NCBI GenBank assembly: GCA_038888615.1
Contig: JAWAID010000002.1
Coordinates: 1-64,000, forward strand
Origin: Candidatus Korarchaeum sp.
GTDB lineage: Archaea; Korarchaeota; Korarchaeia; Korarchaeales; Korarchaeaceae
DNA length: 64,000 nt
Direction: 5' to 3'
The notes under the pieces are model-generated. The model searched no databases and was not told the origin of the DNA. It saw only the letters and a program-made list of their open reading frames with translations. The position numbers and the translations under genes were made by a program. Shown here piece by piece: positions 1 to 64,000 of the stretch (positions are counted from its first letter, which is position 1; each line of letters begins with the position of its first letter).

Positions 1-15
1 GAGGGTAACTTCATC

Positions 16-297
16 GTGACATCGAGGAGGAGGCTCAGGCTTCCCGAGGGCTACAGGATCCACTTCGTTGAGGAGGACGGGCCGGACTTCCGGCTGCTGG
101 CGAGCCTGGGACTCGAGTTAGAAGATGCGAGAAGGATAGTCCAACTCATGAGGGAGGGGTACAGGAGGAAGCTACAACTCTACAACGCTTATAGGAGGAT
201 CGAGCCCATTGGCTACCACAGGTTCGAGCTGATGTTGCTCAAGCTGGCCTACGCAAATATAATATCCTACGATTTGGAGCCACTGGTGGAAATATGA
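16..297 (+). CDS. Small hypothetical protein, possibly 5'-truncated by the window edge
   Basis: This is a 93-residue charged protein that I do not recognise. The GTG at 16 is the first usable start, but the frame stays open to base 1, so the true start may lie outside the window. It has no signal peptide or membrane segment. Its stop codon overlaps the ATG of the next gene (ATGA at 294-297), so it is probably the first visible gene of a four-gene string that ends with a PIN-domain nuclease. Arg/Glu-rich composition and a predicted helical middle are all that can be seen; no function is assigned. Confidence 0.6.
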   Translation: MTSRRRLRLPEGYRIHFVEEDGPDFRLLASLGLELEDARRIVQLMREGYRRKLQLYNAYRRIEPIGYHRFELMLLKLAYANIISYDLEPLVEI

Positions 298-812
298 GCA
301 GGACGGTAGGAGCGAGGATACCCCTGGACCTCTACGAGAGGATCATGAGGGTCTCGGAGGAGAGGGGGATCTCAGCAAGCGACCTGATCAAGGAGGCTGC
401 AACCCTCTACCTTAGGCTCCTCGAGATGGCTGAGGAGAGGGGGACAACGGTAGAGAAGCTGGTGAACGCGATAGAGAAGCCGAGTGAGAGCGTAGACTAC
501 CTGAGGGGACGTCTGGATACCCTCGAGAGGTTCTTAATGGTTCTTCTGAGCTCGAAGGTATCTCTGGCTGAAGCCAGGGAGTTGGCTCTCCTTCTAACCC
601 CGGAGCTAAGCATAAGGGTAGGAATTGAGATACGCTCGCCAATGCACTCAGTAGATCCGAGAGATATGCTCCGTAGCCTTGATTCAGCTCTTCTCGATAG
701 GTATACTTTCTCCCCCTCACACAGTGAGATTACATTTACTGCTCCTTACGATAGGTATAATGTCCATCGACCTCATGCGCAAAAGCGGGATCCAGGAGTC
801 GGAAGTGACTGA
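294..812 (+). CDS. Ribbon-helix-helix protein, putative antitoxin or regulator
   Basis: The N-terminal ~45 residues fit a ribbon-helix-helix DNA-binding domain: a short strand (VGARIPLDLYERIMRVSEER) then helix-turn-helix with ISASDLIKEAATLYL. RHH proteins commonly act as dimeric repressors and as antitoxins beside PIN toxins. The middle (~50-110) is helical. The last ~60 residues have a different, low-conservation look and overlap the next gene by 53 bp, so a late frameshift or a run-on C-terminus is possible. It starts inside the stop of the upstream gene (ATGA) and lies two genes before a PIN nuclease, which suggests an autoregulated toxin-antitoxin operon; that role is inferred. Confidence 0.65.
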   Translation: MSRTVGARIPLDLYERIMRVSEERGISASDLIKEAATLYLRLLEMAEERGTTVEKLVNAIEKPSESVDYLRGRLDTLERFLMVLLSSKVSLAEARELALLLTPELSIRVGIEIRSPMHSVDPRDMLRSLDSALLDRYTFSPSHSEITFTAPYDRYNVHRPHAQKRDPGVGSD

Positions 813-1176
813 GTTGAGGGAGCTGAGGGAAATGTGGCTGAAGCTATTGGAGCAATGGAGGACAATAAGAGAGAAAAATGTAAAAACTATGGAGGAAAGA
901 ATGAAAAAATTAGATGAAATGCTCGAATGGAGGGAACAAGCGAGAAGCTGGGAGGGGAGGGTGCTCGAGTGGAAGAGCCGCCTGGAGGCCGTGGGTAAGC
1001 GTACGGAGGAGTTGGAGAGGGTCATGAGGGAGTGGAGGGATACTGAGGCGGAATGGAGGAAGGAGCACCTGGAACTCACTCTCAGCCTCTTAGAGGAGAG
1101 GTGGGAGAGCCTAGGAGGGGGGATAGCGAAGCTAGGCGAACTCGCTGAGGTGGACCTCGAGGAGGAGTTCGAGTGA
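760..1176 (+). CDS. Trp-heptad coiled-coil protein, putative antitoxin partner
   Basis: This 138-residue protein is almost entirely helical and highly charged. I chose the ATG at 760 because the upstream in-frame extension is hydrophobic and overlaps the RHH gene. Eight tryptophans occur, and several pairs are exactly seven residues apart (MWLKLLEQW; EWREQARSWEGRVLEW; EWRDTEAEW), which is the spacing of a coiled-coil core position. The stop overlaps the GTG of the PIN gene (GTGA at 1173-1176), the usual arrangement of an antitoxin before its toxin. Family membership is not recognised; antitoxin or PIN-partner function is inference from position. Confidence 0.6.
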   Translation: MSIDLMRKSGIQESEVTELRELREMWLKLLEQWRTIREKNVKTMEERMKKLDEMLEWREQARSWEGRVLEWKSRLEAVGKRTEELERVMREWRDTEAEWRKEHLELTLSLLEERWESLGGGIAKLGELAEVDLEEEFE

Positions 1177-1583
1177 AGGTGTTCATCGATGCCACCGTTC
1201 TCATATATCTGAACGTCGGTATTTCAGGAAGAATAGGAGATCTTAAGCAATTTTGGAAATCGCTCGTTGAGAATCACAAGCTCTACACAAATCTCATAGT
1301 ACTGGATGAGGTGATATATGTGCTTAAGAGGAAATACGCAGTTGAGCCCTCTACCCTGAAGTTCATAGATAAGATGGTACTCCCGCAGGTCATCGACGTA
1401 GGGCTGAGGGAGTACTTGGAAGCGCGTAAGTACATATTAGAGTATGGCATGAAGCCCTCCGATGCGATCCACCTCGCAACGATAGAGTCGAATCGGATTG
1501 ATGCTATAGCAACGGAAGACAAGGACTTCGATGTAGTGGGCATCGAGAGTTGTGGATCTGATTCTTGGTCAGTTAGTCAGTAG
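1173..1583 (+). CDS. PIN-domain endoribonuclease, VapC-like toxin
   Basis: A 136-residue PIN domain. The expected acidic residues are visible in order: Asp in VFIDATVLIYL (N-terminus), Glu in VLDEVIYVL, Asp in KPSDAIHLATI and Asp in ATEDKDFDVV. PIN toxins are Mg-dependent RNases usually held inactive by a co-transcribed antitoxin. The GTG start overlaps the stop of the coiled-coil gene. The RHH and coiled-coil genes just upstream are the candidate antitoxins. No RBS is needed given translational coupling. The target RNA cannot be told from sequence. The C-terminal tail after the last Asp is polar and probably not part of the fold. Confidence 0.8.
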   Translation: MKVFIDATVLIYLNVGISGRIGDLKQFWKSLVENHKLYTNLIVLDEVIYVLKRKYAVEPSTLKFIDKMVLPQVIDVGLREYLEARKYILEYGMKPSDAIHLATIESNRIDAIATEDKDFDVVGIESCGSDSWSVSQ

Positions 1584-2051
1584 CTCTTCCTGAACGATAG
1601 TAAGAGATAGTGTAGTGCGTTCAAGATCGGAGTAGCTACTGCGGATAGGCAGTGAACGGTACTATCTCCAGTATGAGCCCGTAAATGTGGGAAGATTTTT
1701 TAATGATTCTGCTTTCATGGGTACAAATCCCATTGAAGTCATTCCTCGAGCGAGATCGAAAAGAGTTAAGGTACTCTTACATAGGAATGGGGAAACGCTC
1801 CCCAGAAAGCCAACAATGGCGTATTGGTGATAATAACACTAGGGTAAAGCTACTTATTGGGAAACTTATTTATGCATACTGCGGCGCTCGGATCTGAAGG
1901 CCTCGAGATCCGCTCGAAATAGCTCTAAGAGAGTATCTTATCGTAAGACGCTCTCTTCATGCTAGAGGGAATCGGAGAGCTCTGTGGTGACTCTCAACAG
2001 CATATATCTTTAAAGCACGTAACTATTAAAGAATGGTAGAGATTCATTCAG
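1584..2051 (+). other. Intergenic region with a hairpin; no supported gene
   Basis: There is no convincing coding sequence here; a 70-codon frame at 1685-1897 looks random. A strong inverted repeat lies at 1927-1957 (AAGAGAG ... TCTTA-TCG-TAAGA ... CTCTCTT). A T-rich, TATA-like stretch at 1684-1705 resembles the sequence before the TnpB copy at 48.2 kb (ATGTGGGA followed by A/T-rich bases and TTTTTTAATGA). It lies between the 3' ends of two convergent transcription units. Confidence 0.4.
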
Positions 2052-2900
2052 TTACTGCTCTCTTCCATGGCTTTCTCCCCTCACTAAGCTCGCTACGATA
2101 GCTCCGGATATAACGAGAGCAGATCCTATCGCAGCCGGAAGCTCCAACTCCTCTCCCATCGTAACTCCGATCATCAGAGCAGCTATCGGCTCAACGTTAG
2201 CTATTATGCTCGCACTCCCCGCTTCAACCTCCCTCAGCCCTCTGGCGTGCAGATAATAAGCCACGAATGAAGGGAAAACGGCTAAGTAGACTATAGGAAT
2301 AATGGTGTCGCGGCTGATCGGGCTTCTTAAGAGCATCAGCAGGGGCAGTAGTTCTGCCGCAGCCCATACCTGAGGCCCCAGCCCAAGCTCCAGTGGTGAG
2401 TATCCGGAAACGGATAGTTTCCGGACGCTAAGTATGATGCCAGAGTAAGCGAGGCTGCTCCCAATTCCAAGAGCTAGAGCCGTAACGTCTAGCTCTGCGC
2501 TTCCCCTAGATCCTATCATCAGGACTCCTGAGAAAGAGAGTAGCAATGCAACTAGCTTCCTTGCTGAGATCTCCTCTCCCAGTAGGAACCTGGCCAGAAG
2601 AATCACTATCACTGGGGCCGTGTATAGCAGCACGGCGGCTATCCCCATGCCCGAGTGCATGACGCTGAAGACGTAAATAGCATAGAGGGGGCCAGTGAAC
2701 GCAAACCCTATGAGAGCGACCCTCCTATCAAAGGCTCTCCTCCTGAGGAAAACTAGGGAAAGAGCTCCGCTGATCCCAGCCCTCAGGACTCCTATCGAAA
2801 GGGGATTGGATCCCAGGGCGAGGGCGTGCTTGGTTGCCAATCCTATCGTGCTCCAGAGGAAGGCGGCCATCACCAAGGGCACTACTCCCCTTGTACTCAT
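2052..2900 (-). CDS. DMT/EamA-family membrane transporter
   Basis: A 282-residue membrane protein with about ten hydrophobic helices in two EamA-type halves, the layout of drug/metabolite transporters that export amino acids or other small metabolites. The first half begins with VPLVMAAFLWSTIGLATKHA; the second ends with the typical ...SASIIANVEPIAALMIGV repeat segment. I start it at ATG 2898-2900, preceded by GAGGTGG about ten bases upstream, rather than at the GTG at 2921, which has no RBS. It stands alone, facing away from the threonine dehydratase gene's 3' end; substrate unknown. Confidence 0.85.
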   Translation of the reverse strand: MSTRGVVPLVMAAFLWSTIGLATKHALALGSNPLSIGVLRAGISGALSLVFLRRRAFDRRVALIGFAFTGPLYAIYVFSVMHSGMGIAAVLLYTAPVIVILLARFLLGEEISARKLVALLLSFSGVLMIGSRGSAELDVTALALGIGSSLAYSGIILSVRKLSVSGYSPLELGLGPQVWAAAELLPLLMLLRSPISRDTIIPIVYLAVFPSFVAYYLHARGLREVEAGSASIIANVEPIAALMIGVTMGEELELPAAIGSALVISGAIVASLVRGESHGREQ

Positions 2901-3290
2901 CGGGGCACGTCCACCTCTCACTCAAAAAAGGAGCTCCCTATAATGGAATCCACAGGATGTAAAAAATTAACCCACTCGTAACGCATTTGAGGAGGTATTA
3001 CAGCATCTGAATCCTGAGGAGATAGCTGAAAGTCACGGAGGTATATGCTCACGAGATAAGGAGGGAGATGGGCACGCCTAAAGGGGTGCCGATCCCGAAT
3101 AATGTCCAGTAGATCATCCAGGGGTGAAGGATAACATGATGAAAAGCATCCTGGAACCCTGCTATCGCCCTCGGATCCACCCGGCATGAACACATCTGTC
3201 AGGGAAGAGCTTAGTCGTTTATGAAAGTCTGGGATCCTCGCTTAACCGCAGGATCTCCACTAGCTTTTCGGGGGATAAGCGTATCTTCTT
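2901..3290. other. Intergenic region, no supported gene
   Basis: The 390 bases hold only short frames. A plus-strand frame around 2985-3080 reads like protein (FEEVLQHLNPEEIAESHGG) but has no start and stops quickly, so it may be a decayed gene remnant. A hairpin (GGCACGCC-TAAA-GGGGTGCC) lies near 3070-3090. A minus-strand frame of 91 codons (2918-3193) has no recognisable features. Confidence 0.3.
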
Positions 3291-4280
3291 TCATAGCTTT
3301 AGCTTAATTGAGCTACTTTTATGCTCGAAGAGCTTCCTCACCAGCTCGGGATCGACGTTACCACCCGTTACCATCACGATCACATTCTTGCCCGCTAGCC
3401 TCTCCCTTATCTTGATGGCCGCAGCCAGGGCTGCAGCGCCCGAGGGTTCAGCCACCTGACCCTCCATCTCGAGTAGCATCCTCATCGCAAGCCTTATCTC
3501 ATCATCCGATACCAGCACCACGTCATCCAGCTTCTCCCTGAGTATGCTGAATGGTAGCTCGTAAGCCCTACTGGTGGCTAGGCCCTCCGCTATAGTATCA
3601 GCCCTTCCCGTGGAGACCAACTCTCCCCTCTTCCAGGATAGGTAGAAGCTCTGAGCACCCTCAGCCTGAACTCCTATGACCTCTATCGAGGGATCGGCGG
3701 CCTTAGCTACCGTGACGGCACCCACAGCACCGGAGCCACCGCCTATCGGGTTTATTATCACGTTGACATCGGGTAGGTCCTCCAAATTCTCCAAATGCAT
3801 GGTAGCAATGCCTGCGTAGAGGGTTGGCTCATTGACACCGTGGACGAATAGGTGACCCCTCTCCCTAGCCAGCCTCTCCGCGAACTCGCTGGCTTGCTCG
3901 TAAACATCGCCGTGGAATATGACATCAGCCCCCAGATCCCTTACAGCTTTAACCTTAACCTCAGGAACGTTCTTAGGCATCACTATGATCACATCGGCCC
4001 CTATTAGCTTTCCCGCGAAGGCGATGGACTGACCGTGGTTCCCCGTGGAAGCAGCTATCAGCCCCCTCCTGACGGCCTCTTCCTTCCTCAGCATGGCGAA
4101 GTAGACCCCTCCCCTGACCTTGAAAGCCTTCGTTGGCTGCAGATTCTCGAGCTTCAGGTAAACGCTACAGCCAAGTGCCTCTGAGATCCTCCTGGAATGT
4201 ATCAGGGGGGTCCTCGGAAGGTACCTCGAGATCATGCTCCTAGCCCTGAAGACGTCCCTGAGCCCTATCACCCCATACAC
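3291..4280 (-). CDS. ilvA: Threonine dehydratase (PLP-dependent, catabolic/short form)
   Basis: A 329-residue fold-type II PLP enzyme converting threonine (or serine) to 2-oxobutyrate (pyruvate) and ammonia. The PLP lysine lies in NLQPTKAFKVRGG; the Ser/Asn/Gly substrate loop is ASTGNHGQ; the phosphate-binding glycine loop is PIGGGSGAVG; the C-terminal Ser-rich site is MVTGGNVD. It lacks a C-terminal ACT regulatory domain, so allosteric feedback by isoleucine is not expected. The GTG start at 4280 lies about 25 bp from a TATA-like TATTTTAACG (4301-4310), fitting a leaderless mRNA. Serine racemase or serine dehydratase activity is a less likely alternative. Confidence 0.88.
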   Translation of the reverse strand: MYGVIGLRDVFRARSMISRYLPRTPLIHSRRISEALGCSVYLKLENLQPTKAFKVRGGVYFAMLRKEEAVRRGLIAASTGNHGQSIAFAGKLIGADVIIVMPKNVPEVKVKAVRDLGADVIFHGDVYEQASEFAERLARERGHLFVHGVNEPTLYAGIATMHLENLEDLPDVNVIINPIGGGSGAVGAVTVAKAADPSIEVIGVQAEGAQSFYLSWKRGELVSTGRADTIAEGLATSRAYELPFSILREKLDDVVLVSDDEIRLAMRMLLEMEGQVAEPSGAAALAAAIKIRERLAGKNVIVMVTGGNVDPELVRKLFEHKSSSIKLKL

Positions 4281-4488
4281 CAGCTGAGCGAGGGGTCCTC
4301 TATTTTAACGGATCAGGTACCGCTCGGGAGATCGCCTCTGCCCTCAGTTCCCACGATCCAACCTTTTTGCTGAGCGATCCCACTGCCGCTCAGGAGTATG
4401 CTCGATGGGCGAGCTATAAGCTAAGACCGCTGAATCATCTTTCAACCATCATGAAAAGGTTATTTTGTAGTTCTCTCACCATGTTAGG

Positions 4489-5307
4489 ATGGGGATGCGT
4501 ACAGCCCGCACGATCTTCCTGCTGACCCTGCTCGCGCTCCCAACTGTATCGCTTTCGAGCTTACCCATAAAGGTGGACGTGCCCATATACGTCCCAGCTG
4601 ACTTCCCAGTGAGCGGTACGGTCTGTCTAACCTCCCAGATAGCGTCCAACCTCAGGGCGAAGCTTTACGTAGACGGTTCCTTCTTCCAGGAGGGGGTAGC
4701 CGATGAGACGGGATGCTACAGGGTGACGATAAACCCCCTTACCCCTGGGGCTCATTTGCTCCATGCGGAGATATTCAGAGGGGACGAGAAGGTAGCTGAG
4801 GTAGAGGCAAAGGTGATAGCGATAAGGGGGATGCTCTTAGTGAGGCCTCAGCCCTTAACGGAGATAAGGAGGGGTGAGAGGAAGGAGGCCACTCTCTTTA
4901 TCGAGAACAGAGCTCCCCTGAACCTGAGCAACGTGGCCCTGGAGATAGAGGCACCCTTCCCGGTATTTGGTGAGAGGATGATGAGGGTTAGGAACTTCGC
5001 CGTCTACGGGAAGGTGGGGGACTTGCTCATGAACGGTTCAAAGAGCGTGAAGCTGATCTTAGCCGTACCAACGGAGTTTAAGCCGGGCAATTATGACCTG
5101 AGGATAAACATGACCTATGAAGTAGCTTCCTCAAGGTACAGCGTCCTTCTGAAGACAAATGTAATTGTGCTGAACGCTACTTACGTACCTGAGACTGTCA
5201 TAGAGTCCGAGAGGGTTACACTGCGGTTTCTAGAGGTTTTGCTAGCTGCGATAGCCATTGTGATAATCGCTAGCATGCTCTACGCGTGGAGACGGAGGGT
5301 TGGGTAA
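4489..5307 (+). CDS. Membrane-anchored extracellular protein with Ig-like/CARDB-type domains
   Basis: A 272-residue secreted protein. It has an N-terminal signal-like hydrophobic stretch (residues ~6-24), a beta-rich ectodomain with a CARDB/NEW3-like look (LFIENRAPLNLSNVALEIEAPFPV), several potential N-glycosylation sites (NLS, NGS, NMT, NAT) and one C-terminal membrane helix (~245-265) followed by a basic stop-transfer tail WRRRVG. It is therefore probably anchored in the membrane facing out. It ends 38 bp before the TIP49-like gene on the same strand. Function unknown; binding or surface adhesion is possible. Confidence 0.7.
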   Translation: MGMRTARTIFLLTLLALPTVSLSSLPIKVDVPIYVPADFPVSGTVCLTSQIASNLRAKLYVDGSFFQEGVADETGCYRVTINPLTPGAHLLHAEIFRGDEKVAEVEAKVIAIRGMLLVRPQPLTEIRRGERKEATLFIENRAPLNLSNVALEIEAPFPVFGERMMRVRNFAVYGKVGDLLMNGSKSVKLILAVPTEFKPGNYDLRINMTYEVASSRYSVLLKTNVIVLNATYVPETVIESERVTLRFLEVLLAAIAIVIIASMLYAWRRRVG

Positions 5308-5345
5308 AGCTAAAAACTGAACGGCAGTACTCCGAAGGGGTGCCT

Positions 5346-6695
5346 ATGGAGATAGAGGAGATAAGCGGCGTTAAAGCGGAGAGGATAGGCGCTCACAGCC
5401 ACATAAAGGGGTTGGGGTTGGATGAGAGGGGAAGAGCTAAGCTTGTCGCTGACGGACTGGTCGGTCAAGTGAGGGCCAGGGAAGCAGCTGGCTTGGTCGT
5501 GAGGATGGCTAAGGAGGGGAGGCTCAGCGGGAAGGCCGTCCTACTGGCAGGCCCTCCTGGCACCGGGAAGACAGCTATAGCGGTGGCCATAGCCAGGGAG
5601 CTCGGGGAGGGGGTACCCTTCATACAGCTGAGCGGTTCGGAGATATACAGCGCTGAGAGGAAGAAGACGGAGGTGCTGATGGAAGCGATGAGGAAGGCCA
5701 TAGGAGTTAAGGTAAGGGAGATGAGGAAGGTTTACGAGGGCGAGGTAGTTGAGCTGGATGTGAAGACCGGCTCTAGCCCGTTTAACCCATTCGTGAAGGT
5801 GCCTCAGGAGGCTGTGATAACCCTAAAGACCACCAGCGAGGAGAAGAGGCTCAGAGTAGGACCTAACGTGGCTAGGCAGCTCGTTGAGTTCGGGGTGAGC
5901 GAGGGGGACGTCGTGATGATAGACGCGGAGAGCGGCAGGGTATCGAGGATGGGCAGGGCTAAGGAGTCCCACTCCTATGATCTAGAAGCTGAGCAGATAG
6001 TTCCTAGACCTGAAGGGACCGTGTTGAAGGAGAAGGAGTTCGTCTACGTGATGACACTCGACGACCTGGACAACATGCTCGCTAGGAGGAAGGGGGGAGG
6101 CATATTCTCCCTCCTCTTCGGCGTCGGTGAGAGGGAGATGGACCCCGAGGTGAGGGCCACCGTGGATCAGCAGGTCAGGGACTGGGTTGAGGCGGGGAGG
6201 GCTGAGATAATCCCGGGAGTCATGTTCATAGACGACGCTCACATGATGGACATAGAGGCGCTGAGCTTCGTAAGCAGGGCTATGGAGAGCGAACTGGTCC
6301 CCATAATAGTGTTGGCGACGAACAGGGGGATAACTAGGATAAGGGGGACTGAGATAGAGGCCCCCTTCGGTATGCCCCTGGATCTATTGGACAGGCTGGT
6401 GATAATAGTCACGGAAAAGTACAGCGGGGATGAGATAGAGCACATACTGAGGATAAGGGCGAGGGAGGAAGGAATAGAACTGAGTGAGGATGCATTGAGG
6501 TTCCTGAGGAAGTTGGGAGAGGATAGGTCCCTGAGGTACGCCGTCCAGATACTCGGAATAGCTGGGGTGAAGGCCAGGTCGGAGGGGAGGAAGGAGGTGA
6601 ACCAGAGGGATGTCGAGGAGGTGGCATCTAGGTTCAGCGACGTCAGGGAAGCTGTGGAACACCTCAGGAAGTATGAGGAAGAGCTACTGAGATGA
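5346..6695 (+). CDS. TIP49/RuvBL-like AAA+ ATPase with variant Walker B
   Basis: A 449-residue homologue of eukaryotic RuvBL1/2 (TIP49). The N-terminus (GAHSHIKGLGLDERG) is the TIP49 signature; Walker A GPPGTGKT is at 69-76; an OB-like insertion (~125-240) follows, as in TIP49; Walker B reads FIDDAHMMD (294-302); the arginine-finger/sensor region ends APFGMPLDLLDRL. Family members usually have DEVH or DEAH, so the catalytic Glu is replaced here by Asp. The ATG at 5346 is preceded by AAGGGGTG and begins where the family similarity begins; an upstream in-frame ATG at 5286 overlaps the preceding gene. Likely a chromatin/RNP-remodelling hexamer subunit; exact role in archaea is uncertain. Confidence 0.88.
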   Translation: MEIEEISGVKAERIGAHSHIKGLGLDERGRAKLVADGLVGQVRAREAAGLVVRMAKEGRLSGKAVLLAGPPGTGKTAIAVAIARELGEGVPFIQLSGSEIYSAERKKTEVLMEAMRKAIGVKVREMRKVYEGEVVELDVKTGSSPFNPFVKVPQEAVITLKTTSEEKRLRVGPNVARQLVEFGVSEGDVVMIDAESGRVSRMGRAKESHSYDLEAEQIVPRPEGTVLKEKEFVYVMTLDDLDNMLARRKGGGIFSLLFGVGEREMDPEVRATVDQQVRDWVEAGRAEIIPGVMFIDDAHMMDIEALSFVSRAMESELVPIIVLATNRGITRIRGTEIEAPFGMPLDLLDRLVIIVTEKYSGDEIEHILRIRAREEGIELSEDALRFLRKLGEDRSLRYAVQILGIAGVKARSEGRKEVNQRDVEEVASRFSDVREAVEHLRKYEEELLR

Positions 6696-6778
6696 TATTA
6701 AGTCTCCTAACTAAGCGGATGATGGCATCCTCAGCACCACCTTTTTAATGACCCTCGCCCGGGTTCCGTGGTGAGACC

Positions 6779-8242
6779 TTGAGGTGCTTAGGGACGATCC
6801 TGCTCCTGATCATCCCCTTAACGTTGGCCGAAGCGAGTCCAAATATAGCCTGGTACGATGCTCTGGAGCTCCCCTCCTCCCCTCAATTGGACGTGAGGTC
6901 TTTGAGCGTTCAAGTATCAGGTTCGGATCTCATCCTGACCGTCGAGTACTACTCCCACTCGGATCCGAAGCCGGATTACTACACGGGGAGGATCTACATG
7001 GATGTCAAGCCGGGGGGAGATCCGACCGATGTTAAGGGGGCTGACTATCAGATCGCCTTCTACTCCAATCCCTCGAACCTCTCGGATAGGAACTGCACCG
7101 TCCTAGCGTACAACGACGTGAAGCTCCAGTGGGAGGAGTCCAAAGCGTTATCCTGTTCCGTTCAGATCTCTGGGGGTAAGCTGACGATATCTGGCAAGGG
7201 CTTCGGGAGGTACATGGACCTGACCTCCCTCAGGTTGAGGGCAATCTTCGACTCCCTCGGGAAGGCCGTCTACAGGAAGCCCTACTCCCTCTCCAACAGC
7301 GGAAGGGCAACGCTCGATGGGAACTACGGGGAGTACAGGATCCCATTGATATCGAAGCAGCAAGTGGGCACTCTTCCTCCGATCGATTACGGGGAGGTAT
7401 ACGCATTGGATGACCTATCGAGGCTCTACTTAGCCTTGGTCCCCTCCACCAAGGAGGGGGTCTCGTGCGACCTGAGGGGGGTCAACTCGAGGCTGACTAG
7501 GAACTACTTCATCGAATTGGATTCGGATGGGAATGAGACCAACGGGGTAGATCTGAGCGCTGCCTACAGCTACATCTGCACTCCGGAGGGAAGGAGATGG
7601 TTCCCTTACACGTTATACGCTGGATCCGATGGTATAGCTGTGGGAAAGGCCGTTGAGATTTCGATGAAGCTCCTACCATCCTTAGGAAAGCTTAGCCATG
7701 GGGAGTTCGATGTGATAGTAAGGGTGACCCTGATATACAGGGACTCCGTCCCGGACTCCGGTTGGATCGTCTACAGCACCAACTTACCGAGTGCGAAGGA
7801 GCTGGAGGTCACTGGGAGCAAGGTTGATGTGGAGATGAATAAGGACCTCTCGGGCTACTTCAAATCGATAGGTTCAGCGAGCGGTACCTTCAGGGTGGGC
7901 TTAGGAGGGCCCGCCGTCGATCCCTCATACTCAGCTGGTGGCTCGGTGAGGTTCCTCAAGGGGGAGGACGGGCTCTACAGGGGGGTGGAGTTCAACGGGA
8001 GGAGCTACTGGGTGAGCTACGGGCAGAGGGACTACGCCGTGGTGAGGGTGGTGAGGATGGGCGAGGGTTACTACTACTCGGTAGCGGGTGTGACCAGGTA
8101 CGGCACGAGAGCCGGGCTCGTTTGGCTATCTCAGAACGCTCAAGCGCTCTCACCGGGCTCAGCATACCTCATCGGGTGGATGGATAACGGGAACGGCGTC
8201 GTGGAATTCAATGAGATCAGTTTGCTCGACATCGGCAGCTGA
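6779..8242 (+). CDS. Large secreted protein of unknown function
   Basis: A 487-residue protein with a cleavable-looking signal peptide (LGTILLLIIPLTLAEAS) and a beta-rich, Gly/Ser/Tyr-rich ectodomain; no C-terminal anchor. Segments such as NYFIELDSDGNETNGVDLS and GWMDNGNGVVEFNEISLLDIGS contain Asp/Asn-rich turns that could bind calcium. The first half resembles extracellular beta-sandwich carbohydrate-binding or DOMON-like domains, but I cannot assign a family. The TTG start at 6779 is the only start before the signal peptide; a GGTGAG lies just upstream. A TATA-like CTTTTTAATG is at 6741-6750. It is probably a cell-surface or released protein. Confidence 0.65.
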   Translation: MRCLGTILLLIIPLTLAEASPNIAWYDALELPSSPQLDVRSLSVQVSGSDLILTVEYYSHSDPKPDYYTGRIYMDVKPGGDPTDVKGADYQIAFYSNPSNLSDRNCTVLAYNDVKLQWEESKALSCSVQISGGKLTISGKGFGRYMDLTSLRLRAIFDSLGKAVYRKPYSLSNSGRATLDGNYGEYRIPLISKQQVGTLPPIDYGEVYALDDLSRLYLALVPSTKEGVSCDLRGVNSRLTRNYFIELDSDGNETNGVDLSAAYSYICTPEGRRWFPYTLYAGSDGIAVGKAVEISMKLLPSLGKLSHGEFDVIVRVTLIYRDSVPDSGWIVYSTNLPSAKELEVTGSKVDVEMNKDLSGYFKSIGSASGTFRVGLGGPAVDPSYSAGGSVRFLKGEDGLYRGVEFNGRSYWVSYGQRDYAVVRVVRMGEGYYYSVAGVTRYGTRAGLVWLSQNAQALSPGSAYLIGWMDNGNGVVEFNEISLLDIGS

Positions 8243-8454
8243 TCAGGATATTGAATTGAGGGATCCGGGGCCTCTGGAGTGAAGGTCGCCGTGGCTAACC
8301 TAAGGAAGGTCCCAGCCGGTTACTTGAGAACTTCGACATGAAGGACCCTCATCAGCGAGGTCCAGAGCATCTTCCACAGCTCCCATCAACTCATCTTATT
8401 TAAAAATTACCCCTCCGTCTGCCTCTACATCTATTTTGAAATAGGCATAGGGGT

Positions 8455-10104
8455 CTAGTGGCTCTGTACCTCAACGAGCTTCAGAGCGTAAGCTGAGATA
8501 GGACAGACCTCATTGCACTTCCCGCAGCTACTACAGAGCTCCCCATCTATCTCAGCTCCATGATCGAGTTTTATGGCATTACTCTCACAGTATTCCGAAC
8601 AAATCCCGCAGTTGCCGCACAGCTTAGCCCTAGCGGTCAGCCTCATGACCTCGATGGGATCCCCACTGAACGAGATCCTGAGCCGACCATCCGGTGAGAG
8701 AACGACTCCGAGCAGTTTGGACCTCCTCAGCGTCTTCGATAACTTAACCAGCCTGGTCCGGTCCACATCCCCTACCGAGATGGAAGCGCCATCGAGCGAG
8801 AGCCTCATGGGCGCCCTTCTACCGAATTCACAGATCCTCCTCATTCTCTCAGGCGGATCAACCCATCTCCAAATCCCGTACCTGAGCCAGCACTCATCAT
8901 AGCCTCTCTCAGAAGCGTAGCTCCTGAGGAACTCCTCCCACCTCTCCCAGAGGTGACCGTACTTCACCTTGAGCCTCTCGAAGTCGGAGAGCCTGGAGGC
9001 GGGGCAGAGGTAGCAGCCCAATCTCTCGAAGCCCTCGAAGTATAGGGGGTTTACGTTAACCTTCCTCACGCTTATGTAGAGCCAAGTTTGCAGGTTGCTC
9101 CAATCGTTCATGGGCGCCGCCGTGAGCATGCCGGGGAGCCAGGTGTTCTCCCATAAGCGGGGGCTCCTCATCCTGGCCGAGGACTCGTACTTCCTCTGAC
9201 CCACCAGGGTTAGAGCGGGCTTCAAACCCTTCAGGGCCCTGTAAGTTGGGGTGAGTTTCAGCACCTTGCAGCACCACCTGTAGTCCCTAGCCGGAGGACC
9301 AAAATGGGTCAAGTTCCTCCAGAAGGAATCCCCGGCGCTTCCCAATACATCGCAGCCAACCCTCTCCACCAACCTCAGGGTCTCGGGTAGCTCAAGGCCC
9401 GTATCGTTGAAGTACACTAGGAACTCCAAACCACTCCTCTTGACTAACTCCAATAAGACCGAACTGTCCTTCCCTCCGGAGAATGATACTATCACCCTCC
9501 TTCCCTTAGAGACCCTCCAAATGATCCTTATCGATTCAAACTCCCTCGAGAGTACCTGAGGCTCATTGATTGAGACCACCTTCCTCCAGCTGGTCCTAAC
9601 CTCGATGGGCTCCCTGCGGGGCTTGAACTCCTTCACTACTACGTAATTATCCCCTATCCTCTCAGCTATTCCGTTCCTCAGGAGCAAGAACTTAGGATCA
9701 TCGGGATGAGCTTCCCCGATTACCTCACCCCTCCTACCCTCGGCCTCCAACCTCTCGATCCTGTGCCCTATCCTGCTTATGGAAGGGGCCCCGGGTTTGA
9801 AGTACCACTTGAACTCGAGGAGATCGAAGAAGAGGTGTCCTAACACAACGCCGTCAGATATCACCTCATAAGCAGTATCCAGGTAAGGAGCCCTACCTAG
9901 AAGGACCACTTCCTCGTTTACCACCAAATCACCGTAGGTCCCGAGCCCAAACTGGTCGTCCAGGGTATCCCTGAGTAACCTCAGGTCCCAATCCGTCGCG
10001 GGCCTAGGATCGCTCACCCTCGAGAGGGGCACCACGAGGTCGATATCTGAGCGGCCTCTGGAGAGTAGTGGTACGTTCTCGATGGGATCCCAGTAGAGCC
10101 TCAT
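8455..10104 (-). CDS. PAPS-reductase-family protein fused to a 2x[4Fe-4S] ferredoxin domain
   Basis: A 549-residue multidomain protein. An N-terminal region (~1-110) leads into a PUA-like segment (~110-190), then an adenine-nucleotide alpha-hydrolase domain with the PP-loop VSFSGGKDSSVL, as in PAPS reductases, then C-terminal ferredoxin motifs CGNCGICSEYCES and CSSCGKCNEVCP. The central CCKVLK and GCYLCPASR cysteines are also present. Archaeal relatives are annotated as PAPS reductase, but the PUA domain suggests RNA (sulfur or nucleotide modification) as substrate; this is inference. Many relatives begin with a zinc knuckle (YWCxxCN); here it reads YWDPIENVPLL, so those cysteines appear lost. 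Confidence 0.75.
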   Translation of the reverse strand: MRLYWDPIENVPLLSRGRSDIDLVVPLSRVSDPRPATDWDLRLLRDTLDDQFGLGTYGDLVVNEEVVLLGRAPYLDTAYEVISDGVVLGHLFFDLLEFKWYFKPGAPSISRIGHRIERLEAEGRRGEVIGEAHPDDPKFLLLRNGIAERIGDNYVVVKEFKPRREPIEVRTSWRKVVSINEPQVLSREFESIRIIWRVSKGRRVIVSFSGGKDSSVLLELVKRSGLEFLVYFNDTGLELPETLRLVERVGCDVLGSAGDSFWRNLTHFGPPARDYRWCCKVLKLTPTYRALKGLKPALTLVGQRKYESSARMRSPRLWENTWLPGMLTAAPMNDWSNLQTWLYISVRKVNVNPLYFEGFERLGCYLCPASRLSDFERLKVKYGHLWERWEEFLRSYASERGYDECWLRYGIWRWVDPPERMRRICEFGRRAPMRLSLDGASISVGDVDRTRLVKLSKTLRRSKLLGVVLSPDGRLRISFSGDPIEVMRLTARAKLCGNCGICSEYCESNAIKLDHGAEIDGELCSSCGKCNEVCPISAYALKLVEVQSH

Positions 10105-10155
10105 GGGTCTCCTCTCAGCGGATCTCCCTGATAAAAAATAATTGAGACTTGATCG

Positions 10156-10407
10156 CTACGCTAGGTTGTAAGTACCTCCCTCTCCCTTCTTCACGAAGCC
10201 GCCCTTCACGAGGGACCTCATCTTGCCCGTTACCTGCTGCACGGGAATCCCCAGCTCCTTCGCTATATCACTGCACTTAGCAGGTTTTCCTATCTTTTTC
10301 ATGGCATCTAATATCTTCTTTGATAGTTCATCGAGTTTTACTTCCTCCTTTACCTCCTTAGTCGGTTTCTCCTCCTTCTTAGGGGCGGACCTCCTGCTGC
10401 AGGGCAT
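10156..10407 (-). CDS. Small winged-helix DNA-binding protein with basic tail
   Basis: An 83-residue protein: a Lys/Glu-rich N-terminal tail followed by a winged-helix domain (LSKKILDAMKKIGKPAKCSD ... MRSLVKGGFVKKGEGGTYNLA). This is the size and shape of abundant archaeal chromatin-associated or regulatory wHTH proteins. I start it at ATG 10405-10407 with GGGG-type RBS, because a TATA box (ATTTATAAG on this strand, 10439-10447) lies inside the longer in-frame extension and would place the transcript start near 10415. It is monocistronic. Confidence 0.75.
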   Translation of the reverse strand: MPCSRRSAPKKEEKPTKEVKEEVKLDELSKKILDAMKKIGKPAKCSDIAKELGIPVQQVTGKMRSLVKGGFVKKGEGGTYNLA

Positions 10408-10438
10408 AATATACCCCTTACTCGCTGAGCGGGGATTG

Positions 10439-10447
10439 CTTATAAAT
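10439..10447 (-). promoter_or_regulatory. TATA box for the small winged-helix gene
   Basis: ATTTATAAG on the minus strand sits about 36 bp before the chosen ATG, which gives a short leader. It argues against the longer start at 10458. Confidence 0.55.
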
Positions 10448-10587
10448 TTTTCACACAATCTCGTGAATTATTTTTAGGATATCCCGCCATTACCCTTCGG
10501 AAGTCGGCTGCGAAAACCAGCCCCCTGTACGTCAATCGTTGAATCATAAATATAATATATTGCTCGCATACAATCTCGGTGGGCCCC

Positions 10588-10842
10588 ATGATGGTGATCG
10601 ATTGGACCGATTTCCCCAATCCCCCCTCCGGTATAAGGTCCCTCGACATAGCTGAGGTCAGGAGGATATATGACTTCGAGCTCCCGCCCCTCGTGGTTTA
10701 CGCTGGTGTGGCTGAGGACGACCTCGGGAGGGTGATACCGGTTATAGCGGTTGTTGAAGAAGGGGTAGGGTCCGCCAAGCTTTACCTCTTCACGGCTGAG
10801 GATAGGTTGAGGGAGGAGGACATCGTAGCCTCGCTCGCTTGA
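10588..10842 (+). CDS. Small hypothetical protein
   Basis: An 84-residue acidic protein with a beta-alpha-beta feel (LPPLVVYAGVAEDDLGRVIP ... GSAKLYLFTAEDRLREEDIV). I do not recognise the family. I prefer ATG 10588 (or ATG 10591) to the GTG at 10579, because a TATA-like AATATAATATATT at 10549-10561 predicts transcription from about 10580 and GGTGGG lies just before the ATG. It stands alone before the acyl-CoA enzyme gene, from which it is separated by a second TATA-like element. Confidence 0.55.
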   Translation: MMVIDWTDFPNPPSGIRSLDIAEVRRIYDFELPPLVVYAGVAEDDLGRVIPVIAVVEEGVGSAKLYLFTAEDRLREEDIVASLA

Positions 10843-10881
10843 ACTCAAACTTTTTCTTAATCACCAGGCTCACTGAGGGGG

Positions 10882-12828
10882 ATGCGCTTGGTCAGGAGGA
10901 TAGCCGTTTTAGGAGCAGGGACCATGGGTCACGGTATAGCGCAGGTAGCCGCGATGGCAGGATATGAGGTAAGGATTAGAGACATATCTGAGGATTTCGT
11001 CCAGAGCGGAATCAATAGGATAAGGGCTAGCTTGAGTAAGTTCGTCGAGAAGGGGAAGCTTAGCGCGGAGGATATGGAGAAAATCCTGAGCAGGATATCC
11101 GGGACGGTGGATCTGGAGTTAGCTGTTAGGGATGCTGACTTCATTATAGAAGCTGTTCCGGAGGTCTTCAGCATAAAGGCGGAGATATTCAAGGAGATAG
11201 ATAAAATAGCGCCCCCTCATACGATATTCGCGACTAACACGAGTAGCTTGCCCGTATCGGAACTAGCCTCCGCTACGGGGAGGCCCGATAGGTTCGTGGG
11301 GATGCACTTCTTCAACCCCCCTCAGCTCATGAGGCTCGTCGAGGTAGTTAGGGGAGAGCGCACATCCGAGGAGACCGTCAGGAAGACAATAGAACTAGCT
11401 AAATCGATGGGGAAGGAACCTGTCTTAGTTAAGAAGGACGTTCCAGGTTTCATCGTCAATAGGATACTAGTTAGGTGGCTTAACGAAGCTTGCTTGATCT
11501 CCGAGAGGGGAGGGTTCGACATAAGCCTAATTGACTCGGCCCTGAAGGGCAAGGTCGGCCTACCGATGGGGGCCTTCGAGCTCTCGGATTACATAGGCTT
11601 GGACGTCATGAGGGACATCATAGAGGCCATGGTGAGGAGGGGCTTCGAGCTCACGCCCTGCTCGAGGTGGTCCGAGCTCCCCAGTAAGGGTATGCTGGGA
11701 GCGAAGAGCGGCCGGGGGTTCTACGATTGGAGTAAGGGGAGGCCTCAGATATCCCCAAACCCTGATGCTGAGTTCGATCCGATTGAGGTCCTATGTATGG
11801 CTATAAACGAAGCGGCTTGGCTCGTGAGGAACGGTGTCGCATCCGTTGAGGAGGTAGATAAGGCTGTAGTGCTCGGATTGAACTTCCCCAAGGGTCCTCT
11901 GAGGATGGCTGACGAATACGGGCTGGATAGAGTGAGGGATGCGATAGAGGGCAAAGCTAGGAAGTTCGGTCTCCCTGAGTATGAGGTGGATCCCCTCCTG
12001 ATCGATAAGGTGAGCAGGGGCGAGCTAGGGGTGAAGTCCGGTAGGGGGTTCTACGACTACGGGGTAAGGCGGCTTGAGTTCGGCCCTGTTATCTACAGGG
12101 AAACCCCTCCCATCGCTTGGATAATATTGAACAGACCTGAGAAACTGAACGTTCTCGATAGCGAGATGGTGGCGGGCATACTCTCCTCCCTGAGGGAGGC
12201 CAGGAGGGATGAGGTCAAGGTGGTCGTGATAACGGGCGAGGGGAGGGCCTTCTGCGCGGGAGCGGACGTCAAGGGGTTTAAGGGGATGAGTGCTATAGAG
12301 GCTTTTGAATTCTCAAGAGAGCTAAACAGAGCTTTTAGGGAGATATGGGAATTTCCAAAGCCTGTGATAGCGATGATAAATGGTTTTGCTCTTGGAGGAG
12401 GTCTGGAACTCGCTATGGCTTGCGATTTGAGGATAGCGAGCGATAAGGCTCAGCTAGGCCAACCCGAGATAACTCTGGGTATAATAACGGGTGGAGGGGG
12501 GTCCTTCAGGCTCCCAGAACTCGTGGGTTTGGCGAGGGCCAAGGAGCTCCTGTTCACCGGAGAGGTAGTGGGAGCTGAGGAGGCCCTCCGCATGGGATTA
12601 GTTAACAGGGTGGTGGATCACGAGAGACTAGAGGAGGAGACGAGGAAATTAGCTATTAAGATAGCGGAGAGACCTCCGAAGGCCATAGAGATTTACAAAG
12701 CTCTTTTCAATGGCCAGAGGTATGATATGGAATCTCTAGCGTTCGGACTGGTCTTCTCGACTGAGGACTCTAAGGAAGGGATAAACGCCTTCTTAGAGAA
12801 GAGGAAAGCTGAGTTCAAGGGAAGCTGA
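10882..12828 (+). CDS. 3-hydroxyacyl-CoA dehydrogenase / enoyl-CoA hydratase fusion
   Basis: A 648-residue bifunctional enzyme. Residues ~1-185 are an NAD-binding Rossmann domain (IAVLGAGTMGHGIAQ) with the HADH catalytic region GMHFFNPPQLMRLVEVV; ~186-390 hold two HADH C-terminal helical domains (each ending in GVKSGRGFYDY or similar); ~400-648 are a crotonase domain (GEGRAFCAGADVKGF; ALGGGLELAMACDLR). The order, dehydrogenase first, is that of archaeal fusions such as crotonyl-CoA hydratase/(S)-3-hydroxybutyryl-CoA dehydrogenase. It would act in beta-oxidation or in crotonyl-CoA conversion. A TATA-like CTTTTTCTTA (10850-10859) and GAGGGGG before the ATG define the 5' end. Confidence 0.92.
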   Translation: MRLVRRIAVLGAGTMGHGIAQVAAMAGYEVRIRDISEDFVQSGINRIRASLSKFVEKGKLSAEDMEKILSRISGTVDLELAVRDADFIIEAVPEVFSIKAEIFKEIDKIAPPHTIFATNTSSLPVSELASATGRPDRFVGMHFFNPPQLMRLVEVVRGERTSEETVRKTIELAKSMGKEPVLVKKDVPGFIVNRILVRWLNEACLISERGGFDISLIDSALKGKVGLPMGAFELSDYIGLDVMRDIIEAMVRRGFELTPCSRWSELPSKGMLGAKSGRGFYDWSKGRPQISPNPDAEFDPIEVLCMAINEAAWLVRNGVASVEEVDKAVVLGLNFPKGPLRMADEYGLDRVRDAIEGKARKFGLPEYEVDPLLIDKVSRGELGVKSGRGFYDYGVRRLEFGPVIYRETPPIAWIILNRPEKLNVLDSEMVAGILSSLREARRDEVKVVVITGEGRAFCAGADVKGFKGMSAIEAFEFSRELNRAFREIWEFPKPVIAMINGFALGGGLELAMACDLRIASDKAQLGQPEITLGIITGGGGSFRLPELVGLARAKELLFTGEVVGAEEALRMGLVNRVVDHERLEEETRKLAIKIAERPPKAIEIYKALFNGQRYDMESLAFGLVFSTEDSKEGINAFLEKRKAEFKGS

Positions 12829-12865
12829 GGCCACGATTAGCGAAGGATAGGAGACCTAGCTCCCT

Positions 12866-13017
12866 AAGGTGGATGGGCTTTGAGCCCTCTTGGGCTCCCA
12901 CACCACCTTAAAGGTGTGCCAATAGGTTAACCACCTCCACGAGAGTGGGTGTGAGCTCGCTTGATTCTAGGTATCGCGTCGCACCGAACATGCAGAGTGC
13001 TCTGAAAGAAGCCCCTC
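12866..13017 (+). other. Inverted-repeat-rich segment, possible structured RNA or element end
   Basis: After the acyl-CoA gene comes a GC-rich stretch without an ORF. It contains an outer inverted repeat AAGGTGG/CCACCTT (12866-12872 and 12903-12909) enclosing nested pairs (GGGCTTTGAGCCC and AGCCCTCTTGGGCT), then CCAC...GTGG (12931-12946), and ends with GCAGAGT...AAGCCCCTC. The last two motifs recur in the same order at 45357-45405. It abuts the truncated TnpB-derived element. It may be a TnpB right end/omega-RNA remnant of another subfamily; this is weakly supported. Confidence 0.3.
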
Positions 13018-13326
13018 GCAGCGGCTTCAAAATAGATAGATTTGAATAGACATGGAGGGGCCGTCGAGTGCGGTGGTCCTCAACCCTACGAGCAGAAGGT
13101 GCTTCAGATGTGGGAAGATCAATGCCCCGAAAGGAGCTACGGGTTGAGGATAGGCAGCTAAATGCTGCCGTAAATCTTTACCTTCAGATGGAGGATCTTT
13201 CTCCGAGCCCTAAGCTCTTTGAGGAGCTTATGGCTCGGAGCGGGTTCACCCTGACGGGGACCTCAGACTTGGGGGATGGTGAGTCCCAAGAGCTACGCAA
13301 GTCTATAGGACTACGTAGCTCAGAAC
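13013..13326 (+). mobile_element. Truncated TnpB-derived (IS200/IS605-type) element, copy A
   Basis: A ~314-bp segment matching copy B (46145-46443, minus strand) from the left flank CCCTCGCAGCG to the right-end motif AGCTCAGAAC. It keeps only the 3' part of a tnpB gene: the zinc-finger start (NPTSRRCFRCGKINAPKGA), DRQLNAAVNLYLQMEDLSP and ARSGFTLTG. Compared with the longer TnpB at 48.25 kb it lacks all upstream coding sequence and ~16-18 bp within the zinc finger; copy B has the same small deletion. The frame is interrupted, so it encodes no working protein. Best read as a non-autonomous derivative or an omega-RNA-bearing remnant. Confidence 0.7.
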
Positions 13327-13374
13327 TCCAAGGGTTACTAATCCCCCATCTGAGGGAATTTTAACTGTAACCCC

Positions 13375-13581
13375 TCATATCTCCACTATGTAGATGTCCT
13401 TGCAGGCCTTCACCGAATCGTAGGAGATCCTCCTCTTCTCCCCCCTCCTACCCGTGCTGACCTCTATCTCGACCAACTTCCCCTCGACGTCATCGAACGT
13501 GAAGTCCTCCGTGACTCCCAGGAAGGCTCCGTCGATGGAGTAAACCTGCATCTCATAGAGCTCAGATATCTTCCTAGCCAA
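13375..13581 (-). CDS. PRC-barrel domain protein
   Basis: A 68-residue protein fitting a single PRC-barrel: MQVYSIDGAFLGVTEDFTFD, then VEIEVSTGRRGEKRRISYDS and a C-terminal strand DIYIVEI. Archaeal stand-alone PRC-barrels of this size are conserved but their function is unclear; links to RNA processing or cell-division proteins have been proposed. It starts 4 bp after the stop of the acyl-CoA synthetase beta-subunit gene on the same strand, so the two are probably co-transcribed. Its 3' end lies 49 bp from the right end of the TnpB-derived copy A. Confidence 0.75.
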   Translation of the reverse strand: MARKISELYEMQVYSIDGAFLGVTEDFTFDDVEGKLVEIEVSTGRRGEKRRISYDSVKACKDIYIVEI

Positions 13582-13585
13582 GCTA

Positions 13586-14278
13586 TCACCTCAGGATTAT
13601 CCTAGCGTCCACTACCTTTATGCCCTTGGGATACGCGATCACGGGGTTAAGGTCCATCTCAGCTATCTCCTCGTTCTCCACCCCTATCCTACCGACCTTA
13701 ATTAAAGCGTCTTTTATAGCGTTTATATCGACTGGTTCCGCCCCTCTGAACCCTGTGAGCAGTTTATAAGCTTTTATCTCCTTTATCATGGTCTCAGCGT
13801 CCTGCTCGGAGAGCGGAGCAACTCTGAACGAAACATCCCTGAACACCTCAACGAATATACCACCAAGACCGAACATCACCGTCGGCCCGAACTGGGGATC
13901 CCTTATCAGCCCTATTATGAGCTCAGCGCCTGGAGGTGCGAACTCCTGGACCAGGATACCCTCTATCCTCGCGTCCGGGACTCTCCTCCTTACGTTATCC
14001 ACTATCTCCCTATAGGCTCTCCTGACATCATCCTCGCTCCTCAGATTTACCTTAACTCCCCCCACATCGCTCTTATGGATCACCTGCGGGGAAGCTATCT
14101 TCAGGACAACGGGGAACCCTATCTCGTTAGCGAACCTCACAGCTTCATCCTCGCTCTTAGCTAACTTGATTCGAGTAACGGGTATCCCGTAATCAGCTAC
14201 GAAGGACTTAGCCTCGTGCTCTAAGAGAAAGTTCCTCCCATCTCCCTTCACCCTAAGCAGGATCTCCCTCGCGCTCAT
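13586..14278 (-). CDS. Acetate/acyl-CoA ligase (ADP-forming), beta subunit, ATP-grasp
   Basis: A 230-residue ATP-grasp subunit of ADP-forming acyl-CoA synthetase (ACD), which makes ATP from an acyl-CoA plus ADP and phosphate, an energy-conserving step of archaeal peptide or carbohydrate fermentation. Visible features: SFVADYGIPVTRIKLAKS (ATP-grasp start), GFPVVLKIASPQVIHKSDVG, ILVQEFAPPGAELIIGLIRD, VMFGLGGIFVEV and MDLNPVIAYPKG. Length matches a separate beta subunit; no alpha subunit (CoA-binding) gene is in the window. I chose ATG 14278 with GGTGAT upstream over the longer start at 14296. Confidence 0.88.
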   Translation of the reverse strand: MSAREILLRVKGDGRNFLLEHEAKSFVADYGIPVTRIKLAKSEDEAVRFANEIGFPVVLKIASPQVIHKSDVGGVKVNLRSEDDVRRAYREIVDNVRRRVPDARIEGILVQEFAPPGAELIIGLIRDPQFGPTVMFGLGGIFVEVFRDVSFRVAPLSEQDAETMIKEIKAYKLLTGFRGAEPVDINAIKDALIKVGRIGVENEEIAEMDLNPVIAYPKGIKVVDARIILR

Positions 14279-14354
14279 GGGATCACCAGCCCCCAACTAA
14301 TGGTGTAAGTTAATAACTATTCCCTGACATACGCGTGATCACGCTGAACCTTGA

Positions 14355-15632
14355 TCACCAGAAGAAACCTTTTCTAGCTCTCTTAAGCCTCAAGATGCTT
14401 CTAGGAATTCTCCTTTGATCCTCCTCCTTCTTTCTAAATTTATCTTCCTTGATCTCTCTCTCCTCTTTCCTCTCGATCTTCATGGCGTCCCTCGGCACGT
14501 AGTACCTTCCGGCTTTATCCTTCTCGAGCAACCCGGAAACCACTAATGCTTCTAGCCTTGAGTAAGCTATCGAGACAGGTATTTCCGCTTCTATAGCGAC
14601 TTTCTCAAGGACTACAGGACCTCCGTTGAAGTTCCTCAGTATAATCTCAAGCTCCTTCCTCATCCTCTGAGGTGCCTTCTTCACGTAATCGATTACCTCC
14701 ACCTCAGATTCCATAACCTTATCGAAGACGTAGGTATCGACCCTGCTCCTACCTAAGATCGCAGCGACCTCTAAGCTCTTCGAGAGAATATCTAGGAGCT
14801 TCCCGGGTATCCCCTCAACGAGCCTGTTAGCGGCTACGACTACCTCCTCGCTCAGGGGCTCCAGGGGGAGCTCAGGGACCCTGCTCCTGAAGGCGCTTAA
14901 CCTCCTGGATACGAGGTTTATCGCCTCCTCATCCGTGAGCGGCGGTATGGCGATCCTCTCATGCACCCTCGATGTTAACGCGGGAAACCTCTTATCTATC
15001 TCCTCGTAAGCCTCATCGCTCATCGCAGCGACTATAAGTATGCCTTCAGGCATAACGGAGACGATCTCCCTAACCATCTCGAAGAAGAAGAAGGACCACC
15101 TCTCATCCGTGTAAAGCATGTTGTGTACGTCATCCAGTAGCAGAGCTGTAGGGGAAATGGAGTTAAGCGACCTCACCACCATATCCCCGGCATCAGCTGG
15201 TGAGGCCTTCAGCTGGAGGAGCTCGTCCTCAGTAAGTGTTTCAGGCATGCCCAGCAGTATCTTCTTCAGGGCCTTGGATACCCCTCTGGATCTCTCGTAA
15301 ACCGTGGAGAGTATGCTGTCTATAGCATCGGGGCCCTCCACCGCAGATATCTCCTGGTATATTCCCTCCAAATCAGCTCTATGATAGGAATATCTGAGCG
15401 TGTGGAGCCTCAGGCTCCTACCGGAGCCAGGTGGACCCGTGATCGTCACGAAAGCGGAGGCAACGCCGGACATGGTCTCAGCGGCTAGGGAGTCCAGGAC
15501 GTCATCTACCCACTGCTTGCTGAATATGGAGGTCGGATCCTCGAGTTCGATCAAGGAGGACCTAAGGAAAGGATTTCTAGTGAGACCAAAGAGCTTTTGA
15601 TAGTAACTAGGGCTTACCGAACTCAATTTCAT
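14355..15632 (-). CDS. AAA+ ATPase with C-terminal winged helix and variant Walker motifs
   Basis: A 425-residue Orc1/Cdc6-like or MoxR-unrelated STAND-type AAA+ protein by layout: N-terminal linker, P-loop GPPGSGRS (66-73), Walker B ALLLDDVHNM (DD at 167-168), a lid region (IAIPPLTDEEAINLVSRRL), a winged-helix domain (~325-385) and a very basic C-terminal tail. The P-loop lysine is replaced by arginine (codon AGG), unusual for an active ATPase. The start ATG at 15632 fits a TATA box (TTTTTAAAT, 15658-15667) about 30 bp upstream; the TTG at 15656 would fall at or upstream of the transcript start. Divergent from EF-2. Role (DNA-bound switch or clamp loader) unknown. Confidence 0.7.
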   Translation of the reverse strand: MKLSSVSPSYYQKLFGLTRNPFLRSSLIELEDPTSIFSKQWVDDVLDSLAAETMSGVASAFVTITGPPGSGRSLRLHTLRYSYHRADLEGIYQEISAVEGPDAIDSILSTVYERSRGVSKALKKILLGMPETLTEDELLQLKASPADAGDMVVRSLNSISPTALLLDDVHNMLYTDERWSFFFFEMVREIVSVMPEGILIVAAMSDEAYEEIDKRFPALTSRVHERIAIPPLTDEEAINLVSRRLSAFRSRVPELPLEPLSEEVVVAANRLVEGIPGKLLDILSKSLEVAAILGRSRVDTYVFDKVMESEVEVIDYVKKAPQRMRKELEIILRNFNGGPVVLEKVAIEAEIPVSIAYSRLEALVVSGLLEKDKAGRYYVPRDAMKIERKEEREIKEDKFRKKEEDQRRIPRSILRLKRARKGFFW

Positions 15633-15657
15633 CACTCCCCGTTTCACTGAACTCAAC

Positions 15658-15667
15658 GATTTAAAAA
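15658..15667 (-). promoter_or_regulatory. TATA box of the AAA+ gene
   Basis: GGTTTTTAAATCG on the minus strand, about 26-30 bp before the ATG at 15632, fits a near-leaderless transcript. The EF-2 promoter lies 35 bp away on the other strand. Confidence 0.55.
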
Positions 15668-15697
15668 CCTCAGTGGGGGCGAGCGTCCCCTATAATA

Positions 15698-15709
15698 AAC
15701 CTTTTTAAC
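15698..15709 (+). promoter_or_regulatory. TATA box of the EF-2 gene
   Basis: AACCTTTTTAAC lies about 42 bp before the TTG start, predicting a transcript from about 15731 and a short leader carrying the RBS GAAGGTGAT. Confidence 0.55.
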
Positions 15710-15746
15710 CCCTGGGATCACGGTCACTGGGTGAAGGTGATAGGCG

Positions 15747-17966
15747 TTGCAGAAGTACAGGAAGGTTATAGATCAACTGCAGGAGCTCATGAGGGATCCA
15801 AGAAACATCAGGAACATAGGTATAATAGCGCACGTGGATCACGGGAAGACGACACTCTCGGATAACCTGCTATCGGCAGCCGGAATGATAAGCGATAAGA
15901 TGGCTGGGGAGATGAGGGCGCTCGATTACCATGAGATAGAGCAGCAGAGGGGTATAACGATAAAGGCGGCGAACATCTCCCTATACTACCAGAGGGATGG
16001 AAGGGAGTTCGCCATAAACTTAGTCGATACTCCAGGTCATATAGACTTCACGGGTCACGTCACCAGGTCCTTGAGGGTCATAGATGGGGCTATAGTGGTG
16101 GTGGACTCGGTCGAGGAGGTCATGGTCCAGACGGAGACCGTGACCAGGCAGGCCCTGGAGGAGAGGGTGCGGCCCCTCCTATTCATAAACAAGATAGACA
16201 GGCTCATAAAGGAACTCAAGCTAACTCCTCAGGAGGTGCAGCAGAAGATCCTGAGGATAATAAGGGACTTCAATGGGCTCATAGAAGCTTACGCTGAGCC
16301 TGAGTTCAGGGATAAGTGGAAGGTGAAGTGGGATAACGATAGCGTTGCCTTCGGATCAGCGCTCCACGGCTGGGGACTGACGAACTCCATAGCCATGAAG
16401 AAGGGTATCAAGTTCTCCGATATAGCTGATATATATGCCGAGGATCCCGATGGACTCGCTCTAAGGAGGGAGATCCCTGTCCATGAGGCCCTACTCGATA
16501 TGGTCACGCAGCACGTTCCAAATCCAATTGAGGCGCAGTCCTACAGGGTGGAGAGGCTCTGGAAGGACAAGCATGATGAGGAGATCTTCCGTGCGCTTAA
16601 GGAGTGCGATCCCGATGGTCCCCTGATAATGGGGGTGAACGCCGTCAGGATAGACCCTCACGCTGGTATAGTGGTGACCGGGAGGGTGTTCAGCGGTACC
16701 CTCAGGGAGGGGGAGGACGTCTACCTGATAAATGCGAAGAAGAAGCAGAAGATACAGCAGACCAGCATATACATGGGCCCCTACAGGATGAGAATGGACG
16801 AGATACCGGCTGGCAACATAGCCGCCGTACTGGGACTCACCTCGGCGAGCTCTGGGGAGACAGTGGTAGTGGAGGCCGTGAAGGATAGAGTTGTATCGGG
16901 ATTTGAGGCCATAAGGTACGTTACGGAGCCAGTGGTTACCGTATCGATCGAAGCTAAGAATCCCCAGGACTTACCTAAGCTGATAGATACTTTGAGGAAG
17001 CTCACGCTCCAGGACCCTAACCTCGTCATGGTACACAATCAGGAGACGGGAGAGATACTTCTGAAGGGAACCGGAGAACTACATCTAGAGATCTCGCTTT
17101 ACGAGGTAAGTAAAGCCGGTCTGGAGTTCGATGTGAGTGAGCCCACTGTGGTCTATAGGGAGGGAGTTAGGGGGACGAGCGATGTAGTACTAGCGAAGTC
17201 ACCGAACAAGTTGAACAGGATATGGGTTACGGCCTCCCCACTCAACGAGGAGGTCGTATCCCTGATAAGGGAGGGCAAGGTGAACGAGAGGATGGACAGC
17301 AGGACCATAGCTAGGATCCTCAGGGAGGAGGGTAAGATGGATACTGAGGACGCTAGAAACGTCTGGACGATAGATGAGGAGAACTACAACCTATTCATAA
17401 ACAGGACCGTCGGCGTCCAGAGGTTGGATGAGGTGAGGGAGATACTGAGGCAGGGCTTCATGTGGGTAATGAAGGAGGGTCCGCTAGCGGGCGAGCCCGT
17501 GATGGGGGTCGCGATAAGACTGGTGAACGCCATGATACACGAGGACCCAGCTCACAGGGGACCTGCTCAACTCACTCCAGCTGTTAGGAAGGCGATATTC
17601 GGCTCAATGCTCAGTGCCAATCCTGTCCTACTGGAACCGATCTACGAGATACAGGTGTCCACGCCCCCTGAACTGATAGGTTCGGTGATCTCACTGATAT
17701 CCCAGAAGAGGGGGAAGGTCGTCGGGATAGAGGAGAGGGGCAGGATAAGCATAGTGAAGGGATACATCCCGGTTAGGGAGACTCTAGGAGGGTTCAGCAA
17801 CGAGATGAGGAGTATAACGAGCGGTAGGGCATTCTGGCAGACGAAGTTCTCCCACTGGGAGCCTCTACCGAAGAACCTGATGGAGCAGGTAGTGCTGGAG
17901 ATAAGGAAGAGGAAGGGGATGAAGGAGGAGATCCCGAAGGCCGAGGAATACATGGATACCCTTTGA
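15747..17966 (+). CDS. fusA: Translation elongation factor 2 (aEF-2) with non-canonical diphthamide loop
   Basis: A 739-residue GTPase catalysing ribosomal translocation. G motifs: AHVDHGKTTLSD (G1), RGITIKAANISLYY (G2), DTPGHIDFTGHV (G3), INKIDR (G4). Domain IV carries IHEDPAHRGPAQLTP (loop HRGPAQ at 603-608); in archaea and eukaryotes that make diphthamide this loop normally reads HRGGGQIIP. The altered loop parallels EF-2 of archaeal lineages reported to lack diphthamide synthesis genes. The TTG start has a GAAGGTGAT RBS. Length and domain order are otherwise normal. Confidence 0.96.
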   Translation: MQKYRKVIDQLQELMRDPRNIRNIGIIAHVDHGKTTLSDNLLSAAGMISDKMAGEMRALDYHEIEQQRGITIKAANISLYYQRDGREFAINLVDTPGHIDFTGHVTRSLRVIDGAIVVVDSVEEVMVQTETVTRQALEERVRPLLFINKIDRLIKELKLTPQEVQQKILRIIRDFNGLIEAYAEPEFRDKWKVKWDNDSVAFGSALHGWGLTNSIAMKKGIKFSDIADIYAEDPDGLALRREIPVHEALLDMVTQHVPNPIEAQSYRVERLWKDKHDEEIFRALKECDPDGPLIMGVNAVRIDPHAGIVVTGRVFSGTLREGEDVYLINAKKKQKIQQTSIYMGPYRMRMDEIPAGNIAAVLGLTSASSGETVVVEAVKDRVVSGFEAIRYVTEPVVTVSIEAKNPQDLPKLIDTLRKLTLQDPNLVMVHNQETGEILLKGTGELHLEISLYEVSKAGLEFDVSEPTVVYREGVRGTSDVVLAKSPNKLNRIWVTASPLNEEVVSLIREGKVNERMDSRTIARILREEGKMDTEDARNVWTIDEENYNLFINRTVGVQRLDEVREILRQGFMWVMKEGPLAGEPVMGVAIRLVNAMIHEDPAHRGPAQLTPAVRKAIFGSMLSANPVLLEPIYEIQVSTPPELIGSVISLISQKRGKVVGIEERGRISIVKGYIPVRETLGGFSNEMRSITSGRAFWQTKFSHWEPLPKNLMEQVVLEIRKRKGMKEEIPKAEEYMDTL

Positions 17967-17972
17967 AAGACA

Positions 17973-18539
17973 TCAACCCCTCTTTTTAAGCTCCCTGAAG
18001 AATATGTATGATCTTTCCAGGCAAGTGACGTAGCTGAGCAACGCTATGAGCGTGAGCCCTAAGCTAACCATGTCGATTGCACAGAATAGGGCTGATAGCA
18101 AGATCCTCTCCCCTCTCCCTGCCAAACTGAACTCCGTTCCTCTCACTCCCAGAGACTCCGATCTCGCTCTAACGTAGCTCACTAGCATAGATGAGTGCGT
18201 AGCTAAAGCTGCCCAGAGTAACTCATCTGAGTAAATCCCCATGGACACGAACAGCAAGCCATCTTCAACCCTATCCGTGACGGAATCGATGAAAGCGCCT
18301 TTTGGTCCGGAGTTACCGCTCTTCCTCGCTATAGCACCATCCATCAAATCGAAGAAGCCGCCCAACATGATGAGAGCTGATGCTAAGAGTGGTCTCTTCA
18401 GTAGTAGGCTGATAGAGGATCCTAAAAAGGATAAGAATCCGAGGAAGGTCACGAAATTAGCGCTAACCCCTATGCTGTTGGCTATGTGAGCGAGTCCCTC
18501 CAGCATCTTCGAAGATACTCCTCTGAAGCGCTCCAGCAT
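17973..18539 (-). CDS. CDP-alcohol phosphatidyltransferase (archaetidylinositol-phosphate synthase-like)
   Basis: A 188-residue membrane enzyme with about six hydrophobic helices and the complete CDP-alcohol signature D-G-x2-A-R-x8-G-x3-D-x3-D, seen in LMDGAIARKSGNSG and AFIDSVTDR. Such enzymes join CDP-archaeol to an alcohol head group. The length (~190) is typical of archaeal archaetidylinositol-phosphate synthase, though serine or glycerol-phosphate substrates cannot be excluded. ATG 18539 lies about 26 bp from an AT box (18562-18575) that is shared with the divergent trmJ gene, so both may be leaderless or nearly so. Confidence 0.85.
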   Translation of the reverse strand: MLERFRGVSSKMLEGLAHIANSIGVSANFVTFLGFLSFLGSSISLLLKRPLLASALIMLGGFFDLMDGAIARKSGNSGPKGAFIDSVTDRVEDGLLFVSMGIYSDELLWAALATHSSMLVSYVRARSESLGVRGTEFSLAGRGERILLSALFCAIDMVSLGLTLIALLSYVTCLERSYIFFRELKKRG

Positions 18540-18561
18540 CAGGTACCCCGCTCACGGGCTC

Positions 18562-18575
18562 GCATTTTAATTTAC
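18562..18575. promoter_or_regulatory. Shared bidirectional AT box between CDP-alcohol transferase and trmJ
   Basis: GCATTTTAATTTAC is the only TATA-like stretch in a 55-bp divergent spacer. It lies ~26 bp from the trmJ ATG (18595) and ~28 bp from the ATG of the minus-strand gene (18539). Confidence 0.5.
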
Positions 18576-18594
18576 GCCTTTCTCAGTCAGTGGA

Positions 18595-19311
18595 ATGCCC
18601 GATCTGGTGGTCATATTAGTTGAACCTGAGAAAGCCGATAACGTCGGTATGATCGCTAGGGCCATGAAGAACTTCGGCTTCAGGAGACTGAGGGTAGTGA
18701 GGCCCATGTTCGAGAGCTTCGACAGAGTGATAGCCGCCGCCATGAGGGCTAGGGATGTCATCGAGGGGATGGAGGTGTTCGCAACGCTTGAGGAGGCTAA
18801 GGAGGGTATCGACTTGATGATAGGGACTACAGCTAGGGTCAGCAGGTACTCCATTGAGAGGAGGGCCGTGACGCTGAGGGATCTCACCTCCAGCGTGAGG
18901 TGGGACGCTGTCTACGGATTAGTGCTGGGACGCGAATCCATAGGTTTGACGACGGAGGAGCTCTCGATGTGCGACCTCGTCACGACGATCCCCTCGAGCG
19001 AGGAGTATCCAGCCTTGAATGTGGCTAACGCAGCAGCCATAATGCTCTATGAGTTCTTCTTAGCATTCAAGAATTCATCTAAGTTCAAAGTGACCCCAGT
19101 ACCCAGGGAGACGAGAGAAGTGATGATCAGATACTTGAGCGAGATCCTAGATCTGCTAGGAGATGCTATTAAGGATAAGGAAGCTACACTAAAGCTATTC
19201 AGGAGTTTAATAGAGAGGACCTTCCCCTGCAGCGTATCCGCTGAGGAGGCCTTCAGGACGTTAGGTATTATAAAGGCTGTGAGGGAGGCTCTGGTGAGGG
19301 TGAAAGGGTAA
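18595..19311 (+). CDS. trmJ: SPOUT RNA 2'-O-methyltransferase, TrmJ-like
   Basis: A 238-residue SpoU/TrmH-family enzyme. Conserved blocks: VEPEKADNVGMIARAMKNFG (motif 1), LVLGRESIGLTTEEL (motif 2, SAM knot) and IPSSEEYPALNVANAAAIML (motif 3). The long C-terminal extension and motif 1 wording match TrmJ, which methylates ribose at tRNA position 32. It opens an operon in which every following gene overlaps: L10e, a METTL5-like methyltransferase, csl4, a DUF2067 protein and rpo11. Leaderless ATG, ~26 bp after the AT box. Confidence 0.88.
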   Translation: MPDLVVILVEPEKADNVGMIARAMKNFGFRRLRVVRPMFESFDRVIAAAMRARDVIEGMEVFATLEEAKEGIDLMIGTTARVSRYSIERRAVTLRDLTSSVRWDAVYGLVLGRESIGLTTEELSMCDLVTTIPSSEEYPALNVANAAAIMLYEFFLAFKNSSKFKVTPVPRETREVMIRYLSEILDLLGDAIKDKEATLKLFRSLIERTFPCSVSAEEAFRTLGIIKAVREALVRVKG

Positions 19312-19841
19312 TGTCCCTGAGACCGGCCAGGAATTACAGGGCTCTTCAGAGGCCCTACACTAGGAAGGAGTACATAAAGAGCATCCCCTACAGTAAGATA
19401 ACGAAGTTCGATCATGGAAACGTTCACGGGAACTTCGAGTACGAGGTCAGGATGATCGCTGATGCCAGCTTTCAACTCAGGAGCAATGCGCTCGAAGCAG
19501 CTAGGATGACCGTGATGTCGCAGATAAGGAAGGCAGTACCATCCGATGAGGCTTATTTCTTCAAGATAATACCCTATCCTCACCACATACTCAGGAAACA
19601 CGCCATGGCCGGCGTCCATAAAGCCGAGAGGCTCCAGAAGGGTATGAGGCTCGCCTTCGGTAAGCCTGACGCTAGGGCGGCGCAGGTGAGGAGGGGGGAC
19701 GTCATAATGTTCATCAGGGTGAACTCCCCCCACTTGGAGGCGGCGAAGTACTGCATGAAGCTCGCTAAACTGAAGGTACCTTACATGACTAGGATAGAAG
19801 TGATCAGGTTGGATGGAGGTAAGGACGAAGAGGGAGCTTGA
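19311..19841 (+). CDS. rpl10e: 50S ribosomal protein L10e (uL16)
   Basis: A 176-residue L10e/L16 protein, positioned near the A site of the large subunit. It carries the family blocks MSLRPARNYRALQRPYTRKE, PYPHHILRKHAM and RLQKGMRLAFGKPDARAAQV, at the usual archaeal length. The start codon overlaps the stop of trmJ by one base (TAATG). The next gene starts inside its 3' end. A stable, abundant product in the middle of an operon of lowly expressed modification genes is notable. Confidence 0.95.
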   Translation: MSLRPARNYRALQRPYTRKEYIKSIPYSKITKFDHGNVHGNFEYEVRMIADASFQLRSNALEAARMTVMSQIRKAVPSDEAYFFKIIPYPHHILRKHAMAGVHKAERLQKGMRLAFGKPDARAAQVRRGDVIMFIRVNSPHLEAAKYCMKLAKLKVPYMTRIEVIRLDGGKDEEGA

Positions 19842-20439
19842 AATAATATTGCAGCGGTTAGAGGGATACAGGAACCCTAAGCCCGAGTTAGAGCAGTGCC
19901 CTACGCCAGCTGGATTAGCTGCTGCCATGATACACATGGCCCATATGCTGGGCGATCTAGAGGGGAGGAGGGTGGCTGATCTAGGTTGTGGTAACGGTAT
20001 ATTAGCGATAGGCTCAGTGCTCTACGGTGCTTCCCGTGCTGTTGGGATAGACTTGGATCCGGAAGCTGTTGAGATAGCTAGGATGAACGCTGATAGGTTA
20101 GGTCTCTCAGATAAAGTGGAATTCATCGCTATGGACGTCCGAGATTTCTCAGAGAGGGTAGATACAGTGATACAGAACCCTCCCTTCGGGACGAGGAGGA
20201 GGCACATGGACACAGTGTTCTTGGACGTCGCTCTGAGGAGCTCCAGGGTCACCTACTCCTTGCATATCGCCGGTAACTCCGGTTTCCTGAGGGGTTTCGC
20301 CCTTGAGAGAGGTGCTTCGCTTACGCATATCGAGAGCTGGCCCTTCCCTCTGGAGAGGATTTTTCCCTATCACAGGAGGAGGGTCGTGAGGATACCCGTG
20401 GAGATCCTGAGGTTCGAGGTGGTTAGGGATGAGGGGTAA
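19813..20439 (+). CDS. METTL5-like N6-adenine RNA methyltransferase
   Basis: A 208-residue class I SAM-dependent methyltransferase. SAM motif I is VADLGCGNGILAIGS, motif II VGIDLDPEA, and the catalytic motif is QNPPFGT (NPPF), which marks N6-adenine chemistry. Together with the N-terminal KRELEIILQRLEGYRNPKPE this matches the METTL5/COG2263 family; eukaryotic METTL5 makes m6A in 18S rRNA, so a small-subunit rRNA target is likely by homology. It overlaps L10e by 29 bp and csl4 by 11 bp. Confidence 0.88.
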   Translation: MEVRTKRELEIILQRLEGYRNPKPELEQCPTPAGLAAAMIHMAHMLGDLEGRRVADLGCGNGILAIGSVLYGASRAVGIDLDPEAVEIARMNADRLGLSDKVEFIAMDVRDFSERVDTVIQNPPFGTRRRHMDTVFLDVALRSSRVTYSLHIAGNSGFLRGFALERGASLTHIESWPFPLERIFPYHRRRVVRIPVEILRFEVVRDEG

Positions 20440-21010
20440 CTTAGTCGTACCTGGGGAGAGGATAGGGGTTGTGGAGGAGTACATAGGGGGAGAGGGGGTC
20501 TTCGAGGTAGGAGGTGTGCTCTTCTCCTCCCACCTGGGCTTCCTAGATAGTAAAGACCTCGAGGTATCCGTGAGGCCTGTGAGGAGGCCTATCTTACCAC
20601 TCAGAGTGGGGGAGCTCGCTTTAGGTGAGATAAGGAGCGCGGATAGGAACAACTTCAACCTGTTCCTCACGCTACTGCTGAAACCCAGGGTGGGGATCCT
20701 GATCCCACCCGTGCACGCTAACATGCCTAAGAGGTCATCTAACTTAGGAGCTAGACCGAGCGATATCGTGATAGTCAAAGTGGAGAGCATTGAGAACGGC
20801 TTGGTGACGGTCACTATGGAGGGATCCAATGAGCTAGGGGTCATAAGGAGCATATGCGAAGCATGCGGGTCCACTCTGGACAGGGGGGTTGGATACACTT
20901 TAATATGTAGGGGCTGCGGGAGGATATACCTCGATAAGAAGTTGAGCAGTAAGTACGGGTGGAACCCCTTCAAGGAAGGGCTGATGAAGCATGCTAAGGA
21001 GAGGTTATGA
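20429..21010 (+). CDS. csl4: Exosome complex RNA-binding subunit Csl4
   Basis: A 193-residue exosome cap protein: an N-terminal domain (VVPGERIGVVEEYIGGEGVF), a central S1/OB RNA-binding domain (~60-150) and a C-terminal zinc ribbon with CEACG and CRGCG. Csl4 sits on the Rrp41/42 ring and recruits substrates or DnaG. It overlaps both neighbours. Other exosome genes are not in the window. Confidence 0.9.
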   Translation: MRGNLVVPGERIGVVEEYIGGEGVFEVGGVLFSSHLGFLDSKDLEVSVRPVRRPILPLRVGELALGEIRSADRNNFNLFLTLLLKPRVGILIPPVHANMPKRSSNLGARPSDIVIVKVESIENGLVTVTMEGSNELGVIRSICEACGSTLDRGVGYTLICRGCGRIYLDKKLSSKYGWNPFKEGLMKHAKERL

Positions 21011-21617
21011 GGCTAAGAGGAGCTTGGTCCTCTCTATAGATCCCTCCGAACTATCGGATTTCTTGGAGTACCTCGAGAAGAGGATGGAAGGGAGGAATTA
21101 CTCTTGCAAGTATTCCACGAGCTCTGGATTGAAGATAACGATATTCGGGAATAAGGAGGAGCTGAGGGACTCCGAAGCTATAGTGAGGAGGTCCTACAGG
21201 AACTTCAAGATAGTCAGGAACCCAATGGGCAATCTCTATAGGTACCCATCGGAGTGGTTGACTGAGCACGGTGGTGTATCTATGAGTCTCCTCACGCTCT
21301 CATTAGAGGCGGCGGGACTGACCGCTGACTGGAGAGGCGATCTACTCCTCACTGAACTGGATCCCGATGAGATAATAGATCTCATGTCAGAGCTCAAGTC
21401 CCTTCTGGAGGAGATAAAATACGAGGTTAGGCAGAGGAGGGCTAGGGAAGTTCTGGTAGCTGTGGCTGTTAGCTCGGGAGCATCGCCTATCGATGTCCTG
21501 GAGCTAGCTGAGGAGGAGGGTTTCCTGAGGAGGGACGAGGAGGGGACCTGGTACTTCAAGGTCGACCCCGAGTTAGCGATGAGGGAGCTGAGGAGGAAGT
21601 TGACCGGGGGTGATTAG
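20991..21617 (+). CDS. DUF2067-family archaeal protein
   Basis: A 208-residue protein found next to csl4 and rpo11 in several archaea and matching my recollection of DUF2067; no enzymatic motif is evident. It has an N-terminal alpha/beta part (SLVLSIDPSELSDFLEYLEK; LKITIFGNKEELRDSEAIV) and a C-terminal helical, possibly winged part (EEEGFLRRDEEGTWYFKVDP). The ATG at 20991 overlaps csl4 by 20 bp; a TTG 33 bp further in is a possible alternative start. The context suggests a role in RNA metabolism. Confidence 0.7.
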   Translation: MLRRGYEAKRSLVLSIDPSELSDFLEYLEKRMEGRNYSCKYSTSSGLKITIFGNKEELRDSEAIVRRSYRNFKIVRNPMGNLYRYPSEWLTEHGGVSMSLLTLSLEAAGLTADWRGDLLLTELDPDEIIDLMSELKSLLEEIKYEVRQRRAREVLVAVAVSSGASPIDVLELAEEEGFLRRDEEGTWYFKVDPELAMRELRRKLTGGD

Positions 21618-21909
21618 ATTGGATATAGAGGTGATTAACGTTTCTAGTAAAGAGGTAAGGGTGGTAGTGAGAGGGGAGACCTACACACTGCTGGATCCCC
21701 TGGTTGATGAGCTTAACTCACTGGAGGAAGTGGAGTTCGCCGGTTACGACGTGCCTCACCCCCTGAAGGAGGAGTCCGTGCTGTTCCTCAGGGTGAGGGA
21801 CGGCCTCAACCCCAGGGATGTGCTCAGGGAGTGCGTGAGGAGACTAATGGAGAAGTACGAGATGCTCGAGAGGAGCTTCATTGAACAAGTGAGTGATTTG
21901 AGGAGCTGA
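21610..21909 (+). CDS. rpo11: DNA-directed RNA polymerase subunit Rpo11 (L)
   Basis: A 99-residue homologue of eukaryotic Rpb11/AC19 that pairs with Rpo3 in the assembly platform. The family core YTLLDPLVDELNSLEEVEFA, then GYDVPHPLKEESVLFLRVRD, is intact. GTG start at 21610 overlaps the previous gene by 8 bp. It is the last gene of the trmJ operon; the neighbouring GNAT-like gene converges from the other strand with a 2-bp gap. Confidence 0.92.
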   Translation: MIRLDIEVINVSSKEVRVVVRGETYTLLDPLVDELNSLEEVEFAGYDVPHPLKEESVLFLRVRDGLNPRDVLRECVRRLMEKYEMLERSFIEQVSDLRS

Positions 21910-21911
21910 TC

Positions 21912-22835
21912 TCAATCTATCGTGGATCCCCTCAATATCTCCTCTAAGGAGTTCCTCCAGAGCAGGTGGAAGACCCTCCCGCTCCCCTTATCGCACACGG
22001 CCTCGAAGTCTATGTATCCCCTACTCATGTAGTAGAGCATGGCTTCAGCTACGCTCTCCCTCCAAAGGCTCACGGTACCCCTAACCCTCGCTTCATCCAA
22101 GCTCCTGGGTACCTCGATCAGCACCAAGTCGCTATCCACCTTCCTGAAACCCGAAGGTCCCTTATCATCAAACTCTATCACTTCCTCAGCTCCAGCATCC
22201 AGGGCTCTCCCGTAGCTGGGGGACTCGAACTCCCCCTTAGCCTTCCTCCTGACCCTCTCGCTATCCAAGAACCACCAGACCTTCAGCCTATCGGTCCTCA
22301 AACCTCTGTTCAAGGAGTCCTCCATGTACCCGTAGTAGTTGATAGCGTACTCCCAGCTCACCACTCCCAGCTTCCCTAAGTTGAACCTGGTGTTCAACGC
22401 CTGAAGTGGGTCGAACGTCCACCTCATCCTCCTCAACCCCCTCATCACAACGGCTTCTCTCTGAGCTTGCTTCACTATGAACCCCAAACCGGATCCCTTG
22501 GCTTCCTCGATAACGGCGCTCTGATGCGAGTAGTGGTAAAGCCCGTCATTGTCGATCGCTAGGAACCCCCAAGCGAAGGCCAGAGCCTCGCCCGTATCAA
22601 TATCGAAAGCAGCTACCACGACACCTGAGTTCTCAGAAGCAGCTTTAAGGACGTGAGAAGGAACTGCTTCAGTTCTATCGACTCCCATTCCCCAAGCAGA
22701 CACTTGAACATCTACTAACTTCCTCAGATCGTTCGGATCGCTCACCTCCCTGACCTCAATCCTCCTCAGCTTCCCCCCTACCTCCTTGACGAAGACCCTA
22801 CCTAGGAACTCGTTAGCGTGAGCCACCGTTCTCAC
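21912..22835 (-). CDS. GNAT-superfamily acetyltransferase-like protein (COG3375-type)
   Basis: A 307-residue protein with an N-terminal GNAT-like half (IEVREVSDPNDLRKLVDVQV; SENSGVVVAAFDIDTGEALA; GSGLGFIVKQAQREAVVMRG) and a conserved second half (MRWTFDPLQALNTRFNLGKLG; NYYGYMEDSLNRGLRTDRLK). This combination is the COG3375 predicted acetyltransferase; the substrate is not known. It is the last gene of a minus-strand run with overlapping ends; its GTG start lies 23 bp inside the DedA-family gene. An internal GTG at 22826 is also possible. Confidence 0.8.
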   Translation of the reverse strand: MRTVAHANEFLGRVFVKEVGGKLRRIEVREVSDPNDLRKLVDVQVSAWGMGVDRTEAVPSHVLKAASENSGVVVAAFDIDTGEALAFAWGFLAIDNDGLYHYSHQSAVIEEAKGSGLGFIVKQAQREAVVMRGLRRMRWTFDPLQALNTRFNLGKLGVVSWEYAINYYGYMEDSLNRGLRTDRLKVWWFLDSERVRRKAKGEFESPSYGRALDAGAEEVIEFDDKGPSGFRKVDSDLVLIEVPRSLDEARVRGTVSLWRESVAEAMLYYMSRGYIDFEAVCDKGSGRVFHLLWRNSLEEILRGSTID

Positions 22836-23466
22836 CCCGCCTTCTGTAAACTAGGTGCGTTATCAACACGACGATACCAATTAGTATCAAGAGGTTCTCA
22901 ATACTATCCAGCCAGGAGGAGACGGATTCGTAAGCCTCACCCAGCAGGAAACCGAGGGTCCCGAGGAGGGAGTACCTCAGGAAGGATCCCACTAATGTGA
23001 GGAGCGTGTAGGGGAGTAATCCTATCCTTAACACACCGGCTCCTATGGATACGACGGATAAGGGGAATATTGGAATCGCTCTGAGCATCAGTAGGGAGAT
23101 ATTCCACCTTCCACTGTTCAGTTTAGAGGAGAACCTCTCGAGGTCATCGCTCTCCACACCCAAGTACTTACCGTACCTCTCCACAACCACTCTGCCTCCG
23201 TAGAGTCCTATCCAGTAGTGGATCAAGGCCCCCAGGGTAGCAGCTGAGCCACCCGTCGTTCCTATCACGGTCACCGAGTACATCAGGGCATCCGAGAGGC
23301 TTGAGTCACTGGGGATCAGCGAGAATCCCGCGATCATTGGGACGAGTGGTGATGGTATTATGGTTATCAAGGTCTCTATCATGACCCCAAGGAAGATACC
23401 CGGAGCCCCTAAACTCCTAATCCAGGATCTAACCGCCTCAGTTACCCCCTGAACTATGCCCTCCAA
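22813..23466 (-). CDS. DedA/VTT-family membrane protein
   Basis: A 217-residue integral membrane protein of the SNARE-associated (VTT) fold, with about five helices, the DedA-like re-entrant segment (IIPSPLVPMIAGFSLIPS) and the block GRWNISLLMLRAIPIFPLSVVS, in which the conserved Arg lies. DedA proteins act in lipid (undecaprenyl- or phosphatidyl-lipid) flipping in bacteria; in archaea a polar-lipid role is inferred. TTG start with the strong RBS GGGGGAGG; overlaps the upstream regulator gene by 29 bp. Confidence 0.85.
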   Translation of the reverse strand: MEGIVQGVTEAVRSWIRSLGAPGIFLGVMIETLITIIPSPLVPMIAGFSLIPSDSSLSDALMYSVTVIGTTGGSAATLGALIHYWIGLYGGRVVVERYGKYLGVESDDLERFSSKLNSGRWNISLLMLRAIPIFPLSVVSIGAGVLRIGLLPYTLLTLVGSFLRYSLLGTLGFLLGEAYESVSSWLDSIENLLILIGIVVLITHLVYRRRGENGGSR

Positions 23467-24103
23467 GTGGGCCTCCCCCCACTCTGAACACCTTACCTCC
23501 CCTCACTTCGACGAGACCTCTGGTCTTCAAGGACTCTAGAGCTCTGGAGATCCAGTACCTATCGATCCTGAGCTTCTTAACTAGCTCAGTTATCGTGCTC
23601 ATCGCCCCTAAGCTTTCCATTATCTTCTCACCTATGGCTTCGAGCAGGAGAGAGGGATCGGCTTGGATCCTCTCCACTACAGCTGCTGCAATCGTCTTAC
23701 TGACTGACAATGTCTCCATGACATCAGAGATGCTTATCCTCTTGAACCCCTCCTCCAACTTCCTCCTCACGTACTCCCTCATCAGGGAATCGAGCTCCGC
23801 CTCTTCAGGGAGCTCCAGGAGCTCATCTAGACATATGTTAAGGGTTATCCTCCTGCTCCTCAAGGTGTAGAGTTTCGCAGGTCTCCCCTTTCCCTTCCTC
23901 ACCTCCACTATCTTTATCAAACCCGCTTCCTCCAGATCCCTGAGATGGAGGGTTACCGCCGGTAGCGTGAGGCCGAACTCGTTAGCGAGCTCAGTGGCTG
24001 AAGCAGGACTCTCCAGCAATCTCCTCAATATCCTCAGTTTACTCTCACTGTTCAAGGCATCAAGCATTTTCTTAGCCCTGTACACCCTTACCTTCTCGTA
24101 CAA
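23438..24103 (-). CDS. ArsR-type winged-helix transcriptional regulator with second wHTH
   Basis: A 221-residue regulator. Residues ~12-80 form an ArsR-type winged helix (SESKLRILRRLLESPASATE; LTLPAVTLHLRDLEEAGLI). A second C-terminal helical/winged segment (ITELVKKLRIDRYWISRALE) suggests two DNA-binding units. TTG start at 24103; no ATG is in frame nearby. It sits between two membrane-protein genes in a five-gene overlapping run, so it probably controls this operon. No metal-binding cysteine cluster is visible. Confidence 0.8.
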   Translation of the reverse strand: MYEKVRVYRAKKMLDALNSESKLRILRRLLESPASATELANEFGLTLPAVTLHLRDLEEAGLIKIVEVRKGKGRPAKLYTLRSRRITLNICLDELLELPEEAELDSLMREYVRRKLEEGFKRISISDVMETLSVSKTIAAAVVERIQADPSLLLEAIGEKIMESLGAMSTITELVKKLRIDRYWISRALESLKTRGLVEVRGGKVFRVGGGPLGGHSSGGN

Positions 24104-24110
24104 CTTGACA

Positions 24111-24746
24111 TCAACCCTTGGTCCTCAGTACACTCAGCTCGGCGGAGCTAGCCCTTATTTCTATGCTCAGCGGGTACCTTCCTCTCCATAACGTTAATTC
24201 GAAACTGGGGCCCGATAGGACCCTCCCATCGTACCTCAGCGAGGAGCGCATGCAGTGGAGCACGACTTTAGGCTCCGAATCACTCGGAACGCTTAGGATC
24301 AGGGAGACCGGTCCGGCTCCCAGTTCCACCCTGACCTTCCCGAGGACAGTGAGATCCCCGCTAACCAGACCATAGTCCATGACGATGGAGGCCTCCTTGA
24401 GCTGGACACCGTTGAGGCTAACGCTACCGTACCCCATGCGTATCGTGAGGAACCCATCCCAACCATCGGGAATGTATATAGATAGCTTTCCCACGAGCCC
24501 AGCGATCTTTCCGCTACTCAGATCAGATACTTGAATCCCCCTAACCATGGCGTAAGGATAGGAACCGTTTGCCCTCAGTAGCTCAACGCTCCCCACATAT
24601 AAGGACACAGCTAGCTCCTTACAGCTATCGAAACGTATCGTCCTCACGGTTGGGGAGTAACTCACGTAACCCATGGGAATGAGCGATATGGCGAAGGAGA
24701 GGAATATCAAGGATAACAGAAAGGCACCTATCTTCTCCTCCATCAC
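24111..24746 (-). CDS. Membrane-anchored extracytoplasmic beta-helix-like protein
   Basis: A 211-residue protein with an N-terminal signal anchor (FLLSLIFLSFAISLIPMGYV) followed by short repeated beta strands (LVGKLSIYIPDGWDGFLTIR; VSLNGVQLKEASIVMDYGLV; VSGDLTVLGKVRVELGAGPV). Such stacked strands resemble DUF4097-type adhesin-like domains. Start overlaps the upstream Yip1-like gene by 4 bp. Function unknown; operon context suggests a membrane-stress or envelope role. Confidence 0.7.
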   Translation of the reverse strand: MMEEKIGAFLLSLIFLSFAISLIPMGYVSYSPTVRTIRFDSCKELAVSLYVGSVELLRANGSYPYAMVRGIQVSDLSSGKIAGLVGKLSIYIPDGWDGFLTIRMGYGSVSLNGVQLKEASIVMDYGLVSGDLTVLGKVRVELGAGPVSLILSVPSDSEPKVVLHCMRSSLRYDGRVLSGPSFELTLWRGRYPLSIEIRASSAELSVLRTKG

Positions 24747-25402
24747 ACGATCTCCCTCCAGTAGTACAGCGCGACTAAGAGCACTATCACGATGGCTAGC
24801 CCGGGGGGACCTATGAGCGAGAGGATCCCCAATGATGATGTTGCGATCATTAGGGGACCCAGTAAGGAGATTAGTACGGATCTCCCAATGGTTAGATCGT
24901 AGATCAGAGAGACCTCCTCAACTACGATATAGATGGACCATATGAACGCCAGGAACAGGAAAACTAAAGATATTAGCAGGAGCTCGTAGCTGGCGAAGAG
25001 GTAGGAAAGTCCCATGAGGAAAGCTGTCATAGATTGAGGTATTATCGAGTAGGCGACAGCACAGAGGGTCTCCTCCCACCTCCCTGTAGCGTATCCTGAG
25101 ATCCTGGCAACTAGGTGTATTATCGTAGCGTATAGGATAAGCCATGAGATGGAAAAAGCAGCTCCAATCACTCCTGAGAACTCGGAGAGTAGTTCCAAGG
25201 GTAATCTGAAAGCTACGGCCGGTAGTCCCAGGAGGAGGAACGACGTCTTGACCGGAAGGGAGGTCAATGCGAAACTCAGGACGATGTAAATTAGTAGCGG
25301 GAGGGATAAGGAGTGTCTCTCTACTATATGCACGTAAAACGCTTCTCTAGGGGAGGTAAGCAACTTCCCAACTCTGTAGAGCAAGTCCTCGAGGTCTTCC
25401 AA
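24743..25402 (-). CDS. Yip1-domain membrane protein
   Basis: A 219-residue protein with about five or six hydrophobic helices. The N-terminal LLYRVGKLLTSPREAFYVHI is the typical YIP1-family entry motif, and YSIIPQSMTAFLMGLSYLFA fits the membrane core. First gene of the five-gene operon. TTG start at 25402; an AT-rich TATA-like TTATTTAATATAAG (25416-25430) lies just upstream, so the mRNA is probably leaderless. Archaeal Yip1-like proteins have no settled function. Confidence 0.75.
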   Translation of the reverse strand: MEDLEDLLYRVGKLLTSPREAFYVHIVERHSLSLPLLIYIVLSFALTSLPVKTSFLLLGLPAVAFRLPLELLSEFSGVIGAAFSISWLILYATIIHLVARISGYATGRWEETLCAVAYSIIPQSMTAFLMGLSYLFASYELLLISLVFLFLAFIWSIYIVVEEVSLIYDLTIGRSVLISLLGPLMIATSSLGILSLIGPPGLAIVIVLLVALYYWREIV

Positions 25403-25483
25403 CTACGCGCTTCACCTTATATTAAATAAGTAAAGAACTCTTCTTAATAAATCGTGACCAGTGCGGGTCCCGTAAAAGAGTCA

Positions 25484-25494
25484 ACTTTTTATAT
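25484..25494 (+). promoter_or_regulatory. TATA box before the repeat leader and aspartokinase operon
   Basis: CTTTTTATATT predicts transcription from about 25516, just before the GAGGAGG RBS and the three tandem repeats. Confidence 0.5.
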
Positions 25495-25530
25495 TGGGGG
25501 AGGTCAAGGAGCCAACATCAGAGGAGGGAT

Positions 25531-25599
25531 GGTGATGGCTCGCCAATTTCAGGTGAGGCCCCGCCAATGGGGAGCGGTGATGCCCCGCCAATATCGATG
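25531..25599 (+). repeat. Three in-frame tandem repeats (21/24-bp period)
   Basis: Units at 25531-25551, 25552-25575 and 25576-25599 share GGTGA(T/G)G(C/G)C(C/T)CGCCAAT. Each unit length is a multiple of three, so the reading frame is preserved. They lie in the transcript leader and the first codons of the winged-helix gene. They could be coding (leader peptide), or operator sites for that winged-helix protein. Confidence 0.7.
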
Positions 25600-25600
25600 A
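25535..25600 (+). CDS. Putative 21-residue leader ORF (RQF/RQW/RQY repeats)
   Basis: ATG at 25535 follows a strong RBS (GAGGAGG, 25521-25527) at good spacing. The peptide MARQFQVRPRQWGAVMPRQY plus a final Arg contains three repeats in which RQ is followed by Phe, Trp and Tyr. Its TGA overlaps an ATG (ATGA at 25597-25600) of the winged-helix frame, which itself lacks an RBS, so translational coupling is likely. Too short to judge from composition; it may be a real leader peptide or a by-product of the DNA repeats. Confidence 0.35.
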   Translation: MARQFQVRPRQWGAVMPRQYR

Positions 25601-25887
25601 TAGACCCCTCCCTCAGGGAGGCCTTGGTCCTGTTCGGTCTCTTCAAATTGAGCCCTAGACAGAAGGCCGTGCTCACACTCACCCTTAAGTATGAGAACAA
25701 GCTCTCAGCAAGTTCTATGGCTAAGATAGCGAATGAAGAGCTGAAGATACCGCTATCATCATTCTGGTTCGCTCTCAGGGACCTCAGGAAGCTCAAATTG
25801 ATAGAGTTCGGCGATGGTGACCCGATAAAGCTGACAGAAGCGGGTAAGGTCATAGCTCAGGCCCTCAGCGGGGTGAGATGGTGGTGA
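25597..25887 (+). CDS. Winged-helix transcriptional regulator before aspartokinase
   Basis: A 96-residue winged-helix protein (LFGLFKLSPRQKAVLTLTLK; SASSMAKIANEELKIPLSSF; FALRDLRKLKLIEFGDGDPI). I choose ATG 25597, which overlaps the stop of a short leader ORF; an earlier ATG at 25567 has no RBS and would add ten residues encoded by the tandem repeats. Its stop lies 10 bp inside the aspartokinase gene, so it is co-transcribed with lysC and asd and may regulate them. Effector unknown. Confidence 0.7.
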   Translation: MIDPSLREALVLFGLFKLSPRQKAVLTLTLKYENKLSASSMAKIANEELKIPLSSFWFALRDLRKLKLIEFGDGDPIKLTEAGKVIAQALSGVRWW

Positions 25888-27044
25888 AGAGGGTTGTGGT
25901 GAAGTTAGGGGGCTCGGTGCTCTCATCACCTCAGGACTTCATCAGGGCAGCTGAGGTGGTCAAGGGGGACTTCGAATCGGGTAGTGAGATAGCTCTAGTT
26001 GTTTCCGCTATGAAGGGACAAACGGATAGTCTGATCGAGATGGCTAAGGCGGTCAACGCATCTGGGGAGATGATTGACGCTATAGCCGGGCTAGGGGAAG
26101 TGCTCTCAGCTAGACTGATGGCAGCGGCTTTAGGATCCCTGGGCATCCCCTCAGTAGCCGTTGACCCCTGCTCTCCGCTCTGGCCTATCTACACCGATGG
26201 GAGCCATGGGGACGCCAACCCAGACATGCACACGACCTGCGGGGCAGTGATCTCCAACATAGAACCTCTCCTCGGGAAGTCCGTCCCCGTGATCTGTGGG
26301 TACATCGGTAGAACTAAGGAGGGGAAGCTAACGACGTTGGGAAGGGGCGGGAGCGATACCACAGCTGTTGTCCTAGCGAGCTGCCTGAAGGCGGATGAGG
26401 TAGTGCTGGTCAAGGACTCCAAGGGGATAATGAGCGCGGATCCAAAGTTGGTCGGGAATGCGATCGAGATCGGTAATCTGAAAGCTGAGGAAGCCCTCGC
26501 TCTATCGATTGGAGGGGCTAAGGTGCTTCACCATAAGGCGTTGCGTTACATGACACCGACCCTGAGGATAAGGGTAGTATCGATGGAGGGGAGAAGCTTC
26601 ACGAGGGGAGGGACCATAATAGAGGGTCATATACCTGATCTGATGGTGGAGGTTCACGAGAGGCCGGTGAACATGCTAACCGTCATCGTGAATGGCGAGT
26701 ATCCCGAACTCAAGTTTAGCAATATCATCTCCGAGAGCAAACTCGATAGGGCGATGATACTGTACTTGGACGGTTCTCCCGAGGAGATCGTGAGGGATCT
26801 CCACGCGCTAGTTGAAAAAGGCATTATTAAGGCGATCTCAGTTAAGAAGAACCTAGCTATGGTGAAGGTCTGGGGAGGAGCGATAGAGGACATCCCCGGC
26901 GTCATAAACAAGATAACAGAGCCCTTAGCATCGATGGGAATAAACATACACGGTATGCAGACTGTTCACAATAAGATAGCTGTGTTCTTGGACTGGGACA
27001 AGAGGGAAATAGCTGCTAGTGAGCTGAGGGCTATCCTGGGGTGA
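25878..27044 (+). CDS. lysC: Aspartokinase
   Basis: A 388-residue aspartate kinase: an amino-acid kinase domain (VVVKLGGSVLSSPQDFIRAA; VVSAMKGQTDSLIEMAKA; TTLGRGGSDTTAVVLASCLK; VVLVKDSKGIMSADPK) followed by two C-terminal ACT domains (~270-388), so feedback by lysine or threonine is expected. It catalyses the first step from aspartate to lysine, threonine and methionine. It overlaps the winged-helix gene by 10 bp and asd by 4 bp, giving a three-gene operon. Confidence 0.93.
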   Translation: MVVKRVVVKLGGSVLSSPQDFIRAAEVVKGDFESGSEIALVVSAMKGQTDSLIEMAKAVNASGEMIDAIAGLGEVLSARLMAAALGSLGIPSVAVDPCSPLWPIYTDGSHGDANPDMHTTCGAVISNIEPLLGKSVPVICGYIGRTKEGKLTTLGRGGSDTTAVVLASCLKADEVVLVKDSKGIMSADPKLVGNAIEIGNLKAEEALALSIGGAKVLHHKALRYMTPTLRIRVVSMEGRSFTRGGTIIEGHIPDLMVEVHERPVNMLTVIVNGEYPELKFSNIISESKLDRAMILYLDGSPEEIVRDLHALVEKGIIKAISVKKNLAMVKVWGGAIEDIPGVINKITEPLASMGINIHGMQTVHNKIAVFLDWDKREIAASELRAILG

Positions 27045-28087
27045 GCTCGTTGAGAGTAGCTCTCCTAGGCGGTACGGGGGCCGTGGGTCAGAGGTTCGTA
27101 CAATTGCTCGAACGACACCCCTGGTTTGAACTAACTACGATCACGGGTAAGACCAGCGTGGGTAAGAGGTACAGTGAAGCGGTGAACTGGTTACTCGGGG
27201 ATGAGGTTCCCGAGTACGTCAGAGATCTAACGATAGTTGAAACCGATTTGAGGAACCTGAAAGGTGTGGATCTCGTTTTCTCCGCCCTACCATCCGGTGA
27301 GGCAGCTGCTATAGAGAGGGAAGTGATGAGAGCTGGTATACCGATGGTGAGTAACTCCAGCTTCCTGAGGATGGACCCCTTGGTCCCTCTAATCGTCCCC
27401 GAAGTGAATCCGGATCACCTCTCACTCATAAATGGTCAGAGGGGGATGGGACTAGGGCCTGTAGCTACCAGCCCGAACTGCACTACTACGATGGTGGTGA
27501 TCCCCCTCAAGCCGTTGGACGAGAGGTATCGGATAAGGAGGATCGATGTAGCGAGCTATCAAGCTATATCGGGAGCTGGGTATCCGGGGGTCCCATCATA
27601 CGATATCATAGATAACCTGATACCGTTCATAAGCGAGGAGGAGGAGAAGGTGGAGAGGGAGTCGAGGAAGATCCTGGGGAGGGTCAGCGGGAATGATGTG
27701 AAGCTAGCTGAGTTTTACGTCCAAGCAACCTGCGTTAGAGTTCCGGTGATAGACGGACACACTGTAGCTGTGCATGCCGAATTCGAAGAGGAAGTAGATC
27801 TAGATGAAGCCACTAGAATATTGGAGAACTTCGATCCCGGCGAGAGAGTGAGGAGCTTACCCTCATCTCCGGAGAAAGCCATTATAGTGAGGAGGGAGAA
27901 GGATAGACCACAGCCCAGGTACGATAGGCTCGCTGGGAATGGCATGAGCGTGACCGTCGGTAGGTTGAGGATGGGAGCTAACGGGAGGAACCTCCTCTTC
28001 GTGACCCACGGCCATAACACGATAAGAGGTGCGGCGGGAGGAGCTATCCTCCTAGCGGAACTGATGAGATCGGAGGGAATCATCTGA
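27041..28087 (+). CDS. asd: Aspartate-semialdehyde dehydrogenase
   Basis: A 348-residue ASADH reducing aspartyl phosphate to the semialdehyde with NADPH. The nucleotide motif is [16 protein letters not shown]; the active-site cysteine is in [12 protein letters not shown]; the substrate His is in [10 protein letters not shown] and [10 protein letters not shown] is the family block. GTG start overlaps lysC (GTGA). The archaeal/fungal subclass also includes malonyl-CoA reductases, but pairing with lysC favours ASADH. Confidence 0.92.
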
Positions 28088-28302
28088 GGGACTAAGAAGT
28101 TTCAGGGTAGATAGTAGCGTTATACATGGGAGAAAAGGATCCGTTATGTGGAAAGATAAGTCTAATGAGAATGTGTAAACGCTAGATACACTCAATCATT
28201 GCAGCGAGGGCCTCTACTGGTGGGGTGAGGAAGGATGGAGGTCCATGAATCCATGGGCTCACCGCTAATTAATTTCCCCCACCTCTCCATGGTGGTGCGA
28301 TT

Positions 28303-28839
28303 ATGCTGCTACCGGATAGAGTGATAAGGTCGCTGATAGAGGAGGGAAGGTTATCCATAGATCCCCTCTATGAGGATTCAATAAGGGAAAATGGGGTTGA
28401 CATGAGGATAGGCCATGAGATAGCCTTCCCCACGGTCAGGGGGGAGGTTATAGATCCGACTGAGGACGATCCTTCACTTCACTTCTCCGTCAGGAAAATA
28501 CCCGACGATGGTATAATAGTTCCTGGGAACACATCTATCCTCCTGGTGACAGAGGAGTGCGTCAGGATGCCGGATGATGTAGCGGCTCTTTGCGGTCTGA
28601 GGAGCTCCATAGCTAGGTGGGGTTTCATAGCGGCCCCCACGTTGGTGGATGCGGGTTTCGAGGGACAGCTGACCATAGAGGTCATGTGGACGAGGCCCGC
28701 TCCCGTTAAGCTCTACAGGGGGCTGAGGTTCCTCCACGTGGTCTTCTTCAGGACCGATGGGAAAGTTGAAATACCTTACTCAGGAGCCTATCAAGGGCAG
28801 AGAGGGGTTACCTTACCGAAGAAGCTGGAAAAACCGTGA
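28303..28839 (+). CDS. dcd: dCTP deaminase / dUTPase-family protein
   Basis: A 178-residue trimeric dCTP deaminase-type enzyme. The RSSxARxG block is present (CGLRSSIARWGFIAAPTLVD), followed by AGFEGQLTIEVMW with the catalytic Glu, and a C-terminal substrate lid (YSGAYQGQRGVTLPKK). It supplies dUMP precursors and lies before the ribonucleotide reductase gene, so the two form a deoxynucleotide neighbourhood. A TATA-like CTAATTAATTT at 28265-28275 precedes it. Confidence 0.88.
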   Translation: MLLPDRVIRSLIEEGRLSIDPLYEDSIRENGVDMRIGHEIAFPTVRGEVIDPTEDDPSLHFSVRKIPDDGIIVPGNTSILLVTEECVRMPDDVAALCGLRSSIARWGFIAAPTLVDAGFEGQLTIEVMWTRPAPVKLYRGLRFLHVVFFRTDGKVEIPYSGAYQGQRGVTLPKKLEKP

Positions 28840-29056
28840 TCAGCTCCCTGAGGGGATGCTCGTGGGGAAGTGACTCCTTTTTACCCATCGTAAATAAGAG
28901 GGGGCGAAGACCTCATGAAAAACCTCACTTTAACGGAATCTTCTTATTCATAAAATACAACATAGGATAATAAAATTACATTTTTCTCAATCTTCAGACT
29001 AGAAATAAATCTCAATAGTTCATAAAGCGCTGGCTGCTACTACTAGTAGGTGCGAG

Positions 29057-31690
29057 ATGAGGGTAACGAAGGTCATCAAAAGGGATGGGAGAGTAGTTGA
29101 GTTCGATTCCTCGAGGATCAGAAGGGCTATTGAGAAAGCTATGAGAGAAGTTGGTAGTTACGATGAGGAGACTCTGAGTAAAGTCGTTAAATACGTGTTA
29201 GATGTGATAGAACGTACTTTCAGCGATGAGAAACCTCCTCATGTAGAGGAGATACAGGACATAGTTGAGCTCGCGCTGATGAAGTATGACCTATTTGAGG
29301 TGGCTAAGGCGTACATAGTCTACAGGAAGGAGAGGGAAAAGATAAGGAAGGAGAAGATGGCGATTCTCGGGAAGGATTACGTTGATGACATTGATAAGAA
29401 GCTCTCCCTCAATGCTGTCAGACTTCTGGCTAGCAGGTACCTCCAGAAGGGTCCCGATGGTAGGTTCCTAGAGGATCCCAAGGGACTGTTCATTAGGATA
29501 GCCTCCCTGGTGGTGATACCTGACGTGCTATACGACCCCAGGATCTTCGATAAGGACGGGGCTCAGGAAGTGCATCCTTATGAGGAGTTCGAACCTGAGG
29601 AGTGGTCAGGGAAGCTCGGTTTAGGAGGGGGGGATCCTGAGAACCACTTAGCACCACCCTTCACCTGGAACAGTCACCATCTGGAGAGGATGAAGGCTCT
29701 CTACGATGAGCTCAACTCCCAGCGTAAGATGAGGGTGAGCTGGTCAGCCTTTCTGGAGATGCTTAGGAGAGGGGAGTTCGATCATCACTACGAGGACTTC
29801 CTCAACTATTACAGACTGATGGTCGATCTCAAGTTCCTACCAAACTCACCCACACTATTTAACGCCGGTACTAGGCTTGGACAACTCTCAGCGTGCTTCG
29901 TGCTCCCAATAGAGGACTCTATAGAATCCATAATGAGAGCAGCGACCGAAGCAGCGATGATATTCAAGTCGGGTGGTGGAGTTGGGATAAATTACTCCAA
30001 TTTGAGGCCTCAGGGCGATATAGTCAGATCGACCGGAGGTCAAGCTTCAGGGCCCGTCAGCTTCATGCGCATCATCGACGTGATAACTGACGTGGTCAAG
30101 CAGGGCGGGAGGAGGAGAGGGGCTAACATGGGGATACTGGAGATATGGCATCCCGATGTGGTGAGGTTCATCGAGGCCAAGGCTAAGCCCGGCAACCTGG
30201 AGAACTTCAACCTCTCCGTGATGATAACGGAGGACTTCTGGAGGTATTACGAGAGTAAGGAGGAGTATCCGTTGATCAACCCCAGGAACAACGAGGTTTG
30301 GGGTACTCTAGACCCTAGAGAGCTGTTCAGGAAGATAGCTGAGATGGCTTGGAAGACCGGCGACCCCGGTGTTCTTTTCGCCGACAACATAAACAGGAGG
30401 AACGTGCTGAGGGAGTGCTTAGGGGAGATAAGATCGACTAACCCATGTGGGGAGGAGCCCCTCTATCCTTACGAGTCCTGTAACTTGGGAAGTATAAACC
30501 TGTATGCCTTCATAAAGAGGGAAAATGGGCTAGTGGAGTTCGATTGGGAAGATTACTCCAAAAGCATAAGGCTGGCCCTGAGGTTCCTTGACAATATAAT
30601 AGATGTGAATAAGTTCCCGATTGAGGAGATAGAGAGGAGGACTAAGGAGTCTAGGAAGGTAGGATTAGGCATAATGGGCCTAGCCGATGCACTCTATGCT
30701 CTAGGCATACCCTACAACAGTGAGGAGGGATTCGAGTTCATGAGGAAGGCGGCTGAATATCTGACCTACTACGCGATGCTTGAGAGTGTTGAGAGAGCGA
30801 GGGAAAGAGGGTGCTTCCCACTCTTCCAGAAGTCAGGTTACGTTAAGGGAGAGATGCCCATCGAGGGGTTCTATCACCCCGAGATCTGGAACCTGGACTG
30901 GGATCACTTGCGTGAGCAGGTGATGATGTACGGGATAAGGAACGCTGAAGTCACTACTATAGCGCCTACAGGATCTATATCGATGATAGCAGATGTTTCC
31001 TCTGGTATAGAACCTCAGTTCGCTCTGGTCTTTGAGAAGAGAGTTACAGTAGGCTCTTTCTTTTACGTAGATACTGAGTTCGAGAGGCAGCTGAAGGAGA
31101 ACGGCTTGTACTCGGAGAAACTCCTCAGGGAGGTCTCCGATAACGGTGGTTCCATCCAGGGGATAGAGCCCCCTGAGGGCAAGGAGGAGGTGTTCAGGAG
31201 GATGCAACGCGTATTCTTAGTCGCTTACGATATACCCTGGTGGGATCACATAAGGGCTGAGGCGGAAATATCCAAATGGATATGCGCAGCCGTGAGTAAG
31301 ACGATAAACATGCCCTCTTGGGTATCCGTCTCGGACATAGAGAAAGCTTACTTATTCGCTCACAGACTAGGGCTCAAGGGAATAACCGTCTACAGGGATG
31401 GCTCTAAGACCGCTCAAGTGCTCGTCACTCCTACACAGAGGAAGGGAGAGTACGTCAGCTTCATAGGGAACGATACACTGAGGATGATGGAGTCTTTAGG
31501 GATAGAACTACCGCAACTCAGGAGACCCAAGGCTGAGGAGAAGCCGGCTGTCCAACCCGTGTTCAAGCAACCAGTACCTCAACCTAATCACGTAGAGACG
31601 TGCCCTGAGTGCGGGAGCACTAGGATAGTTTACAGGGAGGACTGCGTGAGCTGCCTCGACTGCGGTTGGTCAGCGTGCGTGGTAACGTGA
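29057..31690 (+). CDS. nrdJ: Adenosylcobalamin-dependent (class II) ribonucleotide reductase
   Basis: An 877-residue reductase: an N-terminal ATP-cone (~1-95, KVIKRDGRVVEFDSSRIRRA), the ten-stranded barrel with first active-site Cys in QLSACFVLPI, the radical/catalytic loop TNPCGEEPLYPYESCNLGS (N-x-C-x-E), and a C-terminal zinc ribbon with CPECG and CVSCLDCG plus a terminal Cys near the end. No intein is visible. The cobalamin adenosyltransferase gene follows 6 bp later. Upstream (28840-29056) is an AT-rich promoter region. Confidence 0.94.
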   Translation: MRVTKVIKRDGRVVEFDSSRIRRAIEKAMREVGSYDEETLSKVVKYVLDVIERTFSDEKPPHVEEIQDIVELALMKYDLFEVAKAYIVYRKEREKIRKEKMAILGKDYVDDIDKKLSLNAVRLLASRYLQKGPDGRFLEDPKGLFIRIASLVVIPDVLYDPRIFDKDGAQEVHPYEEFEPEEWSGKLGLGGGDPENHLAPPFTWNSHHLERMKALYDELNSQRKMRVSWSAFLEMLRRGEFDHHYEDFLNYYRLMVDLKFLPNSPTLFNAGTRLGQLSACFVLPIEDSIESIMRAATEAAMIFKSGGGVGINYSNLRPQGDIVRSTGGQASGPVSFMRIIDVITDVVKQGGRRRGANMGILEIWHPDVVRFIEAKAKPGNLENFNLSVMITEDFWRYYESKEEYPLINPRNNEVWGTLDPRELFRKIAEMAWKTGDPGVLFADNINRRNVLRECLGEIRSTNPCGEEPLYPYESCNLGSINLYAFIKRENGLVEFDWEDYSKSIRLALRFLDNIIDVNKFPIEEIERRTKESRKVGLGIMGLADALYALGIPYNSEEGFEFMRKAAEYLTYYAMLESVERARERGCFPLFQKSGYVKGEMPIEGFYHPEIWNLDWDHLREQVMMYGIRNAEVTTIAPTGSISMIADVSSGIEPQFALVFEKRVTVGSFFYVDTEFERQLKENGLYSEKLLREVSDNGGSIQGIEPPEGKEEVFRRMQRVFLVAYDIPWWDHIRAEAEISKWICAAVSKTINMPSWVSVSDIEKAYLFAHRLGLKGITVYRDGSKTAQVLVTPTQRKGEYVSFIGNDTLRMMESLGIELPQLRRPKAEEKPAVQPVFKQPVPQPNHVETCPECGSTRIVYREDCVSCLDCGWSACVVT

Positions 31691-31696
31691 GGAGTT

Positions 31697-32203
31697 ATGA
31701 TACACCTCTACACTGGTGACGGGAAGGGTAAGACTACAGCGGCTCTCGGATTAGCTCTCAGGAACATAGGGTGGGGCGGTAGGGTCCTGGTGGTCCAGTT
31801 CCTCAAAGGAACTAGGAGTGGAGAGCTCAACATTGCAGCGAGACTGCCGGAATTGGAGATAAAGCAGTATGGGACAGGGAAATTCATAGACAAGGGATCC
31901 GTCGATGGAAGGGATCTTGAGCTAGCTAAGGATGGGTTAGAAGAAGTTAAGAAAGCCCTATCATCCGGAAAGTATACCTTAGTAGTGCTCGATGAGATAA
32001 ACGTAGCGGTTCACTTAGGTCTAATCGAGGAGAGGGAGGTGATAGAGGTCATCGAGAGTAGGGACCCATCGACCGAAGTTGTCTTAACAGGAAGATATGC
32101 CCCCAAGTCCTTTTATAAGCTAGCGGATTATGTAACGGAGTTCGTGAAGATAAAGCACCCCTACGATTCGGGTGTTCGGGCTAGGAGAGGCATAGATTAT
32201 TAG
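31697..32203 (+). CDS. cobO: Corrinoid adenosyltransferase (CobO/BtuR type)
   Basis: A 168-residue ATP:cob(I)alamin adenosyltransferase. The P-loop is LYTGDGKGKTTAALGLALRN, followed by VLVVQFLKGTRSGELNI and LVVLDEINVAVHLGLI, all CobA/CobO signatures. It makes adenosylcobalamin, the cofactor of the reductase encoded just upstream (6-bp gap), so the two are almost certainly co-transcribed. Confidence 0.93.
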   Translation: MIHLYTGDGKGKTTAALGLALRNIGWGGRVLVVQFLKGTRSGELNIAARLPELEIKQYGTGKFIDKGSVDGRDLELAKDGLEEVKKALSSGKYTLVVLDEINVAVHLGLIEEREVIEVIESRDPSTEVVLTGRYAPKSFYKLADYVTEFVKIKHPYDSGVRARRGIDY

Positions 32204-32290
32204 CCTAACTGAACTTCACTACTAAATTCACGTTAATGTTAAAGTTTTTAAGTTGGAGGTCCCCGCCGATGGCATCGAGGTAACCCAGAA

Positions 32291-32677
32291 ATGCAGGTGA
32301 CCTCCGACATGCTCGGTGCTGTGATAACCTTTTCCCTCGGGCTGCTCCTAGGGCTGGGTATAGGGGTAATAGGAATACTGCTGGGAAAGATAGTCTCCCC
32401 GTCCAGGGAGTCTCCGAGGAAGAGGGAGAGGTACGAGTGCGCGAACCCCCCCAGGGGGAGAGCTAGAGGTTTACTCATGATGCAGTATTATCCATACCTC
32501 ATACTATTCTTAACAGTAGAGCCCATAATGATATATTCCTTCCTCCTCCTTCTGGAGGCCCACACCTACCCCCACCTCATTCTCCTCCTCTTCCTAGGGA
32601 TCCTCGGGATAGTAATACCTCCTTTGATATTTGGACTCCGTTCCGCTAGGAGGTTGGAACTATGGTCTGCTCCTTAG
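32291..32677 (+). CDS. nuoA: Complex-I-like subunit NuoA
   Basis: A 128-residue membrane subunit with three hydrophobic helices. The loop signature YECANPPRG corresponds to YECG of the ND3 family, and FLTVEPIMIY to the FDxE helix, with the Glu kept and the Asp lost. First gene of the eleven-gene nuo operon; a TATA-like AAGTTTTTAAG (32240-32250) precedes it. Overlaps nuoB by 16 bp. Confidence 0.88.
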   Translation: MQVTSDMLGAVITFSLGLLLGLGIGVIGILLGKIVSPSRESPRKRERYECANPPRGRARGLLMMQYYPYLILFLTVEPIMIYSFLLLLEAHTYPHLILLLFLGILGIVIPPLIFGLRSARRLELWSAP

Positions 32678-33186
32678 AGGGTACGCTCCTAGTGGGGAAC
32701 TTGGAGAGGTCCGCTAAGAAAGCTGTTGCCTGGTTAGTCAACAAGAGACCGATAAGGGATCTAAGGGACTGGGGTATCTCCTTCTCCCTCTGGCCCGTTC
32801 ACTTCACCACAGCGTGCTGCGGTGCCGAGTTCGCGGCATCAGCAGCTCCTAAGTATGATGCTGAAAGGCTGGGCTTCCTCCCGTTTATAGGTATAAGGCA
32901 GTGCAACCTCCTCTTCATCGAGGGGACGCTCAGTAAGAAGATGGCTGAAGCGGCAATTTGGGTCTACGAGCAGATGCCTGATCCTAAGTTCGTGATAGGC
33001 ATGGGGGCCTGCGCTATAGACGGTGGTATATTCTGGAACAGCTACAACGTGGTGAGACCTGTAGACATACTTCCCGTTCACGTCTTCATACCCGGATGCC
33101 CCCCTAGACCAGAAGCAGTAGCTCAAGCCATAATCATGCTTCAAAGGAAGATAAGAAGTGGGGAGCTGGTGAAGTATGAGGATTGA
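32662..33186 (+). CDS. nuoB: Complex-I-like subunit NuoB (N2 cluster subunit)
   Basis: A 174-residue Fe-S subunit. The four N2-cluster cysteines are visible: TTACCGAEF (two), GMGACAIDGG and IPGCPPRPEA. It forms the interface with NuoD at the quinone site. Overlaps both neighbours. Confidence 0.93.
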   Translation: MVCSLEGTLLVGNLERSAKKAVAWLVNKRPIRDLRDWGISFSLWPVHFTTACCGAEFAASAAPKYDAERLGFLPFIGIRQCNLLFIEGTLSKKMAEAAIWVYEQMPDPKFVIGMGACAIDGGIFWNSYNVVRPVDILPVHVFIPGCPPRPEAVAQAIIMLQRKIRSGELVKYED

Positions 33187-33652
33187 TGATTTGAAGAGGG
33201 AGATAGGAACAATGCTGAGTGGTTTAGGTGCTGAGGTGAGCTCCAGAGATCCCAATGTGGTGGAAGTGAAGGTGAGCAGGGAGAGGGTTGTTGAAGCAGC
33301 TAACAAGCTCAAGGAAATGGGGATGGATCACGTCAAGGCCGTAACAGCTATAGACTATCCGAATGAGAGGTTCGAGGTAGTCTACGTGACTTCGTCATAC
33401 TCGGACCCCGATAAATCGTTCTTCCTCGTTATCCTCAGGGTATCTCTACCTTACGATGATCCGAGGATGCCCTCCCTCGTCGGAGTTTGGCAGAGCGTCC
33501 TCTACCAAGAGCAAGAGGAACACGATCTCCTGGGAGTGTACTTCGAGGGTAACCCTAGGATGGGGGAGAGGCTGCTACTCCCCGAGAACTACACAGGCGT
33601 GCCTCCGCTTAGGAAGGAGTTCAATGTGAGGATGGAGGGGATAGATGCATGA
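33176..33652 (+). CDS. nuoC: Complex-I-like subunit NuoC
   Basis: A 158-residue hydrophilic subunit of the 30-kDa type (HVKAVTAIDYPNERFEVVYV; QEQEEHDLLGVYFEGNPRMG), which stabilises NuoD. The family block ExHDLLGVxFxGNPR is intact. Overlaps nuoB by 11 bp and nuoD by 4 bp. Confidence 0.88.
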   Translation: MRIDDLKREIGTMLSGLGAEVSSRDPNVVEVKVSRERVVEAANKLKEMGMDHVKAVTAIDYPNERFEVVYVTSSYSDPDKSFFLVILRVSLPYDDPRMPSLVGVWQSVLYQEQEEHDLLGVYFEGNPRMGERLLLPENYTGVPPLRKEFNVRMEGIDA

Positions 33653-34821
33653 GTTCCCCGGAGGAGAAGGAGCTTGAGCTATTGATAGGGCCTCAGCATC
33701 CGGCTTCAGGTCACATGAGGCTGGTAGCGAGGGTAGATGGTGATGTAGTGGTTGAGCTGAGACCCAACATAGGTTACGTTCACAGGTCAGTTGAGAAGCT
33801 AGCTGAGGTGAAGAAGTACCTTCAGATAATCCCACTAGTTGAGAGACCGTCGCTAGCTGACACTACAGCTAATAACCTAGCTTACGTCATGGCCCTGGAG
33901 AAGCTCTTGGGGATAGAGGCTCCCGAGAGAGCTAAATACCTTAGGACTCTCTTAGCGGAGATAAACAGGATTCATAGCCATCTTTACGGATTAGGGATCC
34001 ATGGGGTCATGATAGGATCCTCTACAGCCTACATGTGGTGCTTTGGCGACAGAGAACCGTTCTTGGAGTTGGCCCAGGAGCTCACGGGGGCTAGGTTGAC
34101 TTACTCCTACATAGTACCGGGAGGGGTAAGGAGAGATCTGCCAGCTGGGTTCGGGGAGAGGGCCGAGAAGGTCCTGAGGTACATGGAGAACAGGATGAAG
34201 GACTACTTCGACCTCTATTTCAATAACCCCGTGGTCAGGGCTAGGCTCGAGGGAGTGGGTACGCTCAGCAGAGAGGATGCTATAAGGCTCGGGGTAACGG
34301 GGCCTAATCTGAGGGCTAGTGGAGTGGCTTACGATGTGAGGAGGGCTGATCCCTACGCCGCTTACCCTGAGCTAGAGTTCGATGTGATCACTGAGGAAGC
34401 TGGCGACTCCTTCGCCAGGGTCATGGTGAGGGTCAGGGAGATAGTTGAGAGCATGGGGATAATAAGACAAGTCCTCAGGAAAATACCTGAGGGTCCTATC
34501 CTACATGAGAACTACGAGAAGCTGATACCTCCGAAAACTAGGGAAGTTATGAAGCGTAAAGGCATCATCAAGTTTCCCTCAGTCTTCGCGAATCTCAGAG
34601 TACCTGCTGGCGAGGCTATCTCACGAGTCGAGGGCGGGAGAGGGGAGGTAGTATTCCACATAGTGAGCGATGGGAAGCCCAGCCCATACAGGATGAGGAT
34701 GGTGACCCCCTCCTTCAGGAACGTCATCCTCTTTGAGCATCTTACGAAAGGAGCTAGAGTAGCTGATATCCCAGCTATTTACGGGAGCTTAGACTACTTC
34801 CCCCCGGAGGCTGATAGGTGA
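33649..34821 (+). CDS. nuoD: Complex-I-like subunit NuoD (49-kDa)
   Basis: A 390-residue homologue of the 49-kDa subunit/hydrogenase large subunit. GPQHPASGHMRLVARVDGDV and YVHRSVEKLAEVKKYLQIIP match NuoD. The paired CxxC motifs that hold the NiFe site in hydrogenases are absent at both ends (C-terminus SLDYFPPEADR), which points to a quinone or other soluble acceptor rather than H2 chemistry. Confidence 0.92.
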   Translation: MSSPEEKELELLIGPQHPASGHMRLVARVDGDVVVELRPNIGYVHRSVEKLAEVKKYLQIIPLVERPSLADTTANNLAYVMALEKLLGIEAPERAKYLRTLLAEINRIHSHLYGLGIHGVMIGSSTAYMWCFGDREPFLELAQELTGARLTYSYIVPGGVRRDLPAGFGERAEKVLRYMENRMKDYFDLYFNNPVVRARLEGVGTLSREDAIRLGVTGPNLRASGVAYDVRRADPYAAYPELEFDVITEEAGDSFARVMVRVREIVESMGIIRQVLRKIPEGPILHENYEKLIPPKTREVMKRKGIIKFPSVFANLRVPAGEAISRVEGGRGEVVFHIVSDGKPSPYRMRMVTPSFRNVILFEHLTKGARVADIPAIYGSLDYFPPEADR

Positions 34822-35825
34822 TGGACTCACTGAAGCTCCTGTTCGAGCCCTATATCTTCATCCCCCTAGTTTTTCCCGGGTTGATAGCAGCTTTCGCCTT
34901 ACTACTCATAATAATATGGCTTGAGAGGAAGATAGCTGCTAAGGTACAGCTTAGATACGGCCCTCTTTACGTCCTCAAACCTCTAGGAGGGATTATACAA
35001 ACTGTAGCGGATCTCCTTAGGTACCTCTTTCAGGAGCCCATACTGCCTAAGGAAGTTGATAAGGTGGCCTTCCTCATGACGCCGGTCCTCCTCTTCGGCC
35101 TCTCCTACCTTCCTCTAGTAGCGATACCAGTAAGCCCCACCTACTACGCCTTCAGGAGTGATGTCTCGCTCCTCATAGTCCTAGCCCTCACTACTCTAGC
35201 CCCCATATTCACGGTGGTCATGGGGTGGGCTAGCAACAACAAGTTCTCGCTGATAGGTGGAGTTAGAGAGGGTTACCTGGTGACCTCTTACGAGATTCCG
35301 ATTTTCCTCTCAGCTCTATCGATGGCCATTCTCTACAACTCGCTGGATTTAGTTGAGATAGCTGAGGCTCAGAGGGGTTTATGGGGGGTTTTTCTCAACC
35401 CAATAGCGGCGATCAATATGCTCTTACTCATGTACATGTCCACCTCCAGGTTCCCGTTCGAGATCCCAGAGGCCGAGAGCGAGATAGTGGCGGGGCCCTA
35501 CACAGAGTACAGCGGGATAATCTATGGCCTCGTGATGGGGGCTTCATACGTTAAGCTGTATGTCCTCAGCTTGGTCTATTCAATACTCTTCTTGGGCGGG
35601 TGGAACCCTCTCCCATCAACGGATCCTCTCGTAGCGGGGGCCGTGCTCTTCTCGAAGGCCTTCCTGCTCGTGGCACTGGGGGCATTCCTAAGGGCGGTCT
35701 ACCCGAGGTTCAGGATAGATCAAGCCATTAGCATAGGTTGGAAAATAGCTTTTCCACTCTCCCTTATTTCAATTATAATCTCGCTGTTATTAGTCATGGG
35801 AGGTGTGAGTTTTGTCGGTAAGTAG
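34821..35825 (+). CDS. nuoH: Complex-I-like subunit NuoH
   Basis: A 334-residue membrane subunit with about eight helices; the charged loops LERKIAAKVQLRYGPLYV and RFPFEIPEAESEIVAGPYTE are the ND1-family hallmarks at the quinone cavity. I start at ATG 34821, overlapping the nuoD stop (TGATG); the GTG at 34818 would add one residue. Confidence 0.93.
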   Translation: MDSLKLLFEPYIFIPLVFPGLIAAFALLLIIIWLERKIAAKVQLRYGPLYVLKPLGGIIQTVADLLRYLFQEPILPKEVDKVAFLMTPVLLFGLSYLPLVAIPVSPTYYAFRSDVSLLIVLALTTLAPIFTVVMGWASNNKFSLIGGVREGYLVTSYEIPIFLSALSMAILYNSLDLVEIAEAQRGLWGVFLNPIAAINMLLLMYMSTSRFPFEIPEAESEIVAGPYTEYSGIIYGLVMGASYVKLYVLSLVYSILFLGGWNPLPSTDPLVAGAVLFSKAFLLVALGAFLRAVYPRFRIDQAISIGWKIAFPLSLISIIISLLLVMGGVSFVGK

Positions 35826-36309
35826 GGCCATAAGGCACGCTAAGGCTATCCTCACAGGATTCAAGTACCTGTTAGCGGGTCCGAGGCTCACCATAATGTA
35901 CCCCGATGAGGTCCAAGAGCTACCTGAGGGTTACAGAGGGATGATAGAGTACGATTGGGACTCCTGTATAAAGTGCTCTCTATGCGCGATGGTCTGCCCC
36001 GCCGATGCCATGAAGATGTACGTCTCCAGGGAGGAGTCGGAGAGGGAGGGAAAGGTGGTGAAGAGACCCGGGATAAACTACACTAGATGCATTTTCTGCG
36101 GTTTCTGCGTCGATATATGCCCGACCGATTCGCTCAAGTTCACTAAAGTTCATGATGTCGCTTACTACACTTACGAGGAGCAGATATATCCTCCAGTGGA
36201 GTTCAGAAAGGGAGTTCCTAAGCCCCTCTACTTTAGGGAGCCAAGAAGAGTCCGCGCAGTTCTTGATGAGAGGAGGGGAATGAGGTATGAACCTGCCGAT
36301 GGATCTTAA
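35812..36309 (+). CDS. nuoI: Complex-I-like subunit NuoI (2x[4Fe-4S])
   Basis: A 165-residue ferredoxin-type subunit with CIKCSLCAMVCP and CIFCGFCVDICP, which bind clusters N6a/N6b and pass electrons to NuoB. TTG start with GGGAGGTG upstream. Without NuoEFG in the operon, NuoI is the likely entry point for electrons from a soluble donor such as ferredoxin. Confidence 0.93.
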   Translation: MSVSRAIRHAKAILTGFKYLLAGPRLTIMYPDEVQELPEGYRGMIEYDWDSCIKCSLCAMVCPADAMKMYVSREESEREGKVVKRPGINYTRCIFCGFCVDICPTDSLKFTKVHDVAYYTYEEQIYPPVEFRKGVPKPLYFREPRRVRAVLDERRGMRYEPADGS

Positions 36310-36769
36310 CCTTTTAATCTTCCTGATATCAGCTATGCTCGCTCTGATATCATCGCTACTCGTCGTCTTCCATAGGTCCATAGTGTACTCAGCCTTCTTC
36401 CTGTCCATGGTAGGCATAGCTAACGCCCTACTCTTCTCCCTACTGGGGTTCCCCATAATAGCTCTCTTCCACCTCATCGTCTACGTAGGCGCTGCTGTGA
36501 CATTCATACTATTCTCCCTCGTGATGATGAGGGAGGTCCCCACCGTAGAGCCAGGCTTGAAGGTAGCTGCACTCTCATCGCTAGTATTAGCGGCACTGGT
36601 CCTTTCTAGGATATTCCTCTCCGTCAGCGCTCAACCCTCATTCTACTTGGAGTACAGAGAGCTCACTTCAATACTGGTTGAGAGGTACTGGTTTGCTCTG
36701 ATAGTGGCTAGTTTCGCGCTAGTGACCACGTTGATAGAGGCGATAACCCTAGCTAGGAGGGAGGTCTGA
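36287..36769 (+). CDS. nuoJ: Complex-I-like subunit NuoJ
   Basis: A 160-residue membrane protein with five hydrophobic helices and the ND6-type block VVFHRSIVYSAFFLSMVGIA then HLIVYVGAAVTFILFSLVMM. It overlaps nuoI by 23 bp. Confidence 0.88.
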   Translation: MNLPMDLNLLIFLISAMLALISSLLVVFHRSIVYSAFFLSMVGIANALLFSLLGFPIIALFHLIVYVGAAVTFILFSLVMMREVPTVEPGLKVAALSSLVLAALVLSRIFLSVSAQPSFYLEYRELTSILVERYWFALIVASFALVTTLIEAITLARREV

Positions 36770-36771
36770 GC

Positions 36772-37077
36772 ATGGAGGTCCAATATTACCTGCTGCTCTC
36801 AGCAGCGCTCCTCTCCATAGGTATCTACGGGATCCTCACCAGGAGGAACATGATAAGGATGTTATTATCAGCTGAAATAATTTTTAATGCTGCTCTCCTC
36901 TCCCTTCTCTCTCTGGCCTCCCTCGACGCGAGCTACGGGACGGTCGGGGGAGCTCTCGCTGTGATAGCGATCTCGCTATCGGCAGCTGAGGTGGGTGTCG
37001 TAGTATCGATCGCGATACTGATGTTCCGTATGAGAGGTACTCTCGATACTTACGAGCTTAGGAAGTTCAGGGGGTAA
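36772..37077 (+). CDS. nuoK: Complex-I-like subunit NuoK
   Basis: A 101-residue membrane protein with three helices; the two buried acidic residues of ND4L are seen in LLSAEIIFNAALL and LSAAEVGVVVSIAI. Located directly after nuoJ (2-bp gap). Confidence 0.9.
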   Translation: MEVQYYLLLSAALLSIGIYGILTRRNMIRMLLSAEIIFNAALLSLLSLASLDASYGTVGGALAVIAISLSAAEVGVVVSIAILMFRMRGTLDTYELRKFRG

Positions 37078-37081
37078 GAGC

Positions 37082-38605
37082 ATGAAGCTGGAAGTTCCGG
37101 TGATGTTCCTATCCGTAGTTATACCGATCCTAATATCCTTGTTCTTCCCTATGCTTAAGAGCAAGAGGCTACTGACTGTCCTCTCAACCCTCCTCCTACT
37201 GATACCTCTAACAGTAATCACGTGGCTGGTAGCCATTAGTGGCCTCAGGGAACCAGCTTTAGATCCAGTTGTGCTCAGCAATCCGACTCTAGGGAACTTC
37301 TCGATGCTACTGGACGCTGTATCAGCCCCTGTAGCGATCTCAATAGGTTTAGTGACCTCTATGATCTCGGTATACTCCCTAAGGTACATGGAGCACAGGT
37401 TCGAGGAGATGGAGAGGGAGGGTCATAGGCCCGCGAGCTGGGGAGTCTACTTCATGCTTTACGTGATGTTCTCAGCGGCTATGATGGGAACAGTACTCTC
37501 AACCAACTTGATAGAGTTCTACCTGTTCTTGGAGGTCTCCCTCCTTCCAAGCTTCCTCCTGATAGCTTTCTACGGTTACGGGAAGAGGGAGAGGATAGCT
37601 CTGCTCTACCTCATATGGACCCACGTCGGTGCCCTCGCATTCCTAGTCGGAGTGCTCCTTCTGGGTCTCAACGCCCGTACCTTCGACTTCTATAACCCCA
37701 TCAGGGAGGTAGCGAACTTAGGGTTAGGGGAGGCGCTTCCCGAGGCGATGAGACTCCCGATCTTCGTAGCTATACTGATAGGGCTCTTCGTCAAGATGGC
37801 AGTCTTCGGAGTTCACATATGGCTTCCCTACGCACATGCTGAGGCTCCTACGCCCGTTTCAGCTCTGCTTTCTCCGAACCTGATAGGAATAGCGGGTTAC
37901 GCTCTCGTGAGAATAGCCTACGTGCTCTTCCCATCGGAGTTCGAGGTAGCGGCTCCTTACTTACTGGGATTGGCCCTGCTGACGATAATATACGGGGGCC
38001 TAATGGCCCTGGCTCAGGATGACTTCAAGAGGTTCCTGGCCTACTCCAGCGTCTCGCAGATGGGGTACTTACTGATGGGAATAGCTAGCATAACCTCGCT
38101 AGGCATGGCAGGAGCTCTGCTGCACTACGCAGCTCATGCGGTGGGGAAAGCCCTTCTATTCGCTACCGCGGGTGTACTGATAACGCAGCTACACGGTCTG
38201 AGGAGCATAAGCAGGATGGGAGGACTGGCTTCCAAGATGCCCCTGACAGCGGCCCTAGCCCTCATAGGATTCATGCACATAACTGGCGTACCTCCCTCGT
38301 TAGGGCTCTGGAGTGAGATACTGATACTAGCAGGGGTCTCCGACTTCTCGATGAGGATAGGGCACTTCGTGACCGTGGTGGCCCTGCTCCTGATGGGTAT
38401 AGGCCTCTCGACGGCATACTCCTTTGTCACGATGAGGAGGATATTCTTCGGTAGGGAATCGGAGGTCGCAGAACACGCTAGTGAAGCAGGTTACGATCTA
38501 ATCGGTCCGATGATCGTTATAGCTGCTTTAGGACTTCTCCTCTTCCTACTGCCTCAGCTACTCATAGACCCGATGGTGAGCTACCTGAAGCTGCTGCTAG
38601 GGTGA
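37082..38605 (+). CDS. nuoM: Complex-I-like antiporter subunit NuoM
   Basis: A 507-residue Mrp-type subunit with about 14 helices. Features: TNLIEFYLFLEVSLLPSFLL (Glu on TM5), AVFGVHIWLPYAHAEAPTPV and AYSSVSQMGYLLMGI, all typical of ND4. It precedes nuoL, reversing the usual L-M order. Confidence 0.9.
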   Translation: MKLEVPVMFLSVVIPILISLFFPMLKSKRLLTVLSTLLLLIPLTVITWLVAISGLREPALDPVVLSNPTLGNFSMLLDAVSAPVAISIGLVTSMISVYSLRYMEHRFEEMEREGHRPASWGVYFMLYVMFSAAMMGTVLSTNLIEFYLFLEVSLLPSFLLIAFYGYGKRERIALLYLIWTHVGALAFLVGVLLLGLNARTFDFYNPIREVANLGLGEALPEAMRLPIFVAILIGLFVKMAVFGVHIWLPYAHAEAPTPVSALLSPNLIGIAGYALVRIAYVLFPSEFEVAAPYLLGLALLTIIYGGLMALAQDDFKRFLAYSSVSQMGYLLMGIASITSLGMAGALLHYAAHAVGKALLFATAGVLITQLHGLRSISRMGGLASKMPLTAALALIGFMHITGVPPSLGLWSEILILAGVSDFSMRIGHFVTVVALLLMGIGLSTAYSFVTMRRIFFGRESEVAEHASEAGYDLIGPMIVIAALGLLLFLLPQLLIDPMVSYLKLLLG

Positions 38606-38611
38606 AGCGGG

Positions 38612-40681
38612 ATGTACGCTATGCTCACATGGTCTGTCCCCTTCGTAGGGGCGGTGCTCTCACTGATCCTGAACAAGGCTGGGAGAGTTAGGGACGTAGT
38701 GGCGGTGCTTGCGATACTAGCCTCAGCTATATTCTCAACTCTGACCTTAATGGAGTTCCTCTACTCAGATAAACCGATTCACATATCTTACAGCTGGATA
38801 AACAGCCTGATGATCTCGATGGGTGTTTACGTAGACTCGCTAAGCGCCTACATGTCCCTAATAGTTGCTTGGTTGAGCTTCCTAATAGCCGCGTATAGCC
38901 TGAAGTACATGGAGGGCGACCCCGGCCTCACGAGGTACTGGTTCTTCTTCGACTTCTTCGTCGGTAGCATGCTTCTCCTCGTGCTAGCTGACAACCTGAT
39001 ACTGATGTTCCTGGGATGGGAGGGGACGGGACTCGCTTCCTATGCCCTAATAGGTCATTGGTACACGGACGAGGAGGAGAGGTGCGTCGGGGACATAGGC
39101 AGGAGAGCCTTAGGTGTTCCTATGTGGTTCACACCGAGCCACAGCGGTCTGAGGGCTATAGTCTTCACAAGATTGGGGGACGTGGGGTTCGTATTGGGTA
39201 TAGGGGTCCTCTACTACCTCTCCCACACCTTCTCCATCCCGGAGATAGCAGAGAGGACAGTCGAATGGGCTCAGCCGCTGGCTCAGAGCGGTCTACTTCT
39301 CCCCTTTCTCCTGATATTCTCGCTAGGGGCCTTCGCTAAGTCAGCTCAATTCCCCTTCCACGAGTGGCTCGTAACGGCCATGACGGGTCCTACGTCGGTC
39401 AGCGCGCTGATACACGCAGCTACCATGGTGAAAGCCGGAGTATACTTCCTCCTGAGGTTCTCCCCCATATTCGTCCTCGCCGCGCACGAGGTCCATGTCG
39501 CTGAACCCCAGGTGAGGGCCTTCTTCACATCGGTATCGCTGATAGGGGCCTTCACGGCATTCATGATGGCATCCCAAGCTTTAGTATCGAGGGAGCTGAA
39601 GCTGATACTGGCTTTCTCAACTGCCTCCCAGCTCGGCTACATGTTCCTAGCCATAGGGTCAGCCGGTCTGATAGCCGAGTTCCCAGCCGGATTCATAGCA
39701 GGCTTCTCCCACCTGATGAGCCACGCTGTGTTCAAGGCCTCCCTTTTCCTGGTGGCCGGGGCGGTGATACATGCAGTTCACTCTAGGTTCATAGATGACA
39801 TGGGAGGTCTCTGGAGCCTCATGAAGTGGTCCTTCCTGGCCATGAGCTTGGCAGCGTTGAGCCTCATGGGAGTGCCTCCTTTCATGGGGTTCTGGACCAA
39901 GGACTCCGTTCTCGAAGTAGCCAAGGAGTCGAGGTTGCTCATCCCCTTCTCCTTAGCAGTGATAACAGCGGGTTTAACCGCATTCTACTCAACTAGGATG
40001 GTGATAAGGACCTTCTTAACGGAGCGCGAGCATCATCATGGGCACTACCATGAAGCACACCCGCTCATGCTGCTTCCATACCTCGCCCTAGCCTTGGTCT
40101 CACTCGCTTTAGGGATAATGTGGCCCATCTACGGCCCAGAACTCATGAGCAGCATGAGCCGAAACGTGCTTGGGATCCATGAGGAGTTCCACCCCGAGGT
40201 GCACCTGGACTTGGGACTCCTAGCCCTATCCCTGGGGATCGTTCTCTCCGGTATAATCTCAGCGAGCCTCCTTTACCTCACTGAGCGTGGGAGAGCTACT
40301 GATTTAATCAGAGGGAGCTTAGGAGGAGCTATTCACTCTTTCCTCTACGATAGGTGGTTCATAAACTCTATCTACTATAGGTTGATAGTCTCAGGGTTCT
40401 CTTGGCTCTCCAGGAACGTTTTCAGATACTTCGATTCGGCCATAATAGACAGCTTCTACCACAGCTTCATACCTCGGCTCATAGGGGTTTTGAGCACGCT
40501 GGGCTTCAGGTACTTCGAGACGGAGGTCGTTGACGAGACCTATCATGAGAGGGTCGTCAGAGGCTTCACCTCGCTGGGCTTCTTCCTGAGGAGGCTCCAA
40601 ACGGGATTGATCAACCAGTACCTATTGATCTTCGTTCTAGGCCTCATCATAGTCCTTCTGATAGTCCTGTGGGTGGGATGA
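38612..40681 (+). CDS. nuoL: Complex-I-like antiporter subunit NuoL
   Basis: A 689-residue Mrp-type subunit with about 16 helices, including the C-terminal lateral helix region typical of NuoL (~570-690). Signatures: MFLGWEGTGLASYALIGHWY, FPFHEWLVTAMTGPTSVSAL and FSTASQLGYMFLAIGS. A His-rich loop (EHHHGHYHEAHP) near 475 could bind a metal or simply be solvent-exposed. Confidence 0.92.
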   Translation: MYAMLTWSVPFVGAVLSLILNKAGRVRDVVAVLAILASAIFSTLTLMEFLYSDKPIHISYSWINSLMISMGVYVDSLSAYMSLIVAWLSFLIAAYSLKYMEGDPGLTRYWFFFDFFVGSMLLLVLADNLILMFLGWEGTGLASYALIGHWYTDEEERCVGDIGRRALGVPMWFTPSHSGLRAIVFTRLGDVGFVLGIGVLYYLSHTFSIPEIAERTVEWAQPLAQSGLLLPFLLIFSLGAFAKSAQFPFHEWLVTAMTGPTSVSALIHAATMVKAGVYFLLRFSPIFVLAAHEVHVAEPQVRAFFTSVSLIGAFTAFMMASQALVSRELKLILAFSTASQLGYMFLAIGSAGLIAEFPAGFIAGFSHLMSHAVFKASLFLVAGAVIHAVHSRFIDDMGGLWSLMKWSFLAMSLAALSLMGVPPFMGFWTKDSVLEVAKESRLLIPFSLAVITAGLTAFYSTRMVIRTFLTEREHHHGHYHEAHPLMLLPYLALALVSLALGIMWPIYGPELMSSMSRNVLGIHEEFHPEVHLDLGLLALSLGIVLSGIISASLLYLTERGRATDLIRGSLGGAIHSFLYDRWFINSIYYRLIVSGFSWLSRNVFRYFDSAIIDSFYHSFIPRLIGVLSTLGFRYFETEVVDETYHERVVRGFTSLGFFLRRLQTGLINQYLLIFVLGLIIVLLIVLWVG

Positions 40682-42081
40682 GGATGGAGGAAATCATCTG
40701 GACCTTAATATTTGTTTTAGGAGCTCCTGGACTCGTACTACCGCTGATCGATTACACGAGGGGGACCAGGGTAAGCCCCTACATAACGCTCCTCTCCACG
40801 GCCTCAGCTATGGTTCTCCTAACAACCCTTATTGGGAAGGAAGCCACTATCTTCAGTGGAGCTCTTAGATTAGACCCTCTATCGACCTACCTCTCACTAA
40901 TAGCCACTTTAGGATCCTTCTTGGTGACCTTAGCATCCCTCTCCCAAGCTAGGGATTGGAGCACCTCACCCAGCCTCTACTCCCTGGTACTGCTCTCCCT
41001 ACTCGGGGTCTACTTCCTGCTATACGTCAACGATGCCTCGGTGCTCATAGCAGCGTGGGCACTGGTGGCGGTCGCTTCCTACGTGATAGTGGGTATCAGG
41101 AAGGATGAAAGCTCCTTAGAAGCTTCTGTGAAGTACGCTCTGATGGGTGTGATATCCTCCTCCCTCCTAGTCTTCGGCGTGGCTTTGGTCTTCGGGGTAA
41201 TCAGGGTGAGCTCCCTCTCCCCCTTGGAGCGCGTCCCGATGGGCATGAGTCTAATACTGCTTGTAGGCGTCCTGCTCTTAATATCGGCATTCGGGTTCAA
41301 GATGGGAGTGGTCCCGTTCCACGCGTGGCTGCCCGATGTGTACGGAGGGGCTCATCCCCTTCTCGTATCCTTCGTCTCGGGAGTGATAAAGCTCGTGAGC
41401 ATAGGGGCTTTCCTAAGGGTTTTACAACCCCTAATTCAGCCTATAGGCTACTATTGGGTCATTACGATAGCTCTTCTATCGATTCTGACGATGTTCTACG
41501 GTAACTTAGCTGCTTTGGTTCAGAGAAACGTTCAGAGGATGATGGCTTACTCCAGCATAGCTCAAGCGGGCTACTTCCTCATCGCTTTCACGGCCCTCTA
41601 CTCCGCAGCCTCCAGGGAGTTAGCCCTGCAGGCGATAGGGCTTCAGGTCACCACTTACGTGCTCGCCAAAGTGGGGATATTCGTGGGCTTGGGTTACTTA
41701 GCGAGGAAGGGGTTCGACCTCACTCTGGACGGGCTTAAAGGTGTAGGAAGGACGATGAAGATGTCTTGCTCAATGTTAGCCATTCTAATGTTCAGTTTAA
41801 TGGGTATGCCACCTTTAATTGGCTTCTGGAGTAAGTTCATGTACGTCTTCCTCTCAGTGATGGATCTGGCCCCATGGCTCGCCCTGATAGGCATAGTCAA
41901 CAGCGGCATATCAGTGGGTTATTACGCGCTGGTGATAAGGTACATGTACTTCGCTAATCCAGCGAGCGGGGCCGTTGAGTCCATGAGGGATCCTGAGATC
42001 TATGTGCTCCTAGTAACGGGGGTACTCACGACGTTACTCGGCCTAGGGTTCGTGGATCAGCTCGTTAAGCTCCTCTCGTAG
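40678..42081 (+). CDS. nuoN: Complex-I-like antiporter subunit NuoN
   Basis: A 467-residue Mrp-type subunit with about 13 helices, family blocks GFKMGVVPFHAWLPDVYGGA and MAYSSIAQAGYFLIAFTAL, and FSLMGMPPLIGFWSKFMYV. ATG 40678 overlaps the nuoL stop (ATGA). Last gene of the operon; the following ~180 bp (42082-42260) are AT-rich and empty. Confidence 0.9.
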   Translation: MRMEEIIWTLIFVLGAPGLVLPLIDYTRGTRVSPYITLLSTASAMVLLTTLIGKEATIFSGALRLDPLSTYLSLIATLGSFLVTLASLSQARDWSTSPSLYSLVLLSLLGVYFLLYVNDASVLIAAWALVAVASYVIVGIRKDESSLEASVKYALMGVISSSLLVFGVALVFGVIRVSSLSPLERVPMGMSLILLVGVLLLISAFGFKMGVVPFHAWLPDVYGGAHPLLVSFVSGVIKLVSIGAFLRVLQPLIQPIGYYWVITIALLSILTMFYGNLAALVQRNVQRMMAYSSIAQAGYFLIAFTALYSAASRELALQAIGLQVTTYVLAKVGIFVGLGYLARKGFDLTLDGLKGVGRTMKMSCSMLAILMFSLMGMPPLIGFWSKFMYVFLSVMDLAPWLALIGIVNSGISVGYYALVIRYMYFANPASGAVESMRDPEIYVLLVTGVLTTLLGLGFVDQLVKLLS

Positions 42082-42260
42082 TAAAATCTCCATTCATTTT
42101 CATTAACACAGTTCTCGCTATACTACGCTGCAAAATATCCATTGCAAAGACACATCATATAAAAGTTCTTTTAACGATGAGTGAACGCAAACTTCCTACC
42201 CATTATAAACCCTTTAACTTTCTTAAAATCTTGCTGTTATTTGCTCCTAGTGTAACCGGT

Positions 42261-42938
42261 TTAATATGCTAATTGTGTATAATAGCTGTCTATGTCGCCT
42301 TTCCATTTTTCATATTCGTATTCTGGGAGTTCCTTTACGCGGCACAGTGGCTTAGCTATTATTTCTTTAACTTCAAAATCCTTGAAGGAGTTCATGCTGT
42401 AGGCTGTTTTTACTACAAGGGCTGTGTCTAAGCCTTTGTATGTGCCTGCGCATGATACGATTTCTTCGCCTTCATCTACTTCGCCTGCGTCTGTAGCCAT
42501 TATTGCGGCTTCTATGGCTATTTTTGTGCCGGCTCCGAAAATTTCAAGAACTCTGTCGATGATGCCTTCAGGGGTGGGATGCTCCCAATATATGGAACGT
42601 GAAGGTGGGGCGAAGGGTCTGGTCCCCTGAACAATTCTACATCCATACTCTTCAAGCTTTTTAAGATTTTTTAAGTACTCATTCCGTTTTAAACCTATAG
42701 GAATGTTTCCCCTCGGACCCCAGGTCTCAGCTGGATAATGAGTTACAACAATAATTTTAACGTTTGTTCCCCTAAATATGTCAAGGGCTCTTACTGCACT
42801 CCTGCCAGTTTCAGAAGCTATCACAATTTTGCTAATATTTGAATTTTCACAAAATAATTTAGCCAAAAAGAGAACTTTCTCGGTGTTCACCTCACCACAA
42901 TATTCGAAATATGTAACTTTTCTTTCAACATCTACCAT
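42261..42938 (-). CDS. Pyruvate kinase C-terminal-domain-like protein, AT-rich orphan
   Basis: A 225-residue protein resembling the stand-alone C-terminal (alpha/beta) domain of pyruvate kinase (TEKVLFLAKLFCENSNISKI; IASETGRSAVRALDIF; IVVTHYPAETWGPRGNI). Such proteins occur in some archaea and bacteria; their function is unclear. I start at ATG 42938 with GGGAGATGAG upstream; a TATA box lies at 42982-42992. The region is visibly more AT-rich than its neighbours and uses different codons, suggesting transfer. It lies 3.7 kb from the true pyruvate kinase gene. Confidence 0.7.
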   Translation of the reverse strand: MVDVERKVTYFEYCGEVNTEKVLFLAKLFCENSNISKIVIASETGRSAVRALDIFRGTNVKIIVVTHYPAETWGPRGNIPIGLKRNEYLKNLKKLEEYGCRIVQGTRPFAPPSRSIYWEHPTPEGIIDRVLEIFGAGTKIAIEAAIMATDAGEVDEGEEIVSCAGTYKGLDTALVVKTAYSMNSFKDFEVKEIIAKPLCRVKELPEYEYEKWKGDIDSYYTQLAY

Positions 42939-42956
42939 AAACCGCTCATCTCCCAT

Positions 42957-43599
42957 AAGCAAAATAACTCTGGGGTTCTGACATTATAAATGTTTTCTGT
43001 GTCTGAGAGTTCTAAATAGTCCGTTATGTTTTGTCCGTTGATGGTCCAGCCGTCCTCGGTCCGGAGGAGCTCTTTTGGAATACTCTTGAAAAGCCTATAG
43101 TTCCGTCTGGGCCTGAAACGCTGAATTTTATGAAGGGCCTTCCTCCGTGTTGATGTGCAGGTTTGAAAGTTGCTCATTTACTCCTACTACCTCGAATTGC
43201 TTAGTGGACCCGTAGAGCCTACCTGGGTTCTCATTTGAGAGAGTAATGAGGGGTGACTTCGGCCTCAATCTCAGGCTGCAGTTGGCCTCGGATAGATATG
43301 GAAGATGAAAGAGAACTCAACGCATGCATGGCTCACTTATGCCCCTTACACCGCCACCGATCCCTCAGCAGTTTACTAAAGTTCGCTAACTACAATCATT
43401 TAGCCTGCTGCTCTCCACATCGCTTGTACTGCGAACGCACTGCATGCGATGAGTTAATGAGGCAACTTCTTCGCTTGCGATTCGGATGCGGCTCAACACC
43501 TCATAACTGGAGGACCTCGGATCCCTACTTCCCTCCACTCAGTTGGCCCTCAACGGTTTATTATTTGAGGGACGACTCAATGGTTCAGAGGGACTATCG
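42957..43599. other. Accessory intergenic region, no supported gene
   Basis: Contains an 81-codon minus-strand frame (42932-43177) and a 116-codon plus-strand frame (43253-43603). Neither has a recognisable domain, RBS or sensible composition. The base composition shifts from AT-rich to average, as at the edge of acquired DNA. A TATA-like TTTATTATT at 43557-43565 belongs to the HEPN gene. Confidence 0.3.
42982..42992 (-). promoter_or_regulatory. TATA box of the pyruvate-kinase-C-like gene
   Basis: CATTTATAATG on the minus strand predicts a start near 42960, so the gene is transcribed alone and the 81-codon frame upstream of it is unlikely to be its partner. Confidence 0.5.
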
Positions 43600-43968
43600 A
43601 TGAAACCGATCGACTGGTTGGAGAGAGCGAAGAAATTTCTAAGATCGGCGGAAAGGAACTTAATGGCAGGAGAGTATGAGATAGCGTGCTTTGATTCCCA
43701 TCAGGCTGCTGAGCTCGCGTTAAAGGGCTTACATATATTCAAGTATGGGTCCAGACCATACACTCACGATCTAATAGCCCTAGCTGAGCCCCTCGGCTTC
43801 CATCACGAGTTTCTGCTCGCACTCACAGCATTCTACACTCCCTCTAGGTACCCTGAGTCCGCGGTATCCTTTAATGAGGGGATAGCGATCAGGTGCCTTG
43901 AGGTGGCTAAGGAGGTGATCGAGTTCGTTGAGAGAGAGCTTAAGGAGGGCCTTAGAGAGATTCGCTGA
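43600..43968 (+). CDS. HEPN-domain protein, probable toxin of a HEPN/MNT pair
   Basis: A 122-residue HEPN protein (DWLERAKKFLRSAERNLMAG; CFDSHQAAELALKGLHIFKY; YTHDLIALAEPL). HEPN proteins paired with MNT nucleotidyltransferases are RNase toxins. The usual RNase motif is R-x4-6-H; here the best match is RPYTH (R-x3-H), so activity is uncertain. ATG 43600 is chosen; the longer frame lacks an RBS and a TATA-like element lies at 43557-43565. It overlaps the MNT gene by 41 bp. Confidence 0.8.
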   Translation: MKPIDWLERAKKFLRSAERNLMAGEYEIACFDSHQAAELALKGLHIFKYGSRPYTHDLIALAEPLGFHHEFLLALTAFYTPSRYPESAVSFNEGIAIRCLEVAKEVIEFVERELKEGLREIR

Positions 43969-44341
43969 GAGAGTCACTTCCCTTCATGGGAGGGTCCTCG
44001 TGATAGTTTTCGGGAGCAGAGCTAAGATGGAGGAGTACGCTGCCAGCGATACCGACATTCTGGTGGTTCTGGATAGGGTAACTCCTGGGGAGCTAGTTCG
44101 CCTAGCTGAGGAAGCTAGGAGGTCAGGGATACCGTCCCCCGAGATACACCTCTACACGTTCGAGGATCTGGAGAAAGCTAAGGGGAATGCTGTGATAATG
44201 GACGCCGTACTTGAGGGCGTTCCCATAATCGACACGGAGAAGGTGATGGACCGGTTGCGGAAGAGCATTGAAGAGTACGTGAGGGAGAAGGGATTGGTTA
44301 AGACGAGAAACGGATGGTGGGCCTTGGGAGTAGAGAGCTGA
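43928..44341 (+). CDS. Minimal nucleotidyltransferase (MNT), antitoxin of a HEPN/MNT pair
   Basis: A 137-residue nucleotidyltransferase of the minimal (MNT) type. The catalytic pattern is GSRAKMEEYAASDTDILVVL (G-S ... D-x-D), followed by a third acidic residue in IHLYTFEDLEKAK. MNT antitoxins neutralise HEPN toxins by adenylylation. TTG start at 43928 lies within the HEPN gene, giving tight coupling. Confidence 0.82.
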   Translation: MRESLRRALERFAERVTSLHGRVLVIVFGSRAKMEEYAASDTDILVVLDRVTPGELVRLAEEARRSGIPSPEIHLYTFEDLEKAKGNAVIMDAVLEGVPIIDTEKVMDRLRKSIEEYVREKGLVKTRNGWWALGVES

Positions 44342-44638
44342 CCTCTCATCACTCGATAGTTTGATATACGGATCGCCATATCATATCGCCCACGTGCTCG
44401 TTGAGATTTAATGAGCGCGCTGAAGCTACTCCTACACAATCGGAGAGAGGAAGGCCCTCGTGGACAGATCGACATTTAGCTTCACTCCGAAGATCCTCGC
44501 GCAGGATGGTCGATTCACTCACATGGAGGAATACAGGGACCCTTCGATCATTTCGAAGGTATTTCAGTACTCAGGGCTTCCCTTGGTAGCGCGATATTTA
44601 AGAGGTGAAGTGGGGAACAACTGCCCAGGGGAGGGCGG

Positions 44639-45154
44639 GTGTACCTTCCCTGGAGCTCAATTGAGTCATTCAAGTGCCTCGCATGTGGTACCTGCTGTTC
44701 TCACTTCGCAGTGCCTCTAAGAGCGAATGAGGCTCTCGCTCTAGCGAGGATGTTCGGGTGGCACGTGATAGAGGCCAGGAAGGGGAAGCTCTTCGTAAGG
44801 AAGGATGGGAGGAGGTGCCCCTTCTTAGTGAGGCTAGGTCCCTCTGAAGTCTGCTACCTGCAGGAGATAGGATTAAAACCCAGGGCATGTAAGCTCTGGC
44901 CCTTCCACGTGTTCAAGAACCCTGAGTATGGTAGAAGGGAGGAGGCAGCTCTCTCAAGCAAGTATGGCACCTTCTATGTGTACGTGGACGCCAGGTGTCC
45001 CGGGGTCACCTTGGGGAGACCCGGTGATCTACTGGTAAGTACCGTAATTGAAGCCCTGGAGATATGGCTGGGTGTGAGGACGAGACAGCACCTAACGACC
45101 AGCACCCTCACGGTCCCCATGCATCGCTCGCTCGGCACCTTCAGGGAGCGATGA
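44639..45154 (+). CDS. YkgJ-type CxxCxxCC zinc/iron-chelating protein
   Basis: A 171-residue protein with the YkgJ/UPF0153 cysteine pattern: CLACGTCCSHFAVPL near the N-terminus, then RRCPFLVR, EVCYLQEIGLKPRACKLWPF and ARCPG. These cysteines probably bind a metal or cluster. GTG start preceded by GGGGAGGGCGG; a TATA-like GATATTTAAG is at 44592-44602. Function unknown. Downstream is AT-rich DNA leading to a possible RNA gene. Confidence 0.8.
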   Translation: MYLPWSSIESFKCLACGTCCSHFAVPLRANEALALARMFGWHVIEARKGKLFVRKDGRRCPFLVRLGPSEVCYLQEIGLKPRACKLWPFHVFKNPEYGRREEAALSSKYGTFYVYVDARCPGVTLGRPGDLLVSTVIEALEIWLGVRTRQHLTTSTLTVPMHRSLGTFRER

Positions 45155-45240
45155 GATCTATATGACCTTAATTATTTTAAACTATTCCCCTGTACACAAT
45201 AGAATAAACTAAAGAAAACTTCAGTATAAATGAAAATTTT

Positions 45241-45249
45241 AACTATAAA
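45241..45249 (+). promoter_or_regulatory. TATA-like box before a structured GC-rich segment
   Basis: AACTATAAA lies ~26 bp before the point (about 45270) where an AT-rich stretch changes abruptly to GC-rich sequence with several inverted repeats. Confidence 0.4.
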
Positions 45250-45270
45250 TCCAATAAAATTAAACTAATT

Positions 45271-45405
45271 GCGTTAGGAAAGCTTATTAAGGGCGTGAGC
45301 CCTCTAAGTTGGGGCCGGGAGAGGGGGTGTCGGGATGCCTCCGATAACCCAGTACTGCAGAGTAGCTGAGTTTCCCGCATCAGTGGGAACCCCCGAAAGC
45401 CCCTC
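45271..45405 (+). ncRNA. Candidate structured ncRNA or TnpB right-end/omega-RNA remnant
   Basis: A GC-rich island inside AT-rich DNA with at least three potential hairpins: AGGGC-GTGA-GCCCT (45290-45303), TCGGGA..TCCGA (45330-45344) and TTCCC..GGGAA (45371-45389). Its first bases GCGTTAGGAA-AGCT resemble those just before the TnpB gene at 48237-48249, and its plus-strand translation ends like a TnpB tail (EFPASVGTPESPSK). It ends at AAGCCCCTC, as does the structured segment at 12866-13017. It could be a short IS605-type derivative carrying an omega-like RNA. No family match can be claimed. Confidence 0.4.
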
Positions 45406-46034
45406 TAAATGACTTTGAAGAGCCTCACATAAGTGATAGGGCTCAGTTCAGTGACGCTCCCCTCGTCCACTGACGTCACTAATATCCCGTTTAACTTAGC
45501 CCTCCTGAGGATCTCGAGCGGTATGGGGGGGTTCGTGTAGTAGACATCGAGGAGGGACTTCCACCTCATCAGCTCGGATTCGATCCTCTCCTCAGGCGGT
45601 AGTAGTACGAAGCGAGGTATCTCCATCAGGTATGTCGGGGGAGCAGCAAGGTAGAACTCATCGGAGTTGATGCTATACCTAGCTATCTTGCTGGCTATCC
45701 TGGCCCTGCAGAAGCTATCAGGATCTAAAGCGTGCTCCGGAGGGACGTAGCCCGTTTCCACCTCCACTATCACCTTAGATCCTTTCAAGCAGAGGAGGTC
45801 GCACTTGAGGTCGTCTATGGGTACCTCCACATCCACCTCGTAACCCCTGGCTATGAAGTGAGCTGCGACTACGATCTCCATCGCTGAGTGGTTTATCTTG
45901 ACTAAACCTTTCCTATGGAGGTCAACGAGCTTATCTATGAGTGGATCCAGCTTCTCCCTCGCTACTACGCCCCTCTCATCAAGCCTAGTAGCTAGTTTCC
46001 TCAGATCGGATCTGAAGACCCTTTCGTTCGGCAC
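45405..46034 (-). CDS. Predicted nuclease-like protein of the restriction-endonuclease fold
   Basis: A 209-residue conserved-looking protein. The core DVEVPIDDLKCDLLCLKGSK followed by VIVEVETGYVPPEHALDP fits the D-x(n)-E-x-E pattern of PD-(D/E)xK-type nucleases, with VEVET in place of the usual ExK. I start it at GTG 46034, ~25 bp from a TATA-like AAAAAG box (46053-46062); the longer frame to 46388 is a chance fusion with the TnpB-derived copy B. Its stop touches the candidate RNA. Function unknown. Confidence 0.6.
   Translation of the reverse strand: MPNERVFRSDLRKLATRLDERGVVAREKLDPLIDKLVDLHRKGLVKINHSAMEIVVAAHFIARGYEVDVEVPIDDLKCDLLCLKGSKVIVEVETGYVPPEHALDPDSFCRARIASKIARYSINSDEFYLAAPPTYLMEIPRFVLLPPEERIESELMRWKSLLDVYYTNPPIPLEILRRAKLNGILVTSVDEGSVTELSPITYVRLFKVI
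45609..45648 (+). repeat. Source copy of a 40-bp exact duplication (inside the nuclease-like gene)
   Basis: This 40-bp stretch of the nuclease-like gene is found again, base for base and in the same orientation, at 46561-46600, in the spacer before pyk. Confidence 0.9.
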
Positions 46035-46144
46035 TTTGGAGCGATGATATAATAGCTTTTTAGTTTTGCTAGACCGCAACCCATCTCTAGGAGCAGAGTG
46101 GGTGAACCGTGCTATCCCAAGTCGTATGGGGAAGTGACGTAGAG

Positions 46145-46443
46145 GTTCTGAGCTACGTAGTCCTATAGACTCGCGTAGCCCTTGGGGCTCATCAGCCTCT
46201 TTATCATCGGCCCCCGTCAGGGTGAACCCGCTCCGAGCCATCAGCTCTAAAGAGCCTAGGGCTTGGAGAAAGACCCTCCATCCGAAGGAAGGCAGCGTTA
46301 AGCTGCCCATCCTCAACCCGCATAGCTCCTTTCGGGCATTGATCTTCCAGCATCTGGAGCATCTTTTACTCGTAGGGTTGAGGATCACCTCGACAGCCCC
46401 CCATGTTCACTCAAATCTATCCATTTTGAAGTCGCTGCGAGGG
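46145..46443 (-). mobile_element. Truncated TnpB-derived (IS200/IS605-type) element, copy B
   Basis: On the minus strand, ~299 bp homologous to copy A (13013-13326) from the CCCTCGCAGCG flank to the right-end motif AGCTCAGAAC. It keeps the 3' TnpB part (NPTSKRCSRCWKIN; ARSGFTLTG) with the same small zinc-finger deletion as copy A plus further losses. It points toward the nuclease-like gene and ends in front of its promoter. Confidence 0.7.
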
Positions 46444-46453
46444 CGGCATGATA

Positions 46454-46504
46454 AGGTTCAGGGTGAGGGAGGTCCGCGATGACCTCCTGGTGTACGGGGT
46501 GCTC
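46454..46504 (+). repeat. Displaced fragment of pyk coding sequence
   Basis: Matches pyk positions 47023-47073 at 47 of 51 bases, with an unbroken 33-bp identity (46454-46486). It lies ~150 bp before the real pyk start, in the same orientation, and has no function as coding DNA here. Confidence 0.85.
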
Positions 46505-46560
46505 AGGGTTCGCTCACGGAAATGCTTGTCTTATGTTCAACAGATCATCTAGCTTAATAA

Positions 46561-46600
46561 GAAGCGAGGTATCTCCATCAGGTATGTCGGGGGAGCAGCA
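46561..46600 (+). repeat. Displaced 40-bp fragment of the nuclease-like gene
   Basis: Exact 40-bp copy of 45609-45648 in the same orientation. It ends just before the pyk TATA box at 46614-46621. Confidence 0.9.
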
Positions 46601-46613
46601 GGATCGCAATGAT

Positions 46614-46621
46614 CTTATAAG
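46614..46621 (+). promoter_or_regulatory. TATA box of pyk
   Basis: CTTATAAG lies ~33 bp before the ATG of pyk, predicting a start near 46644 and a near-leaderless mRNA. The patchwork of copied fragments ends 13 bp upstream. Confidence 0.55.
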
Positions 46622-46650
46622 GGGGGTTCGGGTAACAAGGGGATAGCTCA

Positions 46651-48057
46651 ATGCAAAGGACGAGGATAGTAGCCACAATAGGACCCTCATCCTCAAACAT
46701 GGATGTCCTTAGGGGGATGATAGCTGAAGGGATGAACGTAGCTAGGCTGAACTTCTCCCACGGAACGCTAAGCGAGAAAGCGGAGCAGATAGATCTCATT
46801 AGAACTGCTTCAAGCGAGCTAGGAGTTAGAGTAGGGCTAATGTCCGACCTCCAGGGGCCGGAGGTAAGGACGCACATGGGTAGGAAGGAGCTGAAGGTGG
46901 AGGAAGGGGACTTAGTCACTGTTAGTGGGAAAGAGGGGATTGGGGAGGTGAAGATAAAGCCCTCCAGCGTTCTGAGGTCCCTAGAGTCCGATGATGAGCT
47001 TTTCATCGATGGAGGCAAGGTGAGGTTCAGGGTGAGGGAGGTCCGCGATGACCTCTTGGTATGCGAGGTGCTCCAGGGAGGGGTCGTGAGGGACAAGAGG
47101 TCCGTTCATGCATCGAAGCCCTTTGACATCAGAGGCCTTACTGAGGAGGATAAGGAGGCGATAAAGCTGTCGATAACTAAGGGGGTCGATTTCATAGCTC
47201 TGTCCTTCGTCAAGTCGGCTGATGACGTAGCTGAGGCGAGGAGGTTCATGGACTCCCTCACGGACGATCCCCCAGCGATAATATCTAAGATAGAGACCAG
47301 AGAAGCTGTTGAGAAGATAAATGAGATCTTAGAAGAATCATATGGGATAATGGTCGCTAGAGGTGACTTAGGAGTCGGTATGCCCCTTCAAGAAGTGCCT
47401 AAAGTTCAGAAAAAACTGATAAGGCTTGCGAATACCTATGCTAAGCCTGTGATAACGGCCACTGAGATGCTGGAATCCATGGTGTCGAGCCCCGTCCCGA
47501 CGAGAGCCGAGGTAACCGATGTATACAACGCGATCCTAGATGGGAGCGACGCCGTAATGCTCTCAGCTGAGACCGCTGTCGGTAACTACCCTATCCTAAG
47601 CGTGAGGTGGATGAGGATGATCTGCGAGGCCGCTGAAGGCTCTTTAGATATAAGGTTGGATTTCCCAGTTGATAGCATACCTTCCCTCATTGGAAGAGCT
47701 GCTGTAGAAGCCTCAGAAGCTCTGAAGTGCCCCGTGATCCTCTGCTTCACCTACTCAGGATACACAGCGAGGCACGTAGCTAGGCATAGGCCTAAAGCTA
47801 GGGTCATAGCCCTAAGCAGCGATCCGAGGACGAGCAGGCTCTTAACGCTCACCTGGGGGATTGAGGTCTTGGATGTGAGCTTGAACACGGAGAAAGCCAT
47901 CGAGGAGGCATTGATGTACTGCCTGAAGAATAATCTGGTCTCGGAGGACGATAAGGTGGTCATAACCTACGGCCACCCACACGGTAGGGCGAAGACGAAC
48001 ACGCTGAGGGTACATGGGGTGAGTGAGTTACTTAGCGATGAGCTCCCCGGGACATAA
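46651..48057 (+). CDS. pyk: Pyruvate kinase
   Basis: A 468-residue glycolytic enzyme: TRIVATIGPSSSNMDVLRGM at the N-terminus, MNVARLNFSHG, SDLQGPEVRT, the active-site ISKIETREAVEKINEI and MVARGDLGVGMPLQEVPKVQ, then ATEMLESM and SDAVMLSAETAVGNYP, and a complete C-terminal domain (CFTYSGYTARHVARHRPKAR). ATG at 46651. A 51-bp piece of its own coding sequence is duplicated 570 bp upstream. Confidence 0.95.
   Translation: MQRTRIVATIGPSSSNMDVLRGMIAEGMNVARLNFSHGTLSEKAEQIDLIRTASSELGVRVGLMSDLQGPEVRTHMGRKELKVEEGDLVTVSGKEGIGEVKIKPSSVLRSLESDDELFIDGGKVRFRVREVRDDLLVCEVLQGGVVRDKRSVHASKPFDIRGLTEEDKEAIKLSITKGVDFIALSFVKSADDVAEARRFMDSLTDDPPAIISKIETREAVEKINEILEESYGIMVARGDLGVGMPLQEVPKVQKKLIRLANTYAKPVITATEMLESMVSSPVPTRAEVTDVYNAILDGSDAVMLSAETAVGNYPILSVRWMRMICEAAEGSLDIRLDFPVDSIPSLIGRAAVEASEALKCPVILCFTYSGYTARHVARHRPKARVIALSSDPRTSRLLTLTWGIEVLDVSLNTEKAIEEALMYCLKNNLVSEDDKVVITYGHPHGRAKTNTLRVHGVSELLSDELPGT
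47023..47073 (+). repeat. Source segment of the displaced pyk fragment
   Basis: Segment inside the pyk B-domain region that is copied, with four mismatches, at 46454-46504. Confidence 0.85.
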
Positions 48058-48251
48058 ACTCATGCTCCTCATGGTTTAAGCCCATAGATCCCATTTAGCG
48101 ATCTCAACGTTGATCCCCGATGGGAGTAGATCCGAAGGTACGCCCCTCACGATGCCGTCACCAGCAGTTCCAAGATAGGTAGGTCTAAGTATAGAAATGA
48201 GGAGTAGATGTGGGATAATTTTTTTAATGAGATGAGGCGTTAGGAAGCTGA

Positions 48252-49488
48252 ATGCTAAGTCATAGCACTAAGCGAGTGCCAGCGAGCTATAGGGCTTACA
48301 ACATCAAGCACAGCTACGATATCTCAGAGTTCCTTGAGGATTATAGACTGCTGCTTCAGAGGGCTTTAGATGAGATATGGGCTGCGATCAGGTGGAAACA
48401 TGATGGACGCAACCCAGCAGTAAATCCAAATAATACCGAAAAGCAATGAGTTCAAGAAGCAGCTGAGAGATAGATTGATGGAGGATTGGGGCTACTCGAA
48501 GCATTACGTTGACTCAGCCATAAGGGAGGCTTACAGCCTTCTGAAGTCCTGGAGGAGGAACTATAGAAAGGGGAGAAGAAAGGGGAAGCCCGTTGTAAAG
48601 AAAAGGTTCGTTAGGGTGAAGGGAACGCTTTACAGCTTCAGGGAGGGGAAAATAAAGATTAGTATAAGGCCTTTCAAGGAATATTTGGTTTTCGATATCT
48701 CGAGGGCCTGGTTCTCGAGGAGGGTGAAGGGTGGAGAGCTGGGAGAGCTCATACTGAGGGAAGAGTACCTAACGATAACCTTCAAGTTCAAAAGAAGAGA
48801 GGAGGAAGCGGTTGGGAAGATAGCATGGGACTGCAATTTGAAAAGTTAGACGGCTTCAATCCGAAGCTGGGGTGGATCAGGATCGATTTAGGAAAGCTCC
48901 TTCATATCCACAGGGTCTATGAGCTCAAGAGGAAGAGGCTGCAGTCTAAGGTATTGAGGAAGCCCTCCCTCAGAGAAGTTTTGGCCAAGTACTCGAGGAG
49001 GGAGAGGAACAGGGCTAAAGACTTCGTTCACAAGCTGACCACTTCCCTATCTAGGGAGTATAAAGGCTATATACATGGCTTCGAAAATTTGAGGAAGGAT
49101 AAGATGTTCAGAAGGGGAAAGAAAGCGAGAAAGCATAATAGGAAAGTTGCTAAGAGCGATTGGAAGATCATACAGTCTCTTATGTCATATAAGTCGAGGG
49201 TTGTGTTCCTCAACCCCAAGGATACGAGTAGGAGGTGCTCCAGATGTGGGATGGTAAATGCCCCGAAAGGAGCGATTTACAAATGCAGATGCGGGTTGAG
49301 GATGGATAGGCAGCTTAACGCTGCCGTAAATTTGTACCTTCAGATGGAGGGTCTTTCCCCGAGCCCTAGGCTCTTCGAGGGGCTTATGGCTTGGAGTGGG
49401 TTCGCCCTGACGGGGGAGGAGGCCTCAGGTCTAGAGGCTGGTGAGTCCCAAGGGCTAAATGGATACTTATCCGTACTTAGCTCAGAAC
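48252..49488 (+). pseudogene. tnpB: TnpB (IS200/IS605 OrfB) pseudogene, frameshifted
   Basis: A near full-length TnpB split over three frames: N-terminal 48252-48449 (YNIKHSYDISEFLEDYRLLL), middle 48475-48849 (EAYSLLKSWRRNYRKGRRKG) ending in GKIAWDCNLKS, and C-terminal from about 48846 (DGFNPKLGWIRIDLGKLLHI; HGFENLRKDKMF; CSRCGMVNAPKG with CRCG; DRQLNAAVNLYLQMEG). A one-base loss near 48848 (AAAAGTTAGAC) breaks the first RuvC block; another shift lies near 48440. The third RuvC position reads DRQLN where many TnpBs have DRDxN. The homology ends at AGCTCAGAAC (49479-49488), 5 bp before the pyrC stop codon. Confidence 0.85.
49479..49488 (+). other. TnpB right-end motif, shared with copies A and B
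   Basis: AGCTCAGAAC is also at 13317-13326 (+) and 46145-46154 (-). Sequence similarity among the three loci stops directly after it, so it marks the element boundary; in TnpB systems the guide part of omega-RNA starts there. Confidence 0.6.
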
Positions 49489-49493
49489 CCTTC

Positions 49494-50720
49494 TCAGAGG
49501 GCGGGTTTACCGAAGCCAGCAGGGACGGTGGGGCCATCTTGAAACGCTACCTCACCTCTCAGTAAGACCCTATCAACCCTCCACCTGAGCTCCCTTCCGA
49601 GGAGAGGGCTCACCTTAGCCTTCGTGTAGAGGTCCTCCAGCTTGACTTCCCACCTCACCCTCCTGAGGATCACCAGATCAGCTAGGTTTCCGGGGAGAAG
49701 GGAACCCCTCCTCAAGCCCAGATGGGAGGCTGGCTCTGAGCTGTACATGAGGAGAGCTCTGTAAGGGAGCGAGCCTTCCTCAACGCACTGGAGCAGGAAT
49801 GGGGTGAGGGCGTCGAGCCAGGGGATGCCGGGGGGCATTTCCTCATAACCCCGCGACTTCTCCTCCGGACTGTGAGGAGCATGATCCGTCACTAGGAAGT
49901 CTGCGTAACCAGCTTCAACCATCTTGAGCAGCTTGTTCCTGATTTCAGGTCTCCTTATCGGTGGATTGACTTTGAAGAGGCTTCTCAACTTCTCGGCATC
50001 ATCCGAGCTGAAGAGGAGGTGATGAGGGGTCACCTCAGCCCTCACTTGAAGACCCCTAACCCTGGCCTCCTTAACGGCAACTAGGGTTGACGGAAGGGTA
50101 GCATGGGCTATCCTCAGCTTGCCTCCGTACATCTCAGCTAGGGATATAGCTCTAACCACGGCTATCTCCTCAGCTACCTCGGGTCTGGCTATCGAGTGCT
50201 CCCTCACGTCCTCAACGCTCTCAGCTTCCATCAGAGCTATGGGGTCCTCAGCGTGCACTATCACCTCCTTCCCGAGCTGGGCTGCCCTCCTGAAGAGGTC
50301 CCTCAAGCCCCTCCACATGTCCTCAGGGTACACCTTCACCCCTACGACCGTACTCATCTCAGTTAGGTAAGGGTAGGCCGTGTAGAGCGCGAAGTCAACG
50401 AAGCTCTCCCTGGTAGCCTCCTCCAGCTTCATCCTCAGGGCCTCTGGGTTATCTATCCTGGGCACGTTGTTGGGCATATCTGCAACCACAGTTACGCCTC
50501 CGCTCAGAGCTGCGAGCGATTCAGACTTCCAATCCCCTTTGTGCCTCTGATCAAGGCCTCTCATGTGGACGTGTAGGTCTACCATGCCCGGCAGCACTAA
50601 GTCCACCTGCTCGCAGCCTCCCATCGTTTTAGCGATACCGCGTATCTCACCTCCCTCTACCTCGATGCAGGAGTCCACGAACCCGATGGGGAGCATGAGC
50701 TTACCGCAGAAACATACCAT
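49494..50720 (-). CDS. pyrC: Dihydroorotase
   Basis: A 408-residue amidohydrolase making dihydroorotate: metal-binding LPGMVDLHVHMRGLDQRHKG (HxH), carboxylated-lysine region VGVKVYPEDM, IVHAED, RIAHATLP and the catalytic VTDHAPHSPEEK. Last gene of the pyrFEBIKC operon. It overlaps pyrK by 20 bp. A TnpB insertion boundary lies 5 bp after its stop codon, so the operon's original 3' flank has been replaced. Confidence 0.93.
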   Translation of the reverse strand: MVCFCGKLMLPIGFVDSCIEVEGGEIRGIAKTMGGCEQVDLVLPGMVDLHVHMRGLDQRHKGDWKSESLAALSGGVTVVADMPNNVPRIDNPEALRMKLEEATRESFVDFALYTAYPYLTEMSTVVGVKVYPEDMWRGLRDLFRRAAQLGKEVIVHAEDPIALMEAESVEDVREHSIARPEVAEEIAVVRAISLAEMYGGKLRIAHATLPSTLVAVKEARVRGLQVRAEVTPHHLLFSSDDAEKLRSLFKVNPPIRRPEIRNKLLKMVEAGYADFLVTDHAPHSPEEKSRGYEEMPPGIPWLDALTPFLLQCVEEGSLPYRALLMYSSEPASHLGLRRGSLLPGNLADLVILRRVRWEVKLEDLYTKAKVSPLLGRELRWRVDRVLLRGEVAFQDGPTVPAGFGKPAL

Positions 50721-51522
50721 CAGAGTTCAACTCCCCTAAGTAGACCTTCCTCCCGTCGAACCCTCTCCAGTACCTCCCGAAGTCCTTGACCTCGATTAGG
50801 GTGCTCCCGTCGAACACCGGGCCGTCTCTGCAGACCAAGAGCCCCAGGGGATCCAAGGAGCAGGATCCGCATACCCCTAGAGAGCACCTTATCAGCCTCT
50901 CTAAGGACACCTCGACGTACTTGCCCCTCCTGATGGCTTCTCTCACGACCTCCACCAGCATCCCCTCCGGGCCTGCCGCGTACACCCTGTCGGGCCACTT
51001 GAAGTCGGTGTGCTCAACGACCTTTCCCCTCAACCCTCTAGAACCGTCCTCCGTTGTCACTATAAGCTCATCACTGATCGATCTGAGGAGATCCTCCAGC
51101 AGAACCTCCTCTTTACTCCTAAAACCTGCGTAAAATCTCAATTCTACGTTCCCCAACGACCTAAGCCTCTCAGATAAGAAGATGAGTGGGGAAATACCGT
51201 AACCCCCGCCCACCAGGGAGATCCTACCCTCGGCTAGTGAGAAGCCCCTCCCGTATGGCCCTCTCAACCAGAGAAGGTCCCCCGCCCTCAGGGAATGCAG
51301 GGCAGAGCTGACTTTACCGACCCTAGCCACTAGCAGCCAGATCTCGCTTTCAAGCTCCCTAGCGACACTTATGGGTATTTCCCCTACTCCTGGGACCCAT
51401 ACCATGACGTACTGACCTGGTGAGGAATTAAGGTTTCCATTCAAGACTATCTTCCTAACTTTCTTACTTAATTCCTCAGTTTCAACGACTTCCATCACTT
51501 CATACGCCTGATAGTTGCTCAA
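50701..51522 (-). CDS. pyrK: Dihydroorotate dehydrogenase electron-transfer subunit
   Basis: A 273-residue ferredoxin-reductase-like protein: FAD domain ([20 protein letters not shown]), NAD-domain-like [17 protein letters not shown] and a [2Fe-2S] cysteine set [20 protein letters not shown]. It hands electrons to or from a PyrD catalytic subunit, whose gene is not in the window. TTG start with GGAGGAGGT. Confidence 0.88.
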
Positions 51523-51973
51523 CTACCTCCTCCTCCGTTAGGTACTCCCCACAGTACTCACACACCATCCTCAGGGGATCACGCGATAGCAGCGTGAAAG
51601 TGGGCTTAACGGATTCCCTGGGAACGTTCGTCACGCAGTTAGGGTTCATGCACCTCAGTATCCCGACTATCCTGCTCGGTAGCTCAACTCTCCTCTTCTC
51701 CACGACCTCATAGTTCCTGATTATGTTTATCGTAGCCTTGGGTGCGATTAGCGCTATCTTATCTACCTCCTCCTTGCTGAGCTCCCTCCCCTCCACCTTG
51801 ACTATGTCCTTCTTACCTAACTTACCGCTGGGGACGTTCATAACTAGAGCCACTACTCCCTCCCTCTCCCCGGTTATGCCCAATAGCTTGAGCACCCTCA
51901 GGGCCCTCCCAGCTGGTATGTGGTCTATCACCGTACCGTCAGATATCCTCCTGACCACCAGCTCCTCCTTCAA
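51500..51973 (-). CDS. pyrI: Aspartate carbamoyltransferase regulatory subunit
   Basis: A 157-residue PyrI: allosteric domain ([20 protein letters not shown]) and zinc domain with CMNPNC and CEYC. Binds CTP/ATP to regulate PyrB. TTG start overlapping the pyrB stop (TTGA). Confidence 0.93.
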
Positions 51974-52860
51974 GGTATCACCTCCGATAGCAGGGCCATC
52001 CTCAAGGGAACGCCGTTGGCCGCCTGCTTGAAGTAGTAAGCGTGGGGCGTTGAGTCCACATCCAAGGATATCTCATCGACCCTAGGGAGCGGGTGGAGGA
52101 TCATCAAAGTCTCCTTGACGTCTTTGAGAATCGAGGAGTCTACTCTATAGCTTCCCTTCACTCTCTCGTATTCAGACGGATCCGGGAACCTCTCCTTCTG
52201 CACCCTAGTGACGTAAAGTACGTCTAACTCTGGGATCACCTCCTTGAGCTCAGCGAATTCCCAAGGAACCTTCAGGGAATCCAGTAGCTCCTGCCTCGGC
52301 TTGAGGCCCTCAGGGGATATCAAGTAGACCTTTCTAGGGGAGTACAAGTTTAAGGCTTTCAGGAAGCTAGCGGCAGCCCTTCCATACCTCAAGTCCCCGA
52401 GAACCCCGTAAACCAGGTTATCTATGCCCCCCCTCTCCTTCCAGACGGTGTACAGATCTATCATGGCCTGAGTGGGATGGTTCTTGGTCCCGTCTCCGGC
52501 GTTTATGATGGGGACTTCAGCGAGCTCAGCAGCTAGCTTAGCAGCTCCCTCTATGCTGTGCCTGACCACTATCCCGTCAGAGTAAGCGTCAAGCATCCTT
52601 ATCGTGTCCGAGAAACTCTCTCCCTTGGCTAAGGAAGTGGCCTGCGTTACCTCGAACCCTAGGTAACTGCCACCTAACCTGAGGGTAGCCGTCTCGAAGC
52701 TGAACCTGGTCCTGGTGCTGGGCTCGAAGAAGGCCATGGCTATCACCTTACCCCTGAGCTCGTCCCCTTGGAACCTCGATGATGCCACCCTGAATAGCCT
52801 CTCAAGATCGCTCCTCTTGAAATCCGATATGGAGATCACATCCCTTCCCCTCAAACTCAT
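51970..52860 (-). CDS. pyrB: Aspartate carbamoyltransferase catalytic subunit
   Basis: A 296-residue ATCase with carbamoyl-phosphate motif [14 protein letters not shown], the 80s loop region [33 protein letters not shown] and [10 protein letters not shown]. Overlaps pyrE by one base and pyrI by four. Confidence 0.95.
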
Positions 52861-53444
52861 TATTCAACCTCCCTCAAGTACCTCAACGCGTGCTCCCTCT
52901 CCTCATCCGAGAGGGAGTCTATCAGCATGCTCACTATCTCGGGGAGGGTCGCTAAGCTCCTGAGCTCAATGCCCTCTGACCTCAGGTTCTCAGCGGCGCC
53001 TTGCATCCTATCTACGACCACCCATGCTTCCCTCACCTCCGATCCGTGCCCCCTCACTATCCTAGCTGCGTGCGATATCGAGCCTCCAGTGGTAGCCACG
53101 TCATCTACCACTAAGTAGCTCCTCCTATTCAAGAAGCCCTCTAGGAGGCCCTCAGTACCGTGCTCCTTCCTCTCCTTCCTGACGTATATGAGGGGCTTCC
53201 TTAACCTCATGGCTATGGCTGTAGCTAAGGGAAGTCCCCCGACGGCGACGCCGCATATCCCGAACTCCCCATCACCGATCCTCCTCACAATCTCCTCGGT
53301 GATCGAGGTGAACTCATCTGGGAAGGAGGGCAGGGGCCTGAGGTCCACGTAGATGTTGCTCTTCCTCCCGGACGTCAGGGTGAAGTCACCGAACCTCAGC
53401 ATCCCCTTAGATAGGAGAAGCATCCCCAACTCATACGCGTCCAT
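52860..53444 (-). CDS. pyrE: Orotate phosphoribosyltransferase
   Basis: A 194-residue OPRTase with [20 protein letters not shown] and the PRPP loop [23 protein letters not shown] 53444 has GGGGTG at six bases; a GTG at 53453 is an alternative. Overlaps pyrF by 14 bp. Confidence 0.93.
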
Positions 53445-54087
53445 GAATAACACCCCTGTGAGCTTCGACTACCCTCATAGCTTCTTCGATAGGATTATCG
53501 CTCTTGACTATGCTCCTGCCGACGATCTCGAGGTCAGCACCAGCCGCTATAGCTGAACCAGGCTCCGCTCCCTGAGCCCCCACTCCCGGGGAGAATATCC
53601 TAGCTTTAGGTAATCTCCTCCTCGCTTCCCTCACCATCTCGGGTCTAGTAGCTCCCACTACGATGCCCTCGATCTCCAAGAGCTCCGCTTCCTCTAGAAG
53701 CTTGATGAAGTTCCCCCTGAAGAACTTGGCCTCCGGATGACTCATGGCGGCAACTCCTATGAGGTCCATTCCCGTTTCGTACTTCCTCTGACCGGTGAAG
53801 AGGTGCATTATCGCTGCATCGAATCCCATGTCCTCCAGACGGCTGATCACGTACTGGGCCACCTCAGGGATGTCAGCTATCTTGTAGTCCGCTATCCAGT
53901 AGTAGTCAGGGAACTCCCTCAAGAGCTCCCTGACACCGTCGAACCCCAGCGAGAGGGTTAAGGGGAAACCCACTTTCACCCCCACGGCTAGCTCCCTTAG
54001 CCCCCCGAGGAGCTCCTTGATCCTCCCGGATGGGAAATCAAGAGCCAATATGAGCCTGGAATCGAGGGAAGAGACCCTATCGATCAA
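53431..54087 (-). CDS. pyrF: Orotidine 5'-phosphate decarboxylase
   Basis: A 218-residue OMP decarboxylase: LILALDFPSG, catalytic DYKIADIPEVAQ (D-x-K-x2-D), phosphate-binding VVGATRPE and FSPGVGAQG. First gene of the pyr operon, with its own TATA box in the purA stop region; TTG start with AAGGAG. Confidence 0.92.
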   Translation of the reverse strand: MIDRVSSLDSRLILALDFPSGRIKELLGGLRELAVGVKVGFPLTLSLGFDGVRELLREFPDYYWIADYKIADIPEVAQYVISRLEDMGFDAAIMHLFTGQRKYETGMDLIGVAAMSHPEAKFFRGNFIKLLEEAELLEIEGIVVGATRPEMVREARRRLPKARIFSPGVGAQGAEPGSAIAAGADLEIVGRSIVKSDNPIEEAMRVVEAHRGVIHGRV

Positions 54088-54128
54088 CTTGCTCCTTATC
54101 GGAACCCTTCAATCCTTCCGCGGAGCCT

Positions 54129-55463
54129 CTATATAACCCTTGCTCCTCCCGCGTGAACTCCGATCAGGGAACTGAGGAGATCGTGTAAGGCGGGTGTCAC
54201 CAGGGTCATCTCCCTCTCGGGACCCAAGCCTATCATAACGGTTCTCACATTGAGCTCCTTCTCTAAAAACTCTACGTAAGCCTTCATCTCCTCAGGTAAG
54301 CCATCCCATCCTCTCTTGACGATGTCCTTCCAGTCATGCTCCTCCCAACCCTCCAACTCCACGTAAACGGGCTTAGCCCTTCCCATCTCATCCGCGTAAG
54401 GAGGGGCTATCCTGTATTCCTCCCCATCTATCTCATAGGCCACAGCTACCTTGATCCTCCTAATTCCGGAGAGGACATCCAGCTTCCTTATAGCCAAGTA
54501 ACCCACGCCGTTGACGAGAGCGGAGTACCTGAGCATGGGGATGTCTAGCCACCCGACCCTCCTGGGCCTGCCCGTCGTCGTCCCGTACTCCCCTCCCCTC
54601 TCCCTTATGTAATCGGCCTGGCCACCGAAGAGCTCCGTTGGGAAGGGTCCAGCCCCCACCCTGGAAGTATAAGCCTTGCAGACCCCTAGGACAGCATCTA
54701 TAGCTAGAGGACTTACCCCTACTCCTGTGCAAGCTCCTCCAGCTACGGTGCTGGATGATGTGACGAAGGGGTAGGTACCGTGATCGACATCGAGCATAGT
54801 ACCCTGCGCTCCCTCGAATATCACCAGCTTCCCCCTAGCTATCGCGTCGTTCACCTCTATGTGATCCTCCCCTACGAAGGGTCTTAGGAACTCTCCCCAC
54901 GCCTCAGCCTTACCTAGGAGCTCTCTATAGTAACCCTCGAGGTCCCCTCTGAGGATGTTGGCTCTCCTCAAGTCTGCTTCCTTGAGCTCCAGCACCTTCC
55001 TCAGTCTCTCGGGGAAGTCCTCGGCCAGGAGGTCCTTAACCCTCAAACCAGTGACCCTAGCCATCTTATCCTGGTAAGCGGGACCTATCCCCCTCTTCGT
55101 CGTCCCCAACGACTCGCCCGCCAGCGAGGCATCGAGCTCCTTGTGGTAGGGAAGCAGTAGGGTGGCCTTCAGGGAAACCAAGATATCTAAACTCCTCCCC
55201 CTCCTCCTCAGCTCCTCAACTTCCTCAATGAAGACCTCCGGGTCGAAGGCAACACCGGCCCCTATCACGCACCTCTTACCCCTAGCAGCGCCCGAGGGTA
55301 CCAGGTGGAACTTGTACTTCAGGCCCTCAGCTACCACGGTATGACCAGCGTTACTGCCCCCATTGTACCTAACGACGAGGTCAGCCCACTCCGCTAGGAA
55401 GTCCACAACAGCCCCTTTGCTCTCGTCACCGAACTGCATCCCGATGACGACTATGGCCGGCAT
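54129..55463 (-). CDS. purA: Adenylosuccinate synthetase, full-length
   Basis: A 444-residue GTP-dependent enzyme joining IMP and aspartate, for AMP synthesis or salvage. The P-loop reads GMQFGDESKGAVVD; most homologues have GDEGKG, so one glycine is Ser here. Other blocks are normal: NGGSNAGHTVV, GTTKRGIGPAYQDK, FEGAQGTMLDVDHGTYPFVT, TTTGRPRRVGWLD. The length is nearer the bacterial/eukaryotic form than the short archaeal one. Confidence 0.93.
   Translation of the reverse strand: MPAIVVIGMQFGDESKGAVVDFLAEWADLVVRYNGGSNAGHTVVAEGLKYKFHLVPSGAARGKRCVIGAGVAFDPEVFIEEVEELRRRGRSLDILVSLKATLLLPYHKELDASLAGESLGTTKRGIGPAYQDKMARVTGLRVKDLLAEDFPERLRKVLELKEADLRRANILRGDLEGYYRELLGKAEAWGEFLRPFVGEDHIEVNDAIARGKLVIFEGAQGTMLDVDHGTYPFVTSSSTVAGGACTGVGVSPLAIDAVLGVCKAYTSRVGAGPFPTELFGGQADYIRERGGEYGTTTGRPRRVGWLDIPMLRYSALVNGVGYLAIRKLDVLSGIRRIKVAVAYEIDGEEYRIAPPYADEMGRAKPVYVELEGWEEHDWKDIVKRGWDGLPEEMKAYVEFLEKELNVRTVMIGLGPEREMTLVTPALHDLLSSLIGVHAGGARVI
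54130..54137 (-). promoter_or_regulatory. TATA box of the pyr operon inside the purA 3' end
   Basis: GTTATATA on the minus strand overlaps the purA stop codon and lies ~45 bp before the pyrF TTG, allowing pyrimidine genes to be expressed apart from purA. Confidence 0.5.
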
Positions 55464-55784
55464 TAAGCATTACCCCATCTCAGGGATCGATGAAGATTTA
55501 AGCGTAGTGATTGGCACTATAGAAGGGGGGATGAGCGGGTAGAACTTGGGAAATAGCGAACGATCTCCCTGGTCCTTGGTTAGTCGCCCTACCCCCTTAT
55601 TCTTAATAAATTTTACATTATGTAGCTTAGAAATGTGGTGAGCAACTCTCAATAGGGTAGCTCCCCGGCAGTTTGAGGGGGTGTGATCGGGTGACATCAG
55701 GTCCTGATAACGCGGGCGGGAACAGCGCATAGCGTAACCTAAGGGATATAAGGGAAACCTAAGACATCATCCGATGGGGCAACG
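55464..55784. other. Divergent intergenic region with two promoters
   Basis: Holds the purA TATA box (CTTAAAT, 55496-55503, minus) and the TATA-like GATATAAGG (55744-55752, plus) of the next gene. Between them is an AT-rich stretch (55595-55625) and a GC-rich one (55660-55720) without a clear gene; an 86-codon minus frame looks random. Confidence 0.35.
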
Positions 55785-56315
55785 ATGAGGACCAGGAGAC
55801 TGGCCATCGCGACATTATTAGGGATAATCGCATTCATATCGAAATCCCTCCTACCTCCAGTGATCGATAAAGTGTTCCTACTAATGGAGGCCCTCTCCTT
55901 CGCGCTGAGCTCCATCCTAGTCATTAGGTGGGGAGCGACTTACGCTTCATTCGTCAATGGGATGCTCTTGAGCATTGCGAGGATAGGTTTATTCCCGTTC
56001 AGCCTCATTTTCTCCGTACTTTACGGCTTACTGATAGATGGGACCTTCGAGTACTTCAAGGTCAAAAGTCTGGAGGATGGAGGCGTTCGCATCAGGACGC
56101 TTCCTGCCGTCCTCTCCCTATCCCTAAGCAGCATAGTGACGGGACTAGTGGCCCTATTCTCGACCACTATGCTTGGGGTGATGCCGATGATACCGCTCCT
56201 CTACGTAGTTATCCTCGTAGCGGGCACTTTCAACGGGGTCGCAGCAGGCTACCTAACCTCCGTAATATGGAATAAGTACTTATCGAAGCATCCGAACTTG
56301 CTTGGATCTTCATAG
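55785..56315 (+). CDS. Integral membrane protein, ECF-S-component-like
   Basis: A 176-residue protein with five or six hydrophobic helices and short loops, like substrate-specific (S) components of ECF transporters (IATLLGIIAFISKSLLPPVI; SFVNGMLLSIARIGLFPFSL). No ATPase or T-component gene is nearby. Family assignment is tentative; vitamin or metal uptake would be the expected role. Confidence 0.55.
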   Translation: MRTRRLAIATLLGIIAFISKSLLPPVIDKVFLLMEALSFALSSILVIRWGATYASFVNGMLLSIARIGLFPFSLIFSVLYGLLIDGTFEYFKVKSLEDGGVRIRTLPAVLSLSLSSIVTGLVALFSTTMLGVMPMIPLLYVVILVAGTFNGVAAGYLTSVIWNKYLSKHPNLLGSS

Positions 56316-56339
56316 GTTTACGCGATTTAAATAAAAAAA

Positions 56340-58208
56340 TCACTCGAGTAATTCGGAGATCTCGAGGACCTTGAGGTCCTCCACCCCCATCCCCTTCATA
56401 GCGTCATTTAGCATGGCATAGCAGAAGGGGCATGCTACCACTACGTTTCTAGCACCAATTTCCTGAGCTTCCTTAACCCTCTCCTTGGCCATTACACTCT
56501 CTCCCGTCTGATACCAGTAGTTAGCGCCTCCGGCGCCACAGCAGAAGGTTTCCCTTCCGGCTCTCCTCATCTCCCTATAATCCCCCAGTCCCCTCAGTAT
56601 GGACCTGGGCTCCTCCACGATACCGTTGTACCTCGATAAGTTACATGGGTCGTGGAACGTCACACCCTCGAGCTTGCGTAACTTGAGCTTCCCCTCGGCG
56701 TAGAGCCTCGCTAGAAGCTCCACATGCGAAATAACCTCTATGCTCCAGTCCTTCAGAATCCTGGGGTATTCCTTCCTGAAGACCGTGAGTCCGTGGGGAC
56801 AGACCACAAGGAGCTTCTTAACCCCTAACTCCTTGAAGAGTTCATAGTTAGCTATAGCGAACTCCTGGAACATCCCCTCTTCCCCTAATCTCCTCACAGG
56901 CTCGCCACAGCAGGTCTCCATATCCCCTAGCGTAGCTATCCTCAACCCCGAGCTCCTCAGCAGCTCCACGAGTCTGCTAACTATCCTCTTGCCTTGAGGA
57001 TCGAAGGAGTACTGGCATCCGACCCAGATGTGGTAATCAGGATCCTCATCACTGCTCAACCAATCTAATCTACCTCTCTGAGGTACTGAGAAGGAGTTCT
57101 TATACCTCCTGAGGCTGTTTATTAGTTCACCCATTTTCTTATCTATCTTCCCATCGAAAACGAGCTTACGTCTTCTCTCCATCAGAAACTCGAGTGGCTT
57201 AACGTAGTTAGGACAGGAGGTTGAACAAGCACCACAAGCGACGCAGGACCAAACGGTCTCATCCCTAAGCTCATAGCTGGTCCCCAGTAGGGAGCCCCTC
57301 AGACCCAGGACCACTTCCTTAGGTGAGAGGGGTCTACCGACTTGGTTCGCTGGGCAGGAGTCAGTGCATCTTCCGCACTTGACGCAAGCCGCTAATCTAT
57401 ATTTCTCGTACCAAGGAAGCTCCTCAGGTCTCTCAAATCCGATCCTCAAGCCCTCTAAGTCCTCAATCTCCTGAAGGAGGAAGGGTTCTCTTGGGAATTC
57501 CAGCTCATTTACCTCCAATGATGAGGTAACTAGCGATGTGAGGGAATGAAGGAGGTTGGTGTAGGGTAAGTAAGCTATCATCGCGAATGCTACGAGGGCG
57601 TGACTCCACCAGATCGCTTCGTAGATCCCTCTCAACGAGCTCCCGACCAAGTTCGACAGGGCGTATCCTATGAATGAGTACTGAGATGCTTCGTTTTGGG
57701 ATGTTGAGATCCTAGTAGCTTCCATCAGGAAGCCGGAGACACCTATGTAGAGCAAACCGAGGAGTAGGAACTTCCCCTCCCTCTCCCTAGTGGGGAAGAG
57801 GAGAAGTATTCCGAGTATAAAGATAAGACCAGCTAAGTCCATCGTGAACTCGAAGACGAAGTAGGTGAGATCCTTTAAGATAACGAAACCGAAGTGTTTC
57901 AGTACATCCGTCTCCAAGAAGACTGTTACGGTTCCCAAGAATAAAAGGAGGGTACCTAAGAAGAGGAAGAGGTGAGGGAACCCCTTAGGTCTCTCTATAA
58001 CTCTCCTCTGGGTGATCGCACGCTTGAAACCCCTAGCCAAGGGGCCGAGTCGCAGGGACCTCAGGGCTACCCAGAGCCCGAACCTCGTGAATATTTTGTA
58101 AATCCCATATATAAAAACAATGGTTATAGGAACAAGTATTACGTACATTATGGTGGGGACGTGTGGAGGAAGCAGGGCGAAGCTCTCCCTAGTTACCAAG
58201 TCATGCAC
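56340..58208 (-). CDS. HdrDE-like fused membrane Fe-S oxidoreductase
   Basis: A 622-residue fusion: an N-terminal NarI/HdrE-like membrane domain (~six helices, residues ~15-240, His-containing, likely haem b), two [4Fe-4S] motifs CVKCGRCTDSCPANQ and CVACGACSTSCPNY, then two CCG domains. The second CCG is complete (FHDPCNLS; TFCCGAGGANYW; ACPFCYAM); the first has ETCCGEPVR but ends CPHG, missing the last Cys. It could link a soluble dehydrogenase to the quinone pool, or act on disulfides. GTG start. Confidence 0.82.
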   Translation of the reverse strand: MHDLVTRESFALLPPHVPTIMYVILVPITIVFIYGIYKIFTRFGLWVALRSLRLGPLARGFKRAITQRRVIERPKGFPHLFLFLGTLLLFLGTVTVFLETDVLKHFGFVILKDLTYFVFEFTMDLAGLIFILGILLLFPTREREGKFLLLGLLYIGVSGFLMEATRISTSQNEASQYSFIGYALSNLVGSSLRGIYEAIWWSHALVAFAMIAYLPYTNLLHSLTSLVTSSLEVNELEFPREPFLLQEIEDLEGLRIGFERPEELPWYEKYRLAACVKCGRCTDSCPANQVGRPLSPKEVVLGLRGSLLGTSYELRDETVWSCVACGACSTSCPNYVKPLEFLMERRRKLVFDGKIDKKMGELINSLRRYKNSFSVPQRGRLDWLSSDEDPDYHIWVGCQYSFDPQGKRIVSRLVELLRSSGLRIATLGDMETCCGEPVRRLGEEGMFQEFAIANYELFKELGVKKLLVVCPHGLTVFRKEYPRILKDWSIEVISHVELLARLYAEGKLKLRKLEGVTFHDPCNLSRYNGIVEEPRSILRGLGDYREMRRAGRETFCCGAGGANYWYQTGESVMAKERVKEAQEIGARNVVVACPFCYAMLNDAMKGMGVEDLKVLEISELLE

Positions 58209-58266
58209 CCACTTCCCCCAACTAATAAATTTTTAATATTTATTGCCACGGGAGTTCGGTGGTATT

Positions 58267-59538
58267 TTGGAGGCTGATCTACTCGTAGTGGGCGCGGGTA
58301 TATTCGGCCTTTCAACAGCTTACCATTACCTACGCGAGAACCCAGGTAAGAGCGTCCTCATAGTGGATAAGATGGGGGACGTCGGTCAAGGGGCTACTGC
58401 CAAGAGCGCGGCAGCCTTCAGGGCGAACCTGTTCACCTCAGCCACGAACAGGTTACTAGCCGGTACATCGGTGGACTTCTTCCTCCACGTCCAGGAGGGA
58501 GAGGGTTACGACCTCGGTATAATGAAGGTGGGCTACCTCGTCTTGAGGAGCAAGGATCAGTTCGAGAGGATAGCTGAAGTAGCTAGGACTCTCGAGAAAA
58601 TTGGCGCCGTCAGGATATATAGGAGGGAAGAGCTAAGGGAGAAACTAAAGATGAATTATGAGTTCCCCGGTGACGAGGAAGCAGAACTACTCAACCTGAA
58701 GGAGATAGACTACGGTATATTCGGTTACAAGTGCGGTTACATGGATGCGGATAAGCTTGCTTACTACTACAGGGATAGGATAAGGGAGATGGGAGGGGAT
58801 TTTCAGTTCAACACTAAGGTCGAGAGAGTATTAGTCGAGCCGGAAGTCAAACTAGGGATTCCTAGAGAACCCAGAGCTTGGCAAAAAGTCAAGTTTCCGG
58901 GTGTAGAGACGAATAGAGGTACTCTGAGGGCGAAGAACCTAGTCATCGCTGCCGGGGGATGGACCCACCTCCTCCTGGACCCCTTGGGTATAGACTGCAT
59001 ATCCAAACCTAAGAAGAGGCAGATATTCACTGTAAGGCCTAGGACCGATGAGCAGAGGGCTCTCCTTTACACCCCCGGGTTCAACGAGGAGGGCGTGCTC
59101 CCCTTCACCATACTTCCGACGGAGCACTACATAAGGGCTGATAAGAGGGATGGAACCCTATGGGTAGCGCTCTCCGACGAGATAAGGCCCTTCTCAACTG
59201 ATGATGAGCCTGAGGAATCCTTCTACTACGACAGCATATACCCGATCGTCGTGAAGTACTTCCCGCAACTCGAGGGGGCTAGGATAGACAACATGTGGGG
59301 AGGTCTCTACATGATAAACTCCGTCGATCACAATCCGGTGGTCTTCAAGAGGTCCAATATGGTCATAGCTACTGGTGATAGTGGTAGCGGGATAATGAAG
59401 GGGGATGCTGTTGGAAGGATAGCTGCAGCTTTAGTGCAAGGTAAGAGGGAAACTGAGCTCTTTGGAGGGGAGAAGATACCATCTGATAAGCTTGAGGTGA
59501 TTGGAAGGTCTCTAGAGCCTGAGAGCTTCGTTTTCTGA
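58267..59538 (+). CDS. FAD-dependent oxidoreductase (DAO/SoxB-like family)
   Basis: A 423-residue flavoprotein with the dinucleotide motif LLVVGAGIFGLSTAYHYLRE at the very N-terminus, GATAKSAAAFRANLF, VIAAGGWTHLLLDPLGI and a C-terminal ATGDSGSGIMKGDAVGRIAA. Family members oxidise amino acids or amines, or glycerol-3-phosphate. I start at TTG 58267 so the Rossmann motif is N-terminal as usual; TTG 58243 is the alternative. Divergent from the HdrDE-like gene across ~60 bp, suggesting a shared function. Confidence 0.8.
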   Translation: MEADLLVVGAGIFGLSTAYHYLRENPGKSVLIVDKMGDVGQGATAKSAAAFRANLFTSATNRLLAGTSVDFFLHVQEGEGYDLGIMKVGYLVLRSKDQFERIAEVARTLEKIGAVRIYRREELREKLKMNYEFPGDEEAELLNLKEIDYGIFGYKCGYMDADKLAYYYRDRIREMGGDFQFNTKVERVLVEPEVKLGIPREPRAWQKVKFPGVETNRGTLRAKNLVIAAGGWTHLLLDPLGIDCISKPKKRQIFTVRPRTDEQRALLYTPGFNEEGVLPFTILPTEHYIRADKRDGTLWVALSDEIRPFSTDDEPEESFYYDSIYPIVVKYFPQLEGARIDNMWGGLYMINSVDHNPVVFKRSNMVIATGDSGSGIMKGDAVGRIAAALVQGKRETELFGGEKIPSDKLEVIGRSLEPESFVF

Positions 59539-59554
59539 TGATACGAGAAACCTC

Positions 59555-59560
59555 TTTTTT
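59555..59560 (+). terminator. Oligo-T terminator after the FAD oxidoreductase gene
   Basis: A T6 run 17 bp after the stop codon, typical of archaeal intrinsic termination. Confidence 0.4.
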
Positions 59561-59603
59561 AACTGCCAAATCCCGAGGCCTAACGCGGAACTCAGCAGGA
59601 AAG

Positions 59604-59612
59604 TTTATATTT
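59604..59612 (+). promoter_or_regulatory. TATA box of the secreted protein gene at 59.64 kb
   Basis: TTTATATTT lies ~32 bp before the ATG at 59640, with GGAGGTG between; this rules out the upstream in-frame starts at 59538 and 59616. Confidence 0.55.
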
Positions 59613-59639
59613 GTGATGAGATCGCTGTGGAGGTGCGTG

Positions 59640-60329
59640 ATGAAGGGATTCACTTTGGTGCTGATCCCAGCTGCCCTGGTAATAGCTCTGGTTGTGGGTG
59701 TTTTCCTCTTCACGGGGACTCAACCGAGCAGCAGGAGCTTCAAGGAAGCATATTCCTCAGTTGAAAAACTCACCTTCCTGTTAGGTGAGGGTTCCGTGAT
59801 AACCTGGGAGGAGAGTGTGATCCTCTCCTACGGTAACATTAGCTCGCCTGCGAATGAATCAGTTGAATCTATAGTGGTGAAGAGCCTCTCGTGGCCGAGC
59901 TTCACCATATGCCCCATGGACAGTGCCTCTGAGGATAATTGCGGTGAGGTGTTCTTCCACATGATCGCGTTCCCGCGGGAGTTAGTAGGTGTGGATTCCA
60001 TAAACCTCCCCTCACTCCTATATGAGAACTTGACGGTCCTTATGGTCAACAATGGGCTGGTTGAGCTTGAAACGGGTTGGGGATCAAGGAAGGCATTCAA
60101 TTACACGAACTCGACTTTGAATTGCCCTACGCAGAACTTATCAACGATAACTAAACTTTACGTGGATCCTGAGAGCGGATTAGTCGTTAGGGGGGATATC
60201 TCATTGATAAGGGCGGGGTTGTCGCTCACCTTCACTTATAAATTAGCTTCGAAACCTGAGCTCAAGGGTAGGTTCGAGATAGATAGGCCTGAGAAATGGG
60301 ATTGGGATCACAGCATCCCCCCGTCTTGA
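59640..60329 (+). CDS. Membrane-anchored extracytoplasmic protein, unknown function
   Basis: A 229-residue protein with an N-terminal signal anchor (FTLVLIPAALVIALVVGVFL) and a beta-rich ectodomain with several N-glycosylation sites (NIS, NES, NLT, NYT, NLS) and two or three cysteines (CPMDSASEDNC; NCPTQ). It resembles small archaeal surface lipoprotein-like proteins; family not recognised. Confidence 0.7.
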   Translation: MKGFTLVLIPAALVIALVVGVFLFTGTQPSSRSFKEAYSSVEKLTFLLGEGSVITWEESVILSYGNISSPANESVESIVVKSLSWPSFTICPMDSASEDNCGEVFFHMIAFPRELVGVDSINLPSLLYENLTVLMVNNGLVELETGWGSRKAFNYTNSTLNCPTQNLSTITKLYVDPESGLVVRGDISLIRAGLSLTFTYKLASKPELKGRFEIDRPEKWDWDHSIPPS

Positions 60330-60470
60330 TTCGCGGAATCATGCTGTTAGAAAGAGTATTCATCATACTCCGTTCCACTGAAGTAAAGGATTGAAAGTTC
60401 TGTAGATTAGTGCATACGTATGAGCGGATAAAGTTTATGAGTAACGCAGCTCCTGGAGGAGGGGTAGGGC

Positions 60471-61043
60471 TTGTTACCCGAGGTGATGGAACTTCTACTA
60501 ATCCCCGTGCTCATGACCGAAGTGCCACTGAGAGATATCAATGACGAGGAGGCCGCCAAGATAGCGGTCAAGATAAGAAGAATTCTACCATCATCCGAGG
60601 GAGCGAAGACCGTGATAATTCCAGCTCTTTACTACTTAAACGACATCCTCGGGAGGATGAAGTTGGATGAGATGATGGTGAACTCAGCAGCGTTGGTGGA
60701 CCTCATGGAAAGGAGGGGCCTGAGGTCATGGGTGTACGTGCTCAACCCGTACTCATCTAACGGTATGATCCCAGCACCGAGCAGGCTGGCGAGCAGCACA
60801 GGAGGTATGGCTTGGGCGGTTATACCGATAATCCTGCTCGGTGACTACGATGGGTCAGCGATCTACGAGGAGGATGAGGATCTAGATTACGTGCTCGAGG
60901 ACCTCGCATCCCTCCTCTCTGAGGTTTACGGCATATCGAAACTCAAAATATTCCCCCCGACTTCAATTGAGGATCTAATAGATCTTATAGATTCTGTAGA
61001 AGAGATTTACGAAAGTAGGAATTTTAAGACATTAGCTGGATAA
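60471..61043 (+). CDS. Conserved-looking hypothetical protein
   Basis: A 190-residue soluble protein with a hydrophobic N-terminal strand (VMELLLIPVLMTEVPLRDIN) and a Gly-rich middle (RLASSTGGMAWAVIPIILLG). No family is recognised; it may be a nucleotide- or effector-binding alpha/beta fold. TTG start with GGAGGAGGGG and TATA-like AAAGTTTATG (60430-60440). It converges on elp3, overlapping its 3' end by 12 bp. Confidence 0.6.
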   Translation: MLPEVMELLLIPVLMTEVPLRDINDEEAAKIAVKIRRILPSSEGAKTVIIPALYYLNDILGRMKLDEMMVNSAALVDLMERRGLRSWVYVLNPYSSNGMIPAPSRLASSTGGMAWAVIPIILLGDYDGSAIYEEDEDLDYVLEDLASLLSEVYGISKLKIFPPTSIEDLIDLIDSVEEIYESRNFKTLAG

Positions 61044-62468
61044 CTCCTTCCCCAAGTAGAACGAGCCAGTTATCCTCCCGTAACCGAGCTTCCTGAAGTA
61101 ATCCCTTGCTCCAATCCCGGATATAACGAGGATCCTCCTCGCTCCAATTTCTTCTAAGGAGATCCTCTCAGCTTCTCTAACGAGCATTGTTCCATAACCT
61201 CTATGTTGAGCTTGAAGGCCCGGTCTCTCCCCTATGGGGACCATGTGCCCGTAGACGTGAAGCTCCCTTATCAAGCTCGTCCTTCCATCCACCTCCCACC
61301 TGTGAGCCAGTGGAGAGGGGTCCCTCAACCTCAGTATCGCCATGAGGACGTCGTTCCTATCCACTAGGGAGAGGAAGAACTCGGTCCCCCCACTCGCTTC
61401 ATACTCAATGACTTCCATCCGCACGGAATCGTAATCAGGCTCCATTCCCTTATGAGAGACCCTGCCGACCTCCCTGAACCTCATCTCATTTACCTTAACA
61501 CCTCTCGATACTAGAGCCTCCTCCACCATCTGCCTCAGGTTCCTCCTCCTAGGACCAGATGCTATGAACTCCTCAGGTATGTCCCTCTGGACGTGCTGGA
61601 GCCTCATCCACCTGGGCAGCATGGGGATCGCCTTCATCAAGTACTCCTTGAACTCCTCATCAGTGATGCCCGCGTACTCTCCCCTCCTCCAAATCTCGTA
61701 AAGCGGAGTCCCCGGTATCACTAGGGTAGGGTATATCTTCAGCATGTCCGGTTTAAAGGAAGGGTCCTCTAAAATCAATCTCAGGGCTTCCAAATCCCTA
61801 TCTAGGTCGCTACCGGGGAGACCGGGCATCAGGTGGTAACCGACCTTGTAAGCCGAGTCCTTCAGAACCCTAGTGGCTCTCCGTACATCCCCCACCGTGT
61901 GCCCCCTCCCCACTGTCAGCAGGACGTCATCGAAAGGGGACTGAACGCCCAGTTCAACTCTAGTGAACCCTAGGTAGAGCATCCTGTCCACATGGTCCTC
62001 CATAGCTAGGTCGGGCCTCGTCTCCAAGGTCATAGCGACGCACCTGACGGAGGAGGTCTCGTTAAGCTCCTGAGCCTCTAAGAGACTCCTAGATGATATC
62101 TCAGGACCCATGTAACTGTTCATACCATCCAAGGCTCTCTTCACGAACCACTCTTGGTAATCGAAGGGCTGAGCGTTGAAAGTGCCTCCCATAACTATGA
62201 GCTCGACCTTAGATGGGTGAACTCCCAATCTGGAGAAATCCTGAAGCCTATGAATCACCTGGAGGTAAGGATCGTAACCTAGCTTAGATCCCCTCATGAC
62301 GATGGGGCTCCTCTCAACGTAGCTCTGCGGTGTGCTCTCTCCACCGGGGCAGTATATGCATCTGCCGTGGGGACAGGGGAATGGCCTAGCTGCTATGGAG
62401 ACAACTGTAACGCCGGAAGCTATCCTAGACCTGCTGGCCCCCTTCTCGCCGAGCATCTGTCTCATCAT
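61032..62468 (-). CDS. elp3: tRNA U34 carboxymethyltransferase Elp3 (radical SAM + GNAT)
   Basis: A 478-residue Elp3. The radical-SAM cysteines are in FPCPHGRCIYCPGG, the SAM/tRNA core follows (VMGGTFNAQPFDYQEWFVKR; TRVELGVQSPFDDVLLTVGR; IYPTLVIPGTPLYEIW), and the C-terminal GNAT domain has the acetyl-CoA loop QAQHRGYGTMLVREAE. It begins close to the radical-SAM domain and lacks the usual ~50-residue N-terminal extension. Likely makes carboxymethyl-type U34 in tRNA. A TATA-like CTTTTTATC (62488-62497) gives a leaderless ATG. Confidence 0.93.
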   Translation of the reverse strand: MMRQMLGEKGASRSRIASGVTVVSIAARPFPCPHGRCIYCPGGESTPQSYVERSPIVMRGSKLGYDPYLQVIHRLQDFSRLGVHPSKVELIVMGGTFNAQPFDYQEWFVKRALDGMNSYMGPEISSRSLLEAQELNETSSVRCVAMTLETRPDLAMEDHVDRMLYLGFTRVELGVQSPFDDVLLTVGRGHTVGDVRRATRVLKDSAYKVGYHLMPGLPGSDLDRDLEALRLILEDPSFKPDMLKIYPTLVIPGTPLYEIWRRGEYAGITDEEFKEYLMKAIPMLPRWMRLQHVQRDIPEEFIASGPRRRNLRQMVEEALVSRGVKVNEMRFREVGRVSHKGMEPDYDSVRMEVIEYEASGGTEFFLSLVDRNDVLMAILRLRDPSPLAHRWEVDGRTSLIRELHVYGHMVPIGERPGLQAQHRGYGTMLVREAERISLEEIGARRILVISGIGARDYFRKLGYGRITGSFYLGKELSS

Positions 62469-62540
62469 GGATGGTCGCTGAGTGTGATAAAAAGGTTCCA
62501 GAGGGAGCCAGTACTCCCCAAACTGACTCTCAAGAATCCC

Positions 62541-63950
62541 TCAGCGCGGATTACCCCCATTAGGGGATCGCGATACGATTCTCCTAGCTAAATCCAATAA
62601 TCTCTTCTCGCTTTCCATTTTCTCAGCCTCATACTCCACTAGCTTATTGATATCATCTCTTAGAAGTCTCCTTCTGGCTTCTATCTCAATCCTGAGATTC
62701 ATCGGGTTGGGGCCTCCCCTCACCACCTTAGCTATGGCTTCCTCGAATCCGGGCAAATCCAATCCCAAGTCGCTCAAGGCCCTTCTGATATCCCAATCTG
62801 ACTCTCTGAGCGCCGATGCAAGCAGGGAGTGGGCGCTCCTGTAACTTATCCCCCTCTTCCTGCTTATCTCCTCAGCTATGAACTGCGTGAGAGTCTCATC
62901 GATCTTAACCTCCCTGAACCTCATCCTCCTCATCAGATCGGAGAGCACCCTCAGGGATTCCCTAACGTCGGTGAGAGCTTTCAGGAAGTGCCTATTCGTC
63001 TCCTGAAGATCTAAGTTATATCCACTGGGCAGTCCCTTGCTGATCGATAGAATTGCTGTGAGGGATCCGATCACCTCACCGGCTTTCGCCCTGACGACCT
63101 CCAACGTCACTGGGTTCCTCTTCTGCGGCATTACGCTGCTGGTTGAGACGTGATCATCCGGGAGCTCGACTATACCGAAGTTAGGGGTCGACCATACTAT
63201 GAGGTCCTCGCAGACCCTGCTGAGCATCACCATGAGTGAGGAGAGCGCGCCTAACGTTAGCGTCTCAAAGGACCTGCTTCCCGTAGCCAGTAAGGTGTTG
63301 CTCTCGACACCAGAGAATCCTAGGAGTTCAGCGAGCCTCCCTCTATCCAGGGGGACGGAGCTTCCAGCAGCTGGACCAGAGCCCAGGGGACAGAGGTCTA
63401 TGACCTGCCTCAGGATGTGCCAGATCACCCTGTAGTGGTGGAAGAGCTCCTGCTCTATGTAGAGGAGGTAGTGAGAGGCCGTGGACGGCTGTGCTGGTCG
63501 GAGATGAGTGAAAGCGGGTGTCAGGAGCTCGAGGTTAGATGCGGCTCCATCCAAAAGCGACTCCCTAAGCCTATTGATCTCCCATAGGATAGCTATCAAC
63601 TCCCTGATCGCTAAGTAGCGTAAAGCTGTCGCCACCTGATCGTTCCTGCTCTTACCGTAAGCCATCCATCCCCCGTTATCCCCAGCCCTCTTCAGTACCC
63701 AGCTCTCAACGGCTTCGTGGACGTCCTCGAAGTCACCCGAGAGGATCTCCTCCTCTCTCCCCAACGCATCCAGGAGGAGGGATATGACTCCCCTGACACC
63801 TTCGGGCACAAGGTTCAGCTCAAAGAGATGTATTTGGTGGGCTAGAGCCGTGAGGACAACGGCCCTGAATAAGCCCCTGTCCTCCTCAAGCGATGAGGTG
63901 AACTTAAGCAACCAATCTTCCTGCTCCCCTAACCCCGGCTTCCTGTACAT
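62541..63950 (-). CDS. argH: Argininosuccinate lyase
   Basis: A 469-residue fumarase-superfamily enzyme that splits argininosuccinate into arginine and fumarate. Visible: NGGWMAYGKSRNDQVATALR, TPAFTHLRPAQPSTASHYLL (usually HLQ; the Gln is Arg here), TGSRSFETLTLGAL and the signature SSVMPQKRNPVTLEVVRAKA. A complete gene. argG is not in the window. TATA box CATATAAAC lies at 63979-63987, with GTGAGGAGAG before the ATG. Confidence 0.93.
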   Translation of the reverse strand: MYRKPGLGEQEDWLLKFTSSLEEDRGLFRAVVLTALAHQIHLFELNLVPEGVRGVISLLLDALGREEEILSGDFEDVHEAVESWVLKRAGDNGGWMAYGKSRNDQVATALRYLAIRELIAILWEINRLRESLLDGAASNLELLTPAFTHLRPAQPSTASHYLLYIEQELFHHYRVIWHILRQVIDLCPLGSGPAAGSSVPLDRGRLAELLGFSGVESNTLLATGSRSFETLTLGALSSLMVMLSRVCEDLIVWSTPNFGIVELPDDHVSTSSVMPQKRNPVTLEVVRAKAGEVIGSLTAILSISKGLPSGYNLDLQETNRHFLKALTDVRESLRVLSDLMRRMRFREVKIDETLTQFIAEEISRKRGISYRSAHSLLASALRESDWDIRRALSDLGLDLPGFEEAIAKVVRGGPNPMNLRIEIEARRRLLRDDINKLVEYEAEKMESEKRLLDLARRIVSRSPNGGNPR

Positions 63951-63978
63951 CTCTCCTCACTGTCCTTGAAGTGACCGC

Positions 63979-63987
63979 ATATAAACC
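63979..63987 (-). promoter_or_regulatory. TATA box of argH
   Basis: GTTTATATG on the minus strand, ~30 bp before the ATG at 63950, the last feature before the window end. Confidence 0.55.
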
Positions 63988-64000
63988 CCAGGCCTGTATG

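Follow-up and report, generated by a model that had tools for sequence, protein, structure and literature searches.

Copy A and copy B, two related stretches of about 300 bp in the genome of Candidatus Korarchaeum sp. (GenBank assembly GCA_038888615.1), are very probably miniature elements of MITE-like, non-autonomous type that derive from an IS607-type transposon of archaea. An IS607-type serine recombinase has probably mobilised them in trans, inserting them after GCC without further duplication. Both lie in the window, i.e. the 64,000-nucleotide stretch of DNA analysed here (contig JAWAID010000002.1, positions 1 to 64,000). The assignment follows from four observations: the ends that A and B have in common with many other copies, an element with matching ends that bears tnpA, the empty site of a tnpB-only copy (L007) and the gene junction at a short copy (L016).

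Results

The first-pass annotation had described A and B as two related copies of about 300 bp with the same ends, which is borne out by their alignment (316 columns, 82.6% identity, E = 9e-84; for coordinates see Table 1). Their 500-bp flanks are unrelated, with a single 11-base word in common, and hence there is no larger segmental duplication around the two copies. The right tip of copy A is degenerate and reads AGAACTC where AGAACCC is expected. Its tnpB remnant is matched in two frames by the intact TnpB of L159, from Candidatus Methanomethylicota (tblastn), and the terminal hairpin of its right-end module is formed by GAGCTACG...CGTAGCTC. Copy B is 95% identical over its full length to L002 (C2:581913-582209), which lies in unrelated genomic surroundings. 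This is the closest pair in the family; copy A is only about 83% identical to both members, and most of the family is therefore old.

Table 1. Positions and properties of the elements and their parts. Coordinates without a contig prefix refer to the window.
Feature	Position	Strand	Description
Copy A	13014-13328	+	315-bp non-autonomous IS607-type element, subfamily 1; ends set from the whole family
Copy A, left junction	13011..13013	+	GCC (target/core sequence), as precedes family elements
Copy A, tnpB 3' coding-end remnant	13078..13240	+	Zinc finger broken, second CxxC deleted; limits approximate
Copy A, right-end RNA-like module	13250..13328	+	Covariance model 73.6 bits (A in training set); hairpin fold
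Copy B	46143-46441	-	299-bp non-autonomous element, subfamily 1
Copy B, left junction	46442..46444	-	GCC; flank is GCCGCC, boundary ambiguous by 3 bp
Copy B, right-end RNA-like module	46143..46221	-	Covariance model 86.7 bits (B in training set)
tnpB-only relative	48157-49490	+	Both family ends; tnpB frameshifted, tnpA absent
Class i: IS607-type element	C1:465948-467755		The one element with a transposase gene; intact serine recombinase TnpA gene, broken tnpB; ends match family
Class ii: tnpB-only copies			About 1.2-1.4 kb; same family ends; includes 48157-49490
Class iii: short copies			About 280-355 bp; three types
Short copies, subfamily 1			A, B, L002, L004, L006, L013, probably L005
Short copies, subfamily 2			L011, L014, L016, L017, L020, L021
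Short copies, third type			L078, L079; made from the tnpA-bearing element itself

Copy A is separated from the upstream gene by about 185-188 bp (12829-13013), a stretch that is unique in the genome and thus stands outside the repeat. At the equivalent position the sequence in relatives is either just a few bp long or unrelated, and by eye the stretch contains an inverted repeat, AAGGTGG...CCACCTT. Beside copy B, 46438-46508 matches 47007-47078 within the neighbouring gene (86%), and 46555-46600 matches 45603-45648 (96%). To judge by their letters, these two duplicated stretches look like templated filler DNA; they are the only repeats outside the TnpB family listed in a self-comparison of the window.

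Searching the whole genome (1.67 Mb in two contigs, C1 and C2) with copy A, a check proposed in the first-pass annotation, gave 28 matched stretches, and many of the additional copies have both ends. In total, related sequence is found at about 30 places, of which about 20 are miniature elements. A mobile non-autonomous element, spread by the copying of a short unit, had been suggested from A and B alone and agrees with these data, as the short copies are multiple, lack a transposase gene and share the same two ends between unrelated flanks; the contrary case, just two copies within a larger segmental duplication, is at odds with both the number of places and the unrelated flanks of A and B. 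When the copies are aligned together with their flanks, identity ends at the same two points and the sequences beyond are unrelated. Hereby, the left end consists of GCC, the boundary, four to five variable bases (N4-5) and CAGCAGTTYCAAAATAGATA, and the right end is TAGCYCAGAACCC, directly followed by the boundary. GCC directly precedes 21 of the 22 tabulated elements; in the single exception, L019, the boundary was misplaced by the script, and the left end of this element also reads GCC. Nearly all copies show GCC on the left and CC on the right. With one mismatch allowed, the right-end pattern TTAGCYCAGAACMC occurs at 31 places, mostly in members of the family, compared to 0 for the reversed control pattern. 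Inspected by eye, the tips of the elements show only a short imperfect resemblance; IS607 elements have been described as being without terminal inverted repeats (PMC6188088).

Besides the type represented by A and B, two more miniature types exist, with different internal deletions and the same ends. One 130-bp copy contains little beyond both tips, its right end being reduced to the hairpin part; directly at its right end a degenerate copy starts (L098). Within the genus, a DNA search with copy A revealed one further copy, in genome G012. Right-end remnants with an unrecognised left end are present at L085, L088, L099, C2:479685-479764 and C2:505807-505866 and are probably older copies. Part of the left flank of L013 (C2:544532-544677) is 94% identical to C2:576820-576943, about 430 bp from the short copy L020, and this match is perhaps a repeated small gene.

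With the tnpB copy at 48157-49490 as reference, A and B are missing one and the same block around the second CxxC of the zinc finger. The first-pass annotation had noted this joint deletion and derived the copying of a short unit from it. The observation stands, but the deletion is no hallmark of the pair: a gap of 16-18 bp, identical or nearly so, is also found in L002, L011, L014, L016, L017, L020 and L021, so that at least nine copies from both subfamily 1 and subfamily 2 have it, and is therefore not specific to A and B. The gap was inherited through a copied unit, and the proof of mobility rests on the common ends and the empty sites, not on this inherited deletion.

The tnpB-only copy L007 has an empty site in the relative G005, reading CACCCGAGCC^TCCTGAGGG, and the filled site in the present genome reads CACCCACGCC-element-TCCTGAGAG. 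Hence the empty site comprises a single GCC and the right flank, no bases having been gained or lost. The short copy L016 splits a gene for which Pfam returned no named family. Here, the left flank through GCC and the right flank past AGAACCC together form an open frame, and the protein obtained on removal of L016 is gapless across the junction (AMGVDALIA^FPMGYLYD versus AMASDAAIALPAGIIYD); its homologues in other archaea have about 390 residues. Both sites are consistent with an insertion after GCC and otherwise no gain or loss. GG (CC) at both ends and in the target, without further target duplication, corresponds to the pattern of the IS607 family (PMC6188088). For the copy A locus a clean empty site was not found in relatives, where a few bp or unrelated sequence lie between the flanking genes, and for copy B none was found. 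L021 was considered as well and rejected: joining its flanks yields an open frame, but the DNA alignment to the relative is poor at the junction.

A TnpA that could act in trans, as the first-pass annotation had advised looking for, has a candidate in the tnpA-bearing element of class i (tnpA at about C1:466011-466605), whose two ends (GCCTTCTCAGCAGTTTCAAAATAGATA on the left, TTAGCTTGGAACCC on the right) match those of the short copies. According to Pfam, this TnpA comprises HTH_17/MerR (residues 5-53) followed by Resolvase (residues 60-189), which is the IS607 domain order, and the candidate is thus an IS607-type serine recombinase and not a Y1 transposase. It is the single matching recombinase left in the genome. 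Homologues with 82-83% identity come from genomes labelled as Nitrososphaeria and Bathyarchaeota. Several elements of other archaea carry the family left end upstream of their tnpA, and four have the family right end downstream of their tnpB. Downstream of the resident tnpA, tnpB homology is scattered over several frames. An intact TnpB was not found among the tnpB copies examined in this genome, all of which are frameshifted or truncated; in the tnpB-only relative in the window, Pfam detects Cas12f1-like_TNB at 48663-49487. The tnpB genes of the tnpB-only copies are closest to L159, mostly with 50-75% identity by segment, and the tnpB remnants of subfamily 1, including those of A and B, are likewise closest to the L159 element, whereas L131 has the nearest relative of the tnpB in the resident tnpA-bearing element. 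Given this difference in kinship, and the ACG-type right-end hairpin of subfamily 1, the resident element may not be the direct parent of the short copies, and the true mobiliser may be a lost parent instead.

The guide RNA of TnpB is encoded at the right end of the element and continues into the adjoining DNA. TnpB makes its guide RNA by processing its own mRNA (PMC10278001). Of the right end, the main miniature types keep roughly 140-250 bp, and of the left end only about 50-90 bp. A covariance model of the right end yields 38 matches in this genome, five of which are antisense echoes of the palindromic hairpin, as well as matches in nine other genomes, 61 genomes having been searched. Two sequence types of the terminal hairpin occur, the ACG-type being that of subfamily 1. 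Pairing of each hairpin with its own arms is more favourable (-17.2 kcal/mol) than pairing with exchanged arms (-13.3), and not one of 20000 permutations was as good; in addition, RNAalifold identifies two base pairs with changes on both sides. Hereby, the pairing signal arises mostly between the hairpin types and is weak within them (0.02 and 0.15). An Rfam search of six loci gave chance matches only, and the right end matches no Rfam family. The covarying terminal hairpin is compatible with a structured RNA in ancestral elements, and the right end retained in the short copies probably represents the omega-RNA region of the parent.

Discussion

From the left end of the transposon A and B retain about 50 bp, and from the right end about 250 bp, which comprise the 3' end of tnpB and the structured region downstream of it; tnpA and most of tnpB are lost. 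According to the proposed mechanism, TnpA, an IS607-type serine recombinase, would pair both ends in trans, strand exchange would take place at a CC dinucleotide (GG on the opposite strand) and the element would land after a GCC target. CC is hereby the presumed crossover core, and the mover would be the resident TnpA or a lost close relative.

Other origins of the short copies have to be weighed against this mechanism. That A and B are products of a larger chromosomal segment duplication has next to no chance of being correct; the flanks of A and B are unrelated, and the copies all cease to resemble one another beyond the same two points. Full-length tnpB copies in this genome are indeed decayed, so that the short copies could be conceived as remnants of such genes that decayed independently, yet the transposon left end is fused directly to tnpB 3' sequence, with junctions common within subfamilies, B and L002 are nearly identical over their full length at unrelated places, and the zinc-finger deletion recurs in at least nine copies, all of which renders this origin extremely improbable. 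Very unlikely, too, is a derivation from IS200/IS605 elements moved by a Y1 transposase, as for haloarchaeal PATEs. TnpB is present in both transposon families and the near-terminal hairpin is like that of IS605-type ends, but no IS200/IS605 Y1 transposase exceeds the Pfam cut-off in this genome (best Y1_Tnp match with E = 0.28), and both the matching-end element and its relatives in other archaea carry a serine recombinase.

Alternatively, the short copies might be maintained as stand-alone omega-RNA genes, with the adjoining host DNA as guide and TnpB supplied in trans. The longer retention of the right end in the main miniature types, the better pairing of own arms with its two compensatory pairs and the recurrence of the right-end module in other genomes speak for such a role, which we nevertheless consider unlikely: every tnpB copy examined here is broken, the 130-bp copy manages with just the hairpin part, the pairing signal comes mainly from the comparison between hairpin types, and retention of the right end is equally expected if TnpA must bind it. 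Still more doubtful is the idea that the short copies are portable guide-RNA cassettes under selection, whereby the empty donor site would be cut by an intact TnpB, either one present in other cells or one that this lineage formerly possessed, and the element would be restored. If true, the short copies would parasitise TnpA as well as TnpB.

As non-autonomous IS607-type derivatives, A and B belong to a kind of element that is already known, since IS607-linked MITEs of Staphylothermus and PATEs of Haloquadratum have been published. In Staphylothermus marinus, a single two-ORF IS607 element is accompanied by four one-ORF copies and by 14 non-autonomous copies of ~260 nt, and two of these short copies disrupt genes (PMC2678158). 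Compared by description, both archaeal genomes thus combine an IS607 element with one-ORF and short copies; however, the Staphylothermus MITEs resemble the region upstream of the ORF, whereas the Korarchaeum short copies join the left tip to a long right end that includes the 3' end of tnpB. The PATEs of Haloquadratum walsbyi are likewise short and transposase-free, some having arisen by internal deletion of TnpB-carrying transposons (PMC3119063), but they are IS605-type, in contrast to the present family with its serine recombinase-bearing element of matching ends and its GCC target. In IS607, IS1535 and ISC1926, TnpA consists of an N-terminal DNA-binding and a serine recombinase domain, and insertion occurs at GG without target duplication (PMC6188088). 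The Korarchaeum family agrees in TnpA domain order, GG/CC dinucleotide and lack of target duplication; it differs in that the target is GCC on the tnpA/tnpB strand (GGC on the other) and in that most copies are without tnpA. IS607 TnpBs with RAGATH-18-derived guide RNAs, which recognise the target motifs AGGAG or GAGGG (PMC11061315), are similar insofar as a guide RNA is encoded beside an IS607-type tnpB, but in Korarchaeum the adjoining sequence is GCC and the right end is without an Rfam match.

In conclusion, the family is documented here in a little-studied archaeal lineage, down to its exact ends and empty sites, alongside its probable mobiliser. With the retained right ends one can ask whether non-autonomous IS607 elements need a TnpB guide RNA to be retained, in addition to TnpA for their movement.
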